A DNA stretch of 48,876 nt from Acidobacteriota bacterium (GTDB lineage: Bacteria; Acidobacteriota; Vicinamibacteria; Vicinamibacterales; JAFNAJ01): assembly GCA_023384575.1 (NCBI GenBank), contig JAHDVP010000039.1:1-48876 (forward strand). The letters run 5' to 3'. The position numbers and the translations under genes were made by a program. This document shows positions 1 through 48,876 of this stretch, piece after piece. The notes under the pieces were generated by a model, which ran no database searches, had not been told where the DNA came from, and worked only from the letters and a program-made list of their open reading frames with translations. Position 1 is the first letter of the stretch. The number at the start of each line of letters is the position of its first letter.

Positions 1-659
1 CGCACCTGGTTCTCGAGGATGAGGAAGAAGCCGCTGATGACGTCCTTCACGAGCGTCTGCGCGCCGAAGCCAATGGCGAGGCCGAGGATGCCGGCGCCGG
101 TGAGCAGCGGCATGATGTCGACGTTCAGTTCCTTCAGTACCATGAGCGTGGCGGCACCGAACACGACGACGCCGACGGTGTTGACGACGAGATTGCCTAG
201 GGTGCGGATGCGCTTGGCTCGTTCGGCGGCGCCCGCGAGCGAGCCCTCGGTGACCTCGCGTTCAACGCGGTCCACGATCGTGCGCACCAGCTTCGTGAGC
301 AGCCACGCGACCATCAGGATCAGCACGACGCGCAGGCCCGACGTCGTCGCCCACCGGGCGAGCTGTTCGGCTTCGAGGCCCACGCGGGCGTCGTAGCCCG
401 CCAGCTCCAGCGCCGGCGCCACGAGCACCAGCATCGTCAGCGCGAAGATGCCGCGACGAATGAGCCGGATGGGGCGCTTGACGATCGGGCTCTTGAAGTC
501 GGGTGCCGGCTCGTCTCCGCGTGAAACGACCCTGACCAGGAGGAACCGCGCGCCTCGCGCGACCGCCTCGGCGACCAGGTACGCGAGCAGAATGGCGATG
601 GAGAACGACATCGCGGGCGCCGTCCACCACGGGTAACTGGCGAAGATCTCCTTCAACAT
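1..659 (-). CDS. MscS-family mechanosensitive ion channel (N-terminal part, cut by window edge)
   Basis: This is a pore-forming inner-membrane channel that would relieve osmotic stress. I translated it by hand from the ATG at 659 and it stays open to the left edge, so about 219 residues are visible and the C-terminal cytoplasmic cage is missing. Three hydrophobic segments come first (around residues 16-40, 65-88 and 105-130). They are followed by the family's pore region, with a Gly/Ala-rich helix (LLTGAGILGLAIGFGAQTL) and then VKDVISGFF, which is the MscS signature. An A-rich AAAGGAC lies just upstream of the ATG and could serve as ribosome binding site. The gene is divergent from the small membrane protein at 831. 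The family call is firm; which MscS subfamily it belongs to cannot be told without the C-terminus. Confidence 0.9.
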   Translation of the reverse strand, partial: MLKEIFASYPWWTAPAMSFSIAILLAYLVAEAVARGARFLLVRVVSRGDEPAPDFKSPIVKRPIRLIRRGIFALTMLVLVAPALELAGYDARVGLEAEQLARWATTSGLRVVLILMVAWLLTKLVRTIVDRVEREVTEGSLAGAAERAKRIRTLGNLVVNTVGVVVFGAATLMVLKELNVDIMPLLTGAGILGLAIGFGAQTLVKDVISGFFLILENQV

Positions 660-746
660 GCGTTTCGGGTCCTTTTCGTTCGCGCCTCGGGTGTTTTCCC
701 GAGGCGACTCGGGAATCGTCCCCTGAAAAGTGAGGGTTTCGCCCGA

Positions 747-775
747 TTTACGGCCATCGGCCCGGGGCGTAGTCT
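747..775 (+). promoter_or_regulatory. weak sigma70-like promoter candidate for the 831 gene
   Basis: TTTACG (747-752) and TAGTCT (770-775) are separated by 17 bp in the divergent intergenic region and face the 831 gene. Both boxes match the consensus only partly, so this is a low-confidence call. Confidence 0.22.
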
Positions 776-830
776 ATTGATGTCGGGCGCGGAACGAAGC
801 CCGGCACCGGAAACGATACAGGAGGTCATC

Positions 831-1253
831 ATGTCACGGCATACAGGCGGCGAAAAGGTCAACGCGGGCTTCTACCTGAACATGGAGAGCTGGGAAGTCT
901 CGGTGCTGTCGGGGCAGGGCGGCCTGCTCGCGGGTGACCAGTCGGCGCGCTACCTGCGCATCCCGGCACTGGCGCTGCTCGTGTTCATCCCGCTGATGGG
1001 CGCGGCCTTCGCGATGTTCCTGCCGTTCATCGGGATCGCCCTCGTCCTCCAGTTCCTCTCGACGAAGGTGGTCGATGCCGGGCGCGAGGCGTTCCGGTGG
1101 CTGGCCGCGGCGGTCACGCCGGCGTGGCGCCCGGGCGAAGCGCACTTCACGGGGTCACCGAAGTCCGAGAAGAAGAAGTCGGACGAGGCCGACCAGGCCG
1201 TGGAAGCGCGGCTCAAGGCGCTCGAGGACGAGATCGACGGCAAAGAGAAGTAG
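831..1253 (+). CDS. small membrane protein of unknown function
   Basis: The 140-residue protein has no family I recognise. The start is set by a near-perfect AGGAGG at 820-825, 5 nt before ATG 831; an earlier in-frame ATG at 777 lacks such a site. The N-terminal ~45 residues are soluble and contain the phrase GFYLNMESWEVS. A hydrophobic stretch around residues 45-75 (ALALLVFIPLMGAAFAMF and on) could form one or two membrane spans. The C-terminus is charged and Lys/Glu-rich (SEKKKSDEADQAVEARLKAL), probably a helical or coiled-coil cytoplasmic tail. It sits alone between the divergent MscS gene and a convergent small gene. The reading frame, ribosome site and membrane character support a real gene. 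Confidence 0.75.
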   Translation: MSRHTGGEKVNAGFYLNMESWEVSVLSGQGGLLAGDQSARYLRIPALALLVFIPLMGAAFAMFLPFIGIALVLQFLSTKVVDAGREAFRWLAAAVTPAWRPGEAHFTGSPKSEKKKSDEADQAVEARLKALEDEIDGKEK

Positions 1254-1292
1254 GACGGACTACCGTCGGGCCGCAGCCTGGGAACGGTCGTC

Positions 1293-1316
1293 GCGGCGGG
1301 GCTTCAGCCCCGCCGC
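1293..1316. repeat. palindromic intergenic repeat (GGGGCTTCAGCCCC family), also terminator-like
   Basis: A perfect 11-bp inverted repeat has arms 1293-1303 and 1306-1316 around a TC centre and core GGGGCTTCAGCCCC. It lies between the convergent genes ending at 1253 and 1342, so it could terminate both transcripts, but no T-run follows. The same core recurs at 30415, 32286, 33223, 34123 and 34235, so it is better called a dispersed repeat. Confidence 0.8.
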
Positions 1317-1341
1317 TCGTCGTGTACGCGAGGCGGGTTCG

Positions 1342-1584
1342 TCACCCGACGACGTCGAGCTTGGTGCCGACGAGCGGACGGTCGTCGGGGTCGAGGGCGG
1401 CGTCGGCAGTGGGGGCCTGCGTGGTCGGCGCCGGCCGGGGGGGCGGTGGGCGTCGGCGCTGGGGCGGGGGACGATCGCCGCCGCGGCGCGCGGCCTCGAT
1501 CCGATCGAAACGATTCAGCTCGAACGGCCGGTCACGAAACGCCGCGATGCCCTCGATGGGCGGACTGATGCGATCGTTGGCCAT
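1342..1584 (-). CDS. small proline/arginine-rich protein of unknown function
   Basis: The protein has 80 residues. ATG 1584 is preceded by a perfect AGGAGG with a 6-nt spacer, which is the best argument that this short frame is translated. The N-terminal ~35 residues look folded (motif FRDRPFELNRFDRIEAARRG). The middle is a low-complexity Pro/Arg tract, and the end has a short acidic segment (LDPDDRPLVGTKLDVVG). It lies 74 bp downstream of the HDOD gene on the same strand and may be co-transcribed with it. No domain is recognised; a flexible adaptor or partner of the HDOD protein is conceivable but is only inference from position. Confidence 0.6.
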   Translation of the reverse strand: MANDRISPPIEGIAAFRDRPFELNRFDRIEAARRGGDRPPPQRRRPPPPRPAPTTQAPTADAALDPDDRPLVGTKLDVVG

Positions 1585-1658
1585 CGCCGCCTCCTGACCC
1601 GGTTATCGGCAGGTCGGCGGCGAAGGTTGAGCGCCGTGTGTCGAAAACGCGCAGGGCG

Positions 1659-2507
1659 TCAGCTCTTCACGCCGTACGACGCCTTCACCTCCTTCAACCA
1701 CACCATCGTCTGGATGCAGACGCGCGAAAATCCAGCGAAATCGAGGCCAAGGCGCCGGTGCGTCTTGTCGTCCACGCGGATGTCCATCCCTTCGGCGCCA
1801 AGGCCCGTGCCGATGGCCTTCGCGGCGAGGTTGGCCACCATGACCGCATCGAGGGTGGGCGAGGGCTCGACGACGGGCACCTGGTGGTGGCGCTCGATGG
1901 CCACCTGGATGTCGTCGGGGAAGCCCCAGCGACGGGCCATCTCGCCGCCGACCTCGGCGTGGTCGGTGTCGAAGAGGTCGCGTTCGGCCTCGACGAAGCT
2001 GATCCCGCGCTCGTCGCGCCGCTTCAGGATGCTCGACACGTCGGCCTTCAGGTAGCGCACCATCACGAGCTTGCCGATGTCGTGCACCAGCGCGGCAATC
2101 GACGCCGACTCGGGAACGCCGGCCTTCGGCACCTCGCGCTGCAGCGCCTTCACCGCGAGCGAGGCCGCGGCCGAGTGCAGCCACAGATCGTCTTCGGCGA
2201 GATCGTAGAGCGGGGCCGCTACCTTGAGGCGGCGCAGGTGGTCGCCGAGGGCGATGTCGAGGATCTTCGTCACGCCGAGGCGGACGACCGCGTCGCGAAG
2301 CGTGGTGATCTGGGTCCAGCCGCCGTACGCCGCGGAGTTGGCCAGGCGAAGCACGGTCGAGGCCACGGCCGGGTCGTACTGGACGAACTCGGCAATCTGC
2401 GCGGGGCCGACTTCTTCGTCTTCGAGCACCTTGAGCAGGCGTTGGACGGTGATGGGCAGTGGGTCGAGGCGGTCGATGCCCTGGAGCAGTCCCTGCGGGA
2501 TGGCCAT
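1659..2507 (-). CDS. HDOD domain signalling protein
   Basis: HDOD proteins are cytoplasmic, all-helical HD-GYP relatives used in bacterial signalling; most are thought to bind partners rather than hydrolyse cyclic di-GMP. From ATG 2507 the protein has 282 residues, a usual length for a stand-alone HDOD protein. The domain covers most of it: ITVQRLLKVLED near the start, then VASTVLRLANSAAYG, then VRLGVTKILDIALG. A well-preserved HD-type core follows (ALVHDIGKL, DTDHAEVGGEMARRWG, IERHHQVP). The retained HD residues are noteworthy because many HDOD proteins lose them. I chose 2507 because upstream codons are not family-like and a TATACT box lies 8 nt before this ATG. The small Pro-rich gene follows downstream. 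Confidence 0.88.
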   Translation of the reverse strand: MAIPQGLLQGIDRLDPLPITVQRLLKVLEDEEVGPAQIAEFVQYDPAVASTVLRLANSAAYGGWTQITTLRDAVVRLGVTKILDIALGDHLRRLKVAAPLYDLAEDDLWLHSAAASLAVKALQREVPKAGVPESASIAALVHDIGKLVMVRYLKADVSSILKRRDERGISFVEAERDLFDTDHAEVGGEMARRWGFPDDIQVAIERHHQVPVVEPSPTLDAVMVANLAAKAIGTGLGAEGMDIRVDDKTHRRLGLDFAGFSRVCIQTMVWLKEVKASYGVKS

Positions 2508-2515
2508 GGACGAGC

Positions 2516-2521
2516 AGTATA
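2516..2521 (-). promoter_or_regulatory. -10-like box 8 nt before HDOD start (possible leaderless promoter)
   Basis: Read on the minus strand the box is TATACT, and the ATG follows after 8 nt, too close for a normal leader. No clear -35 element is seen. Confidence 0.35.
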
Positions 2522-2631
2522 CGACGGGGTTCGATCGGGCCGCTTCTCGGGACGAGTTCTCGCGGCCTTGACGTTTCACCCCTGAGGCTGGTGGCCGACC
2601 GTCGGCGTGTGTCCTGGTGTTATTATTGGTC

Positions 2632-2637
2632 TAGGTT
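2632..2637 (+). promoter_or_regulatory. -10-like box 6 nt before Phd-type antitoxin start
   Basis: TAGGTT is followed by 6 nt (GGTCAA) and ATG 2644. TTGGTC occurs twice (2626-2631 and 2636-2641), a short direct repeat overlapping the box that could be an antitoxin operator. An alternative -10 (TATTAT, 2621-2626) would give a short leader. Confidence 0.32.
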
Positions 2638-2643
2638 GGTCAA

Positions 2644-2895
2644 ATGCCGAAGACGGTGAAGACGGTGAATCTGTACGAGGCCAAGACGCACCTGTCCGAG
2701 TTGGTCGAGCGGGCCGCGCGGGGCGAAGAGGTCGTGATCGCGAAAGCCGGCCAGCCGAAGGCCCGGCTCGTGCCGCTCGCGCACCCTCAGCGCGCGCGGA
2801 AGCCCGGCGCCTGGAAGGGCCGCGTCGTGATCGCCGCCGATTTCGACGCGCCTCTTCCCGCCGATGTGCTGGCGGCCTTCGAAGGGGGCTCATGA
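2644..2895 (+). CDS. Phd/YefM-type antitoxin
   Basis: This 83-residue protein is the antitoxin of a type II pair. Its N-terminal Phd/YefM DNA-binding fold is recognisable from VNLYEAKTHLSELVERA followed by GEEVVIAKAGQPKARLVPL, the typical strand-helix-helix-strand pattern. The C-terminal ~30 residues (ending ADVLAAFEGGS) would be the flexible toxin-neutralising tail. The stop codon overlaps the toxin start (ATGA at 2892-2895), so the two are translationally coupled, antitoxin first. Such antitoxins usually repress their own promoter; a TTGGTC direct repeat lies immediately upstream. Strong call. Confidence 0.92.
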   Translation: MPKTVKTVNLYEAKTHLSELVERAARGEEVVIAKAGQPKARLVPLAHPQRARKPGAWKGRVVIAADFDAPLPADVLAAFEGGS

Positions 2896-3272
2896 GGCTG
2901 CTGCTCGACACGCACGTGTTCCTGTGGTGGTGCGCCGACGACCGCCGGTTGGGCGAGACCGAACGCGAGGCGATTCGTGACGGCGCCAACGACGTGTTCC
3001 TGAGCACGGCGTCGGTGTGGGAGATGGCCATCAAGCAGTCGCTCGGCCGGCTGCAGGTGCCAGAGCCGGCGTCCGCGGCTGTGGCACGGCTGGGTGTCGG
3101 CCGCTTGTCGGTCACCTTCGAGCACGCCGAAGCGACTGTCCGGCTGCCTCCGGTGCATCGAGATCCGTTCGACCGCCTCCTGGTGGCGCAGGCGAAGATG
3201 GAAGGCTTGACGCTCGTCACGACCGACCCCCTGGTGCGGGCGTACCCGGGGGTCGCGTTCCTGCCGGCCTGA
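2892..3272 (+). CDS. PIN-domain ribonuclease toxin (VapC-like) paired with Phd antitoxin
   Basis: The predicted Mg2+-dependent RNase toxin has 126 residues, the normal PIN toxin size. The acidic PIN residues are visible: Asp6 in LLLDTHVFLWW, the Glu in STASVWEMAIKQSLGRL, the Asp of DPFDRLLVAQA, and the Asp in LTLVTTDPLV. This subtype (LLLDTHVFLW...SVWEMAIK) is the one that usually pairs with Phd-type rather than AbrB- or RHH-type antitoxins, in agreement with its neighbour. It overlaps the antitoxin by 4 nt and its stop lies 31 bp from the convergent response regulator. RNA target unknown. Confidence 0.92.
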   Translation: MRLLLDTHVFLWWCADDRRLGETEREAIRDGANDVFLSTASVWEMAIKQSLGRLQVPEPASAAVARLGVGRLSVTFEHAEATVRLPPVHRDPFDRLLVAQAKMEGLTLVTTDPLVRAYPGVAFLPA

Positions 3273-3303
3273 GGGAGTCTGCGTTCGGCGGGGATCCGAA
3301 TCC

Positions 3304-4275
3304 TCAGGTCAGCGTCCGAAGCAGACGCCGGCGCAGCGCGTCGACCGCCGGATGGTCGCGGGGGACGAAGCGCTGGCGCTCGAGGAACTCTTCGACCGCC
3401 GGAGGTCCGGGTGCGTCGAGCTGCAGCTCTGCGCGTGCGAGCAGGGCCCGCAGCGTGCGCGGGTCGCCGGCCACGAGGTGCGCGAGCAGATGGCCGCGCC
3501 CGGCCCGCGCCCGCAGGAGCGCGCGAAGCACGCGCGTCAGGTCGCGGGCGTGTCTGGCCCTGACGTCCGCGTCGTTGCACCAGTCGCGCAGAGTTGATTC
3601 GTTGGTGCCAATCGCCCGCGCCCACTCGCGCATGGTTCGCGGATCGCTGGGCGCCTGGCAGGCGCGCACGACGGCATCGGCCCACCGTTCGGCGCCCGAC
3701 GCGGGCCGAGCGACGGCCCGCGGACTGCCGAGGTCGACATCGTGCCGCGAGGCCCCCGAAGCCGTTGGCGCGATGTCACCTGGCGAGACCCGTCCCTGAC
3801 GCAACAGCGATTCGACCTTGGCGGTGAGCTCTTCGATGTCGACCAGCTTGTCGACGACGTCGGCCGCGCCGAGTCGCATGGCCTCGACGGTGACGGGCGT
3901 GGTGAGGAACGCGCTCAGCAGGATGAACGGCACCCGGATGCCGTCTGCCTGCATCCGCCGCACGACCTCGGTGCCGTTGATGTCGGGCATGGCGAGGTCG
4001 ACGATCATGAGATCGAACGGCTGCGCCCGCACCGCGTCGAGCGCGTCGCGTCCGTCGTGCGCGGTGACCACGTCGATGTCCATCGCGTGAAGCGCGATCT
4101 CGAGCGTCTCGCGCATGCCTTCGTCGTCGTCGACGACGAGGACACGCGGCCGGGCGCGACCCTTTGACGGAGGCGCACGGTGCGATGGGCCGTGCTGAGG
4201 TGGCGGTGGACTCGGTGGTGTGTCGTCGGCGCACACGCGACCGCATGCGCCCGCCTCTTGCAGGTCGAGTGACAT
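3304..4275 (-). CDS. response regulator with N-terminal receiver and unassigned helical output domain
   Basis: From ATG 4275 (GGGGGAG lies 3 nt upstream) the protein has 323 residues. Residues 1-42 are a Pro-rich leader. Residues ~43-158 form a CheY-like receiver: acidic pair in VLVVDDDEG, phosphoacceptor Asp93 in LMIVDLAMPD, Ser121 in LLSAF and switch Lys143 (followed by Leu rather than the usual Pro). After a linker (~160-200), the C-terminal ~120 residues are helical and Arg-rich with an HTH-like stretch, TMREWARAIGTNESTLRDWC. I do not recognise this output as OmpR, NarL or NtrC type. A DNA-binding role is an inference from the HTH-like segment. No histidine kinase is adjacent, so it is an orphan regulator. 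It is divergent from the giant secreted protein gene at 4481. Confidence 0.85.
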   Translation of the reverse strand: MSLDLQEAGACGRVCADDTPPSPPPPQHGPSHRAPPSKGRARPRVLVVDDDEGMRETLEIALHAMDIDVVTAHDGRDALDAVRAQPFDLMIVDLAMPDINGTEVVRRMQADGIRVPFILLSAFLTTPVTVEAMRLGAADVVDKLVDIEELTAKVESLLRQGRVSPGDIAPTASGASRHDVDLGSPRAVARPASGAERWADAVVRACQAPSDPRTMREWARAIGTNESTLRDWCNDADVRARHARDLTRVLRALLRARAGRGHLLAHLVAGDPRTLRALLARAELQLDAPGPPAVEEFLERQRFVPRDHPAVDALRRRLLRTLT

Positions 4276-4480
4276 CGGCTCCCCCCAAGCCTTTATCCCC
4301 GTGGTGACGTCGCCGGCCTCGCGATCGACCGTCTGCATGATACCGCACGTGTTCGCTCGTCGTCGCGCGAATCGCGGATCCCGGAAATTCCAGGATCGAG
4401 ATCGCTCTCCAAAGTCATTCGTCGGTCCTTCGTTCACTTCTCGTTGATACGCGGGCGCGCGTGTTGTACTCTGCCGCCAC
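4276..4480. promoter_or_regulatory. divergent intergenic region between response regulator and giant secreted protein
   Basis: The region is 205 bp. On the minus strand TATCAT (4337-4342) lies 61 bp before the regulator start and could be its -10. On the plus strand TTGATA (4444-4449) is followed by TGTACT (4465-4470) with a 15-bp gap; TACTCT (4467-4472) lies 8 nt before the GTG at 4481. None of these matches the consensus well. The shared region would allow the regulator to act on its divergent neighbour, but no operator-like palindrome is seen. Confidence 0.3.
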
Positions 4481-7400
4481 GTGCACTTGGTGTGTGCGAT
4501 GGCCACGCCAGAGTGCGTCAGTCCGCAGCACCTCTCGCCTGCTTCGCGCTCTCGCGCCCCCGCGGAGGAACTCTCCGTGTCCGACCGACGCTTCGCTGCG
4601 ATCACATCGACCTCTACCGATGGCGGGCAAGGACGACGTTTACGATGGGCGTCCGCGATCGTGGCCGTCGTGGGCGCAGCCGGCCTGTTGCTGCACGCAC
4701 AGGGCAGCGTGACCGTCAGTCCGACGACGTGGGAAGTGGGCGAAGAGGGCGGCATACAGGTCATCTCGGTCGGCGCACCGGATGGCGTGGAGTGGACGGC
4801 CACCAGCGATGCGGCGTGGCTGACGATGCCCGTCGGCGGCGCGATCGTGTCGGAGTTCGCTGGCTCGACGCAGGGCTTTGCCGACGGCTCACTGTTCAGC
4901 GCGAAGTTCTCGTTTCCTTCCGGCATCGCGCTCGACGGGCACGGTTCGACGTACGTGGCCGACGCCGGCAACCATCGAATCCGCCTGATTACGCCGGTCG
5001 GCGAGGTGACGACGCTGGCGGGTTCGTCGATCCCAGGCGACGCTGACGGTGCAGGAGACGCCGCCCGCTTCAGCCACCCATCGGATGTCGCGATTGGTCC
5101 GGAGGGCGACGTGTACGTCGCCGACCGCTACAGCCACCGCATCAGAAGGGTCACGCCCGAAGGTCTCGTGACGACGTTGGCGGGCTCCACGCCGGGCCAT
5201 GCCGACGGTGTAGGTCCGGCCGCGCAGTTCTTCCATCCCTCTGGGGTGGTGGTGGACGGCACCGGAGTGGTCTACGTGGCCGACACGTACAATCACCGCG
5301 TCCGGAAGATCACGCCCGCCGGCGTGGTGACGACCCTCGCGGGGTCGAGTCCAGGCATCGCCGACGGCACCGGCGGGGACGCGCAGTTCGCCGACCCGAC
5401 GAAGGTCGCCCTCGACGTCAACGGGGACCTGCTCGTCACCGACGCGTATTTCGGACGCCTTCGCCGCGTCACGCCCGGGGGCGTGGTGACCACGGTCGCC
5501 GGGTCGTTTCCTGGCGACGCCGACGGGCCCGCCGCGAGCGCGCTCTTCCGGGCCCCCACGGGGCTCGCCTTCGACGCGACCGGCCGCCTCCACGTCGCTG
5601 ACACGCTCAATCACAAGGTGAAGCAACTCGCCGACGGCGGCGTTGTGAGCACGGTGGCGGGATCCATCCAGGGAGACGAGGGAGGCCTCGGGTCTACCGC
5701 GAGGTTCGACCATCCGGTCGGCCTCGCGTTCGACGCGCACGGCGCCCTCTACGTGACCGCCAACCACCGCATCCGAAAGGTGAGTGCGCTTCAGGGTTGG
5801 CAGACAACGGGCGTCGGCTCGAGCACGCTCGTGCTCACCGCCACCCGACAGATCTCGGTGTCGCCACGAACCGCCGTCGTGAGCGTCGGCGGCCAGACCG
5901 TCACGGTGACACAGGGCGGCGGCACGCCGCAGTTCTCGTTGGCTCCCAGCGCCTGGAGCCCGAGCGGTGTCCGTGGCGCGACGACGGCGACGCTCACCTC
6001 GTCGCTCGTCGACGCGCCGTGGAGTGCCTCGAGCAGCGACGAGTGGCTCACCGTCGACCCGATGGCCGGCGTGGGCAGCGCGACGCTAACGCTGACGGCC
6101 GCGCCGAACCCGTCGACCGACCCGCGCAGCGCAACGCTCTCGGTCGCAGGCGAGATGGTAAGTGTCACGCAGCGGGGCCTTGCGGAGTTCGAGGTTGCAC
6201 CGACGACGTGGCAGGTCGGCTACGGTGGCGGAACCCAACTCGTCCTCGTCACGGCCTCCGACCCCGATGGCGTGTGGACAGCCGAGAGCCACGTCCCCTG
6301 GCTCTCGGTCCCGCGTGAACGCGTGAGCGTGACCACGCTGGCGGGTTCGCCGCAGACCGGGCTGGCCGACGGCACCGGCCCGGCGGCTCTGTTCAGGCAT
6401 CCTCAGGGGCTGGCCGTCGATGCCGCAGGCACTCTCTACGTCGCCGACACTTCGAACCTCCGCCTTCGCAGGGTCACACCGGACGGCGTGGTGACCACGC
6501 TGGTGGGCAGCGTTCCGGAGGGCGAGGACGGGCCACCGCCCGACCTGTTGGTCGACGTTCCTGTCGACCTAGTGCTGGACGGTGCGGGCAACCTCATCGT
6601 CGTCGAGGCGAATCTCCTCAGCAAGGTCGCCCCTGACGGCACCATCTCGACGCTGGCTGGTTCGTTCTACGGCTATGCGGACGGCGCAGGTACCGAGGCC
6701 CGATTCGCGGCGCCCGGGGGTATCGCCATCGATGGGGCGGGCAACCTGTACGTGGCCGATCGCGGCAACCATCGGATCCGGAAGGTGACACCAGCCGGGG
6801 TGGTCACGACCCTCGCGGGGTCGGGGCAAGGAAGCGCCGACGGGCCGGCGACGCAGGCGCAGTTCCATCGTCCGACCGGTGTGGCGGTTGACGCCTCGGG
6901 CGTCGTGTACGTGACTGACTACGATGCCGGCCGCATTCGCCGGATTGCACCGGATGGCTACGTCACGACGCTGGCGGGATCGACCTCGGGATACGCCGAC
7001 GGCGTTGGAGCGGCCGCGCAGTTCCACGGACCCGCCGGTCTCGCGATTGACGCGGCCGGCTCCCTCTACGTGGCGGACCGGTTGAATTCTCGTATCAGGA
7101 AGGTCACGCCAGCGGGTGAGGTCACGACGGTCTCGGGCTCGGAGCACGGTTATGCCGACGGGTTCGGCCTCAACGCGCGATTTTCTGGCCCGGTGGGCAT
7201 TGCGGTCGACTCGGCCGGCCGCATCTACGTCACCGACCAGGGGGCACTCATCCGCGAAGTGTGGCGGTACGAAGCGTCCGTCGCCGGCGGCACCGGAAGT
7301 GACGGCATTCGCGTCACGGCGGCGCCGCAGGTCTCCGTCCATCCACGCCAGGGCACGGTCACGATCGGAGGCCAGTCGTTCACGGTCACCCAGGCGGGTG

Positions 7401-9499
7401 GGCCGATCACGTTCACACTCGACCAGACGGCGTGGGCACCGGTCGCGTCTGCGAGCACGACGTCTGTCGCGCTCGCGGCGTCGTACGCCGACGCGCCGTG
7501 GACGGCGTCGAGTGACCACGATTGGCTGACGGTTACGCCGGCGCAGGGACTCGGCAGCGCCACACTGACGCTCGCGGCGACCGCCAACGCATCGAGCGAG
7601 GTCAGGAGCGCGACGGTCACTATTGCCGGGCACGCCATCGTCGTCTCGCAGTCGCCGCCCGGGTCGGCATTCGTACCGACCGGCCCGTCGCACACGGTCT
7701 CGGTCGACACGGCACACGGCACCGTCGATCTGACGTTCACGGACGTGTCATCGGCTGGCACCATCTCCATCACTGCGCTGCCAATCGATCCCACGACGCT
7801 GGCTGCACCGCCGGAGTTCTATCGGTTCCTGCCCGATGTCACGTACGACGTGACGGGTACCGTCCAGTTCACCCGCCTGACGATCTGCGTGCCCTACGAT
7901 GCCACGCTGGTGGCCGCGACGAAGGTTCGCGAGTCGAGCCTCGCGCTGTTGTGGTTGATGATTGACGAAACCGAGTGGCGCGGTGGTTCGCTGGCCGTGG
8001 ATGTGACCAACCATCGCGTCTGCAGCCACATCGAGGAGCTTCGGCCCCTTGGGGTGGCCGGGCTGAGGGCCGACGCGAAGCGAGTCACCTGGTACCTCGC
8101 CGAGGGCGCGACCGGCGACTTCGACATGGACATCGCCATCGGCAACCCGCATGCGACGCTGGTCCCCGTGAGGATCACCTGGGTGCTGCCGCCAGGGGCG
8201 CCGGCCGTTGCGCCCACGATGCTCGAGCTGTGGCCGTTCGGTCGCCAGACGATCAGGGTGAACCACATACCCGGTCTCGAACGCACCGCGGTTTCAGCCA
8301 TCGTCGAGAGCCTGAACACTCGTCCTCAACGCGACATCGTCGTCGAGCGAACGATGTATTGGCGGCATCAGGGACAGACGAAGGGGCACAACTCTCCGGG
8401 TGTCGCCGAACCCGCGACGACCTGGTATCTGGCCGAGGGAGCGACCGGCGATTTCAACGACTTCGTGCTGATCGCCAACCCCAGCGCGACGGACACCGCG
8501 CTCGTCGATGTCACCTTTCTGCGAGACGACGGCACGATGGTGGGACCGCTGCGCCGCGAGGTGGGGCCTGGAGCGCGCGACACCGTCTGGGTGAATCTCG
8601 ACGTGCCGGAGCTCGCGTCGGCGTCGTTTTCCACGCATGTCGCGTCGGCGAACGACGTGGCAGTGATCGTCGAGCGGTCGATGTACTTCCCCTCGTCGAG
8701 CACTCAGTTTCCTGGCCCCGTCGGGCACCAGAGCGGCGGCGTCACGTCGCTCTCGCAACGCTGGATCTTCGGTGAAGGCGTGACGGGAGGCGCTCTGCCG
8801 AACCCCGTCTTCGACACGTTCCTCCTGCTGGCCAATCCGGGATCGACTGCGGCGACCGTGCGCGTCACCTACGCGAAGGACACCGGTGAGCGATTCGAAC
8901 AGACTGCCGCGGTCGACCCAGGTCTCGTCATGCCGCCGAACTCGCGTAAGACGATCTGGGTCAACCACGACATCCCCGGTTTCGTCCGGGCGGCCTTCTC
9001 GATGGAAGTGCTCTCCGACGAGCCCATCCTGGCGGAGCGTGCCGTCTACTGGGGTGACGGCTCGCCTGCGACGTGGCGCGAGGCACACAACTCGGCGGGA
9101 GCGACTGGGGACGCGACGGTCTGGGCGTTTGCCGAGGGGCTCGACGGCGTCCTGGACGACTCGGGCACGCCCTTTCAGTCGTACTTCCTCGTCGCGAACA
9201 CGCATCCGACGGAGCCCCTCGAGCTGAAGGTGACCTTCCATCGAGGTGATGGCTGGGCCATCACGCGCACGTACGCCGGCGCCGAGGCGGTTCCGCCAGG
9301 TGCCCGTTTCACCCTGGCGTCATGGCAGTTCCCCGAGCTGAGGGACAAGCGTTTCGCGACCTATCTCGAGTCGCTGAACGGGACACCGTTCGTCGCAGAA
9401 CGGGCCGTGTACTGGGGCGCCGGGTTCGTTGGCGGGCACGCCAGTCTCGGCACGCCGTGGGACGCCACAATCGCCTTCGGAACTCCTCCCCCGCAGTAA
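4481..9499 (+). CDS. giant secreted protein: two BACON-nested NHL propellers plus four-repeat tail
   Basis: The protein has 1672 residues from GTG 4481; ATG 4499 is an alternative start. After a long basic N-region a hydrophobic segment (ASAIVAVVGAAGLLL, ending HAQG) is a signal peptide or anchor, so the protein is exported. Architecture: N-half of a BACON domain (~4709-4835), a six-bladed NHL propeller (~4850-5800), the C-half of that BACON (~5811-5920), and an intact BACON (~5925-6177). The same unit then repeats: N-half 6180-6310, propeller 6330-7260, C-half 7285-7405, intact BACON 7410-7665. A ~130-residue domain of unknown type follows, then four ~110-residue repeats (8085-9480) keyed by WYLAEGATG, FVLIANP and VERSMYF, resembling DUF5719-like modules. 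Blade signature: YVADxxNHRIRKVTPxGxVTTLAGS. BACON and NHL folds suggest carbohydrate, mucin or protein binding; no catalytic motif is visible. Confidence 0.9.
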   Translation: MHLVCAMATPECVSPQHLSPASRSRAPAEELSVSDRRFAAITSTSTDGGQGRRLRWASAIVAVVGAAGLLLHAQGSVTVSPTTWEVGEEGGIQVISVGAPDGVEWTATSDAAWLTMPVGGAIVSEFAGSTQGFADGSLFSAKFSFPSGIALDGHGSTYVADAGNHRIRLITPVGEVTTLAGSSIPGDADGAGDAARFSHPSDVAIGPEGDVYVADRYSHRIRRVTPEGLVTTLAGSTPGHADGVGPAAQFFHPSGVVVDGTGVVYVADTYNHRVRKITPAGVVTTLAGSSPGIADGTGGDAQFADPTKVALDVNGDLLVTDAYFGRLRRVTPGGVVTTVAGSFPGDADGPAASALFRAPTGLAFDATGRLHVADTLNHKVKQLADGGVVSTVAGSIQGDEGGLGSTARFDHPVGLAFDAHGALYVTANHRIRKVSALQGWQTTGVGSSTLVLTATRQISVSPRTAVVSVGGQTVTVTQGGGTPQFSLAPSAWSPSGVRGATTATLTSSLVDAPWSASSSDEWLTVDPMAGVGSATLTLTAAPNPSTDPRSATLSVAGEMVSVTQRGLAEFEVAPTTWQVGYGGGTQLVLVTASDPDGVWTAESHVPWLSVPRERVSVTTLAGSPQTGLADGTGPAALFRHPQGLAVDAAGTLYVADTSNLRLRRVTPDGVVTTLVGSVPEGEDGPPPDLLVDVPVDLVLDGAGNLIVVEANLLSKVAPDGTISTLAGSFYGYADGAGTEARFAAPGGIAIDGAGNLYVADRGNHRIRKVTPAGVVTTLAGSGQGSADGPATQAQFHRPTGVAVDASGVVYVTDYDAGRIRRIAPDGYVTTLAGSTSGYADGVGAAAQFHGPAGLAIDAAGSLYVADRLNSRIRKVTPAGEVTTVSGSEHGYADGFGLNARFSGPVGIAVDSAGRIYVTDQGALIREVWRYEASVAGGTGSDGIRVTAAPQVSVHPRQGTVTIGGQSFTVTQAGGPITFTLDQTAWAPVASASTTSVALAASYADAPWTASSDHDWLTVTPAQGLGSATLTLAATANASSEVRSATVTIAGHAIVVSQSPPGSAFVPTGPSHTVSVDTAHGTVDLTFTDVSSAGTISITALPIDPTTLAAPPEFYRFLPDVTYDVTGTVQFTRLTICVPYDATLVAATKVRESSLALLWLMIDETEWRGGSLAVDVTNHRVCSHIEELRPLGVAGLRADAKRVTWYLAEGATGDFDMDIAIGNPHATLVPVRITWVLPPGAPAVAPTMLELWPFGRQTIRVNHIPGLERTAVSAIVESLNTRPQRDIVVERTMYWRHQGQTKGHNSPGVAEPATTWYLAEGATGDFNDFVLIANPSATDTALVDVTFLRDDGTMVGPLRREVGPGARDTVWVNLDVPELASASFSTHVASANDVAVIVERSMYFPSSSTQFPGPVGHQSGGVTSLSQRWIFGEGVTGGALPNPVFDTFLLLANPGSTAATVRVTYAKDTGERFEQTAAVDPGLVMPPNSRKTIWVNHDIPGFVRAAFSMEVLSDEPILAERAVYWGDGSPATWREAHNSAGATGDATVWAFAEGLDGVLDDSGTPFQSYFLVANTHPTEPLELKVTFHRGDGWAITRTYAGAEAVPPGARFTLASWQFPELRDKRFATYLESLNGTPFVAERAVYWGAGFVGGHASLGTPWDATIAFGTPPPQ

Positions 9500-9528
9500 C
9501 GCCCGCAGCCGCCTCCGGAGATCACGGC

Positions 9529-12500
9529 ATGTTGGAACGGGAACACCCCAGGACCTCACGATCGCCGCGGACGCGTCTGTGGCGCGGCGGCCGCCTTCGC
9601 GCCAGGCTGTGCGCCGTTCTCGCCGGATGCGCGGCTGGCGGCCTGCTCACCGCCCAGGGCGGTGTGACGGTGACGCCGACCACATGGAACCTCGGTGGCG
9701 AGGGCGGCACGCTGATCCTGTCGGTGACGGCACCCGAGGGTACGCCCTGGACGGCGGCGAGCCTCGCCGACTGGCTGACGCTTCCCGGCGACGGCGTGAT
9801 GGTGTCGACGCTCGCCGGAGCCGACCTGGGCGGCGCCGATGGCACGGGCGTGTCTGCGCGATTCAACATGCCGGGAGGCGTGGCCGTCGACGCGGCCGGC
9901 GTGGCGTACGTGACCGACCTGAACCAGCGAATCAGAAAGGTGTCGCCCACGGGTGTGGTGACCACGCTCGCCGGGTCGACGACCGGCTTCGCCGACGGCA
10001 CGGGCTCGGGTGCGAACTTCTTCAGCCCCACGGGTCTCGCCGTCGACTCGATGGGCAACGTCTTCGTGGCCGACACGCGGAACCACCGCATCAGGAAGGT
10101 GACGCCTGCTGGCCTCGTCACCACCATCGCCGGGTCAACCGAGGGCTTTGCTGACGGGACGGGCAGTGCGGCGCAGTTCGCCTGGCCGCAGGGGATCGCG
10201 CTCGACCCAGAGGGGAACGTGATCGTCGCCGATCCGGTGAATCACCGAATCCGCAAGGTGACGCCCGCCGGCGTCGTCTCGACCGTAGCAGGCTCGTTTC
10301 CGGGTGACGCCGATGGACCCGCGGCGACGGCCCGCTTCTACCATCCTTCCGGCGTCGCTGTCGGGAGCGACGGCACCATCTACGTCGCCGACCGCCTGAA
10401 CTATCGCGTTCGGGCGATCTCGACGGCGGGGCAGGTGACGACGCTTGCGGGATCGATGATGGGCGGCTCCGACGACGGCGCCGGAAGCGCGGCGAGGTTC
10501 TGGTCCCCCGAGGGGATTGCCGTCGACGCGGCCGACAATGTCTTCGTCGCGGATACGGGGAACAGCCGCGTGCGGCGGGTGACGCCTGGCGGTCAGGTGA
10601 CGACCGTGGCCGGGTGGGACGACGGCATGGTCAACGGGTCGGGCGAGTTGGCTCGATTCAGGCGCCCCGTGGCGCTGGCCGTGGATCACCTCGGCAGGAT
10701 CATCGTCGCCGACACGAACAACCACCGCATCCGGCGCATCGCACCGAATCAGTCCTCGGAGGTGTCCGGAGTCGGCAGCGTCGCGGTCGCGCTCGTCGCG
10801 GCACCACAGACGACGAGCGTGTCGAGGCAAGGCACCGTCAGCGTTGGCGGTCAACTGGTCACGGTGACGCAGGCAGCCGGCACGCCGACCTTCTCCATCG
10901 ATCGCACGTCGTGGAACGTGTCTGCGTCCGGCGGCGAGACGACGATCGTCCTGAGCGCCTCGCTCGACGACGTGCCGTGGGCGGCGGTGAGCCACGCGTC
11001 GTGGCTGAGCGTCAGCCCGACGGCGGGAACGACGAGCGCCACGCTTGCCATCACGGCGGCGCCGCAGACGGCGCCGGACGTGCGCGTCGGCAGCGTGACC
11101 ATCGCGGGCCAAAGCGTCGTCGTCACCCAGGCCGGGGCGTCGGTCTTCGTGGTGACGCCCTTGTCGTGGAACGTCGGTCCGGGAGGAGGGGCACAGCTGC
11201 TCACCGTGTCGTCGTCGCTCGATGACGCCGTCTGGACGGCCACGAGCAGCGCGACGTGGCTGATGCTGCCACCCGATGCGACCACCGTCACCACGCTGGC
11301 CGGGTCGGTCTTCGGGTTCGCCGATGGCCTCGGGTCGGCCAGTCGCTTCGCGCATCCGTCGCTGGGCATCGCGGTCGACGCGAGCGGTGTCTTGTTCGTC
11401 TCCGACACGCTGAACAGCCGCATTCGCCGAATCTCGGCGGACGGTCTGGTGTCCACACTCGGGGACCCGACAGGGGTAGCACTGCACATGACGAGCCCGG
11501 CCGGTATTGCACTCGAAGCCGATGGCAGTCTCCTTGTCGCCGAGGAGTACGGACACCGCTTGCGCAGGGTGTCGCCGGGCGGGGTGGTGACGACCGTGGC
11601 TGGCTCGCCGATGGCTGGCAACGCTGACGGTATCGCCGACGCGGCGAGGTTCTACGCGCCGTCAGGTGTCGCCCTCGATGCGTCGGGCACGATCTACGTG
11701 GCCGACACGGGGAATCACCGCATTCGAAAGGTGACGCCGGAGGGCATGGTGTCCACGCTGGCTGGCTCGACCGAGGGTTTCGCCGACGGCGCCGGGGCAG
11801 CGGCGCGGTTCAGCCATCCGCGTGGCCTGGCAGTCGACGCCTCCGGCAACGTGTTCGTCGCCGACCGCAACAACCACCTGATTCGCAAGGTCACGTCCGA
11901 CGGCATGGTGACGACGTTCGCCGGGTCGACGGCAGGCATGGGCGACGGTCCTGCCGCCGAGGCGCGGTTCTCGTGGCCATCGGGCGTTGCCTTCGATGCG
12001 AGTGGCGATCTGTTCGTGGCCGACGACGGCAACCACGCGATTCGGAGGGTGAGCCCCGACGGCATGGTGTCGACGGTGGCCGGGTCGACGATGGGCGATG
12101 CTGATGGCAGTGGGTGGGCTGCCAGCTTCCGCGGGCCGACAGGTGTGGCCGTCGACGCGAACGGCGATCTGGTCGTGGCCGACACGCGGAACAGCCGGAT
12201 CCGCAAGGTGACGCGACACGGCGCCCACGAGGCGGGCGGCGTGGGCAGCGGCACGCTGCTCCTGACCGCGGCGCCGCAAGACGGTCCCGATGCACGCGTG
12301 GCGACGGTGACCGTGGCCGGAAAGGTCGTGACCGTCACTCAGGCTGCCGGAGTGCCGACCCTCACGCTCGAGCCCAGCACGTGGAACGTCGCCTACGTCG
12401 GAGGTACGACGACAGCGCAACTGACCGCGTGGATGCTCGACACGTCGTGGACCGCGACGAGCAGTGCCGACTGGCTGACTGTCAATCCGACCACCGGCAC

Positions 12501-15462
12501 CGAGAGCGCGATGCTGACCCTCTCAGCCGCCCCGAACCCGTCGACCGCCGCCCGCCTCGGCACGATCTCGGTGGGCGACCAGACCATCTTCGTGGCGCAG
12601 GGCGGCTTCAAGCTGATCGACGCGCAGCCGACCTCGTGGTCGGTGGGGCCTGGAGGAGGAAGCCTTACAGTCAACGTGAGCGCGCCGGGCGGTGTCGAGT
12701 GGTCGGCGTCGGTCACTGAGCCCTGGCTCAGAATGACGACGGGGGCCGTGACGGTGTCCGAGGTGACGGGCTCCATTGCTGGATACGTCGATGGACCAGC
12801 CGACGTCGCGTTGTTCTTCAACCCGGCAGGCGTGGCGGTGGACGCCAGTGGTCACGTCTACGTGGCTGACTCCGGCAACAGCCGGATCCGCCGGATCGAG
12901 CCGGGCGGGCTCGTCACGACCTGGGCGGGCAGCGACGGCGCCTACTTCAACGATGGTCCGCGCTTGTCTGCGGCGTTTCGCTCACCACACGGGTTGGCCA
13001 TCGATGCGAGCGGCAACCTGTACGTCGCCGACACGTTCAATCACCGCATCCGGAAGATCACGCCACAGGGCATGGTGACCACTCTCGCCGGGTCGACCGA
13101 GGGCTTCGCCAACGGCGTTGGCCCAGCGGCTCGATTCCGGGAGCCCTACGGTGTCGCGGTGGACGCCGTAGGCAACGTCTACGTGGCCGACACGGGCAAC
13201 CACCGGGTCAGGAAGATCACCCAGGCGGGCGAGGTGAGTACCCTGGCGGGATCCACGGCAGGGTACACCGATGGCGCGGGTCTCGCGGCGCGATTCAACC
13301 AGCCGCGCGGCATCGCCGTCGATCGCGGGGGCCACGTGTACGTCGCCGACTCCCATAACAGCGTGATTCGCCAGGTCACGCCATCAGGTGTCGTGACCAC
13401 GTTCGTCGGCGGGGCCTCGAATCCGGCCATCGCTCCCTATCCCATGGGGTTTCCGAGGGACCTGGCCTTCGACGAGGCAGGCTGGCTCTACGTCGTCGAC
13501 TCATCGCGCACGTACCGTGTCGCCCCGTCGGGCGAGGCAACGGTAATCACTGCGTTCGGCGTCCTTTCGAATTCGAGTGGCCTCGCGTTCGATCCGAGCG
13601 GGGCCGTCGTCCTGACCGAGGCTGGCCAGCACAATCGCCTCTGGCGTCTCCTGCCCGACTGGACCCCGATTTCGGCAGGCTCGGGCAGCGGGGCAGTGGC
13701 GCTGAACGCGGCACCACAGGCATCTGTCCACCCGCGGACGGGCACGGTGCTCGTGGCCGGAGAGGTCGTGACCGTCACGCAGGCAGGTGGCGCCGCGCAG
13801 TTCCTGGTTGGACCAGCGACATGGGGTCCGGGAGCCGGTGGAGGGACGACGAGCGTGCAACTGGCGGCGTCGTATCCCGACGCGCCGTGGTCGGCATCGA
13901 GCAGCGCTTCGTGGCTCGTCGTCGAGCCGGCGAGCGGCGTGGGAAGCGCCACGCTGACGCTCGTCGCTGCGCCAAACGGCGCGCGGAAGGGGCGAGCCGC
14001 GACAGTGACCGCGGGCGGCCGGAGCGTGGACGTGTGGCAGAGCGGTCTGCTGCCGCCAATGGCGACGTGGTACCTCGCGGAGGGAGCGACCGGCGACTTC
14101 GACATGGACATCGCCATTGGTAATCCGCATCTCGACCCGGTCGACGTCCGCATCACCTGGGGGTTGCCCCAGGGTTCGCCGGCGGTACCGCCGCACGTCC
14201 TGACGCTGCTTCCGACGAGCCGGGCGACCGTGCGCGTGAACGACCTGCCCGGGCTCGAGCGCACCGCCGTCTCGGCCACCGTCGAGAGCGTCGGCACGCC
14301 ACGCGACATCGTCGTCGAGCGATCGATGTACTGGCGGCACCAGGGCCAGACGAAGGGGCACAACTCGCCGGGTGTCCTCGAGCCGGCGACCACGTGGTAT
14401 CTCGCCGAGGGGGCGACTGGCGACTTCAACGACTTCGTGTTGATCGCCAATCCCAGCGCGACGCAGGCGGCACTGGTCGACGTCACGTTCCTGCGGGACG
14501 ATGGGACCACTGCGGGGCCGCTGCGGCGCGTGGTGGAGCCGGGTCAGCGCGATACCGTGTGGGTGAACCTCGACGTGCCGGGACTGGCCGTCGCGTCGTT
14601 CTCGACGCGCGTGGAATCGGCCAACGGCGTGCCGGTCATCGTCGAGCGGTCGATGTACTTCCCCTCGTCCAGCACGGAGTTCCCTGGGCCCGTGGGCCAT
14701 CAGAGCAGCGGCGTCACGGCGCTGTCGACGCGCTGGGTGTTCGGCGAGGGCGTGACCGGGGGCGTGGCGCCCAATCCCGTGTTCGACACATTCCTCTTGC
14801 TGTCGAACCCGGGACCGACGACGGCGAACGTGCGCGTCGTCTACGCGAAGGACACAGGCGAGCGGTTCGAGCAGACGGTGGCAGTCGACCCAACCCTGTC
14901 CATGCGGGCGACGTCACGGAAGACCATCTGGGTGAACTACGAGGTACCGGGCTTTGGGCAGGCGGCGTTCTCGATGGAGGTGCTGTCGGACGTGCCCATC
15001 CTGGCCGAGCGGGCGGTCTACTGGGGCGACGGCACGCCGGCCACGTGGCGGGAAGCCCACAACTCGCCGGGGGCCACGACGGAGGCACTCGCGTGGGCGT
15101 TCGCGGAGGGGCTCGACGGCGTCTTTGACGCGTCGGGCACGCCGTACCAATCGTACTTCCTGATCGCCAACACGCACCCGGTCGACACGCTCGAGCTCCA
15201 CGTGACGTTCGTGACCGACGACGGGAGCGTGATCATGCGCGAGTATTCGGGGAGCGAGGCGATTCAGCCGGGCAGCCGCTTCACGTTCGCCTCGTGGCAG
15301 TTCCCCGAACTGCACAACCAGCGGTTCGCCACGTTCATCCGCTCCGCGAACGGCACGCCCTTCGTGGCCGAACGCGCGGTGTACTGGGGCGCCGGGTTCA
15401 TCGGCGGCCACGCGAGTCTCGGGACGCCGATCCCGCCGGTTCCTCCGCCGCCGGTCCCGTGA
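9529..15462 (+). CDS. giant secreted protein, tandem paralogue: three BACON-nested NHL propellers plus four-repeat tail
   Basis: The protein has 1977 residues from ATG 9529, chosen because GGAG (9517-9520) lies 8 nt upstream and a signal peptide follows (LRARLCAVLAGCAAGGLL, then TAQG). The first 29 bp after the upstream paralogue's stop are the whole intergenic gap, so the two are probably co-transcribed. Three units each consist of a split BACON, a six-bladed NHL propeller inside it, and an intact BACON. The propellers lie near 9805-10750, 11285-12220 and 12755-13660. The blades of the third are degenerate at its end. The four-repeat tail (14065-15440) closely matches that of the upstream gene, with the shared phrases TWYLAEGATGDFDMDIAIGN and GGHASLGTP. 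It ends in a short Pro-rich tail (PPVPPPPVP). No catalytic residues or sorting motif are seen; a surface or secreted binding protein is likely. Confidence 0.9.
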   Translation: MLEREHPRTSRSPRTRLWRGGRLRARLCAVLAGCAAGGLLTAQGGVTVTPTTWNLGGEGGTLILSVTAPEGTPWTAASLADWLTLPGDGVMVSTLAGADLGGADGTGVSARFNMPGGVAVDAAGVAYVTDLNQRIRKVSPTGVVTTLAGSTTGFADGTGSGANFFSPTGLAVDSMGNVFVADTRNHRIRKVTPAGLVTTIAGSTEGFADGTGSAAQFAWPQGIALDPEGNVIVADPVNHRIRKVTPAGVVSTVAGSFPGDADGPAATARFYHPSGVAVGSDGTIYVADRLNYRVRAISTAGQVTTLAGSMMGGSDDGAGSAARFWSPEGIAVDAADNVFVADTGNSRVRRVTPGGQVTTVAGWDDGMVNGSGELARFRRPVALAVDHLGRIIVADTNNHRIRRIAPNQSSEVSGVGSVAVALVAAPQTTSVSRQGTVSVGGQLVTVTQAAGTPTFSIDRTSWNVSASGGETTIVLSASLDDVPWAAVSHASWLSVSPTAGTTSATLAITAAPQTAPDVRVGSVTIAGQSVVVTQAGASVFVVTPLSWNVGPGGGAQLLTVSSSLDDAVWTATSSATWLMLPPDATTVTTLAGSVFGFADGLGSASRFAHPSLGIAVDASGVLFVSDTLNSRIRRISADGLVSTLGDPTGVALHMTSPAGIALEADGSLLVAEEYGHRLRRVSPGGVVTTVAGSPMAGNADGIADAARFYAPSGVALDASGTIYVADTGNHRIRKVTPEGMVSTLAGSTEGFADGAGAAARFSHPRGLAVDASGNVFVADRNNHLIRKVTSDGMVTTFAGSTAGMGDGPAAEARFSWPSGVAFDASGDLFVADDGNHAIRRVSPDGMVSTVAGSTMGDADGSGWAASFRGPTGVAVDANGDLVVADTRNSRIRKVTRHGAHEAGGVGSGTLLLTAAPQDGPDARVATVTVAGKVVTVTQAAGVPTLTLEPSTWNVAYVGGTTTAQLTAWMLDTSWTATSSADWLTVNPTTGTESAMLTLSAAPNPSTAARLGTISVGDQTIFVAQGGFKLIDAQPTSWSVGPGGGSLTVNVSAPGGVEWSASVTEPWLRMTTGAVTVSEVTGSIAGYVDGPADVALFFNPAGVAVDASGHVYVADSGNSRIRRIEPGGLVTTWAGSDGAYFNDGPRLSAAFRSPHGLAIDASGNLYVADTFNHRIRKITPQGMVTTLAGSTEGFANGVGPAARFREPYGVAVDAVGNVYVADTGNHRVRKITQAGEVSTLAGSTAGYTDGAGLAARFNQPRGIAVDRGGHVYVADSHNSVIRQVTPSGVVTTFVGGASNPAIAPYPMGFPRDLAFDEAGWLYVVDSSRTYRVAPSGEATVITAFGVLSNSSGLAFDPSGAVVLTEAGQHNRLWRLLPDWTPISAGSGSGAVALNAAPQASVHPRTGTVLVAGEVVTVTQAGGAAQFLVGPATWGPGAGGGTTSVQLAASYPDAPWSASSSASWLVVEPASGVGSATLTLVAAPNGARKGRAATVTAGGRSVDVWQSGLLPPMATWYLAEGATGDFDMDIAIGNPHLDPVDVRITWGLPQGSPAVPPHVLTLLPTSRATVRVNDLPGLERTAVSATVESVGTPRDIVVERSMYWRHQGQTKGHNSPGVLEPATTWYLAEGATGDFNDFVLIANPSATQAALVDVTFLRDDGTTAGPLRRVVEPGQRDTVWVNLDVPGLAVASFSTRVESANGVPVIVERSMYFPSSSTEFPGPVGHQSSGVTALSTRWVFGEGVTGGVAPNPVFDTFLLLSNPGPTTANVRVVYAKDTGERFEQTVAVDPTLSMRATSRKTIWVNYEVPGFGQAAFSMEVLSDVPILAERAVYWGDGTPATWREAHNSPGATTEALAWAFAEGLDGVFDASGTPYQSYFLIANTHPVDTLELHVTFVTDDGSVIMREYSGSEAIQPGSRFTFASWQFPELHNQRFATFIRSANGTPFVAERAVYWGAGFIGGHASLGTPIPPVPPPPVP

Positions 15463-15478
15463 CGACGGATGCCTCGGT

Positions 15479-15907
15479 TCAAGCGAGCGGATTGATGCGC
15501 TCGATGCCGGGGAAGCGCTCGAAGTCGCCGTCGGTCGAACAGATCGAGGCGCCGAGCTCGAGCGCCATGGCGGCCAGGTGCGCGTCCGAGGTGAGGTTGC
15601 CTGCGGTGCCGGAGTCCCTGAGCAGCCTGCGCAGGATCGACCAGTGACCCTCGCCAGGGCTGACGGTCGTCACGTACGGCTGCGCCAGCCACTCGTCGAC
15701 GAAGGCCATGGCGCGTTCGGGCCCGAGCGGCTTCTTCAGGATGCCCGCGCGCGTCGTGAGGCGCAGGAACGCGAGAACGACCACCCAGGCCAGGCCGACC
15801 GGCGTCGTCCCCGACAACGTCTGCTCCAGCCATCGGCGGGCGGGCCGGTGATGAGGGGAGTCGGCGTCGATGGCGTAGATCAGGACGTTGGCGTCGACGA
15901 GAGTCAC
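15479..15907 (-). CDS. PIN-domain ribonuclease toxin (VapC-like), RHH-paired
   Basis: The toxin has 142 residues. PIN acidic residues are visible: Asp5 in MTLVDANVLIYAID, Asp in LTSDAHLAAMALE and Asp in ICSTDGDFERFPGIERINPL. The last phrase is the usual C-terminal strand of VapC toxins. It begins 4 nt inside the upstream antitoxin gene (ATGA overlap at 15904-15907), so antitoxin is translated first. The 3' end converges on the giant secreted gene with only 16 bp between stops. Function: predicted Mg2+-dependent endoribonuclease held inactive by the neighbouring antitoxin. Confidence 0.92.
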   Translation of the reverse strand: MTLVDANVLIYAIDADSPHHRPARRWLEQTLSGTTPVGLAWVVVLAFLRLTTRAGILKKPLGPERAMAFVDEWLAQPYVTTVSPGEGHWSILRRLLRDSGTAGNLTSDAHLAAMALELGASICSTDGDFERFPGIERINPLA

Positions 15908-16170
15908 TTGCGCATCTCGAGCTTGCGGCCGATGGCGTCGTCCTCGAGCGCCTCGGCGAGCCTCAAGGCCTTGTCGAGATCAATCCCTGGAGCGACACCG
16001 CCGAGAGAGACCGGGGTGAGGCGATAGCGCCGGCCGGCCGGAGCCTTGCGCGCAGCCAACCCCGCACGAAGCGTGTCGTTCACGATGCGCTTCAGGGAAA
16101 GCCCGCTGCGGCGGACCTCCTCTTTCAGGGCCCGTTCGACATCCGCTTCGAGCGTCAAGGTGGTCCGCAT
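15904..16170 (-). CDS. RHH-type (VapB-like) antitoxin
   Basis: The 88-residue protein starts with a ribbon-helix-helix pattern: MRTTLTLEADVERALKEEVRRSG, then LSLKRIVNDTLRAGL. That is the DNA-binding dimer fold of CopG/VapB antitoxins. The C-terminal half (VAPGIDLDKALRLAEALEDD) would wrap the PIN toxin. The operon order, the 4-nt overlap with the toxin and the length are all typical. A TATGAT box lies 6 nt before the ATG, and a perfect inverted repeat lies just beyond it, a candidate autoregulatory operator. Confidence 0.9.
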   Translation of the reverse strand: MRTTLTLEADVERALKEEVRRSGLSLKRIVNDTLRAGLAARKAPAGRRYRLTPVSLGGVAPGIDLDKALRLAEALEDDAIGRKLEMRK

Positions 16171-16176
16171 GCAGAC

Positions 16177-16213
16177 ATCATAGCATCACGAGGGGCGCAC
16201 ACCGGGACGGTGT
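16177..16213 (-). promoter_or_regulatory. VapB-like promoter with inverted-repeat operator candidate
   Basis: On the minus strand TATGAT (16177-16182) is followed after 6 nt by the antitoxin ATG, implying a leaderless transcript. Upstream of it is a perfect inverted repeat with 6-bp arms, ACACCG (16199-16204) and CGGTGT (16208-16213). RHH antitoxins commonly bind such repeats at their own promoters; that it does so here is inference. Confidence 0.4.
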
Positions 16214-16520
16214 CATCCCTCCTGTGAGAGCTCACGCAGCGAGCCTTCGAGACGGGTCTCGATCAGCGTGCCGCGCGCGTGCGCTCGACGACCCAGATGT
16301 CCGCCTCCTCGCGGCGGCCGCCGTAGTAGATGGACGGGCGGCTCCGGCGTCATGTGCGAGCATGGCCGTCGGCTGGGTCGTGCCGGCCGCAGTCGCCGGT
16401 GCGGCAGCGGCCCGAGATCGTCGCCGCTGGCATCGGGAGGCCGGCAGGCGCGCGCCCGGCGACCAAGGCGTCCACCCGCACAAGGGGTATCATTCATCCT
16501 CCGAGCTGGACCGCACGACC

Positions 16521-19500
16521 ATGATCGGCCGCACCCTCGCCCATTACCGCATCACCGCCGCGATTGGCGCCGGCGGCATGGGCGAGGTGTATCGCGCGCA
16601 CGACAGCAGGCTCAAACGCGACGTGGCCCTCAAGGTGCTGCCCGCCGAGATGGCGTCGAGCCCGGAGCGTCTCGAGCGCTTCCGGCGCGAGGCCCAGGCC
16701 CTCGCCGCGCTGGACCACCCCGGCATCGTGACCGTCTACTCGGTCGAGGAAGCCGACGGCGTCCACTTCCTGACGATGCAGCTGGTCGAGGGGCAGTCTC
16801 TCGACCGTGTGGTCCCCGCGAGCGGGCTCACGCCGCCACAGGTCATCGAGATCGCGATGGCCGTGGCCGAGGCGCTCGCCGCCGCGCACGAGAAGGGGAT
16901 CGTGCACCGTGACCTGAAGCCGGCCAACGTGATGCTGACCGGTGATGGCCGGGTGAAGGTGCTCGACTTCGGCCTGGCGAAGGTCCTGTCGGGGACGCAA
17001 GGCGCCGCCGCCGCTTCCGACGCGACCTACACCTCTGCGGGCCAGACGGCCATCGGCGCGGTGATGGGCACGCCCGCCTACATGTCGCCCGAGCAGGTCG
17101 CCGGCCGCGCCGTCGACCATCGCAGCGACGTGTTCTCGTTCGGCGCCCTGCTGTACGAGATGGCGACCGGACGACGTCCGTTCGAGGGCGCCTCGTCTGC
17201 GGAACTCGCATCCGCGATCCTGCGCGATGCTCCGCCGCCGCTCGAGCAGTCGCGTTCGGACATCCCGGAGGGCCTGCGCCGCGTCATCGCCCGGTGCCTC
17301 GAGAAGAAACCGGAGGACCGCTTCAGGACCGTGCGTGAGGCGGCCGAGGTGCTGAACTCCTTGCGCAGCGGGTCCGCGCCGATCGCGTTGATGGCGCCGG
17401 CGACGTCTGCGGCCGTGACGCCCGCGCCGTCCACCGGTGCCCGGCGCAGGGACGAGGGCTTCTGGATCGGCGTTCTGCCCTTCGCGTGCCGCGGCTCAGA
17501 CGCCGGGGTCGAGGCCCTCGCCGAAGGCCTCACCGAGGACGTCGTGACCGGGCTCGCGCGCTTTTCCTACCTGCGCGTGATCGCGCGCGGCTCCACTGCC
17601 CAGTACGCAAGCGGGAGCGCGGACGTGCGGGCCATCGGCAACGAGATCGGCGCGCGTTACGTGATGGAGGGCAGCCTCCGGCAAGCCGGTCCGCAGGTGC
17701 GCGTCGCGGTGCAACTCGTCGACACCACCACGGGCGCGCACCTCTGGGCGGAGACCTACAACCGGCCGTTCGACCCGAACGCGGTCTTCGCGCTGCAGGA
17801 CGACCTCGTCCCCCGCATTGTCTCGACGTGTGCGGATCACTTCGGCGTCCTCGCGCGGGCGATCAGCGAGGCCATCCGCGGCAAGCCCCTCGACGAGTTG
17901 ACGCCGTACGAGGCGCTCATGCGCGGCTTCGGCTATCACTTCCGTCTCAACGCCGAGGAGCACGCCGACGCCCGCGAGGTGCTCGAGCGCGTCGTGCGCG
18001 AGGCCCCCGCCAACGCCGACTGCTGGGCCATGCTGTCGTGGGTCTACTCGCACGAGCACGCACACGGGTTCAACCCACGGCCGGGCTCCCTCGACCGCGC
18101 CCTCGCCGCCGCGCGGCGCGCCGTGGACCTCGCGTCGGCCAACCACGTCGCCCAGCAGGCGCTGGCCGTCGCGCTCTTCTTCGGGAACGACCGGGCAGGC
18201 TGCCTCGCCGCCGCCGAGCGCGCCATGGCCCTCAATCCGCTCGACGGCAGCAACGAGGCGTTCTTCCTCATCACGTTCACCGGCGACTGGGAACGCGGCA
18301 CGTCGCTGATCCGGCGCGCGATCGAGATGAACCCCCACCACCCGCGGTGGTACGAACTCATCCTGGCCATCAACGACTACCGCGCGGAGCGGTACCGCGA
18401 GGCCGTCGACGAAGTCCGACGCGCCAACCTGGGCCACGGCCCCTGGACGAGTCCCATCCTGGCGGCGGCCTGTGCACAACTGGGCGACCGCCTGGGCGCG
18501 GGCGAGGCCTTGCGGGGACTGCCGGGCGATCCAGGCGATCTCGCCCGCTCCACCCGCACGCTCTTCGAGAAATGGTTCGAGCCCAGGCTCGTCGAGCACC
18601 TCATGGACGGCCTCCGCAAAGCGGGGCTTGACGTCGATCCGCCGGCCGGGACGGGCACGCCCGAAGCCGTCGGTCGCGGAGCGCGGCCGACACCGACCAC
18701 GTCCTCTCCGTCGCTCGCGCGCGATGCGGCGTCGGTCGCCATCGCGGTGCTGCCATTCTCGGACATGAGCCCGGCGAAGGACCAGGACTACCTGTGCGAG
18801 GGGATGGCCGAGGAGATCCGCAACGCGCTCGTCCGCGTCGCGGGGATTCGCGTCGCCTCACGAACCTCTGCCTTCCGCGCCAGCCAGGAAGAGAAGGACC
18901 TCGCCGCGCTCGGACGGCTGCTCTCGGTCGATCACGTTCTCGAAGGGAGCATCCGCACGGCCGGGAGCCGCCTGCGGGTCACCGCCCAACTGAGCGAGGT
19001 GACCTCGGGCTACCACGTCTGGTCGGAGCGCTTCGACCGGGAGATGCAGGACGTCTTCGTCGTGCAGGACGAGATCGCGGACGGCGTCGTTCAGGCGGTG
19101 AAGGCGCGCCTCGCCCCGGGAGTGCGGAGCGCGCAGGCGCGGCCGCAGCCCCGCAACCTCGAAGCGTATCGGAGCTACCTGCTCGGCCAGCACCTCCGCT
19201 ACGCCAAGGAGGATCACGGCGGGGCCGTTCGTGCCTTCCGCGAAGCCGTCCGACTCGATCCGGACCACGCGCCGTCGTGGACCGGGCTTGCGGAAAGCCT
19301 CGTGCTGTCGGCCTATGCAGGCCTGATGCCCGCAGCGGAGGCGTGCGCGGAGGCACGCACGGCGCTGGCGACTGCGGTGGACCTGCAGGGGCAGTCGGCC
19401 GACGGCCTGCACGGCGAGGCCTTCGTGGCGATGATTGAACGTCGGTGGGTGGACCTCGAGTCCACGGTTCGGCGCGCGGTCGCGTTCGAGCCGACGCACG

Positions 19501-20117
19501 TCCCGTCTCTCGGCCTCCTCGGAATGTGCCTCAGCCTGCACCAGCGGCCGGACGAGGCCGAGCCGTTCTTCGAGCGCGCCAGGGCGGCCGACCCGCTCGC
19601 CTCCTTCCCGTACATGCTCACGTCACTGGGGCTGCTGTCGGTGGGGCGAGTACGGGACGCGCACCACTACGCCGAGCAGGCACTCATCTTCGAGAAGGAC
19701 GACTTCACGGCCCTCACCTGCTCGAGCCTGGCGAACGTCGCCCTCGGGTCCTTCGAGCAGGGCATCGCGGCCGCGGAGCACGCGGTCTCCCTCTCGCACG
19801 GGGGGGCCCACTTCGTGGGCCTGCTGGGGTGGGCGCTCGCGACCGCCGGGCGGAAGGACGAAGCTCGGGCACTGCTGGACCAACTGCGCGCGCAGCCGGC
19901 GGGTACGCCCGTGGTCGTCTCGCAGGGATGGCTGCTCGGGGCGCTCGGGGACATCGACGCGGCCCTCGAGGTGTTCGGGTCGGCCGAGAGGGAGCACCAG
20001 GCCTGGCTCCTGCACTACCGGTTGCCCGGCTTCGCCCCGTGCCAGGACGATGAGCGATTCAAGGCACTGGTGCGGAAGATGGGGTTGCCGGCCCCGCCCG
20101 AGCGAGTCGACGCCTGA
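16521..20117 (+). CDS. cytosolic Ser/Thr protein kinase fused to two TolB-like/TPR modules
   Basis: The protein has 1198 residues from ATG 16521; the longer open frame to 16224 is not family-like. Residues ~1-285 are a Hanks-type kinase with all key residues: P-loop GAGGMGEVY (16-24), Lys38, HRDLKPAN with catalytic Asp131, DFG Asp149, and GTPAYMSPEQ. From ~313 comes a TolB-like/FlgO-type domain (IGVLPFACRGSD...ALAEGLTEDVVTGLARF) as found fused to bacterial adenylate cyclases, then TPR-like helices (~470-700). From ~738 the whole pattern repeats: AIAVLPFSDMSPAKDQDYLC, EGMAEEIRNAL, then TPRs to the end. No membrane segment is seen, unlike many kinases of this group. TATCAT at 16488-16493 may be its -10. 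Likely a signalling protein using its TPR modules to bind partners; substrates unknown. Confidence 0.92.
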   Translation: MIGRTLAHYRITAAIGAGGMGEVYRAHDSRLKRDVALKVLPAEMASSPERLERFRREAQALAALDHPGIVTVYSVEEADGVHFLTMQLVEGQSLDRVVPASGLTPPQVIEIAMAVAEALAAAHEKGIVHRDLKPANVMLTGDGRVKVLDFGLAKVLSGTQGAAAASDATYTSAGQTAIGAVMGTPAYMSPEQVAGRAVDHRSDVFSFGALLYEMATGRRPFEGASSAELASAILRDAPPPLEQSRSDIPEGLRRVIARCLEKKPEDRFRTVREAAEVLNSLRSGSAPIALMAPATSAAVTPAPSTGARRRDEGFWIGVLPFACRGSDAGVEALAEGLTEDVVTGLARFSYLRVIARGSTAQYASGSADVRAIGNEIGARYVMEGSLRQAGPQVRVAVQLVDTTTGAHLWAETYNRPFDPNAVFALQDDLVPRIVSTCADHFGVLARAISEAIRGKPLDELTPYEALMRGFGYHFRLNAEEHADAREVLERVVREAPANADCWAMLSWVYSHEHAHGFNPRPGSLDRALAAARRAVDLASANHVAQQALAVALFFGNDRAGCLAAAERAMALNPLDGSNEAFFLITFTGDWERGTSLIRRAIEMNPHHPRWYELILAINDYRAERYREAVDEVRRANLGHGPWTSPILAAACAQLGDRLGAGEALRGLPGDPGDLARSTRTLFEKWFEPRLVEHLMDGLRKAGLDVDPPAGTGTPEAVGRGARPTPTTSSPSLARDAASVAIAVLPFSDMSPAKDQDYLCEGMAEEIRNALVRVAGIRVASRTSAFRASQEEKDLAALGRLLSVDHVLEGSIRTAGSRLRVTAQLSEVTSGYHVWSERFDREMQDVFVVQDEIADGVVQAVKARLAPGVRSAQARPQPRNLEAYRSYLLGQHLRYAKEDHGGAVRAFREAVRLDPDHAPSWTGLAESLVLSAYAGLMPAAEACAEARTALATAVDLQGQSADGLHGEAFVAMIERRWVDLESTVRRAVAFEPTHVPSLGLLGMCLSLHQRPDEAEPFFERARAADPLASFPYMLTSLGLLSVGRVRDAHHYAEQALIFEKDDFTALTCSSLANVALGSFEQGIAAAEHAVSLSHGGAHFVGLLGWALATAGRKDEARALLDQLRAQPAGTPVVVSQGWLLGALGDIDAALEVFGSAEREHQAWLLHYRLPGFAPCQDDERFKALVRKMGLPAPPERVDA

Positions 20118-20164
20118 TCGGCCGCACCCTCGCCCATTACCGCATCGCCGCCGCGATTGGCGCC
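20115..20164 (+). repeat. 50-bp near-identical copy of the kinase gene's 5' end, fused to its own stop codon
   Basis: Bases 20115-20164 match 16522-16571 (the start of the kinase gene from the second base of its ATG) at 49 of 50 positions; the difference is A16554 versus G20147. In the copy the ATG has become CTG (20114-20116), and the TGA stop of the kinase gene (20115-20117) lies within it. After 20164 the sequence no longer matches the kinase. It looks like the remnant of a second, tandem kinase gene mostly removed by deletion. Confidence 0.9.
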
Positions 20165-20390
20165 ACAGCGACGCGCCAACCCCAATGTGCCAATCCGGCT
20201 GGCGGCTGGCGGCCTGGCGGCCTGGTCGGAGTGATCAGCGATTGCGACGACTGACGTTCGCTTCACTCCCAGTGAGGTCACCGGTCAGGAAGAAGACGGC
20301 GATCGTCATCGTGCTGGCCGGTAGCCGCTAGCCGGTCGTCGCAAGCCGAATGTCGTATCAGGGCTAAGGTGAACGACGGCGGGGGACGGG
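20165..20390. other. non-coding stretch downstream of kinase remnant
   Basis: I see no credible gene here. There is a small run of CTGGCGGC-type microrepeats (about 20200-20225) and a weak imperfect hairpin around 20320-20337. Together with the adjacent kinase remnant it reads as decayed sequence. Confidence 0.5.
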
Positions 20391-20603
20391 CTACTCCAGC
20401 GTGAAGGGCGTGCGGTCGGGCCGGGCCGGGGGGCGTCGATCGAGGAGCGAGGGGGAGAGCAGGGCGTCGATCTCGGAGGGGCTCAGGTCGAACCACGACG
20501 GGTGCTCGGCCCGCAACGCTCGCAGCACCCGCACTTCCTCGGGCGACGCCGCCAGGTCGGCCAGGTCGAGGGGCAGGTCGTCAGAGGAGCCGTTCGAGTT
20601 CAC
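20391..20603 (-). CDS. small protein downstream of and overlapping the nucleotidyltransferase
   Basis: The frame encodes 70 residues from GTG 20603, chosen because GGGGAG lies 7 nt upstream; a longer frame reaches 20666 without such a site. It overlaps the end of the nucleotidyltransferase gene by 23 bp, so the two form one translation-coupled unit. The central part looks helical and folded: LPLDLADLAASPEEVRVLRA followed by LRAEHPSWFDLSPSEIDALL. The C-terminus is Arg/Pro-rich. No family is recognised. By position it could be a partner of the nucleotidyltransferase. Confidence 0.6.
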   Translation of the reverse strand: MNSNGSSDDLPLDLADLAASPEEVRVLRALRAEHPSWFDLSPSEIDALLSPSLLDRRPPARPDRTPFTLE

Positions 20604-21111
20604 GCCAGCGCTCCCCGAGGCCGCTCTTCTCGAAGTACCCTCGAGCCTCGTCGCGGTCGACGTCATCCAGCCTCAGCAGGTACGCGATGTCGGCCAGGTC
20701 CTGCCACGTGCGCTCCGGGTCGTCGCGCATGGCTTGCAGCTTCATCGCGATCAGGTGTTCCGGCCGCGGCACGGCGATCGTCTGGCCTCCTGGCCCAGGC
20801 AGGTGCCGGACGCCTGCGAACAGGCGCCGCTCGGTCTCACCCCGCACGTACATAACGTCCACTCGGCCGCGGAGGCGGTCGGCGTGCCGATGGTTCGAAT
20901 ACCCACTGGAGCGGTGCAGGGTCTCGAAGCCGCGCCGTTCCATGAAGGCGATCAGGGCGTCCTGGACCACGCTGCCCGTCACGATGTCGAGGTCGAGCGT
21001 CATTCGCGGGTGTCCGTACGCGGCGAGGGCCACGCCGCCGATGACGGCGAGCGGTGCGCCCGTCGCGGCGAGGAACGCGCTGATCTCGACCAGTTCCCCC
21101 CGGAAGTCCAC
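20581..21111 (-). CDS. AbiEii-like nucleotidyltransferase-fold protein
   Basis: The protein has 176 residues starting at GTG 21111. It has the nucleotidyltransferase (MNT/AbiEii) core: LAVIGGVALAAYGHPRMTLD followed by LDIV, i.e. GG...G..R.T.DLD, which supplies the helix and metal-binding Asp pair. RVDVMYVRG would supply the third acidic residue, and later VPRPEHLIAMKLQAMRDD, then ERTWQDLADIAYLL, are the usual AbiEii helices. Such proteins act as toxins of type IV-like or anti-phage cassettes, or as housekeeping nucleotidyltransferases. No AbiEi-type antitoxin lies upstream; the only partner candidate is the small downstream gene. Toxin function is therefore inference. CAGAAT lies 6 nt before the start. 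Confidence 0.82.
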   Translation of the reverse strand: MDFRGELVEISAFLAATGAPLAVIGGVALAAYGHPRMTLDLDIVTGSVVQDALIAFMERRGFETLHRSSGYSNHRHADRLRGRVDVMYVRGETERRLFAGVRHLPGPGGQTIAVPRPEHLIAMKLQAMRDDPERTWQDLADIAYLLRLDDVDRDEARGYFEKSGLGERWRELERLL

Positions 21112-21117
21112 GGGAAC

Positions 21118-21123
21118 ATTCTG
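21118..21123 (-). promoter_or_regulatory. -10-like box 6 nt before nucleotidyltransferase start
   Basis: On the minus strand CAGAAT is followed by 6 nt and the GTG start at 21111, repeating the spacing seen at the Phd, VapB, VTT, kinase and GlgP genes. No clear -35 is seen. Confidence 0.28.
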
Positions 21124-21217
21124 TCACGACGCCGCGCGGGGGGCACCTCTGCTGCCGGTCCCGTCAAGCGCAAGCCCTGTTCCCGCGCGCCGCCCAACTC
21201 GCGGCATACTGTAGGAC

Positions 21218-21616
21218 ATGCGATGGCTGCCGGTCCTCCTCGTCCTCGCTCTCTCAGCCGCTCCCGGCATGGTCCCGGCCGTGTCCGCACAGGTGGCGTG
21301 CGAAGGGGGCGCGTCGGCCGTCGTCGAGGCTCCGAGGGGCCTCACGCTGTGCCGCGACACCGTCAAGGTGCCGGTCGTCACCCACGATGATCCGCAGGCC
21401 GGCGTTCGCGTCGCCGCGCTCGACGCCGACAGCCCGTTCGCCCGGGCAGGACTCGCGGCCGGAGACGTGATCTACCGCGTCCGCTTCACGCGCGTCACGA
21501 CCGCGGACGAGGTGCTGAAGGTGCTCGGTGACCTGAAGACGGAACACGGCCTCGTCGTGAACTTCTGGCGTCGCGACCAGCCATACCTCGTCCGCGTCTG
21601 GATTGGCGGCGGGTAG
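21218..21616 (+). CDS. secreted single-PDZ-domain protein
   Basis: The protein has 132 residues. An N-terminal signal peptide (WLPVLLVLALSAAPGMVPA, cleavage probably after VSA-Q) targets it to the periplasm. From about residue 50 a compact PDZ-like domain is visible: AGVRVAALDADSPFARAGLA, AGDVIYRVRFTRVTTADEVL and the closing strand VVNFWRRDQPYLVRVWIG. There is no protease domain, so this is a stand-alone peptide-binding PDZ, perhaps an adaptor. Two cysteines (in QVACEGG and LTLCRDT) could form a disulfide. CATACT lies 7 nt before ATG 21218 together with an AGGA, so both a leaderless and a leadered start are possible. Confidence 0.8.
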   Translation: MRWLPVLLVLALSAAPGMVPAVSAQVACEGGASAVVEAPRGLTLCRDTVKVPVVTHDDPQAGVRVAALDADSPFARAGLAAGDVIYRVRFTRVTTADEVLKVLGDLKTEHGLVVNFWRRDQPYLVRVWIGGG

Positions 21617-21886
21617 CCCGCCTGCAGCCTGTTGTCGTGAGCCCGTGAGCGCGGCCGGCGCCACCCATCTGCTCCCGCGAACGGCTCCGCGGGCGGGAAT
21701 CCGCGTCTGCAGCGATCGGTCGGCGGCAGCGCGGGGCCCCGCTTCGTCACCCCACGCGGATTTCCGGCGCTTCCGACGCGGATTCCGGTCCGCCCCGTCG
21801 CCCGCTCCGCAAGGTTCGCGTCCGCAGACGGCTGCCCCCGGCCGCGCGGGTCGGGCCGCAGCCCCCAGCCCGTCGCCTGCGGTCCG

Positions 21887-23374
21887 TCAGGAATCGTGCG
21901 CCATGCGGCCGCGCGGCGGGCGCAGGTACGCAAACGGACTCTCGAAGACGAAGTTCGACACGCGCGACGTGTAGACGTCGGCGTACGACTCGACCTGCCG
22001 CGCCAGGTGGCTCTGGTCGCTGCCGGCGTACATCAGCGGCCCCCAGCGCGGGTGATAGAGCGTGCCCAGCATCGTCGCGAGCGGAGCGATCTCGTTGTCG
22101 AGACGATCGGTCCGGCCGCGCAGCCGCGCCATCGCGGCCTCCGACGCGTCGTCGCCCGACACCGCGGGTCCGTAGCCCCTCTCCCGGCGCTGGAGCGCGA
22201 GCCGCAACCGCGCCTGGTCGCGCTCGAGCGCGGTCTTCTCGGCCATCAACTGCTCGAGGCGCGCCTGCTCGCCACGGTGACGCTCCATGGCGGCGATCTC
22301 GTCCTCGAGCTCGCGCACGATCAGCCCCGTGCGCCAGCGCTGGATGTCCTTGCTGACCTTGACATCGGTGTAGAGGTGATCGCCGACGTACAGAATCTCC
22401 GAGCCCGACACGCCGAGGTAGTCCTCGATGAGCCCCGCATGGCCGCCGAGATACACGCCGGGGCCCGTCGGCCCCGCCACGCACGGCCGCAGCAGGCCCT
22501 CGTCGTTGACGACCTCGAAGAGCGGGCCCCGCTCGGTGAAGAACCCGGGCTTGCGCGCCGACACGATGGTGAGGTCGAAGAGCTCTCGCCAGGTGAGGCC
22601 TGCGGGCAGGAACGGGTCGAGAGCGTATTCGAGGATCGCCTTCGTGTACGACCACTCGGAGTTGGTCACGAGCAGGACCCGTTTGCCGGCTTCCTTCTGG
22701 TCGACGAGGGCGAGCGCCGCGTCGGGGTCGAGCACGACGTAGCGCTCGGGCTCGGTCTGGATCTCCTGCTTGAGACGCCCCGCCGCGTGCGCGCTGTCGA
22801 GCGCGTGGCGGATACGCGTCCACAGGTCGCCGTAGCCGACGACCTCGGGCACCTCGCGCGATTCGACCCGCTCGACGAGCTGCGCGTACATGCACGCTTC
22901 GGAGAGCGAGAAGAAGGTGTTGAGGAACACCCAGCGCGGATCTGAGAGATCGACCAGCGTACGCGCGTAGGCGCGGCGCTGCTCGTCGAAGTCGAGCCGG
23001 CGCAGGCCGTGGTAGGCGCGCTTCACGTAGCCGAAGCGATCGGCCTTCACGAGGTGGCCGAGCTCGGTGTCGACGATGAGGCCGCGCATGGCGAAGTCGG
23101 GCTGGAACCGCAGGTCGGTCACCGGCCAGCCGCGCTCGGCGAGCTTCTGCTGCAGGTAGTCGTAGGCCTTCTGCTCCCACGCCTCGACGTGGTAGTGGAC
23201 CAGCGTGTAGTCCATGTCGTAGCCGACGGCCTTGAGCGCGCGAAGGTTCAGCGTGCGGTTGCAGTAGAGACCGCGGCCAGCCGGCGCCGCCGAGACGGGC
23301 ACGGCGGGAGGGCGCGGGAGGTCGGCGGCATCGCTCGACGCCGGGCGGTCGCGGGGGTCGGTGTCGGAAGTCAT
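21887..23374 (-). CDS. HAD-IG family 5'-nucleotidase (NT5C2-like)
   Basis: The protein has 495 residues from ATG 23374, which follows GGAAGG; the frame extends further but the earlier residues are not family-like. It is a cytosolic HAD phosphatase of the purine 5'-nucleotidase-like group, expected to hydrolyse nucleoside monophosphates. Evidence: HAD motif I in GYDMDYTLVHYH (Asp53 nucleophile, Asp55), the adjoining MRGLIVDTELGHLVKADRFG that typifies this family, motif II in RVLLVTNSEWSYT, motif III Lys in SARKPGFF, and motif IV in ILYVGDHLYTDV. A long coiled-coil-like helix follows (RELEDEIAAMERHRGEQARL), as in the family. It is divergent from the VTT gene at 23479. Confidence 0.9.
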   Translation of the reverse strand: MTSDTDPRDRPASSDAADLPRPPAVPVSAAPAGRGLYCNRTLNLRALKAVGYDMDYTLVHYHVEAWEQKAYDYLQQKLAERGWPVTDLRFQPDFAMRGLIVDTELGHLVKADRFGYVKRAYHGLRRLDFDEQRRAYARTLVDLSDPRWVFLNTFFSLSEACMYAQLVERVESREVPEVVGYGDLWTRIRHALDSAHAAGRLKQEIQTEPERYVVLDPDAALALVDQKEAGKRVLLVTNSEWSYTKAILEYALDPFLPAGLTWRELFDLTIVSARKPGFFTERGPLFEVVNDEGLLRPCVAGPTGPGVYLGGHAGLIEDYLGVSGSEILYVGDHLYTDVKVSKDIQRWRTGLIVRELEDEIAAMERHRGEQARLEQLMAEKTALERDQARLRLALQRRERGYGPAVSGDDASEAAMARLRGRTDRLDNEIAPLATMLGTLYHPRWGPLMYAGSDQSHLARQVESYADVYTSRVSNFVFESPFAYLRPPRGRMAHDS

Positions 23375-23442
23375 CGGCCTTCCATTGTGCCCGATTGGCA
23401 CCGCATCTGCGTGACCCGATGCATCCGCGTCCATCCGCTTCC

Positions 23443-23472
23443 TTGACCGGAGCTTCGCGGCCGCGCTAGCGT
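23443..23472 (+). promoter_or_regulatory. promoter candidate for VTT/DCC gene pair, leaderless
   Basis: TTGACC (23443-23448), an 18-bp spacer and TAGCGT (23467-23472) are followed by only 6 nt to ATG 23479. The -35 is close to consensus. This is the best-supported member of the TAnnnT-6 nt-start group in the window. Confidence 0.5.
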
Positions 23473-23478
23473 GACGCC

Positions 23479-24195
23479 ATGCACTGGCTTCGTAAGCTGG
23501 GCGTGCTCGGGCCGCTCGCCGCGTTCGCCGTGTTCGTCCCGCCCGTGAGCGGTCTCGTTCTCATCGGCACGCTGCACCAGGTCGGCCCGTGGCTGCGGTC
23601 GCACCAGGAAGCGGGCCTGCTCTTCTACGTCGTCGCGTTCGTCGTCCTCGGCGGGCTGGCACTGCTGCCCACCTACGCGCAGTCGATGCTCGGCGGCTGG
23701 GCCTTCGGCCCGTGGGTCGGCACGGGCGCCGCGCTCGTCGGGTTCGTGGGCGCGGCCCTCGTCAGCTACCAAATCACCCGCCGCATCTCGGGCAACCGCG
23801 GCGAGCAGCTGCTCGAGGAACACACGAAGTGGAACGCGGTCTACGCGGCGTTGATCAAGAGCAGCTTCTGGCAGGCGCTGCTCATCATCACGCTGCTGCG
23901 GCTGCCGCCCAACTCGCCGTTTGCGGCGAGCAACCTCGCGATGGCGGCCATCCGCGTGCCGCGGCTCCCGTTCGCGCTCGGCACGCTCATCGGCATGGCG
24001 CCGCGCACGAGCGTCGTCGTGTTCGCGGGCGCGGGCCTCGCGACGCTCGACTTCTCGAACCGCGAGCAGACGGGGCTCTTCGCGGCGGGCCTCGCGGCGA
24101 CGATTGCCGTCGTCGGCATCATCGGCCTGCTGGCCAACCGCGCGCTCCGGCAAGTCGAGCGGCAACTCGGCGCAATCGACGCCGCCGAAGGATGA
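23479..24195 (+). CDS. VTT-domain (TVP38/TMEM64, DedA-like) membrane protein
   Basis: The protein has 238 residues and at least four to five hydrophobic segments. The VTT/SNARE-associated domain is recognisable: ALLPTYAQSMLGGWAFGPWV, GTGAALVGFVGAALVSYQIT and, later, ALLIITLLRLPPNSPFAASN with the conserved R-x-(P/S) half-loop. These proteins are inner-membrane lipid scramblase- or flippase-like factors; the substrate here is unknown. Its stop overlaps the next start (ATGA, 24192-24195), so it is coupled to the DCC protein. The ATG at 23479 sits 6 nt after a TAGCGT box. Confidence 0.85.
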   Translation: MHWLRKLGVLGPLAAFAVFVPPVSGLVLIGTLHQVGPWLRSHQEAGLLFYVVAFVVLGGLALLPTYAQSMLGGWAFGPWVGTGAALVGFVGAALVSYQITRRISGNRGEQLLEEHTKWNAVYAALIKSSFWQALLIITLLRLPPNSPFAASNLAMAAIRVPRLPFALGTLIGMAPRTSVVVFAGAGLATLDFSNREQTGLFAAGLAATIAVVGIIGLLANRALRQVERQLGAIDAAEG

Positions 24196-24617
24196 ACGTG
24201 GCCGGCACCAGGCCAGACGAGCCGGCGCTCGTGCTGTTCGATGGCCCGTGCGTGTTGTGCCAGCGCAGCGTACGGACGATCGCGCGGTTCGACACGCGGC
24301 GCACGTTCCAGTTCGCGTCGCTCGACTCGGCCACCGGGCGGCGAGCCCTCGAGGCGGCAGGATGGCCGGTGGGGGAGCGATCGAGCGTCGTGCTGGTGGA
24401 GGGCGGCGCCGCCTGGACGAAGTCGGAGGCCGCGCTGCGCATCGCACGGCGGCTCCGGTTCCCGCTGTCGGCGCTCGCGGCGCTCCGCGTCGTGCCGCGC
24501 CCGCTGCGTGATGCGGTCTACGACTGGGTCGCCCGGCACCGGTACCGCTGGTTCGGGCGGACGGACGCGTGCGCGTTGCTGCCGGCCGACGTGAGGGAGC
24601 GCGTGATTCGAGAGTGA
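24192..24617 (+). CDS. DCC family (DUF393) thiol-disulfide oxidoreductase-like protein
   Basis: The protein has 141 residues. The family signature is present: an N-terminal strand leading to DGPCVLCQRSV (Cys20 and Cys23), which resembles a thioredoxin-type CxxC after a D-G, followed by RTIARFDTRRTFQFASLDS and the SEAALRIARRL segment. The C-terminus (YDWVARHRYRWFGRTDAC) is the characteristic W..-R-Y-x-W-F-G end of DUF393 proteins. The biochemical role of the family is poorly established; the redox role is inferred from the CxxC. It is translated from an ATG overlapping the VTT gene stop. Confidence 0.85.
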   Translation: MNVAGTRPDEPALVLFDGPCVLCQRSVRTIARFDTRRTFQFASLDSATGRRALEAAGWPVGERSSVVLVEGGAAWTKSEAALRIARRLRFPLSALAALRVVPRPLRDAVYDWVARHRYRWFGRTDACALLPADVRERVIRE

Positions 24618-24641
24618 GCGCGCGACGAAAGACACCGCAGA

Positions 24642-24654
24642 GCCCCGGCGCTAC
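24642..24654 (-). repeat. half-copy of the dispersed palindromic repeat
   Basis: GCCCCGGCGCTAC is the exact reverse complement of GTAGCGCCGGGGC at 30396-30408 and recurs at 34158 and 34184. Here it overlaps the stop codon of the tRNA synthetase-like gene (24651-24653). Confidence 0.65.
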
Positions 24655-25541
24655 CCGAGGTGCGACTCGCTGACGAGACCAGCCGCGTCGGCGACGCGCA
24701 GCGTCCCCGGGCCAGGGCGCAGTCGCACGGCGGCCGCCGCCTCCCCGAGCACACGGCCTGGCGTCCAGCCCGCGGCGCGCAGGTCGCGCACGCCCGTGTC
24801 GCGGTTCGACTTCGAGAGCTTCGCGCCGCGCTTGTCGACGAGGAGCGGGTGGTGGAAGAAGCGCGGCGGCGTCGCACGGCCCAACAGCCGCGCGAGCGCG
24901 ATCTGCCGTCCGGTCGACGCGAGCAGGTCCTCGCCCCGGACGACGAGGTCGACGCCGTGCGACCAGTCGTCGACGGTCACGGCGAACTGGTAGGTCCAGA
25001 AGCCGTCGCGGTCGCGCGCGAGCAGATCGCCGCACTGGCTCGAGGGGTCCTGCGCCTGCGGGCCGAGGCGGAGATCGTCGAACGTCTCGACGCCCTCGGG
25101 GAGCGCGACCCGAAGGCCGACGCCGGGCGCGTCGTCGACCCCGGCGTGTCGGCAGATCCCCGGATAGCGCGGCTCGTCGCCGTCGGGGCGCGGCACGAGC
25201 GCGGCGAGCGAACGACGCGTGCAGCGGCAGGCGTACACGTGAGCGTGAGCACGCAGCGTGGCGAGCGCGTCGCGATAGCGCTCGGGCGTATCGCTCTGCC
25301 GGTACGGGCTGGGCGAGGACTGCGGTCCGGCCGGACCCTCGTCGGGCACGAAGCCGAGCCAGTCGAGGTCGTCGAAGAGCGCCGCTTCGTACTCCGGCCG
25401 GCACCGCTTGCGGTCGTGGTCTTCGATGCGCAGGAGCACACGGGCGCCGAGCGCCCCTGCCAGACCCCACACGTAGAGCGCGTGGGCCACGTGGCCGAGG
25501 TGCAGGTAGCCGGTGGGGGAGGGCGCGAACCGCGTGAGCAT
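24651..25541 (-). CDS. gluQ: glutamyl-Q tRNA(Asp) synthetase
   Basis: The enzyme attaches glutamate to the queuosine base of tRNA(Asp) in the cytosol. It is a truncated paralogue of GluRS lacking the anticodon-binding domain. The length from ATG 25541 (296 residues) matches that short form. Motifs: start RFAPSPTGYLHLGH with the HIGH-like HLGH at residues 14-17, LLRIEDHDRKR, the zinc-site cysteines in VYACRCTRR and YPGICRH, VVRGEDLLASTG and the KMSKS-like AKLSKSNRD. ATG 25541 was preferred over the start six codons upstream because RFAPSPTG normally follows within a few residues of the start. A dispersed-repeat half-site overlaps its stop. Full-length GluRS is not in this window. Confidence 0.92.
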   Translation of the reverse strand: MLTRFAPSPTGYLHLGHVAHALYVWGLAGALGARVLLRIEDHDRKRCRPEYEAALFDDLDWLGFVPDEGPAGPQSSPSPYRQSDTPERYRDALATLRAHAHVYACRCTRRSLAALVPRPDGDEPRYPGICRHAGVDDAPGVGLRVALPEGVETFDDLRLGPQAQDPSSQCGDLLARDRDGFWTYQFAVTVDDWSHGVDLVVRGEDLLASTGRQIALARLLGRATPPRFFHHPLLVDKRGAKLSKSNRDTGVRDLRAAGWTPGRVLGEAAAAVRLRPGPGTLRVADAAGLVSESHLG

Positions 25542-25700
25542 GGGGTCAGCTCTTGGCACGTCGATTTTTTCACGACCCGACCCTTTGTGCTCGGTCCGAT
25601 TTCCTGGCCGCGTCGGCAGGACCCTGCGACGCGTCGGTAAGATCCTTCACAACCGGCCGCCACCGCGGCGCCCGCAATCGGGCGATAATAGGGCCCTCGA

Positions 25701-26462
25701 ATGCGACGGCCGACGCCTTCCTCACAGCTGACGCTTCCGTTCCAGGCCGCGCCGCCCGCTCGACCCGGCGGCATGCGGCCGCTGCTCGTGACCGGCGCGC
25801 TCACGGTGTGGTACACGCGACATCGGCGCGCACGGCGGTACCTCCTTCGCGTCCGCGCCGACGGGACGGTTGTCGTCACGCTGCCGCCGTTCGGGTCGAA
25901 GGCCGAGGCGCGCGAGTTCGTCGAGGCCAACCTGCCCTGGGTGGCGCGTCAGCGGGCCCTGCGTCGCACCGCCGCGCCGCGCCGCCCGCTCGCCGCCGGG
26001 TCGGTCATCCTCTACCTGGGGCAGTCGTGCCCCCTCCGTGTCGTCGACCTGGCCAACCGCGCGCTCGTCACCTTCGCCGACCAGTCGCTCGCCGTGCCGA
26101 AATCCGCCTTCGACCTGCGACCGTACGTCGAGGCCCACCTCCGCCACCTCGCGCAGGACCAGCTGAAGACCCGGGTGCTCACGCTCGCGGCGGCCTTCGG
26201 CCTCCAGGTGTCGGCCGTGTCGGTGAAGAGTCAGCGGACCCGCTGGGGATCGTGCTCGGCGAACGGTCGCATCGCCCTCAACTGGCGTCTGGTGCAGATG
26301 CCACCGGAGGTGGCCGACTACGTCATCCTTCACGAGCTGATGCACCTCATCGAGCTCAATCACTCGAAACGGTTCTGGAAGCTCGTGGCGGCAGCCTGCC
26401 CGGGATTCCGTGTGCACCGCCGCTGGCTGGTCCGGGAGGGACGACATCTGCTGCCGCACTGA
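25701..26462 (+). CDS. YgjP-family (SprT/M48-like) zinc metallopeptidase
   Basis: The protein has 253 residues. The C-terminal third carries the zinc-binding motif: HELMHL at 211-216, with a third His at 221 in IELNHSKRFW, matching HExxH-x5-H of the YgjP/DUF45 family. Upstream, VKSQRTRWGSCSANGRIALN is the other invariant family block, ahead of NWRLVQMPPEVADYVILHEL. No signal peptide is seen, so it is cytosolic. The initial QLTLPFQAAPPARP is a low-complexity leader; an internal Met near residue 25 is a possible alternative start. The in vivo substrate of this family is not well known. GATAAT (25683-25688) lies upstream and could be a -10. Confidence 0.88.
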   Translation: MRRPTPSSQLTLPFQAAPPARPGGMRPLLVTGALTVWYTRHRRARRYLLRVRADGTVVVTLPPFGSKAEAREFVEANLPWVARQRALRRTAAPRRPLAAGSVILYLGQSCPLRVVDLANRALVTFADQSLAVPKSAFDLRPYVEAHLRHLAQDQLKTRVLTLAAAFGLQVSAVSVKSQRTRWGSCSANGRIALNWRLVQMPPEVADYVILHELMHLIELNHSKRFWKLVAAACPGFRVHRRWLVREGRHLLPH

Positions 26463-26545
26463 ACGCATCCGGGTGCTCCCCGCGACCCTGGACAGGCCAT
26501 CGGGGGTAATCGGGCGCACGGGTGCGACCGATACACCGAGCGCTG

Positions 26546-26833
26546 ATGAGCGTCTCGCCTTCGTTCGCTGACGTGCACGCCCCGTGCCTCGCGTGCGGGG
26601 AACGGCTCTCCTATGTCTGCTCGGGGTTCGCCAATGGGTACTGGCTCCGGGCGTACTTCCACTGCCGGCGGTGCTGGTTGACCTTCTGGCGGGAGGAAAC
26701 GCGCGACGGCGGCTGGAGCCCGCTCCGGCTCGATGGGCCGCCGCCCGAAGCCACCGGTCAGCCGCTCCCCGGGCCGACCGTCCCCTCGCTCCGCACCTCG
26801 TCGGGACCGCCAGGCCCGCTGCGCTACCCATAG
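26546..26833 (+). CDS. small protein with two Cys-x2-Cys pairs (zinc-ribbon-like)
   Basis: The protein has 95 residues from ATG 26546; an earlier GTG at 26522 would add eight residues. Two Cys-x2-Cys pairs (HAPCLACGERL and YFHCRRCWLTF) are spaced like a treble-clef or zinc ribbon, and the aromatic stretch GFANGYWLRAY lies between them. The C-terminal third is Pro-rich and probably disordered. No family is recognised. It resembles the next small gene at 27030 in having CxxC pairs of the C-x-x-C-G type. Whether it binds zinc or nucleic acid cannot be told. Confidence 0.5.
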   Translation: MSVSPSFADVHAPCLACGERLSYVCSGFANGYWLRAYFHCRRCWLTFWREETRDGGWSPLRLDGPPPEATGQPLPGPTVPSLRTSSGPPGPLRYP

Positions 26834-27029
26834 GCCCGCTCCGCGTTTCGGGACCGGAGTCCTCCGGCGGCTCCGCCCCGGCCACTCGCCGAGCGACGCG
26901 TCGGGCTGTTCACGGGCCGCGAGCTTGTCTATGATCCGACCGAGGACCGTCGCCCGCGGGCGCACGTGCGCCTCGGTTCGGCTTCGGCCGACGGAGCACG
27001 TTCGCCTCCGCGCGAGCCGGCACCCGCGC

Positions 27030-27233
27030 ATGACCAACCGCGCTCCCGACCCGCCGCCTCCGTTCCAGACGCCGGAGGCCAAGAGCCGCCGCGAGTGGCC
27101 CTGCGCCCGGTGTGGTCGACTGCTGCCCGGATACCGGTTCAAGGCCCTCTGGAATCTCGGATGGCGCCCCGTCGACTTCGTCGAGCCTGTCTCGCGGCAC
27201 CCGTCGCTGGTGTGCCCCGAGTGCCAGCCGTAG
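27030..27233 (+). CDS. very small Cys-x2-Cys protein (zinc-ribbon-like)
   Basis: The protein has 67 residues from ATG 27030; the longer open frame to 26733 lies mostly in sequence with no family-like character. CARCGRLLPGYRFKALWN followed later by SLVCPECQP gives two CxxC pairs, the usual zinc-ribbon pattern, with a Trp-rich middle. It ends 57 bp before the PEGA protein gene. Its neighbour at 26546 has a similar cysteine pattern. No clear Shine-Dalgarno is seen, so the start is uncertain. Confidence 0.45.
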   Translation: MTNRAPDPPPPFQTPEAKSRREWPCARCGRLLPGYRFKALWNLGWRPVDFVEPVSRHPSLVCPECQP

Positions 27234-27290
27234 TCGCGCGAGCGGTCCACGTCATCAGTTCTTGACGTAGACCGGCCTGCGGGGGAAGCT

Positions 27291-28793
27291 ATGAGGGCTC
27301 TCGACCCAGAGCCAGACCCTCCGTCCGCTCCCCCGGAGGCATCGGTGAACTCGACGGCATCGGCGATTGACGACGACAACGCGACGCGTGAGAGGCCGGC
27401 GTCCGACCACCCGTCCAGCGGGGCGGTGACCGGCGTCGTTGCTGGTGCGGCAGAAGGGCCTGGTCCCGAGGCCGCGGCCGACTCAGCGCTCGTCTGGCCT
27501 CCCCCGGACGCGGACCTCGAAGAGCTCGAGGTGATCGCGTTCGATGCGTCACCGCCGCCGACGCCGCCAGCCACCGCCCAGGCGCCCACACCCTCTTCAC
27601 CAACTGACACCGAGCCTGTCGGCACGACCCTCGATCGAGCAGGGGCCGCCGCGCCTGACGAAGGCCCCGAGGGCGCCGACCCGGGCCGCTCCGCCGTTGC
27701 CGCCACGACCGGCGCGCTGCTGCCGGTGGCGAATGCCCCGGGCAGCCGTGCCTCGACGGCGGCCGTCCCGTCCGCGACGACGAGGGGGCGCGCGTCGAGC
27801 GTCGGCCGAGACCAGGGCTGGCCGCGCTGGCTCGTGTTTGCCGGGGGCGCGCTCGGCCTGGTGCTCGCGGCCGTCGGCGGGTACCTGGCGGCAGTCCGCT
27901 TCGCCCCGGCCGCGCCCGTGTCCTCCACGGTTCAGGTGTCGGTCGTCTCGGAGCCTGCTGGCGCGAGCGTGATTGTCGACGGCCAACCGCGTGGCACCAC
28001 GCCGCTCGTCCTCGACCTGCCGCCGTCGACGGTGCGGCTCGAAGTGGTGGGCGAGCTCGCGCGGCGCGCGCTGACGCTCGACCTCGAGGCGGGACGCGAC
28101 GTGTCGTATCACTTCGACTTCGCCTCCGGCGACGCCGAGGCGGGCGGTGAACAGGTGGGCGCGTCCACCGACCTGGGAACGATCGACATTCGTACCGACC
28201 CGCCGGGCGCGGTGGTCATCGTGGAAGGGCGCCGGCGCGGTGAAACGCCGCTGAGCGTCGAGGGGCTCACGGCCGGCGTGCACGACGTCCTCCTCGGGTA
28301 TGGCGGGCAGTCGCGTCTCGAGCGGGTGGCCGTCACGGCGGGTCAGACCTCGACCCTGTCGGTCACCTTCGGCCAGGCGCCCGCTCGCGGTTCGGTGGCG
28401 GTGCAGGCGCCCCTGCCGCTCGAGGTGCAGGTCGACGGCCGCTCGATCGGCACGACGGGACGCCCCATCGCGCTGGCCCCGGGCACCTACGACCTCGAGC
28501 TCGTCAACGACGCGGTGGGCTTCCGCCGCGCCGAACGCGTCACGGTCGCGGCCGGCCGCACCACGACGCTCCCGGTGGAAGTGCCGCCCGGACGGGTCAA
28601 CGTCAATGCCATCCCGTGGGCGGCGGTCTCGGTCGGCGATGTCGAGCTCGGCGAGACGCCGCTGGCGAACATCACGTTGCCGGCGGGCGAACACGAGTTC
28701 GTGTTCCGTCATCCGTCGCTCGGCGAGCGGCGCCAGACGGTCGTGGTCGCGTCCGGCGCGACGAGCCGTATCACGGTCGACTTCAGGCCATGA
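27291..28793 (+). CDS. PEGA-repeat membrane-anchored protein
   Basis: The protein has 500 residues. Residues 1-175 are acidic, Pro/Ala-rich and probably disordered and cytoplasmic. A single membrane span follows at about 180-202 (WLVFAGGALGLVLAAVGGYL). Beyond it lie four PEGA-type beta repeats: VVSEPAGASVIVDGQPRGTT, DIRTDPPGAVVIVEGRRRGE, then SVAVQAPLPLEVQVDGRSIG and INAI-like VNVNAIPWAAVSVGDVELGE. PEGA domains are surface-layer-like folds often found outside the membrane of kinases and lipoproteins. The start ATG 27291 follows GGGGGA. Its stop overlaps the next start (ATGA), so it is coupled to the TonB-C protein, suggesting they work together at the envelope. Confidence 0.85.
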   Translation: MRALDPEPDPPSAPPEASVNSTASAIDDDNATRERPASDHPSSGAVTGVVAGAAEGPGPEAAADSALVWPPPDADLEELEVIAFDASPPPTPPATAQAPTPSSPTDTEPVGTTLDRAGAAAPDEGPEGADPGRSAVAATTGALLPVANAPGSRASTAAVPSATTRGRASSVGRDQGWPRWLVFAGGALGLVLAAVGGYLAAVRFAPAAPVSSTVQVSVVSEPAGASVIVDGQPRGTTPLVLDLPPSTVRLEVVGELARRALTLDLEAGRDVSYHFDFASGDAEAGGEQVGASTDLGTIDIRTDPPGAVVIVEGRRRGETPLSVEGLTAGVHDVLLGYGGQSRLERVAVTAGQTSTLSVTFGQAPARGSVAVQAPLPLEVQVDGRSIGTTGRPIALAPGTYDLELVNDAVGFRRAERVTVAAGRTTTLPVEVPPGRVNVNAIPWAAVSVGDVELGETPLANITLPAGEHEFVFRHPSLGERRQTVVVASGATSRITVDFRP

Positions 28794-29806
28794 CTGGACG
28801 TCTGTTCGGCATTGTCGTGATCCTGGCGATGATGCCGGCGTGGCCAGCGTGGGCGCAGTCCGTGCCCCTGGCCGAAGCGCGCCGCCTGTTCGAGGCGGCA
28901 GCCTACGAAGAGGCGCTGGCCGCGCTGGCGAGCGTCGAAGTCTCAGGCCAGGTGGCCGCGGGTCGCGACCAAGCCCTGCTTCGGGCCCTGTCGCTCGTGG
29001 CGCTCGGGCGCGAGGACGAGGCGCGGGCGGCCATGCGGGTGGCCACCGACCTCGATCCGGCCTTCGTGCTCGATCCGTCGATGGCCGCGCCGCGCGTCTG
29101 TGAGATGTACGACGAGGTGCGCCAGTCACGGGTGCCCGAGCTGATTCGCGCGCGCTACGGCGGCGCCCGCGAAGCGCTGGCCGCACGCGAGTACGCCCGC
29201 GCCGCCGAAGGATTCGCGGCCGTCCAGGCGCTGATCGACACCACGAGGTCCACCCTGCCGGAGGCGGAAGGTGCCAGGCTCGCCGAGCTGCACGAACTGG
29301 CGACGGGGTTCCTCGACCTGAGCCGCGAGGCGCTGGCCATCGAGCAACGGAAGGCGGAGGTCGAGGAGGCGGCATCCACGGGGCCGGCCGTCCCATCCGA
29401 CGTCGATTCGGACGGCGACCGCGCGGCGGCCCCCGCCGGAAGTCCGCCACCCGGGTCGAACTCGGGCAGTGAACCGCCGGCCTCGAATCCCACGTCGGCC
29501 GATCGCATCACACCGGCCTCTGCGAGATCCGACATCGTGCCGCCCGTGGCGCTGGCCCAACCGATGCCCGACACGTGGGGCGTGCCTGGCCTGGGTCTGG
29601 GCGAGACCTACCAGGGCGTCATTGAAATCGACATCGATGAGGACGGCACGGTGACGGCGGCCCGCATCGTCAAGCCGGTGTCCCCTCTGCTCGACATCCG
29701 TCTGCTTCAGGCGGCGCGCCGCTGGCGGTACCGGCCGGCGACGTTCGGCGGCGTGCCGGTGAAGTACACCCGCGAGGTGGTCATCAACCTCCAGGTGAAG
29801 GAGTGA
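28790..29806 (+). CDS. periplasmic protein with C-terminal TonB-like domain
   Basis: The protein has 338 residues. A signal peptide (FGIVVILAMMPAWPAWAQ) is followed by a TPR-like helical part (EARRLFEAAAYEEALAALAS; GREDEARAAMRVATDLDPAF) and a Pro/Ser-rich linker (~195-250). The C-terminal ~75 residues are a TonB C-terminal domain (YQGVIEIDIDEDGTVTAARI, LLQAARRWRYRPATFGGVPV, ending VVINLQVKE). There is no N-terminal membrane anchor of classical TonB, only a signal peptide, so it probably does not transduce ExbB energy itself. ATG 28790 overlaps the PEGA gene stop. Confidence 0.87.
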   Translation: MTGRLFGIVVILAMMPAWPAWAQSVPLAEARRLFEAAAYEEALAALASVEVSGQVAAGRDQALLRALSLVALGREDEARAAMRVATDLDPAFVLDPSMAAPRVCEMYDEVRQSRVPELIRARYGGAREALAAREYARAAEGFAAVQALIDTTRSTLPEAEGARLAELHELATGFLDLSREALAIEQRKAEVEEAASTGPAVPSDVDSDGDRAAAPAGSPPPGSNSGSEPPASNPTSADRITPASARSDIVPPVALAQPMPDTWGVPGLGLGETYQGVIEIDIDEDGTVTAARIVKPVSPLLDIRLLQAARRWRYRPATFGGVPVKYTREVVINLQVKE

Positions 29807-29842
29807 CCGGGGCCGGGTCTTTCCCGGCGCGGGCACCAGGTC

Positions 29843-30271
29843 GTGGCCGATTCCATCCTCGTCACCGCTGACGTCATCGTACCCGCGAGCGCCTGCGTCG
29901 TGCGGGCCGTGCGGTCGTCGGGGCCCGGGGGCCAGAACGTCAACAAGGTGGCCTCGCGCGTCGAGCTGCACGTCGACCTCTCCGCGATCGCCGGCCTCAC
30001 GCCGGCGGCCCGCGCGCGTCTCGATCGACTCGCCGCGAAGCGGCGCGATGCCGAGGGGCGGTTGCTCGTCACGAGCCAGCGGACGCGCGATCGGGGACGC
30101 AACCTCGACGATGCCCGTGAGAAGGTGCGCACGCTCGTCGCGAGGGCACTCGTCGAGCCGAAGCGGCGGCGGGCCACGCGGCCGACGGTGGCCTCGCGCG
30201 AGCGGCGGATCGACGAGAAGAAGCGCCGCGGCGAGGTGAAGCGGCGTCGGGGTGACCCCGTCGACTGGTAG
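29843..30271 (+). CDS. arfB: ArfB-type peptidyl-tRNA hydrolase (ribosome rescue)
   Basis: The protein has 142 residues starting at GTG 29843. It is a stand-alone release-factor catalytic domain that frees peptides from stalled ribosomes. The GGQ catalytic loop is present in RSSGPGGQNVNKVASRVE, with the usual R-x-SGPGGQ-x-VN-K context. The Lys/Arg-rich C-terminal tail (ERRIDEKKRRGEVKRRRGD) is the part that enters the mRNA channel. The size matches ArfB/YaeJ. It follows the TonB-C gene by 36 bp, without an obvious functional link. Confidence 0.92.
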   Translation: MADSILVTADVIVPASACVVRAVRSSGPGGQNVNKVASRVELHVDLSAIAGLTPAARARLDRLAAKRRDAEGRLLVTSQRTRDRGRNLDDAREKVRTLVARALVEPKRRRATRPTVASRERRIDEKKRRGEVKRRRGDPVDW

Positions 30272-30395
30272 CGCGGGGCGAGGCCTTGCGAGGGGCTGCG
30301 TTCGGCTCCGCTCACGCCAAGGAAGCCCGTCGCGCTACGACCGTCGCGCGGCCGACGAGCTGGGGCCTCAGTGTCTGGCGTTTGACCGCGCGTCC

Positions 30396-30436
30396 GTAGC
30401 GCCGGGGCTTGTGGCGCCGGGGCTTCAGCCCCGGCG
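30396..30436. repeat. dispersed palindromic repeat (half-site plus full palindrome)
   Basis: GTAGCGCCGGGGC at 30396-30408 is immediately followed by a perfect 10-bp inverted repeat, arms 30415-30424 and 30427-30436 around TC. The core is GGGGCTTCAGCCCC. It lies about 118 bp upstream of sdhA in a 282-bp gap that otherwise shows no gene. Confidence 0.82.
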
Positions 30437-30553
30437 GAGGTCCGTTGTAGAATCTGAGGCGTCCCCCTGCCGGCGAGTACGCCTGCCGGCCCGGCCCCCG
30501 CGTTTCCCGTCCCCCTCCCGTTCCTGCCCCGCGGCCCGTCGAAGGAGGCCTGC

Positions 30554-32272
30554 ATGGCGCCGAGCCTCACGCACGATGTCCTCATCCTGGGCGCCGGACT
30601 GGCCGGCCTGCGGGCGGCCGTCGAGCTGTCACACCGCACCGACGGCCGCATCGACATCGGTATCGTGTCGAAGGTGCAGCTGATGCGCGCGCACTCGGTG
30701 TGTGCCGAAGGCGGCACCGCAGCCGTGCTGCACGAGGACGAAGGCGACAGTATCGCCCTGCACGCCTGGGACAGCGTGAAGGGCTCCGATTTTCTCGCCG
30801 ACCAGGACGTCGTGTGGCGGTTCTGCCGCGCCATGCCGCGTGAGATTCACCTGCTGGACCACTGGGGTGTGCCGTGGACGCGCGACGAGCACGGCCGCAT
30901 CGCGCAGCGTCCGTTCGGCGGTCACTCGTACCCGCGCGCGACGCTGGCTGCCGACAAGACCGGCTTCTTCGAGATGCAGGCGCTGTACGACCAGTTGCTG
31001 CGGTACCGCAGCTTCCGCCGCTACGACGAGCTGTTCGTGACGGACATCCTGGTCGACGAGGGGCGTTTCGCCGGTCTCGCCGGCGTGCACGCACCGAGCG
31101 GCGAGACGGTGGTGCTGCAGGCGAAGGCGCTGCTCATCGCGTCGGGGGGCGCCGGCACGCTCTACGGCTTCACCACGTACTCGGAGACGGTGACGGGTGA
31201 CGGTCTCGCGATGGCCTATCGCGCGGGTCTCGCGCTCGAGGACATGGAGTTCCTCCAGTTCCATCCGACGGGCCTCGTGCCGTCTGGCATCCTGATGACC
31301 GAGGGCTGCCGCGGCGAGGGCGGGCACCTCAAGAACAACCAGGGCGAGCGCTTCATGGAGCGGTACGCGCCGAGCAAGATGGAGCTCGCGCCGCGCGACA
31401 TGGTGTCGCGTGCGGAGATGACCGAGATCCTCGAGGGGCGCGGCTTTCCCGGTCCAGACGGCAAGGACTACCTGCACCTCGACCTCACGCACCTCGGCGC
31501 GGAGCGGATCAACACCCGCCTGCCGCTCATCCGCGAGGTGTGCATGAAGTTCGTGGGACTCGATCCCATCGAGCAGCCCATCCCCATCCGGCCCGTCGCC
31601 CACTACTCGATGGGCGGCATTGCGGCCGACATCGATGGGCAGACCGCGGTGCCGAACGTCTGGGCGGCGGGCGAGGCCGCGTGCCTCTCGCTGCACGGGG
31701 CGAACCGCTTGGGGTCGAACTCCACGGCCGAGTGCCTGGTGTGGGGCGGCATCTGCGGCGAGCAGATCGCGCGGGTGCTGCCGGTGCTGCCGGCCCCGGC
31801 GCCGCTCTCGTCGCGAGCCTGGGCCGAGCATCAGGACCACATGCGCAGCATCGTCGAGCGCGAGGGATCCGAGAACCTCTACGAGCTTCGGCGCGAGTTG
31901 CGCACGCTGATGGACGCTTACGTCGGCGTCTTCCGCACGCGCGAGGGCCTGGCGTCGGCGCTCGACCAGATACGCGACATCCGCGCGCGGTCGGCTCGCG
32001 CACCGGTCGCCGACCGGAGCGCGGTGTACAACTCGAACCTGTTCCAGGCCTTCGAGCTCGAGAACCTGGTCGACCTCGCCGAGGTGACGGTGATGGGCGC
32101 GCTCGCGCGCGAGGAGTCGCGCGGCGCGCATGCGCGGCGCGACTTCACGACGCGCGACGACGAACGCTGGCTGCGGCACACGCTGGCGCGGCACGTGCCC
32201 GGCGGCCTTCCCGCGCTCGACGACTCAACGGTGACGATCGACACGTGGACGCCGGTGGAGCGGAAGTACTGA
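30554..32272 (+). CDS. sdhA: succinate dehydrogenase / fumarate reductase flavoprotein subunit
   Basis: The flavoprotein subunit oxidises succinate to fumarate on the cytoplasmic face of the membrane. It has 572 residues; ATG 30554 follows AAGGAGG by 5 nt. The FAD-binding loop ILGAGLAGLRAAVE opens the protein, and RAHSVCAEGGTAA contains His47, the position that carries covalent FAD in this family. Later come the succinate-site motif RPVAHYSMGG, and ANRLGSNSTAECLVWG near residue 390. It is the first gene of a four-gene locus in the order A-C-D-B, with palindromic repeats on both sides. Direction of catalysis cannot be read from sequence alone, but two membrane subunits follow. Confidence 0.95.
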   Translation: MAPSLTHDVLILGAGLAGLRAAVELSHRTDGRIDIGIVSKVQLMRAHSVCAEGGTAAVLHEDEGDSIALHAWDSVKGSDFLADQDVVWRFCRAMPREIHLLDHWGVPWTRDEHGRIAQRPFGGHSYPRATLAADKTGFFEMQALYDQLLRYRSFRRYDELFVTDILVDEGRFAGLAGVHAPSGETVVLQAKALLIASGGAGTLYGFTTYSETVTGDGLAMAYRAGLALEDMEFLQFHPTGLVPSGILMTEGCRGEGGHLKNNQGERFMERYAPSKMELAPRDMVSRAEMTEILEGRGFPGPDGKDYLHLDLTHLGAERINTRLPLIREVCMKFVGLDPIEQPIPIRPVAHYSMGGIAADIDGQTAVPNVWAAGEAACLSLHGANRLGSNSTAECLVWGGICGEQIARVLPVLPAPAPLSSRAWAEHQDHMRSIVEREGSENLYELRRELRTLMDAYVGVFRTREGLASALDQIRDIRARSARAPVADRSAVYNSNLFQAFELENLVDLAEVTVMGALAREESRGAHARRDFTTRDDERWLRHTLARHVPGGLPALDDSTVTIDTWTPVERKY

Positions 32273-32285
32273 GATCAGCGCGGGT

Positions 32286-32309
32286 CGCGAGGGGCTGAAG
32301 CCCCTCGCG
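32286..32309. repeat. dispersed palindromic repeat inside the sdh locus
   Basis: A perfect 11-bp inverted repeat has arms 32286-32296 and 32299-32309 around GA and core GGGGCTGAAGCCCC. It lies 13 bp after the sdhA stop and 12 bp before the ribosome binding site of the next gene, so it falls within a probable operon. Confidence 0.82.
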
Positions 32310-32332
32310 CTCAGAACGACGTGGAGGGACAC

Positions 32333-32770
32333 ATGCTCGACGTGAAAGGGCATCCGAACCGGTTGGGCGTGACCGGGTGGGTCGGCGGCGGCCGCTGGGG
32401 CATGGAGCGATACCTCTACACGCTCCATCGGGTCACCGGGCTCGGCCTGCTGGTTTACTTCCTCGCGCACATCGTCGTCACCTCGTCGCGCGCGTTCGGG
32501 CCCGAGGCCTGGCAACGCGCGATGGGGACCGTGTCGGGGCCGGTGTTCGTCGCGGGCGAGTTCCTGGTGTTCGCGGCGTTCGCCTTCCACGCGCTCAACG
32601 GCGTCCGCCTCGCGCTCGTGGAGCTCGGCTGGGTCATCGGCAAGCCCATCGAGCCCGTCTATCCGTACCGCACGTCGGTCGACGAGCAGCGCCCGCTGGC
32701 CCTCGTGGTGATGGTGCTGGCCGGGCTGCTCGTCGTGGCCGGCGGCCTCGACTTCTTCGTCCTGCGCTGA
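32333..32770 (+). CDS. sdhC: succinate dehydrogenase cytochrome b / membrane anchor subunit C
   Basis: The 145-residue membrane subunit starts at ATG 32333; a GTG four codons upstream overlaps the Shine-Dalgarno GGAGGG and is less likely. Three transmembrane segments are seen. Histidines that could ligate heme b are present: LHRVTG, FLAHIVVTS and FHALNGVRL, the last being the R/H-x-x-N-G/H-G motif of the family. It docks sdhA/sdhB to the membrane and passes electrons to quinone. The C-terminus ends GGLDFFVLR. It is followed by the second anchor after 10 bp. Confidence 0.88.
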   Translation: MLDVKGHPNRLGVTGWVGGGRWGMERYLYTLHRVTGLGLLVYFLAHIVVTSSRAFGPEAWQRAMGTVSGPVFVAGEFLVFAAFAFHALNGVRLALVELGWVIGKPIEPVYPYRTSVDEQRPLALVVMVLAGLLVVAGGLDFFVLR

Positions 32771-32780
32771 GGAGGGAGCG

Positions 32781-33152
32781 ATGCGCGAAGAGCGGCTGTG
32801 GACGTGGCACGTGGTCGCAGGCGTCGCCGTGCTGGTGCTGCTCGGCCTGCACATGACGATCATGCACCTCGACGCCCTCGTCGGCGTCTTCAACCCCGAG
32901 GGGCCCGACCCGCTCGCCTGGGCCAACGTCGTGGCCCGGGGGCAGCAGGCGTTCTTCCTGGTGAGCTACGTGGTGCTGCTCGGTGCGGCGCTCTTCCACG
33001 GGCTCTACGGGCTGCGCAACATCGTGTTCGAGCTCGGGCCCGCGCCGGGCGTCAAGCAGGGCGTGAACGTCGCGCTCACCCTCGTCGGTGTCGTCATGTT
33101 CGCCGGCGGCGCGTGGGCGGCGTGGGCGGCGTACGTGCTGGCGAGGGGATGA
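32781..33152 (+). CDS. sdhD: succinate dehydrogenase membrane anchor subunit D
   Basis: The protein has 123 residues with three hydrophobic segments. It begins with WTWHVVAGVAVLVLLGLHMT and continues IMHLDAL, and has FHGLYGLRNIVFE later, giving several membrane-facing histidines. With SdhC this is consistent with a two-anchor, possibly two-heme enzyme, though heme number is inference. It is preceded by GAGGGAG (32771-32777) close to the ATG. A 101-bp gap holding two imperfect palindromes separates it from sdhB. Confidence 0.85.
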   Translation: MREERLWTWHVVAGVAVLVLLGLHMTIMHLDALVGVFNPEGPDPLAWANVVARGQQAFFLVSYVVLLGAALFHGLYGLRNIVFELGPAPGVKQGVNVALTLVGVVMFAGGAWAAWAAYVLARG

Positions 33153-33181
33153 GCGATCGCTGGACCGCACGGCACGCCTGA

Positions 33182-33244
33182 GGCCGGGGCATCAGTCCTG
33201 GCCTGGGACGAGACGAGCGCAGGGCCAGGGCTTCAGCCCCGGCC
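33182..33244. repeat. two degenerate copies of the dispersed palindrome upstream of sdhB
   Basis: A degenerate copy spans 33182-33203. A second, with arms 33223-33232 and 33235-33244 and one mismatch, ends directly at the GAGGAG ribosome site of sdhB (33245-33250). Core of the second: AGGGCTTCAGCCCC. Folding could hide or expose that site; this is inference. Confidence 0.65.
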
Positions 33245-33253
33245 GAGGAGTCG

Positions 33254-34084
33254 ATGATGCAGGCACCGTCGGACGTGACCTTCAGGATTCGCCGGTTCGA
33301 CCCCGCACGCGGGACCCCGCCGTGGTGGGACGACTTCACGCTCCCGTACGTCGCGGGCATGACCGTGCTCGACGGCTTGCGCACCATCAAGGAAACCCGG
33401 TCGCCGACGCTGGCCTGGCGCTCGTCGTGCCGCATGGGCGTGTGCGGATCGTGCGGCATGTTCATCAACGGCCACCCGCGGCTCGCGTGCAACACGCAGA
33501 TCACGGAGCTCGACGATCTTCCGGTCGTCGTCGCGCCGCTGCCGAACTTCGACATCATCCGCGACCTCGTGCCCGATCTCCGCCCGATGTTCGACGCGCA
33601 CGTCGCCATGCATCCTCACATCATCCGCGAGGACACGCGCGAGATGTACGAGCCGACGGCCGAGTACTACCAGACGACCGAGGATCTCGAGGCGTTCCTG
33701 CAGTTCACCTACTGCATCAAGTGCGGCTGCTGCATGGCGGCGTGCCCGACGTGCGCGACCGACCCGGCCTACTCCGGGCCGATGCCCCTCGCGCAGGCGC
33801 ACCGGTACAACGCCGACAGCCGCGACGGCGGCTTCAACGTACGCCGGAAGGTGCTCGCGGGCGAGGCGGGTCCCTGGAAGTGCCACTACGCGGGGGAGTG
33901 CTCGCAGGCGTGCCCGAAGGGCGTCGACCCGGCACGCGCCATCCAGATGGTGAAGCGGCAGCTCGTGTTCGCCTACCTGCGGCTGTACGAGCAGCCGTGC
34001 CCGTCGAAGGTGGTGCCCCGGCCCACTGAGCTGAGGCGTCACGCCGACGTGCCCGAGGCGCCGGCGCCGACGGCCCCGCGATAG
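33254..34084 (+). CDS. sdhB: succinate dehydrogenase iron-sulfur subunit
   Basis: The protein has 276 residues from ATG 33254; ATG 33257 is more optimally spaced (6 nt) from GAGGAG. It carries electrons from FAD to quinone. Three clusters are readable: 2Fe-2S in SSCRMGVCGSCGMFINGHPR plus a later Cys in LACNTQI; 4Fe-4S in YCIKCGCCMAACP; 3Fe-4S in KCHYAGECSQACPKGVDP. The C-terminal tail (~40 residues) is Pro-rich. Unusually it is last in the locus, separated from the other subunits by repeats. Confidence 0.95.
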   Translation: MMQAPSDVTFRIRRFDPARGTPPWWDDFTLPYVAGMTVLDGLRTIKETRSPTLAWRSSCRMGVCGSCGMFINGHPRLACNTQITELDDLPVVVAPLPNFDIIRDLVPDLRPMFDAHVAMHPHIIREDTREMYEPTAEYYQTTEDLEAFLQFTYCIKCGCCMAACPTCATDPAYSGPMPLAQAHRYNADSRDGGFNVRRKVLAGEAGPWKCHYAGECSQACPKGVDPARAIQMVKRQLVFAYLRLYEQPCPSKVVPRPTELRRHADVPEAPAPTAPR

Positions 34085-34122
34085 CGACGCGCCGGACACG
34101 TCCGCCCGTTCGGGGCGCGCTC

Positions 34123-34196
34123 CGCCGGGGCTGAAGCCCCGGCGCGACGATCGATGTGCCCCGGCGCTACGACCGGTCAGGAGGCCCCGGCGCTAC
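34123..34196. repeat. cluster of dispersed palindromic repeat copies
   Basis: A perfect 10-bp inverted repeat (arms 34123-34132 and 34135-34144, core GGGGCTGAAGCCCC) is followed by two GCCCCGGCGCTAC half-sites at 34158-34170 and 34184-34196. They lie between the convergent sdhB and kinase genes. Confidence 0.82.
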
Positions 34197-34234
34197 GGGG
34201 AGCACTCTCGCAGCCACGACGACCCGTCCGTAGC

Positions 34235-34255
34235 GGCAGGAGCTTCAGCCCTGCC
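34235..34255. repeat. degenerate palindrome after kinase stop
   Basis: An imperfect inverted repeat (GGCAGGAGCTTCAGCCCTGCC with one bulge) ends 2 bp before the stop codon of the minus-strand kinase gene (34258-34260). It could double as a terminator. It is preceded by GTCCGTAGC, as is the copy at 30396. Confidence 0.65.
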
Positions 34256-34257
34256 GA

Positions 34258-37023
34258 TCACGGCTCAAGAATCCGCCGGCCCAGCAGCGGCTCGCCGCCG
34301 CGCGAGACGACGAACGCGGTGACGGCGAGGCCGACGAGCAGCGTGACGGCCGTCAGCGTCTGCGGCGCGTACCATGTCGACAGATCGGTCACGACGGGCG
34401 CCGCGAACGTCACCTGGTTCACGAGCAGCATCGCGGCGACCGCCAGCAGGCCGAAGCGCCAGGCGACCGCGGTGACCACGACCGCGATGCTGAGCGCGAG
34501 CGTGATCTCGACGAGCGGCATCTCGCCCGACACGATCTCTGCCCCGAGCAGCAGCGCGAAGAGCAGCGTCACACCGGCAAACGCCAGCGGCCGCCATCGC
34601 ACCACGAGCCTGATGACGACGATGAGGAGCACCGTGACGAGCGACGTGGTGATGACGTTCGCCACCGCCCAGAGCAGCGCGCTCGACAACAGGCGCACGC
34701 CGGTCAGCGACTCGAAGTTGAAGAGGCCTGGCGTCGCGGGCGCCCCGCTGAGGCTCGAGAGCAGGATCGTGGCGCCCCGGATGCCGAGCACGAGTCCAAC
34801 GCCCGCGACCATGCCGACGAGGACGTCGCGCCCCACCAGCGGGTCGCGCCAGCCGCCTGCCACGACGCGCGTCCAGCCGATGATGCCGGTGGGCCAGTGA
34901 CGGCGGACGAGCGGCTCGAGCGCGAGGTACGCCACCCAGATGATGGCCGTCTGGAGCAGCGACTGCGCGAGCGCGCTGAACACCTGCCACAGCCCCTGCT
35001 GCGCGTCGTCTGGCGGGTGCATGCCGACGAGCCAGCCGGCGAGGGTGATGACGAGCACCGCGCCGGCCAGGCGCGCGCCGCCCTCACGATCCCCGCGCCC
35101 CGATCGCACGTTGTTGCGCGCCATGACGAACGCCGCTGCCAGGACGAGCGCGATCATCACCGACGTGAGCACGACGGCCGCCCGCCGGAGCGCGGTCTGC
35201 GGGACGTCCTCCATGCGCGTCGGATGCGTCCACGGGCCGACGACGTTGAAGTAGACGGGTTGCCCACGGTAGCTCGCCGCCTCGATGCGCACGGGCAGCG
35301 CGTCGAGCTCCTCGAACACCCCCGTCCACGCGACCCGGTCATCGGCGAAGACTGGCGGCGTCCACTCCGGCACCGCCTCGACGAGATCGGCGGCCGACAA
35401 GCCGGCAGCCGCGAGCAACGGGTTCCAGTCGGTGGGCGGCGCGGGGTCGCCGGGCACGGCCTCGCGCTGCGGCGGCACGGCGCTCAGCTGCACCAGGCGT
35501 CCCTCCGTGTCGAGCAGCATCGAGACCATGCCCGAGATGACGAGCGGCGGGTCGTTGATGAACGGTCGGGGCGCCGCGCGCATGGGGACGAGCCGCCGGG
35601 GGCTCGACCGGTGGTAGAACGCCACGGCCGCCGTCCGGCCGTGGCGCAGCCAGTCCCAGCGGTCGGCGCCGGCTCGCGTCGTCCGAATGTGACGCAGCAC
35701 GTCGCCGCGGTAGATCACGCCGCCCGCCGAGTCGGCCGGGGGCGTTGTGTAGCCGAGCGACTCAGCGATGCCGCGCGCCCGGTCGGCCAGGATCTCGGGC
35801 GACCGGTCGAACGGCACGCTCCTGATGAGGAGCGAGCGCTCGCCGAGCCAGGCGACCACGAAGAGCCCCGCAGCGAACGCGACGAGCAGCGGGACCGCGA
35901 CGGCCGCGCGCAGCGCGTCGTGCCGGCCGGCCGCCGCCACCATCTCGGGCGAAGGCGTCTCGCCAGCGGCGAGGGCTGCCGCGAGCGGGTCGCCGCCAGG
36001 GAGGGCCGCCGACACCGCGAGAGCCGACGTGGGGCGGTCGCCCGGGTCTCGGACGAGGCATCGCCTGATCACCCGGTCGATGGCGGGATCCAGATCGGGT
36101 TGCGTCGATGTCGTCGAGAGGTCGAGGCCGCGCTCGTGCAGGCGAAGCAGCTCGTCGACGGTCTTCGCCTCGATGCCGCGCCTGCCGGTGAACATCTCGT
36201 AGAGCACGAGGCCGAGCGAGAAGAGATCGCTCTGCACCGAGACGCGGCCGTCGCGCAGTTGCTCCGGCGCCATGTACCCGGGCGTGCCCTCGCGCGACCC
36301 GCTCACCTCCTCGGCGGTGCCCGCGATGCCGAAGTCGGTGAGGCGCACCTGGCCCTCACCGTCGACCATCACGTTGGCGGGCTTGAGGTCGCGGTGCAGC
36401 ACGCCGCGTTCGTGTGCGGCGGCAAGGCCCGCGCAGAGCTGCCGCGCCATCTCGACGGCCTTGTCCTGCGGGAGGCGGCCGATGCGCCGCAGCAGCGTAC
36501 CCAGGTCTTCGCCGTCGACGTACTCCATCGAGAGGAACGGGCGGCCGTCGACCTCGCCGATGTCGTACATGCGGCAGACGTTCTTGTGCGTGACCTGCCG
36601 CGCGACCCGCACCTCGTTGTGGAACTGGGCGAGGCGCGCCGGGTCGTGCGCCACCGAGTCGGGCAGGAACTTGAGCGCGACGCTCTGGTCGAGCCGCAGG
36701 TCGTCGGCGCGGTAGACTTCGCCCATCCCGCCGCGCCCGAGCAGTCCGACGATGCGATAGCGGTCGGCGACGAGGGCGCCTGGAGCGAAACGGCCGCCGT
36801 CGCGAGCCCCCGTCCTCGTGAGTGTCGGCGAGGTGCGCGGGGTCGCCGACGACGAGGGCGTCGGGGCGGGCGACAACGGTGTGGCTGGGCCAAGGCGCGT
36901 ATCGGCGAGGTCGGCCGGGCCAGCGCCGGTGACGTCGGGCGACAGGTCGAGCCGCTGGCCGCACCGGGCGCAGAAAGCGGCCCTCGGCAACGTCTCGACG
37001 CCGCAAGCTGGACAGAACGGCAT
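34258..37023 (-). CDS. Ser/Thr protein kinase with zinc ribbon and polytopic membrane tail
   Basis: The protein has 921 residues. An N-terminal zinc ribbon (CPACG at Cys4/Cys7 and CARCG at Cys18/Cys21) is followed by a Ser/Pro-rich linker. The Hanks-type kinase domain (~88-350) has GRGGMGEVY (96-104), Lys118, HRDLKPANVMV with catalytic Asp212 and DFG Asp230. A first membrane span lies near residue 395 (VPLLVAFAAGLFVVAW). A large extracytoplasmic or loop region (~400-640) follows, then at least seven further hydrophobic segments to the end. Kinases with CAAX-protease- or membrane-like tails of this type occur in Acidobacteria; the tail might sense or transport a ligand, but this is inference. 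TAGAAT lies exactly 6 nt before the ATG. It ends near the palindrome cluster after sdhB. Confidence 0.9.
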   Translation of the reverse strand: MPFCPACGVETLPRAAFCARCGQRLDLSPDVTGAGPADLADTRLGPATPLSPAPTPSSSATPRTSPTLTRTGARDGGRFAPGALVADRYRIVGLLGRGGMGEVYRADDLRLDQSVALKFLPDSVAHDPARLAQFHNEVRVARQVTHKNVCRMYDIGEVDGRPFLSMEYVDGEDLGTLLRRIGRLPQDKAVEMARQLCAGLAAAHERGVLHRDLKPANVMVDGEGQVRLTDFGIAGTAEEVSGSREGTPGYMAPEQLRDGRVSVQSDLFSLGLVLYEMFTGRRGIEAKTVDELLRLHERGLDLSTTSTQPDLDPAIDRVIRRCLVRDPGDRPTSALAVSAALPGGDPLAAALAAGETPSPEMVAAAGRHDALRAAVAVPLLVAFAAGLFVVAWLGERSLLIRSVPFDRSPEILADRARGIAESLGYTTPPADSAGGVIYRGDVLRHIRTTRAGADRWDWLRHGRTAAVAFYHRSSPRRLVPMRAAPRPFINDPPLVISGMVSMLLDTEGRLVQLSAVPPQREAVPGDPAPPTDWNPLLAAAGLSAADLVEAVPEWTPPVFADDRVAWTGVFEELDALPVRIEAASYRGQPVYFNVVGPWTHPTRMEDVPQTALRRAAVVLTSVMIALVLAAAFVMARNNVRSGRGDREGGARLAGAVLVITLAGWLVGMHPPDDAQQGLWQVFSALAQSLLQTAIIWVAYLALEPLVRRHWPTGIIGWTRVVAGGWRDPLVGRDVLVGMVAGVGLVLGIRGATILLSSLSGAPATPGLFNFESLTGVRLLSSALLWAVANVITTSLVTVLLIVVIRLVVRWRPLAFAGVTLLFALLLGAEIVSGEMPLVEITLALSIAVVVTAVAWRFGLLAVAAMLLVNQVTFAAPVVTDLSTWYAPQTLTAVTLLVGLAVTAFVVSRGGEPLLGRRILEP

Positions 37024-37029
37024 CCGCGG

Positions 37030-37035
37030 ATTCTA
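37030..37035 (-). promoter_or_regulatory. -10-like box 6 nt before kinase start
   Basis: On the minus strand TAGAAT is followed by 6 nt (CCGCGG) and ATG 37023. No Shine-Dalgarno is possible in that space, so the transcript would be leaderless if this is the promoter. No good -35 was found. Confidence 0.38.
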
Positions 37036-37109
37036 TCGTCTCGAGGCGCGTCAGGCCACGAGGTGGGTCATGCCGCTCGGACGGCGACGCCCGAAACGCC
37101 GCGAGGGCG

Positions 37110-37514
37110 TCAAGGCGCGATGAGGCGAAGCTTGGGGAAGTAGGACCGGTAGCGCCTCGCGTCGCGCGTCAGCAGCGTCAGTCCCTCGATGACCGCGTGG
37201 GCGCCGATGTAGAAGTCGGGCATCGGCGAGCGGCGCGTGCCGCCACGCCGGCGGTAGCGGACGAAGCACTGGCCCGCCAGGAAGGCGGCCTCCCAGGGCA
37301 GCGGTCGCCGCTCGTAATAGGCCGACGGCAGCGCCTCCTCGAGATCTTCGATGCGTGCGAACCGGGCCGCCACCTCGGCGTAGACGATGGGGTTGATGAC
37401 CAGGGTCGACTGGTTCGCCCGATCGGCCAGGGCGGCCGCCGACCACGCCAGCCATTCTGCATCCTCGGTGAGCACGTCGAGAACGACGTTGCTGTCGACG
37501 AGCGTGGCGCGCAC
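37110..37514 (-). CDS. PIN-domain ribonuclease toxin (VapC-like), AbrB-paired
   Basis: The toxin has 134 residues and starts at GTG 37514, one base after the antitoxin stop. PIN residues are visible: Asp8 in LVDSNVVLDVLTED, Glu in INPIVYAEVAARF, Asp in MPDFYIGAHAVI and Asp in LLTRDARRYRSYFPKLRLI, the last phrase being typical of this PIN subgroup that pairs with AbrB-like antitoxins. It is the third PIN cassette in the window, each with a different antitoxin fold. Confidence 0.92.
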   Translation of the reverse strand: MRATLVDSNVVLDVLTEDAEWLAWSAAALADRANQSTLVINPIVYAEVAARFARIEDLEEALPSAYYERRPLPWEAAFLAGQCFVRYRRRGGTRRSPMPDFYIGAHAVIEGLTLLTRDARRYRSYFPKLRLIAP

Positions 37515-37515
37515 G

Positions 37516-37752
37516 TCACTCGCCGCGGGTCAGGGCCAGGATGTCGGCGGTGGAGAGCCGCGGGCCGGCGGCGCGGCGTCCGACGGTGCGCATGTGCGCG
37601 ACGAGGGTCTCGCCGCGTGGCTGCTGCTCGGCCCGTCGGATGCGCACGCTGTCGCCGACCACGTCGAAGACGACGCGCGTGCCGGGCATCAGCCCCAGGC
37701 GGGTCCGGATGTCCTGGGGAATCGTGACCTGTCCCTTACTGGTGAGGTTCAT
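37516..37752 (-). CDS. AbrB/MazE-type antitoxin
   Basis: The antitoxin has 78 residues from ATG 37752, which is preceded by GGAGGTGG. The swapped-hairpin AbrB DNA-binding fold is recognisable from LTSKGQVTIPQDIRTRLGL followed by GTRVVFDVVGDSVRIRRAE. The C-terminal ~35 residues (ending LSTADILALTRGE) form the toxin-binding tail. The toxin follows after one base. An inverted repeat, GTAA-5 nt-TTAC, lies across its probable -10. Confidence 0.93.
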   Translation of the reverse strand: MNLTSKGQVTIPQDIRTRLGLMPGTRVVFDVVGDSVRIRRAEQQPRGETLVAHMRTVGRRAAGPRLSTADILALTRGE

Positions 37753-37768
37753 GGTGTTACCACCTCCA

Positions 37769-37801
37769 GTAAGAGTATTACCCTTGCCGTACACTGGTCA
37801 A
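37769..37801 (-). promoter_or_regulatory. promoter and operator candidate for AbrB/PIN cassette
   Basis: On the minus strand TTGACC (37796-37801) and TAATAC (37775-37780) are 15 bp apart; reading the -10 as AATACT gives 16 bp. The perfect inverted repeat GTAA/TTAC (37769-37772 and 37778-37781) covers the -10. The leader to ATG 37752 holds a GGAGG. Autoregulation by the AbrB-like antitoxin is the likely use. Confidence 0.45.
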
Positions 37802-37833
37802 GAGCGCGGCCTGCGCGACAGGGAACCCGCGCG

Positions 37834-39246
37834 TCAGAGCCGCCACGCAGCCGCGTCGAACAGGCCGTCGGGATCGTACTGTCGGCGAATCCGATCGAGT
37901 CGTTCGCCGCTCGCGCCGAGCACGGCGCCGCGGATGGCGCCCGCCTCGTCTTCGAGCCCCGCGAAGTTCAGATACACGCCGCCGGTCGAGAAGGGGCGGA
38001 GCGCGTCCCAGGTCGAGCGCGACCAGGAGACGGCGGCTGCGTCGAGCGCCGGGTCGAACCACGCGGCGTCGACGCTGACGTTGAAGCGCGCCGCTCGGTG
38101 CGCGTAGGCGCTGTCCTCGGGCGGCACGCGCCCGACCGCACCCCCGAGGGTCCTGATGACGATCAGCGACTCCGGCGTCGGACGCCGCCGGTCCGCCTCG
38201 AGCATCACGCGGATGCACCCGTCCGACAGGGTGTCGGTGAAGTGCGACTTCATGTAGTACCGCCCGCCATCGGGAAAGACCGCGTCGACCGAGCTCTGCA
38301 CCGCGACGTACGGCGCGATGCCGCTCAGGTCGGCGACGGGCTCGGCCAGAGCCTTGAGCGGCGCGAGCACCGCGTCGCCTTCTTCGGGGGGGCCCGCGTA
38401 GACACCCAGCACGAACACGATCTTCCGGCCGTGCAGCGACTCGGGGATCTGGGGATCGGGCAGGACGCTCCAGAGGACCAGCTCGGGTGCGACCTGCTCT
38501 GGCATGGTCGGGGCCAGGTCGCGGAACGCGCGCAGGACACGCTCGGCATCTTCGTACGCGTACAGCACTTGCGCCGTCGCGACATCCGGGCCGAGTGAAT
38601 GGAGGTCGAACTCGAACCGCGTGACGACGCCGAGGCCACGTCCGCCGCCGCGCGCGGCCCACCACAGGTCGCGAGACGCATCGCGACTGGCCCTGCGGAC
38701 CTCGCCATCGGCGGTCACGATCTCGATCGACCGGAGGTTGTCGCAGCTCAGCCCGTGCGCCCGCATGATGAGGCCCATCCCGCCGCCGAGCGTCAGGCCA
38801 GCCACGCCGGTGAGCGACACCTCGCCTCCCGGCGTCGCGAGGCCGAAGGCCTGCGTGGCGCGGTCCAGTTCTCCCCAGAGGACGCCGGGCTGCGCGCTCG
38901 CGGTGCGCCGATCGGCGTCCACCTCGATGGCCTTCATCCGCGACAGGTCGACGACGAGACCGTCGTCGCACACGGCAGTGCCGGCGACCTGATGACCTCC
39001 GCCACGAATGCTGACCAGGGGCCGGTATTGGCGCGCGACGCGGATGGCCTCGACGACGTCAGTCGTGTCGAGGCAGCGGGCCATCACTGCCGGCCGTCGA
39101 TCGACGAGCCCGTTCCACACGCGACGAGCCTGGTCGTAGACGGGGTGGTCGCGGTCGATGACATCGCCGCGCAGGACCGCGCGGAGGTCGCGGACCATCG
39201 CGCGTTCGGCCTCCAATGGCAGTCTGGCAGGTGGTGGAGCAGTCAC
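37834..39246 (-). CDS. FAD-linked oxidoreductase (FAD_binding_4 + BBE type)
   Basis: The protein has 470 residues from GTG 39246, chosen for AGGAG 5 nt upstream. It belongs to the VAO/berberine-bridge-enzyme-like flavoproteins. FAD site: PLVSIRGGGHQVAGTAVCDD contains the His that is often covalently bound to FAD; VDLSRMKAIEVDADRRTASA, GLATPGGEVSLTGVAGLTLG then GGMGLIMR, and ARGGGRGLGVVTRFEF follow. The C-terminus VYLNFAGLEDE and YDPDGLFDAAAW is the BBE domain. Substrate cannot be told from sequence. A TTGCAC-16 nt-TACAAT promoter lies upstream. Confidence 0.9.
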   Translation of the reverse strand: MTAPPPARLPLEAERAMVRDLRAVLRGDVIDRDHPVYDQARRVWNGLVDRRPAVMARCLDTTDVVEAIRVARQYRPLVSIRGGGHQVAGTAVCDDGLVVDLSRMKAIEVDADRRTASAQPGVLWGELDRATQAFGLATPGGEVSLTGVAGLTLGGGMGLIMRAHGLSCDNLRSIEIVTADGEVRRASRDASRDLWWAARGGGRGLGVVTRFEFDLHSLGPDVATAQVLYAYEDAERVLRAFRDLAPTMPEQVAPELVLWSVLPDPQIPESLHGRKIVFVLGVYAGPPEEGDAVLAPLKALAEPVADLSGIAPYVAVQSSVDAVFPDGGRYYMKSHFTDTLSDGCIRVMLEADRRRPTPESLIVIRTLGGAVGRVPPEDSAYAHRAARFNVSVDAAWFDPALDAAAVSWSRSTWDALRPFSTGGVYLNFAGLEDEAGAIRGAVLGASGERLDRIRRQYDPDGLFDAAAWRL

Positions 39247-39591
39247 TGGTCTCCTCTCGACGTGGGGATGCCATCAACTGGTTCGACGAGAACGCCAGGG
39301 CGCTGCCACCCCGACGCACGCAGGCGAAGCGGCCTCGCGTCCGACCCGACGCGATCTCTTGACGTGTAGTCCGGCCATTGTACTGGTCGGATTGCCGGGT
39401 GCAAGCTCGGCCGGGCACGCGGCCGGACACGACAGGACACGACGGGACCGAACGGTCAGTCCTTCAGTCGCACCAGGAACCTGGCGCGGTTCAACCTCGC
39501 TGGTCCCCTGATCTTTCTCGGGCGGTCAGGCGTACCGGGCCGGTCGTCTGCACAGAAGGGCGTGGCCTCCTCACTTCACGTGAGCCCCAGT
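39247..39591. other. intergenic region between glycogen phosphorylase end and FAD oxidoreductase start
   Basis: The 345 bp hold no credible gene. There is one promoter candidate (see 39377-39404), and a short direct repeat GGACACGAC at 39424-39432 and 39434-39442. Nothing else is evident. Confidence 0.5.
39377..39404 (-). promoter_or_regulatory. promoter candidate for FAD oxidoreductase
   Basis: On the minus strand TTGCAC (39399-39404), a 16-bp spacer and TACAAT (39377-39382) give a leader of about 125 nt before the GTG at 39246. The -10 matches the consensus at five of six bases. Confidence 0.42.
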
Positions 39592-42156
39592 TCAGGAGGC
39601 CCAGACAATGAGGCCCATCTCGTGCGGGTGGCCGAGATCCTCGTGGCGTGGCAGCACGCGGACGGTCAGGCCCTGGGTGCCGCTCGTGCGGCACGGCACG
39701 GTGGCCTCGAACACGGTGTCGGCCGCGCGAGGGGAGGCCGCGCTCGCCTGCATGGGTACGATGCCCGGCTGGACGATCTCGCGGCCCTCGTGCAGCCGGC
39801 CGAGGCACACCTGCGGCGCGACGTCGTCTGGGCCGAGGGAGCCCGTGTGAACGGTGGCGCGTACGACGACGTCGTGACCGACCTGCGTGTGGGGGGGCAG
39901 GACGACGTCGACCGACGTCACGCGGACCTCGCGCCAGTGGGCGCGCACGCGCGCCTTCCAGGCCGCGAGGGCGCGCGCGCGCCGGAAGTGGTCGTCCTCC
40001 AGCCTCGCCCGGCGCTCGTCGGCCGGCACGTACCCGCCGACCACGTATTGGTGCAGCATCCGGTTCGTGTTGAATACCGGGCAGAGCGCGGTAATCGCGC
40101 TGCGCATGCGCGCGACCCAGCCGCGGGGGACGTCGTCGGCCCCCCGCGTGTAGAAGAGCGGCACGATCTCGTGCTCGAGCAGGTCGAGCAGCGCGCCGGC
40201 CTCGACCCGATCCTGATACTCGTGATCCTCGTACTCCTCGCCCCGTCCGATGGCCCAGCCGATGTCCGGCGAGTAGCCTTCGTCCCACCAGCCGTCGAGG
40301 ATACTCAGGTTGAGCGCGCCGTTGAACGCGGCTTTCATGCCGCTCGTGCCGCTCGCTTCGAGCGGCCGGCGTGGCGTGTTCAGCCAGACGTCGACGCCCT
40401 GCACGAGGTAGCGCGCGGCGATCTGGTCGTAGTCCTCGAGGAACACGATGCGACGCGCGAACTCGGGGCGGCGCGCCATCTGCACGATGTCGCGGATGAG
40501 GGCCTTTCCCGGCTCGTCGTGCGGGTGCGCCTTGCCCGCCACGAGCACCTGCACCGGCCGGTCGGCCGCATTGAGGATCCGGGCGAGGCGCTCGGGGTCG
40601 CGGAAGAGCAGCGTGCCGCGCTTGTAAGTGGCGAAGCGGCGCGCGAAGCCGATCGTCAGGGCCTCGGGGTCGAGGGCCTGTTCGGCGGCGGCCCGCTCGG
40701 TTGCGCTCGCACCGCGGGTCGAGAGCTGCGCCGCCAGCCGGCGGCGGCAGAAGCCGACGAGTCGCTCGCGCCGGCGCTCGTGCGTGCGCCACAGTTCCTC
40801 GCCGGGAATCTGCGCGCTGCGCGCCCATACCGCGGTGTCGCCGGGCTGCTCGGCCCAGCGCGGCCCGAGGTACCGGTCGTACAGCGTGCGCATGTCGTCG
40901 GAGATCCACGACTGCGGATGCACGCCGTTGGTGACGTAGCCGATGGGCACCTCCTCGACGGGCACGCCGGCCCAGACCACCTGCCACATCCGGCGTGAGA
41001 CCCGCCCGTGGAGCCGACTCACGCCGTTGACCGCGCTCGCCGTGCGCATGGCGAGCACCGCCATGTTGAACGGCGCGTCGTGGTGGCCAGGTTGCGAGCG
41101 CCCGAGATCGAGGAACGCCTCACGTGACAGGCCGAACGCCTCGCGATACGAGCCGAAGTAGCGATCCATCTGTTCGGGAGAGAAGGTGTCGATGCCGGCC
41201 GGCACGGGCGTGTGCGTGGTGAAGAGCCCGCTCGTGGTGACGATCTCCAGGGCCTCGTGGAACGACACCTGGTGCTTGCCCATCAGGTAACGAATCCGCT
41301 CGAGCCCGAGAAACGCGCAGTGCCCCTCGTTCATGTGGAAGATGCGCGGGCTGAGGTCGAGCGCGAGCAGGGCCCGGATGCCGCCGACTCCGAGCACGAT
41401 CTCCTGGTGCAGACGCATGTCGCTGTTGCCGCCGTACAGCTCGTCGGTGATGTCCTGGAGGTCCGGCGGATTCTCGGGGATGTTCGTGTCGAGCAACACG
41501 AGTGTCACGCGGCCCACCTGGACGCGCCAGCAGCGCACGACCACCGTGCGACCCGCGAGGTCGAGCGTCACGTGCACCGGCGCCCCGTCGGCCGTGTGGA
41601 ACGGCTTGAGCGGCATGACCGAGAAGTCGTTGACCGGACGTCGTTCCTGCTGCCAGCCCTCCGACGTCAGATACTGCCGGAAGTATCCCTTCTGATAGAG
41701 GAGACCGACGCCGACGAGCGGCACGCCGAGCTCGCTCGCCGACTTCAGGTGGTCGCCCGCGAGGATGCCGAGGCCGCCGGAGTAGATGGGCAGACACTCG
41801 GTGAGGCCGAATTCCATCGAGAAGTAGGCGACGAGCGGCCGCGAGGCATGCCCGTGCCGCTTCTCGTACCAGGTCGTGCCGTTGGCGACGTAGTCGCGCA
41901 AGCTTGCCGTCACGCGATCGAGATGGGCGAGGAACGCTTCGTCTTCGGCGGCCTGCTCGAGCCGCTCCTGCGGGAGGCTGCCGAGCAGCAGCACGGGGTT
42001 GTGCCCGGTGTCCTCCCAGAGGTCGCGGTCGAGCCGGCGGAAGAGGCTGATGGTCTCGTGGTCCCACGACCAGCGCAGGTTGTAGGCGAGCTCCTCGAGC
42101 GCGGCGAGCCGTGCCGGCAGGGCGGGACGGACGTGGAAGGTCTTGATCGGGCGCAT
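39592..42156 (-). CDS. glgP: alpha-glucan (glycogen) phosphorylase
   Basis: The enzyme cleaves alpha-1,4-glucans with phosphate to glucose 1-phosphate, using PLP, in the cytosol. It has 854 residues, the length of the GlgP form that begins with a DUF3417 domain (LPARLAALEELAYNLRWSWD). Further landmarks: YFSMEFGLTECLPIYSGGLG, then ILAGDHLKSASE; FHMNEGHCAF; VTNGVHPQSWI; and near the PLP site LEASGTSGMKAAFNGALNLS, which contains the Schiff-base Lys. The start ATG 42156 sits 6 nt after TAGCGT, with no Shine-Dalgarno between. No glycogen synthase or branching enzyme is in the window. Confidence 0.95.
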   Translation of the reverse strand: MRPIKTFHVRPALPARLAALEELAYNLRWSWDHETISLFRRLDRDLWEDTGHNPVLLLGSLPQERLEQAAEDEAFLAHLDRVTASLRDYVANGTTWYEKRHGHASRPLVAYFSMEFGLTECLPIYSGGLGILAGDHLKSASELGVPLVGVGLLYQKGYFRQYLTSEGWQQERRPVNDFSVMPLKPFHTADGAPVHVTLDLAGRTVVVRCWRVQVGRVTLVLLDTNIPENPPDLQDITDELYGGNSDMRLHQEIVLGVGGIRALLALDLSPRIFHMNEGHCAFLGLERIRYLMGKHQVSFHEALEIVTTSGLFTTHTPVPAGIDTFSPEQMDRYFGSYREAFGLSREAFLDLGRSQPGHHDAPFNMAVLAMRTASAVNGVSRLHGRVSRRMWQVVWAGVPVEEVPIGYVTNGVHPQSWISDDMRTLYDRYLGPRWAEQPGDTAVWARSAQIPGEELWRTHERRRERLVGFCRRRLAAQLSTRGASATERAAAEQALDPEALTIGFARRFATYKRGTLLFRDPERLARILNAADRPVQVLVAGKAHPHDEPGKALIRDIVQMARRPEFARRIVFLEDYDQIAARYLVQGVDVWLNTPRRPLEASGTSGMKAAFNGALNLSILDGWWDEGYSPDIGWAIGRGEEYEDHEYQDRVEAGALLDLLEHEIVPLFYTRGADDVPRGWVARMRSAITALCPVFNTNRMLHQYVVGGYVPADERRARLEDDHFRRARALAAWKARVRAHWREVRVTSVDVVLPPHTQVGHDVVVRATVHTGSLGPDDVAPQVCLGRLHEGREIVQPGIVPMQASAASPRAADTVFEATVPCRTSGTQGLTVRVLPRHEDLGHPHEMGLIVWAS

Positions 42157-42162
42157 GGGAGC

Positions 42163-42168
42163 ACGCTA
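42163..42168 (-). promoter_or_regulatory. -10-like box 6 nt before glgP start
   Basis: On the minus strand TAGCGT is followed by GCTCCC and ATG 42156. The same hexamer with the same spacing precedes the VTT gene (23467-23472). No clear -35. Confidence 0.35.
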
Positions 42169-42193
42169 CACCCGGCACCCGGCGCGGGCAAGT

Positions 42194-42228
42194 GCGGGCT
42201 CCACGCGGGCTCCACGCGCGGGCTCCAC
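42194..42228. repeat. short tandem repeat (11-bp unit, three copies)
   Basis: GCGGGCTCCAC occurs at 42194-42204, 42205-42215 and 42218-42228. It lies in the divergent region between glgP and the cytochrome gene. Function unknown. Confidence 0.75.
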
Positions 42229-42301
42229 GCCTGAACCCCGCGCCACGCCGCGGCGTGGCCATGGCTCGCTCTTTGCAGCGCTGCCCGTCATCGTCTTCAT
42301 C

Positions 42302-42319
42302 CTGCCGGGTTTTCGGCAG
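42302..42319. repeat. hairpin in glgP / cytochrome intergenic region
   Basis: CTGCCG (42302-42307) and CGGCAG (42314-42319) flank GGTTTT. It is a perfect 6-bp stem about 125 bp before the cytochrome start. Possible 5'-leader structure; no further evidence. Confidence 0.5.
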
Positions 42320-42443
42320 CGCGTCACGGCGGATATTCCGGCGGTCGGTCGAATCATCGCTCAGCGCTCGACCCCTGCGTCGCGGCGGCCCGCTGCGGGC
42401 CGCGCGGCGCACCCACTCCGCGCCCCCGCTGCGAGTGGCCTCC

Positions 42444-42905
42444 ATGAAGGGCCGGTTCGAAGACTACGCGCACGTCCTGCGCCTCGTCGCCATCTTCGCG
42501 GCGGGCCTCGTCCTCTTCCTCATGCTCAGGGCCTGGCTGGTGCCGGACGACTTCGGCGTCTACGGCCACTATCGTGCGCGGGCCCTCGACGCCAACCGCG
42601 ACCATCCCGTCGTCTTCGCGGGCGCGCAGGCATGCATCGACTGCCACGGCGACGTCGCCGAGACGCGGGCCGCTGGCCGTCACGCCACGGTCAGCTGCGA
42701 GGCGTGCCACGGCGCGCTCGCCGCGCACGCGGCAGGCGAGAGCGACGAGATCCCGGCGCGGCCCGATCCACGCGTGGGCTGCGAACGCTGCCACGACGCG
42801 CGGGCCGGCAAGCCCGTCGCGTTTCCGCAGGTCGACGTCGCCGACCACGCGCCCGAGGGCGCGTGCACCGCCTGTCACCAGCCGCACAGCCCGGTCATCC
42901 AGTAG
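42444..42905 (+). CDS. membrane-anchored tetraheme cytochrome c
   Basis: The protein has 153 residues from ATG 42444; the longer frame to 42192 reads through repeats. A single membrane span near the N-terminus (VLRLVAIFAAGLVLFLML) anchors it, leaving the heme domain outside. Four CxxCH heme sites are clear: CIDCH (64), CEACH (85), CERCH (113) and CTACH (141). It resembles the cytochrome subunits of quinone-linked NrfD-type complexes such as QrcA or DsrJ-like proteins, but I cannot assign a family. The ferredoxin gene starts 10 bp downstream and NrfD follows, so the three are an operon-like electron-transfer module at the membrane. Confidence 0.87.
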   Translation: MKGRFEDYAHVLRLVAIFAAGLVLFLMLRAWLVPDDFGVYGHYRARALDANRDHPVVFAGAQACIDCHGDVAETRAAGRHATVSCEACHGALAAHAAGESDEIPARPDPRVGCERCHDARAGKPVAFPQVDVADHAPEGACTACHQPHSPVIQ

Positions 42906-42915
42906 GAGCGTTTCG

Positions 42916-43680
42916 ATGGACCACGACCGCCGCGCGTTCCTCGCACAGACCGGCAAGCTGCTGGTGCTCACGGGCGCCGCCGCCGTCGCCTGGGATCACG
43001 TGCTCGCCGGCGCGCCGGAAGGGGCGCCGAACTACCGCGCCACCGACCACTGGTGGGCGATGATCGTCGACATCGAGGTCTGCATCGGGTGCGGCACGTG
43101 CGTCAGCGCCTGCAAGACCGAGAACGACGTCCCGGTCACGCCAGGCGCGTTCCGCACCTGGGTGGAGCGGTACCAGGTCGATCCGCTCGACTGGGAGCAC
43201 CCGCTCGTCGACTCGCCGGACGGGGCCTACTCGGGGTTCCCCGACCTCACGCACTCCACCGACGATCGCAAGGTGTTCTTCGTGCCGAAGCTGTGCAACC
43301 AGTGCGCCGATTCGCCGTGCGTGCAGGTGTGCCCGGTCGGCGCCACCTTCGTCTCGCCCGATGGCGTGGTGCTCGTTGACAAGGACTACTGCCTCGGCTG
43401 CCGCTACTGCGTGCAGGCCTGCCCGTACGGCAGCCGCTTCATCGACCACCGGTCGATGACCGCCGACAAGTGCACGTTCTGCTACCACCGCATCACGCGC
43501 GGCCTGACGACGGCATGCTGCGAGGTGTGTCCGACGGGCGCGCGCCGGCTCGCCGACCTGAAGAACCCCGCCGACCCCGTGCACGAGTTCCTGCGCACGC
43601 ACAAGGTCCACGTCCTGAAGCCGCAACTGGCGACGGGCTCGAAGGTCTACTACCACGGCCTCGACGGCTCGGTTCGATAG
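42916..43680 (+). CDS. Tat-exported ferredoxin subunit with four 4Fe-4S clusters (NrfC/PsrB-like)
   Basis: The protein has 254 residues. An N-terminal twin-arginine signal (DRRAFLAQTGKLLVLTGAAA) directs folded export. Sixteen cluster cysteines appear in four groups: 56/59/62/66 in CIGCGTCVSAC, 127/130/135/139 in CNQCADSPCVQVC, 159/162/165/169 in CLGCRYCVQAC and 186/189/201/205 in CTFCY...CCEVC. That is the DMSO/polysulfide-reductase electron-transfer subunit pattern, which normally bridges a catalytic Mo subunit and NrfD. Here no such catalytic subunit is nearby. The tetraheme cytochrome lies upstream and NrfD downstream. Confidence 0.92.
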   Translation: MDHDRRAFLAQTGKLLVLTGAAAVAWDHVLAGAPEGAPNYRATDHWWAMIVDIEVCIGCGTCVSACKTENDVPVTPGAFRTWVERYQVDPLDWEHPLVDSPDGAYSGFPDLTHSTDDRKVFFVPKLCNQCADSPCVQVCPVGATFVSPDGVVLVDKDYCLGCRYCVQACPYGSRFIDHRSMTADKCTFCYHRITRGLTTACCEVCPTGARRLADLKNPADPVHEFLRTHKVHVLKPQLATGSKVYYHGLDGSVR

Positions 43681-43689
43681 GGGCGCACC

Positions 43690-44859
43690 ATGCATGGCGT
43701 CGAAGGTTTCATCTTTCCGAACGAGTTCGAGCTCCAGTGGAGCGTGCTCATCGTGCTCTACCCCTTCATCACCGGGCTGGTGGCCGGGGCGTTCATCCTG
43801 GCGTCGCTCGAGCGGGTCTTCAACGTGCAGGCGGTGAAGCCGACGTACCGCCTCGCGCTGCTGACGGCGCTGGCCTTCCTGCTGGTCGCGCCCTTGCCGC
43901 TGCAACTGCACCTCGGCCACCCAGCCCGGTCGTTCTCGATGTACCTCACGCCGCACCGCGAGTCGGCGATGGCGATGTTCGGGTTCGTCTACCTCTGGTA
44001 CCTGATGGTGGTCCTGCTGCTCGAGATCTGGTTCGACTACCGCAAGGACCTGGTGCTGACGAAGCGGGCGAGCACGGGCCTCAAGCGCTGGTTCTACGGC
44101 GTGCTGACGCTCGGGTCGGACAACATCTCGGAGGGCGCGCTGCGCGTCGACGACCGGCTGGGGCGGATCATCACCGTTGTCGGCATCCCGTCGGCCTTCC
44201 TGCTGCACGGGTACGTGGGATTCATCTTCGGGTCGGTGAAGGCGAACCCCTGGTGGTCGACGCCGCTCATGCCCGTGGTGTTCCTGTTCTCGGCCATCGT
44301 GTCGGGCATCGCGCTGGTGATGCTCATCTACATGGCCGCCACGTGGCTGCGGCGGCAGCCCATCGACATGAAGTGTGTCGACACGATCGCGAAGTATCTC
44401 TTCTATGCGTTCCTCATCGATTTCTCGCTCGAGATGCTCGACCTGCTGCACCGCATCTACGAGTCGGACGAGTCGTTCCGCGCGCTCGACTTCATGGTTC
44501 ACACGCGCCTCTTCACGTCGCAGATCGTCATTCAGATCATCGTCGGCACCCTCGTGCCGCTCGCCCTGCTGGCGCTGCCGCAGCTCATGACTCTCGCCGA
44601 GAGGACACGGCGCACGATCTACGTCGTCGGCGGGGTGCTCACGCTCGTCGGCATCTTCGCGATGCGCTGGAACGTCGTGATCGGCGGGCAGCTCTTCTCG
44701 AAGAGCTTCCTCGGCTACACGTCGTACAAGATGGAGTTCGCCACGCGCGAGGGGCTGCTCCCCGCGATTCTGCTGATGATTCTGCCGTTCGTGATCCTCT
44801 GGGCGCTGGTGCGGCTGCTGCCGCCGTGGGACCACGCGCCCGCCTCGGCCCGCGAGTGA
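43690..44859 (+). CDS. NrfD/PsrC-type quinone-interacting membrane subunit
   Basis: The protein has 389 residues and about eight to nine membrane spans. NrfD-like features: the start with FELQWSVLIVLYPFITGLVA, LHLGHPARSFSMYL (a conserved His-x-G-x-P patch), FGFVYLWYLMVVLLLEIWFD, and the later FLIDFSLEMLDLLHRIYESD. It would oxidise or reduce quinol in the membrane and hand electrons to the iron-sulfur subunit. The gene begins 9 bp after that subunit. The longer DUF-type membrane gene 19 bp downstream is probably in the same transcript but is not of the NrfD family. Confidence 0.9.
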   Translation: MHGVEGFIFPNEFELQWSVLIVLYPFITGLVAGAFILASLERVFNVQAVKPTYRLALLTALAFLLVAPLPLQLHLGHPARSFSMYLTPHRESAMAMFGFVYLWYLMVVLLLEIWFDYRKDLVLTKRASTGLKRWFYGVLTLGSDNISEGALRVDDRLGRIITVVGIPSAFLLHGYVGFIFGSVKANPWWSTPLMPVVFLFSAIVSGIALVMLIYMAATWLRRQPIDMKCVDTIAKYLFYAFLIDFSLEMLDLLHRIYESDESFRALDFMVHTRLFTSQIVIQIIVGTLVPLALLALPQLMTLAERTRRTIYVVGGVLTLVGIFAMRWNVVIGGQLFSKSFLGYTSYKMEFATREGLLPAILLMILPFVILWALVRLLPPWDHAPASARE

Positions 44860-44878
44860 TCGCCGGGAGGGTCCGGCC

Positions 44879-46606
44879 ATGGACGAGCGACTCGACCGCG
44901 TGGAGGCCAGCCTCCTCCGTCTGGAAGGGACGTTGCTCGGCCTCGAGGCGCGCGTCGCCCATCTCGAGGCGCGCGTCGGCGAGGCGCCGCGTCCGATCGG
45001 GGCCGACGCGGCAGCCCTGGTGGAGATCGCGCAGGGTGGCGTCGCGCCTCCCGTCGGGCGCGAGCAGGACGTCGCCGGGCTCCTCTCGCTCGCAGGCCGG
45101 ACGCTGCTCGTGCTGGGCGGCGCGTACGTGCTGCGTGCGCTGACCGACGGCGAGGCGCTCCCGCGCGGCGCAGGTGTTGCCTTCGGGCTGGTCTACGCCG
45201 CGGCGTGGCTGGGTGCGGCCCACGCTTCGGCCGGCGAGCGCTCGACGAGCGCGACGTTCCACGGCGGCGTGGGCCTCGCCATCGGCATGCCGCTCGTCTG
45301 GGAGGCCACCACACGGTTCGGCCTGCTGTCCCCGGCCTGGGGTGCGGTCGCGCTCGCTGCGCTGACCGCGGGCGGCCTGGTCGTGGCCTGGCACAAGCAC
45401 CTGCACCTGCTCGCCTGGCTGGCGACCGGCGGGGCCCTCGCTGCCGCGATCGCGCTCATGGTGACGACCGGCGCGTACCTGCCCGTCGCTGTCTTCACCA
45501 TCAGCCTTGGCCTCGCCGCGTTGTGGCTCGGGTACGACCGCGACTGGTTCGGACTGCGCTGGGTGGTCGCCCTGCCGGCCAACGTGCTCGTCGTCATGGT
45601 GACGAGCCGGGCACTCGCCGGACGCGAGGATCCCGCGACGGCGCTCGGCGTGCAATTGCTGCTCGTCGCGGCCTACCTCGGCGTCATCGCGGCCCGCACC
45701 CTCGTGCGCGGCCGCAGCGTGATTCCCTTCGAGGTGGCGCAGACCATCGTCGGGTCCGCCGTCGGCCTCGGCGGCGCCGTGGCGTTGGTCCGCGCCAGCG
45801 GCAGCGGCATGGTTCCCCTCGGGGTCGCGAGCCTCGGGCTCGGCGTCGCCACGTACGCCGTGGCGTTCGCGTTCGTCGATCGCCGCCAGGGGCACGGGCT
45901 GAACTTCTACTACTACACGACGTTCGCGCTGGCGCTGACGCTCGTTGGCGGCACGCTGCTGCTGGCGGGACAGGTGGCCGCGCTGCTGTGGGCCGGCCTG
46001 GCCGTGGCTTCGTGCGTGCTCGGCCGCCGCCTGTCGCGCCTGGCCTTCGCCCTTCACGGTGCCGTGTACGTCGTGGCGGCCGCCTGGACGTCGGGTCTTG
46101 CGGCCAGCGCCGCGTCGGCGCTGACGGCGCAGAGCACAGCCGTGTGGCCCGCGCCGACACTCGCCGCGTGGACCGTCCTATTCGCCATCGTGGCCTGCGC
46201 GGTGATGCTCCCGCCCGACCCCACCGGCCGCTCGGATGGGATCGGCCGGATGCCACGCGTGACGGTGGCGACGCTTCTCCTCGTGTCGGCCGCGGGACTG
46301 ATCGTCGCGTGGCTCGTGTCGAGGTTCGCCGGCACGCCTGGCGTCGACGCCGATCCGGGCATCGTCGCCACGCTCCGCACCGTGGTGCTCGCCTCGGTCG
46401 CCGTGGCGGTGGCGTGGGCCGGAAGACACGCGCGTTTCCCCGACGTCGGCTGGGCGCTCTACCCGATCCTGGTCCTGACGGCCGTCAAGCTGGTCGTCGA
46501 AGACTTCCCGCGATCACGACCGGCGACGCTGTTTGTCGCCCTGGCGGCGTACGGCGTCGCGCTCATCCTGGCGCCCCGCCTGGGGCGGGGCGCCAGGGTG
46601 GAGTAG
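44879..46606 (+). CDS. polytopic membrane protein, DUF2339-like
   Basis: The protein has 575 residues. The N-terminal ~35 residues are a coiled coil (MDERLDRVEASLLRLEGTLL, LGLEARVAHLEARVGE). After a linker, about 14 or more hydrophobic helices fill the rest. A short helix then Leu-rich spans (AGRTLLVLGGAYVLRALTDG), and FNFYYYTT-like GLNFYYYTTFALALTLVGGT, recall DUF2339 membrane proteins, whose function is unknown. It is 19 bp after the NrfD gene, though a functional link to the redox module is not established. Its last codons lie in a perfect 14-bp hairpin. Confidence 0.6.
   Translation: MDERLDRVEASLLRLEGTLLGLEARVAHLEARVGEAPRPIGADAAALVEIAQGGVAPPVGREQDVAGLLSLAGRTLLVLGGAYVLRALTDGEALPRGAGVAFGLVYAAAWLGAAHASAGERSTSATFHGGVGLAIGMPLVWEATTRFGLLSPAWGAVALAALTAGGLVVAWHKHLHLLAWLATGGALAAAIALMVTTGAYLPVAVFTISLGLAALWLGYDRDWFGLRWVVALPANVLVVMVTSRALAGREDPATALGVQLLLVAAYLGVIAARTLVRGRSVIPFEVAQTIVGSAVGLGGAVALVRASGSGMVPLGVASLGLGVATYAVAFAFVDRRQGHGLNFYYYTTFALALTLVGGTLLLAGQVAALLWAGLAVASCVLGRRLSRLAFALHGAVYVVAAAWTSGLAASAASALTAQSTAVWPAPTLAAWTVLFAIVACAVMLPPDPTGRSDGIGRMPRVTVATLLLVSAAGLIVAWLVSRFAGTPGVDADPGIVATLRTVVLASVAVAVAWAGRHARFPDVGWALYPILVLTAVKLVVEDFPRSRPATLFVALAAYGVALILAPRLGRGARVE
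46567..46597. terminator. strong hairpin across the 3' end of the membrane protein gene
   Basis: A perfect 14-bp inverted repeat has arms 46567-46580 and 46584-46597 around TGG, all GC-rich. It lies inside the coding frame, ending 7 bp before the stop codon (46604-46606). No T-run follows, so it is not a classic intrinsic terminator. It sits between convergent genes. Confidence 0.45.
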
Positions 46607-46615
46607 TCTCGGTCA

Positions 46616-46643
46616 CAGGCTACAGGCTGCAGGCTACAGGCTG
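46616..46643. repeat. tandem 7-bp repeat CAGGCTA/CAGGCTG (four copies)
   Basis: CAGGCTA, CAGGCTG, CAGGCTA and CAGGCTG follow without gaps in the 48-bp gap between convergent genes. No gene overlaps it. Confidence 0.85.
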
Positions 46644-46654
46644 CGGCAGGCACT

Positions 46655-48040
46655 TCACCTCACCGGTGGTGAAGCGACGTGGCCGGACGCGCCCTGCCGT
46701 GTCCACACGAACGCGTCGGCGTCGTGCCGCACGTCGTCGGCTCCGGTCGGGTGGAACGACGAGAACGCGATGATGCGACCCCGCGCATCGATGGCCGGTC
46801 CGCCGCTCGGCGCCATCCAGGGAGCGTCCCCGTCACGACTGAGTCGCACGATCGTGCGCTCGTGACGATCGGCGAGGAAGACATCAGCGACCAGGTTGAT
46901 GTCGCGGTCGGCCCCGCGGCACCGCCGCGCGCACACGAGGTCGGATGCCGTCGACTGGAACACCACGAAGCGGCCGTCGGCCGAGACCGCCGGCAGGCGG
47001 CTCGGGCCGTTGCTGCTGCCACCGGCCGCGCTGCGGCTGACGAGCGACGTGGTCTCCGTGGCCAGATCGCGCACGAAGACGTCTTCGGCGCCGTTGCGAT
47101 CGCCCGCGACGAGGTTCGCCGCCGCGGACGCGAACACCACGGTTCGTCCGTCGCCGCTCAGCACGGGGTGGAAGCTCGGGCCATCCGGCTCCCCCCCGTC
47201 CCGCGCGTGCGTGACGCGGCGCGTCGTGCCGTTGAGCATGTCGCGTACGTAGACGCTGGCGACGGCGTGCGACGCCGGGCGGGGCCGGTTCTGCTCGGGA
47301 CCCTCGTCGAGACGTGCGGTCGACACGAAGGCGACGAAGCGCCCGGTATCGCACACGGCGGGGGAGTGACTGGTGCCGCGCGAGGGGAACACGCCCGAGG
47401 CGTCGACGCTGACGGGCTCGATCCGTCCCGATTCCACGTCGAGCACGTAGACGCCTTCACGGGTCGGATCGGCCCGTGAGCCGGCCACCAGGTTCGTGGC
47501 CGACGAGACGAACGCCACCCGACGTCCGTCTGCGCTCACTGCGGGCTGCCGGCTGTGCCCGTCCGGGGTGACGCCCCCTGCGAGTGCGTCGACCTCGCCC
47601 GTTCGCCCGGTCTGGCGATCGGTCATCATGGCCGCGCGGCGCGGTCCATCGGGGCCAATCGCCGTGTCCTCGAAGACGACCACCCGGCCGTCGGCGCTGA
47701 TGCGCGGGCGGCGGTTGCCGATGTACGCGCCGCGCCGAGGCTCGGCCGCCAGGCTCTCGACGGTGAGCCGGCCCGAAGCCAGATCGAGCACGTAGACGTC
47801 GGCCGTCCCGTTGGTGTCGGCGGGCACGAGCGACGCGTCCGACGAGAACGCCAGGAAGCGTCCGTCGCCGCCGAGCGACAGCGATGCGGCGTCGGCGAAC
47901 GTGGCGCTGCTCGTGAGCTGCTGCCGCGCCGTCACGAACGTGTGGGGCTCGGCCGGCAGAGCGACCGGTGCGAACGCACCCAGACCGAGCACGAGCCACG
48001 AGGGTCGCGAGCCGAGTGAGGAAGCGGACCGCCTCGCCAT
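46655..48040 (-). CDS. secreted PD40/WD40-like beta-propeller protein
   Basis: The protein has 461 residues from ATG 48040, with GGAG 6 nt upstream; a TTG start at 48052 is possible but less likely. A signal peptide (SWLVLGLGAFAPVALPA) directs it outside the cytoplasm. The rest is a beta-propeller of TolB-type PD40 repeats: DGRFLAFSSDASLVPAD...DVYVLDLASG, DGRRVAFVSSATNLVAG..GVYVLDVESG, DGRTVVFASAAANLVAGD..DVFVRDLATE. Tandem repeats of the pattern sit roughly 50-60 residues apart. No catalytic domain is seen. The metalloprotease-like gene lies 27 bp upstream, so the two are probably co-transcribed. Confidence 0.85.
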   Translation of the reverse strand: MARRSASSLGSRPSWLVLGLGAFAPVALPAEPHTFVTARQQLTSSATFADAASLSLGGDGRFLAFSSDASLVPADTNGTADVYVLDLASGRLTVESLAAEPRRGAYIGNRRPRISADGRVVVFEDTAIGPDGPRRAAMMTDRQTGRTGEVDALAGGVTPDGHSRQPAVSADGRRVAFVSSATNLVAGSRADPTREGVYVLDVESGRIEPVSVDASGVFPSRGTSHSPAVCDTGRFVAFVSTARLDEGPEQNRPRPASHAVASVYVRDMLNGTTRRVTHARDGGEPDGPSFHPVLSGDGRTVVFASAAANLVAGDRNGAEDVFVRDLATETTSLVSRSAAGGSSNGPSRLPAVSADGRFVVFQSTASDLVCARRCRGADRDINLVADVFLADRHERTIVRLSRDGDAPWMAPSGGPAIDARGRIIAFSSFHPTGADDVRHDADAFVWTRQGASGHVASPPVR

Positions 48041-48067
48041 GGGGGACTCCAAGGGTGCCGGCGAGGG

Positions 48068-48691
48068 TCAGGATCTCGGCGCGCGCAGCTCGGAGGCCAC
48101 GATCCGGCCGGCCTCGACCGCACGCGTCGTCTCGAACACCAGCTCGCGCGGCACCACCGTCTTCACGTCCTCGGTGTGGTGGAGGTAGTCGGCCCCGTCG
48201 AGCCACTCGACGATGTGCTCGAGTTCGTGGGCCAGGAGCTCGGCGGCGCCGCCTCCCGGACCGATGACCACGGTGGCCTCGTCACGACCTTCGGCGCCTC
48301 GTGTCAGGCGCGTGACGGCTCTGGCTCCGGAACGCGTCAGGCCCTGACCGACGACCACGGTGAGCCTCGGTTCTGCGGCGATGCGCGCGCACTGGCGCCT
48401 GAACGTCGGCGACTGCTGCCACATGCGCTGGACGAGGCCCCGGTAGTACTCGTCGACGTGCAGGTTCTTCGGGAGGCCCGAGGGATCGATCGCGATGGTC
48501 GCGGCGGGCTCGTACGGCCGCAGTCCATTGGACGCGGTCAGCTCCGGGGGGTGCGCCGTGGTCGCGCTCATCGCCCAAGTGGCCGCCGGGTCGTTCGGCT
48601 GCGCGAGCACCAGACCTGGTGCCAAGAGCGCCGCGGCGAGGATTGAGAACAGAGCGGTGCCGGAGTGCGCGATCAGCACTGGGCTCATCAT
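48068..48691 (-). CDS. secreted protein with HExxH motif (putative metallopeptidase-like)
   Basis: The protein has 207 residues from ATG 48691, which follows AGGAG by 6 nt; the longer frame to 48871 is unsupported. An N-terminal signal peptide (GTALFSILAAALLAPGLVLA) ends near residue 31. The mature part carries HELEH at 155-159 (AAELLAHELEHIVEWLDGAD), which is an HExxH zinc motif, with His171/His172 and Glu174 downstream as possible further ligands. I do not recognise a named peptidase family, so activity is inferred only from the motif. It is followed, 27 bp downstream on the same strand, by the propeller gene. Confidence 0.7.
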   Translation of the reverse strand: MMSPVLIAHSGTALFSILAAALLAPGLVLAQPNDPAATWAMSATTAHPPELTASNGLRPYEPAATIAIDPSGLPKNLHVDEYYRGLVQRMWQQSPTFRRQCARIAAEPRLTVVVGQGLTRSGARAVTRLTRGAEGRDEATVVIGPGGGAAELLAHELEHIVEWLDGADYLHHTEDVKTVVPRELVFETTRAVEAGRIVASELRAPRS

Positions 48692-48876
48692 GGCCGTCTC
48701 CTCTCGTTGGCTGTTGATGGATGAGACGACGGCGCGTGCGCGCGGTTGCCTCTCGACGGGCGAAATGGGGTGGAGCGGGGTGACGGCGTGACGAGCGCGT
48801 GCGTGGCGACATTGGGCCAGCCGCGGTCGACGGGAGACCGGCGGTGAGGTGCCGGCTGGTATCAGCCGCACTGTGA

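What the first reader, a model, noticed from the sequence alone, without database searches (positions are those of the whole stretch)
42444..44859. Tetraheme cytochrome / four-cluster ferredoxin / NrfD module without a catalytic subunit
The three genes supply a membrane-anchored tetraheme cytochrome, a Tat-exported 16-Cys ferredoxin and a quinone-interacting NrfD subunit. Related complexes normally have a molybdenum or other catalytic partner next door; none is here. The module might pass electrons from quinol to an external acceptor through the cytochrome, or serve a distant enzyme.
Basis: partly seen in the sequence, partly recalled or inferred. Interest (0 to 1): 0.55.

Follow-up and report, generated by a model that had tools for sequence, protein, structure and literature searches.

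The report
Quinol-to-cytochrome relay of Geobacter type
These genes encode a membrane complex that most likely takes electrons from the cell's quinol pool and hands them to a cytochrome outside the inner membrane; it is the same kind of complex that iron-breathing Geobacter bacteria carry, so a separate catalytic enzyme next door is not expected.

Summary
Three genes at 42444-44859 encode a one-helix tetraheme cytochrome, a Tat-signal four-cluster ferredoxin and an NrfD protein, with no catalytic gene nearby. A fourth gene (DUF2339 membrane protein, 44879-46606) follows after 19 nt and was missed. The set matches the composition of Geobacter Cbc4 (CbcSTU), a proposed menaquinol:cytochrome c oxidoreductase. 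The same three genes in the same order stand in 33 of 36 homologous loci from its own phylum, 5 of 6 named Geobacteraceae genomes and 2 of 2 Anaeromyxobacter genomes; their NrfDs form one clade. The cytochrome keeps exactly four invariant extra histidines, enough for four bis-His hemes. No molybdenum subunit was detected in 43 neighbourhoods. An ImcH-like multiheme quinol oxidase gene lies within 15 kb in 8 of 27 phylum genomes that have both, and near the module in 5 of 5 Geobacteraceae loci. The window's own genome has MtrAB-type outer-membrane conduits and an ImcH-like gene. Likely role: quinol oxidation feeding periplasmic multiheme cytochromes and probably extracellular electron transfer (inference). 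New member of a known kind; the conserved DUF2339 neighbour is the least explained part.

The parts
42444..42905 (+). CbcS-like membrane-anchored tetraheme c-type cytochrome, 153 aa; CXXCH at residues 64, 85, 113 and 141; candidate distal ligands H80, H95, H135, H148
   Evidence: ORF and motifs; Pfam Cytochrome_C7 and Cytochrom_c3_2 over cut-off; alignment of 41 homologues, all four CXXCH and these four His invariant
42916..43680 (+). CbcT-like ferredoxin with Tat-type N-terminus and 16 conserved Cys (four 4Fe-4S clusters), 254 aa
   Evidence: Pfam Fer4_11 and others; nearest solved chain T. thermophilus 2vpw_B, deposited as NrfC protein, E 1e-39; conserved Cys and twin Arg
43690..44859 (+). 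CbcU-like NrfD-family integral membrane quinol-interacting subunit, 389 aa
   Evidence: PF03916 132.6 bits; clade with Geobacteraceae and Anaeromyxobacter NrfDs
44879..46606 (+). DUF2339 polytopic membrane protein with an N-terminal helical stretch rich in coiled-coil-like heptads, 575 aa; probable fourth gene of the operon
   Evidence: PF10101 34.1 bits, cut-off 33.6; 19 nt gap to NrfD; DUF2339-type gene next to the module in 9 of 36 phylum loci and 4 of 5 Geobacteraceae loci
42157..42443 (.). divergent intergenic region, the probable promoter region of the operon
   Evidence: gap between the minus-strand phosphorylase gene (ends at 42156) and the cytochrome start; promoter itself not tested

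Best explanation
The genes encode a Cbc4/CbcSTU-type menaquinol:cytochrome c oxidoreductase. NrfD (CbcU-like) oxidises quinol in the inner membrane, the periplasmic four-cluster ferredoxin (CbcT-like) takes the electrons, and the membrane-anchored tetraheme cytochrome (CbcS-like) passes them to soluble periplasmic multiheme cytochromes. No catalytic subunit is needed: the electron output is the product. In this organism the electrons then probably reach an outer-membrane MtrAB-type conduit and an extracellular acceptor, in parallel with the ImcH-like quinol oxidase. Shown: gene content, order, orthology, heme and cluster ligands, absence of a Mo subunit, ImcH linkage in relatives, presence of MtrAB and ImcH-like genes in the genome. 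Inferred: direction of electron flow, quinone type, acceptor, and any role of DUF2339.
For: Same composition described for Geobacter Cbc4: 4-heme CbcS, 4Fe-4S CbcT, membrane CbcU (passages). Three-gene order in 33 of 36 phylum loci, 5 of 6 named Geobacteraceae and 2 of 2 Anaeromyxobacter. Of 25 NrfD places in six Geobacteraceae genomes only 6 have a tetraheme-ferredoxin-NrfD set: five of the window's family and one of a second family. HMM scores 328-715 for the family, at most 111 for every other NrfD listed; tree clade 94/94. No Mo hit in 43 neighbourhoods, 10 of 10 positive-control loci hit. ImcH-like gene within 15 kb in 8 of 27 phylum genomes with both and in 5 of 5 Geobacteraceae loci (42% identity between the two phyla's versions). 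Own genome: MtrB/PioB porins at C29, C49, C33, each next to a 10-CXXCH ORF, ImcH-like gene at C29.
Against: In the window's genome the module is not linked to any of these EET genes. MtrB occurs in only 13 of 37 module-bearing genomes (60 of 297 overall, p 0.026, relatedness not corrected) and 6 of 37 have neither MtrB nor ImcH-like. I saw no biochemical activity for Cbc4 itself in the passages read. NrfD complexes can also run cytochrome-to-quinone, as Qrc does (PMC8076601 passage). The G. sulfurreducens CbcSTU sequence itself was not reached; the identity with Cbc4 rests on other Geobacteraceae genomes.
Confidence: 0.8

Rival explanations
1. The module serves a distant periplasmic reductase (for example one of the unlinked molybdopterin proteins) as a quinol dehydrogenase, like NrfBCD serving NrfA.
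For: Own genome has 12 PF00384 matches, several without an adjacent NrfD, for example at C61 and C59.
Against: No Mo gene next to the module in 43 loci. The genome's NrfA lies beside its own NapC/NrfH-type cytochrome at C30. NrfD and ferredoxin are far below the NrfC, NrfD, TtrB, TtrC equivalog cut-offs.
Confidence: 0.1
2. The complex runs in reverse, feeding electrons from extracellular or periplasmic donors into the quinone pool.
For: Qrc (NrfD family) reduces quinone from cytochrome c3 (PMC8076601 passage). CbcL/MtrH/MtoC homologues are implied in both directions (PMC6295460 abstract passage).
Against: The linked ImcH family has so far been implicated only in quinol oxidation (PMC6295460 passage).
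Confidence: 0.15
3. A decayed remnant of a larger enzyme (Psr, Ttr, Dsr or ACIII type) that lost its catalytic gene.
For: Only the absence of a catalytic gene.
Against: Intact frames, 69-80% NrfD identity across many families, the same set without a catalytic gene in 33 of 36 relatives and in Geobacteraceae and Anaeromyxobacter, no DsrK-type CCG motif in the loci.
Confidence: 0.02

Closest known systems
Geobacter Cbc4 complex (CbcSTU)
   Same: Tetraheme cytochrome, ferredoxin, NrfD in this order; NrfD clade; DUF2339 and ImcH-like neighbours shared with several Geobacteraceae loci.
   Different: 38-41% NrfD identity over the full length to Geobacteraceae members; the window's copy is not linked to ImcH; some relatives in its phylum have an 8-CXXCH cytochrome instead of 4.
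Second 4-heme/ferredoxin/NrfD module (seen in L053, L054, L055, L056, L059, L061, L065 and G. argillaceus L192)
   Same: Same composition, often adjacent to the window's family.
   Different: Separate NrfD clade (99/94) and at most 58 bits to the window-family HMM.
Shewanella SirCD
   Same: Ferredoxin plus NrfD quinol dehydrogenase that can replace CymA and so works without a fixed catalytic partner (PMC11434368 passage).
   Different: Sequence not compared; no tetraheme subunit named for SirCD in the passage seen.
NrfABCD (E. coli)
   Same: Cytochrome-ferredoxin-NrfD chain feeding a periplasmic acceptor.
   Different: NrfA partner and pentaheme NrfB next door; E. coli NrfD 47.7 bits to the family HMM.
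ImcH / CymA (NapC/NirT family)
   Same: Same job, quinol oxidation into periplasmic cytochromes.
   Different: Unrelated single-protein NapC/NirT-type design; often a genomic neighbour here rather than a homologue.

Membership tests
Cbc4 / CbcSTU | Tetraheme CbcS, 4Fe-4S CbcT and membrane CbcU encoded together | tested here: met
   composition of Cbc4 from passages
Cbc4 / CbcSTU | Orthology of NrfD with the Geobacteraceae tetraheme-ferredoxin-NrfD operon | tested here: met
   in five other Geobacteraceae genomes, not G. sulfurreducens itself
Cbc4 / CbcSTU | Menaquinol:cytochrome c oxidoreductase activity | not testable with these tools
   only proposed for Cbc4 in the passages read
NrfABCD | NrfA and NrfB neighbours; NrfC/NrfD equivalog scores | tested here: not met
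   141.5 of 377.6 and 54.5 of 347.6 bits; no NrfA gene in the neighbourhood
PsrABC / TtrABC / ArrABC | Adjacent Mo-bis-MGD catalytic subunit | tested here: not met
DsrMKJOP | DsrM, DsrK (CCG motif) and triheme DsrJ present; DsrO/DsrP scores | tested here: not met
   DsrO 172.9 of 200, DsrP 41 of 350 bits; no CCG motif; four hemes
ACIII / Qrc | ActB/QrcB-type large subunit and ActA-type pentaheme next to NrfD; QrcC/QrcD scores | tested here: not met
   QrcC 105.4 of 400, QrcD 22.4 of 570 bits; large FeS ActB-like ORFs with paired NrfDs stand elsewhere in the genome, C8 and C56

The most novel reading that the evidence does not exclude
The Cbc4 complex is a four-part system: the DUF2339 membrane protein encoded 19 nt downstream, and next to the module in 9 of 36 phylum loci and 4 of 5 Geobacteraceae loci, is an unrecognised subunit or partner (for example an ion-translocating or assembly subunit), and Cbc4 plus ImcH form a paired quinol-oxidising entry point to extracellular electron transfer across at least two phyla.
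Probability: 0.25. Interest if true: 0.55.

Novelty: new member of a known kind. Interest (0 to 1): 0.32.

Why it matters
Cbc4 is listed among the Geobacter inner-membrane quinone:cytochrome c oxidoreductases, yet the NrfD review consulted has no mention of it (0 occurrences of 'cbc'). Finding the complex patchily but strongly conserved in another phylum, linked to ImcH-like genes and to a DUF2339 gene, gives a comparative handle on what it does and suggests that part of this phylum can respire extracellular acceptors. It also shows why an NrfD module without a catalytic gene is not necessarily an orphan.

Tried and rejected
Calling it a Psr, Ttr, Nrf, Dsr or Qrc remnant was rejected on equivalog scores and the Mo search. 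A direct sequence match of NrfD to solved structures gave none. A structure model of the DUF2339 protein alone was poor (mean pLDDT 47.2) and was not used. The phylum alignment A1 was not sent for folding because its rows come from sources the tool does not list. My first BLAST filter for multiheme neighbours gave 14 of 36 loci with a gene of five or more CXXCH; I dropped L061 because its hit is a 952-residue stop-to-stop frame and used 13 of 36 against 2 of 29 control stretches. The controls are arbitrary contigs of the same genomes, 11 of the first 20 requested did not exist, and more were taken. The linkage probability of 5.6e-11 ignores relatedness: 5 of the 8 linked genomes belong to one family. 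Naming the phylum was not possible with the calls made; Acidobacteriota is my recollection-based guess only. Literature searches for locus tags of G. sulfurreducens cbcSTU gave nothing usable.

Full report
What is there. Three genes on the plus strand of contig C39 of the window's genome (5.89 Mb, 112 contigs) lie at 42444-42905, 42916-43680 and 43690-44859. They encode a 153-residue cytochrome with four CXXCH and one N-terminal hydrophobic helix, a 254-residue ferredoxin with a Tat-type DRRAF motif and 17 Cys, and a 389-residue NrfD protein with eight hydrophobic segments. A DUF2339 membrane protein gene starts 19 nt later (44879-46606), so the operon probably has four genes. Upstream is a divergent phosphorylase gene.

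It is a conserved unit. A protein search with the window's NrfD over 297 genomes of the same phylum gave matches at E 1e-30 or better in 37 (22 including the window at 69% identity or more, 13 at 58-61%, one at 43%, one cut fragment). In the 36 non-window loci, the order cytochrome-ferredoxin-NrfD is kept in 33; in two the contig begins inside the ferredoxin gene, and one (L080, 43% identical) has neither partner. Twelve loci of the more distant group carry an 8-CXXCH cytochrome in place of the 4-CXXCH one, L079 shows 7 and starts at a contig edge, and L077 of the same group shows 4.

It is the Geobacter kind. The literature describes Cbc4 (CbcSTU) as a menaquinol:ferricytochrome c oxidoreductase made of a c-type cytochrome CbcS, an iron-sulfur protein CbcT and a membrane subunit CbcU, highly conserved in Geobacteraceae (PMC11434368, passages); PMC10989804 calls CbcS a 4-heme protein (table passage); PMC13130476 lists Cbc4 among seven inner-membrane quinone:cytochrome c oxidoreductases (passage); PMC7894505 lists it among putative menaquinol oxidoreductases (passages). 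To test this by sequence I used PpcA as an anchor to reach named genomes. The window's NrfD has clear homologues in Geobacter argillaceus, Geobacter sp. OR-1, Geomonas sp. Red32, Geomesophilobacter sediminis, Pelotalea chapellei, Anaeromyxobacter soli and A. terrae, but not in Oryzomonas japonica (7 of 8). All seven have a 4-CXXCH cytochrome and a ferredoxin directly upstream. A PF03916 search of the six Geobacteraceae genomes lists 25 NrfD places; only 6 have a tetraheme-ferredoxin-NrfD set, five of the window's family and one of a second family in G. argillaceus. Where larger stretches were read, other NrfDs sit with hydrogenase-like or molybdopterin-type genes (judged from lengths and N-termini, not scanned). 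So the conserved CbcSTU of these genomes is the window's family. The G. sulfurreducens proteins themselves were not reached.

Orthology. An HMM built from 13 family members scores all window-family NrfDs at 328-715 bits; every other NrfD listed, including E. coli NrfD (47.7) and the second-module NrfDs, scores 111 or less. In a maximum-likelihood tree of 39 rows the window, its phylum relatives, Geobacteraceae and Anaeromyxobacter form one clade (94/94) and the second-module NrfDs another (99/94); long branches of the outgroup are a caution. The tree used every second phylum row plus L077 and L080, not all.

Mechanism. In 41 cytochromes the four CXXCH and exactly four further histidines (H80, H95, H135, H148) are invariant, which fits four bis-His hemes; in 43 ferredoxins 16 Cys and the twin arginines are conserved (a few rows are cut, so some columns read 0.91-0.98). 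NrfD would oxidise quinol, the ferredoxin carry electrons, and the cytochrome hand them on. The direction is inferred; SirCD of Shewanella is a precedent for a ferredoxin/NrfD pair serving several acceptors in place of CymA (PMC11434368, passage), while Qrc is a precedent for the reverse direction (PMC8076601, passage).

No missing catalytic subunit. Six molybdopterin proteins of the genome used as tblastn probes gave no hit in 43 neighbourhoods but hit 10 of 10 known molybdopterin loci; no DsrK-type CCG motif was found. Some neighbourhoods are short because contigs end.

Where the electrons go. Near the module in relatives, genes with five or more CXXCH occur in 13 of 36 loci (14 before one doubtful frame was dropped) against 2 of 29 control stretches (p 0.007). 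The recurrent one is a 12-CXXCH NapC/NirT protein directly upstream in six loci, 42% identical to the NapC/NirT cytochrome next to CbcSTU in Pelotalea, a family I identify with ImcH from its design (recalled; no ImcH reference sequence was compared). ImcH-like genes occur in 127 of 297 phylum genomes and in 27 of 37 with the module (p 1.3e-4, relatedness not corrected); in 8 of these 27 they lie within 15 kb of NrfD (families f12 five times, f52, f58, f64), and all five Geobacteraceae loci have one nearby. MtrB/PioB porins occur in 60 of 297 and 13 of 37 (p 0.026); six of 37 module genomes have neither. The window's genome has three MtrB/PioB matches, each beside a 10-CXXCH ORF, an ImcH-like gene at C29:8057-9427 beside an 11-CXXCH ORF and MtrAB, and a pair of frames with many CXXCH at C6:146-149 kb. 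It also has a NapC/NrfH-type cytochrome beside NrfA at C30, so nitrite reduction does not need this module. Extracellular electron transfer is therefore the most plausible use, but in this genome the link is by co-occurrence, not by neighbourhood.

The DUF2339 gene. It follows NrfD on the same strand in the window and in 6 of 36 phylum loci, lies next to the module in another orientation in three more, and accompanies it in 4 of 5 Geobacteraceae loci, three on the same strand (in L194 the Pfam score is below the cut-off, as it is in L046 and L073). The genome has only two DUF2339 genes. Ten papers mention DUF2339 in the library (listing only); none of the titles concerns respiration. Its role is unknown.

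Verdict. A new member of a known kind: a Cbc4-type quinol:cytochrome c oxidoreductase.

Noticed in passing
44879-46606 and loci L046, L048, L052, L063, L064, L066, L194, L195, L196: DUF2339 membrane protein gene repeatedly directly downstream of the NrfD gene in two or more phyla.
   Followed up: partly
L192 5458-8366, L053 6969-9811, L054 475-3311, L059, L061, L065 (own-phylum and Geobacter argillaceus loci): A second, distinct tetraheme-ferredoxin-NrfD module stands next to the window's family in several genomes, in both phyla.
   Followed up: partly
L067-L076, L078, L081: Relatives in the more distant group have an 8-CXXCH cytochrome that aligns twice to the window's cytochrome, as if the tetraheme unit had been duplicated in tandem.
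   Followed up: partly
L085 6506-10588 (G000:C37): Another NrfD set in the same genome with no molybdopterin match nearby: Tat ferredoxin, HybB-like NrfD, triheme cytochrome and two membrane-anchored proteins that look like glycine-cleavage H (lipoyl) domains (by eye, not scanned).
   Followed up: no
G000:C6:146151-149239: Two neighbouring long frames (756 and 776 residues) full of paired CXXCH motifs, like the 26- and 16-CXXCH pair near the module in L062.
   Followed up: no
L204 5437-13041 (G000:C29): Monoheme cytochrome, 11-CXXCH cytochrome, ImcH-like NapC/NirT cytochrome, 10-CXXCH MtrA-like protein and MtrB/PioB porin in one cluster.
   Followed up: partly
L094 3140-11111 (G000:C1): Large Tat-signal 1148-residue protein with PF00384 match, ferredoxin, 7-CXXCH cytochrome and a 580-residue ORF that clusters with cytochrome b: a possible further respiratory complex.
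   Followed up: no
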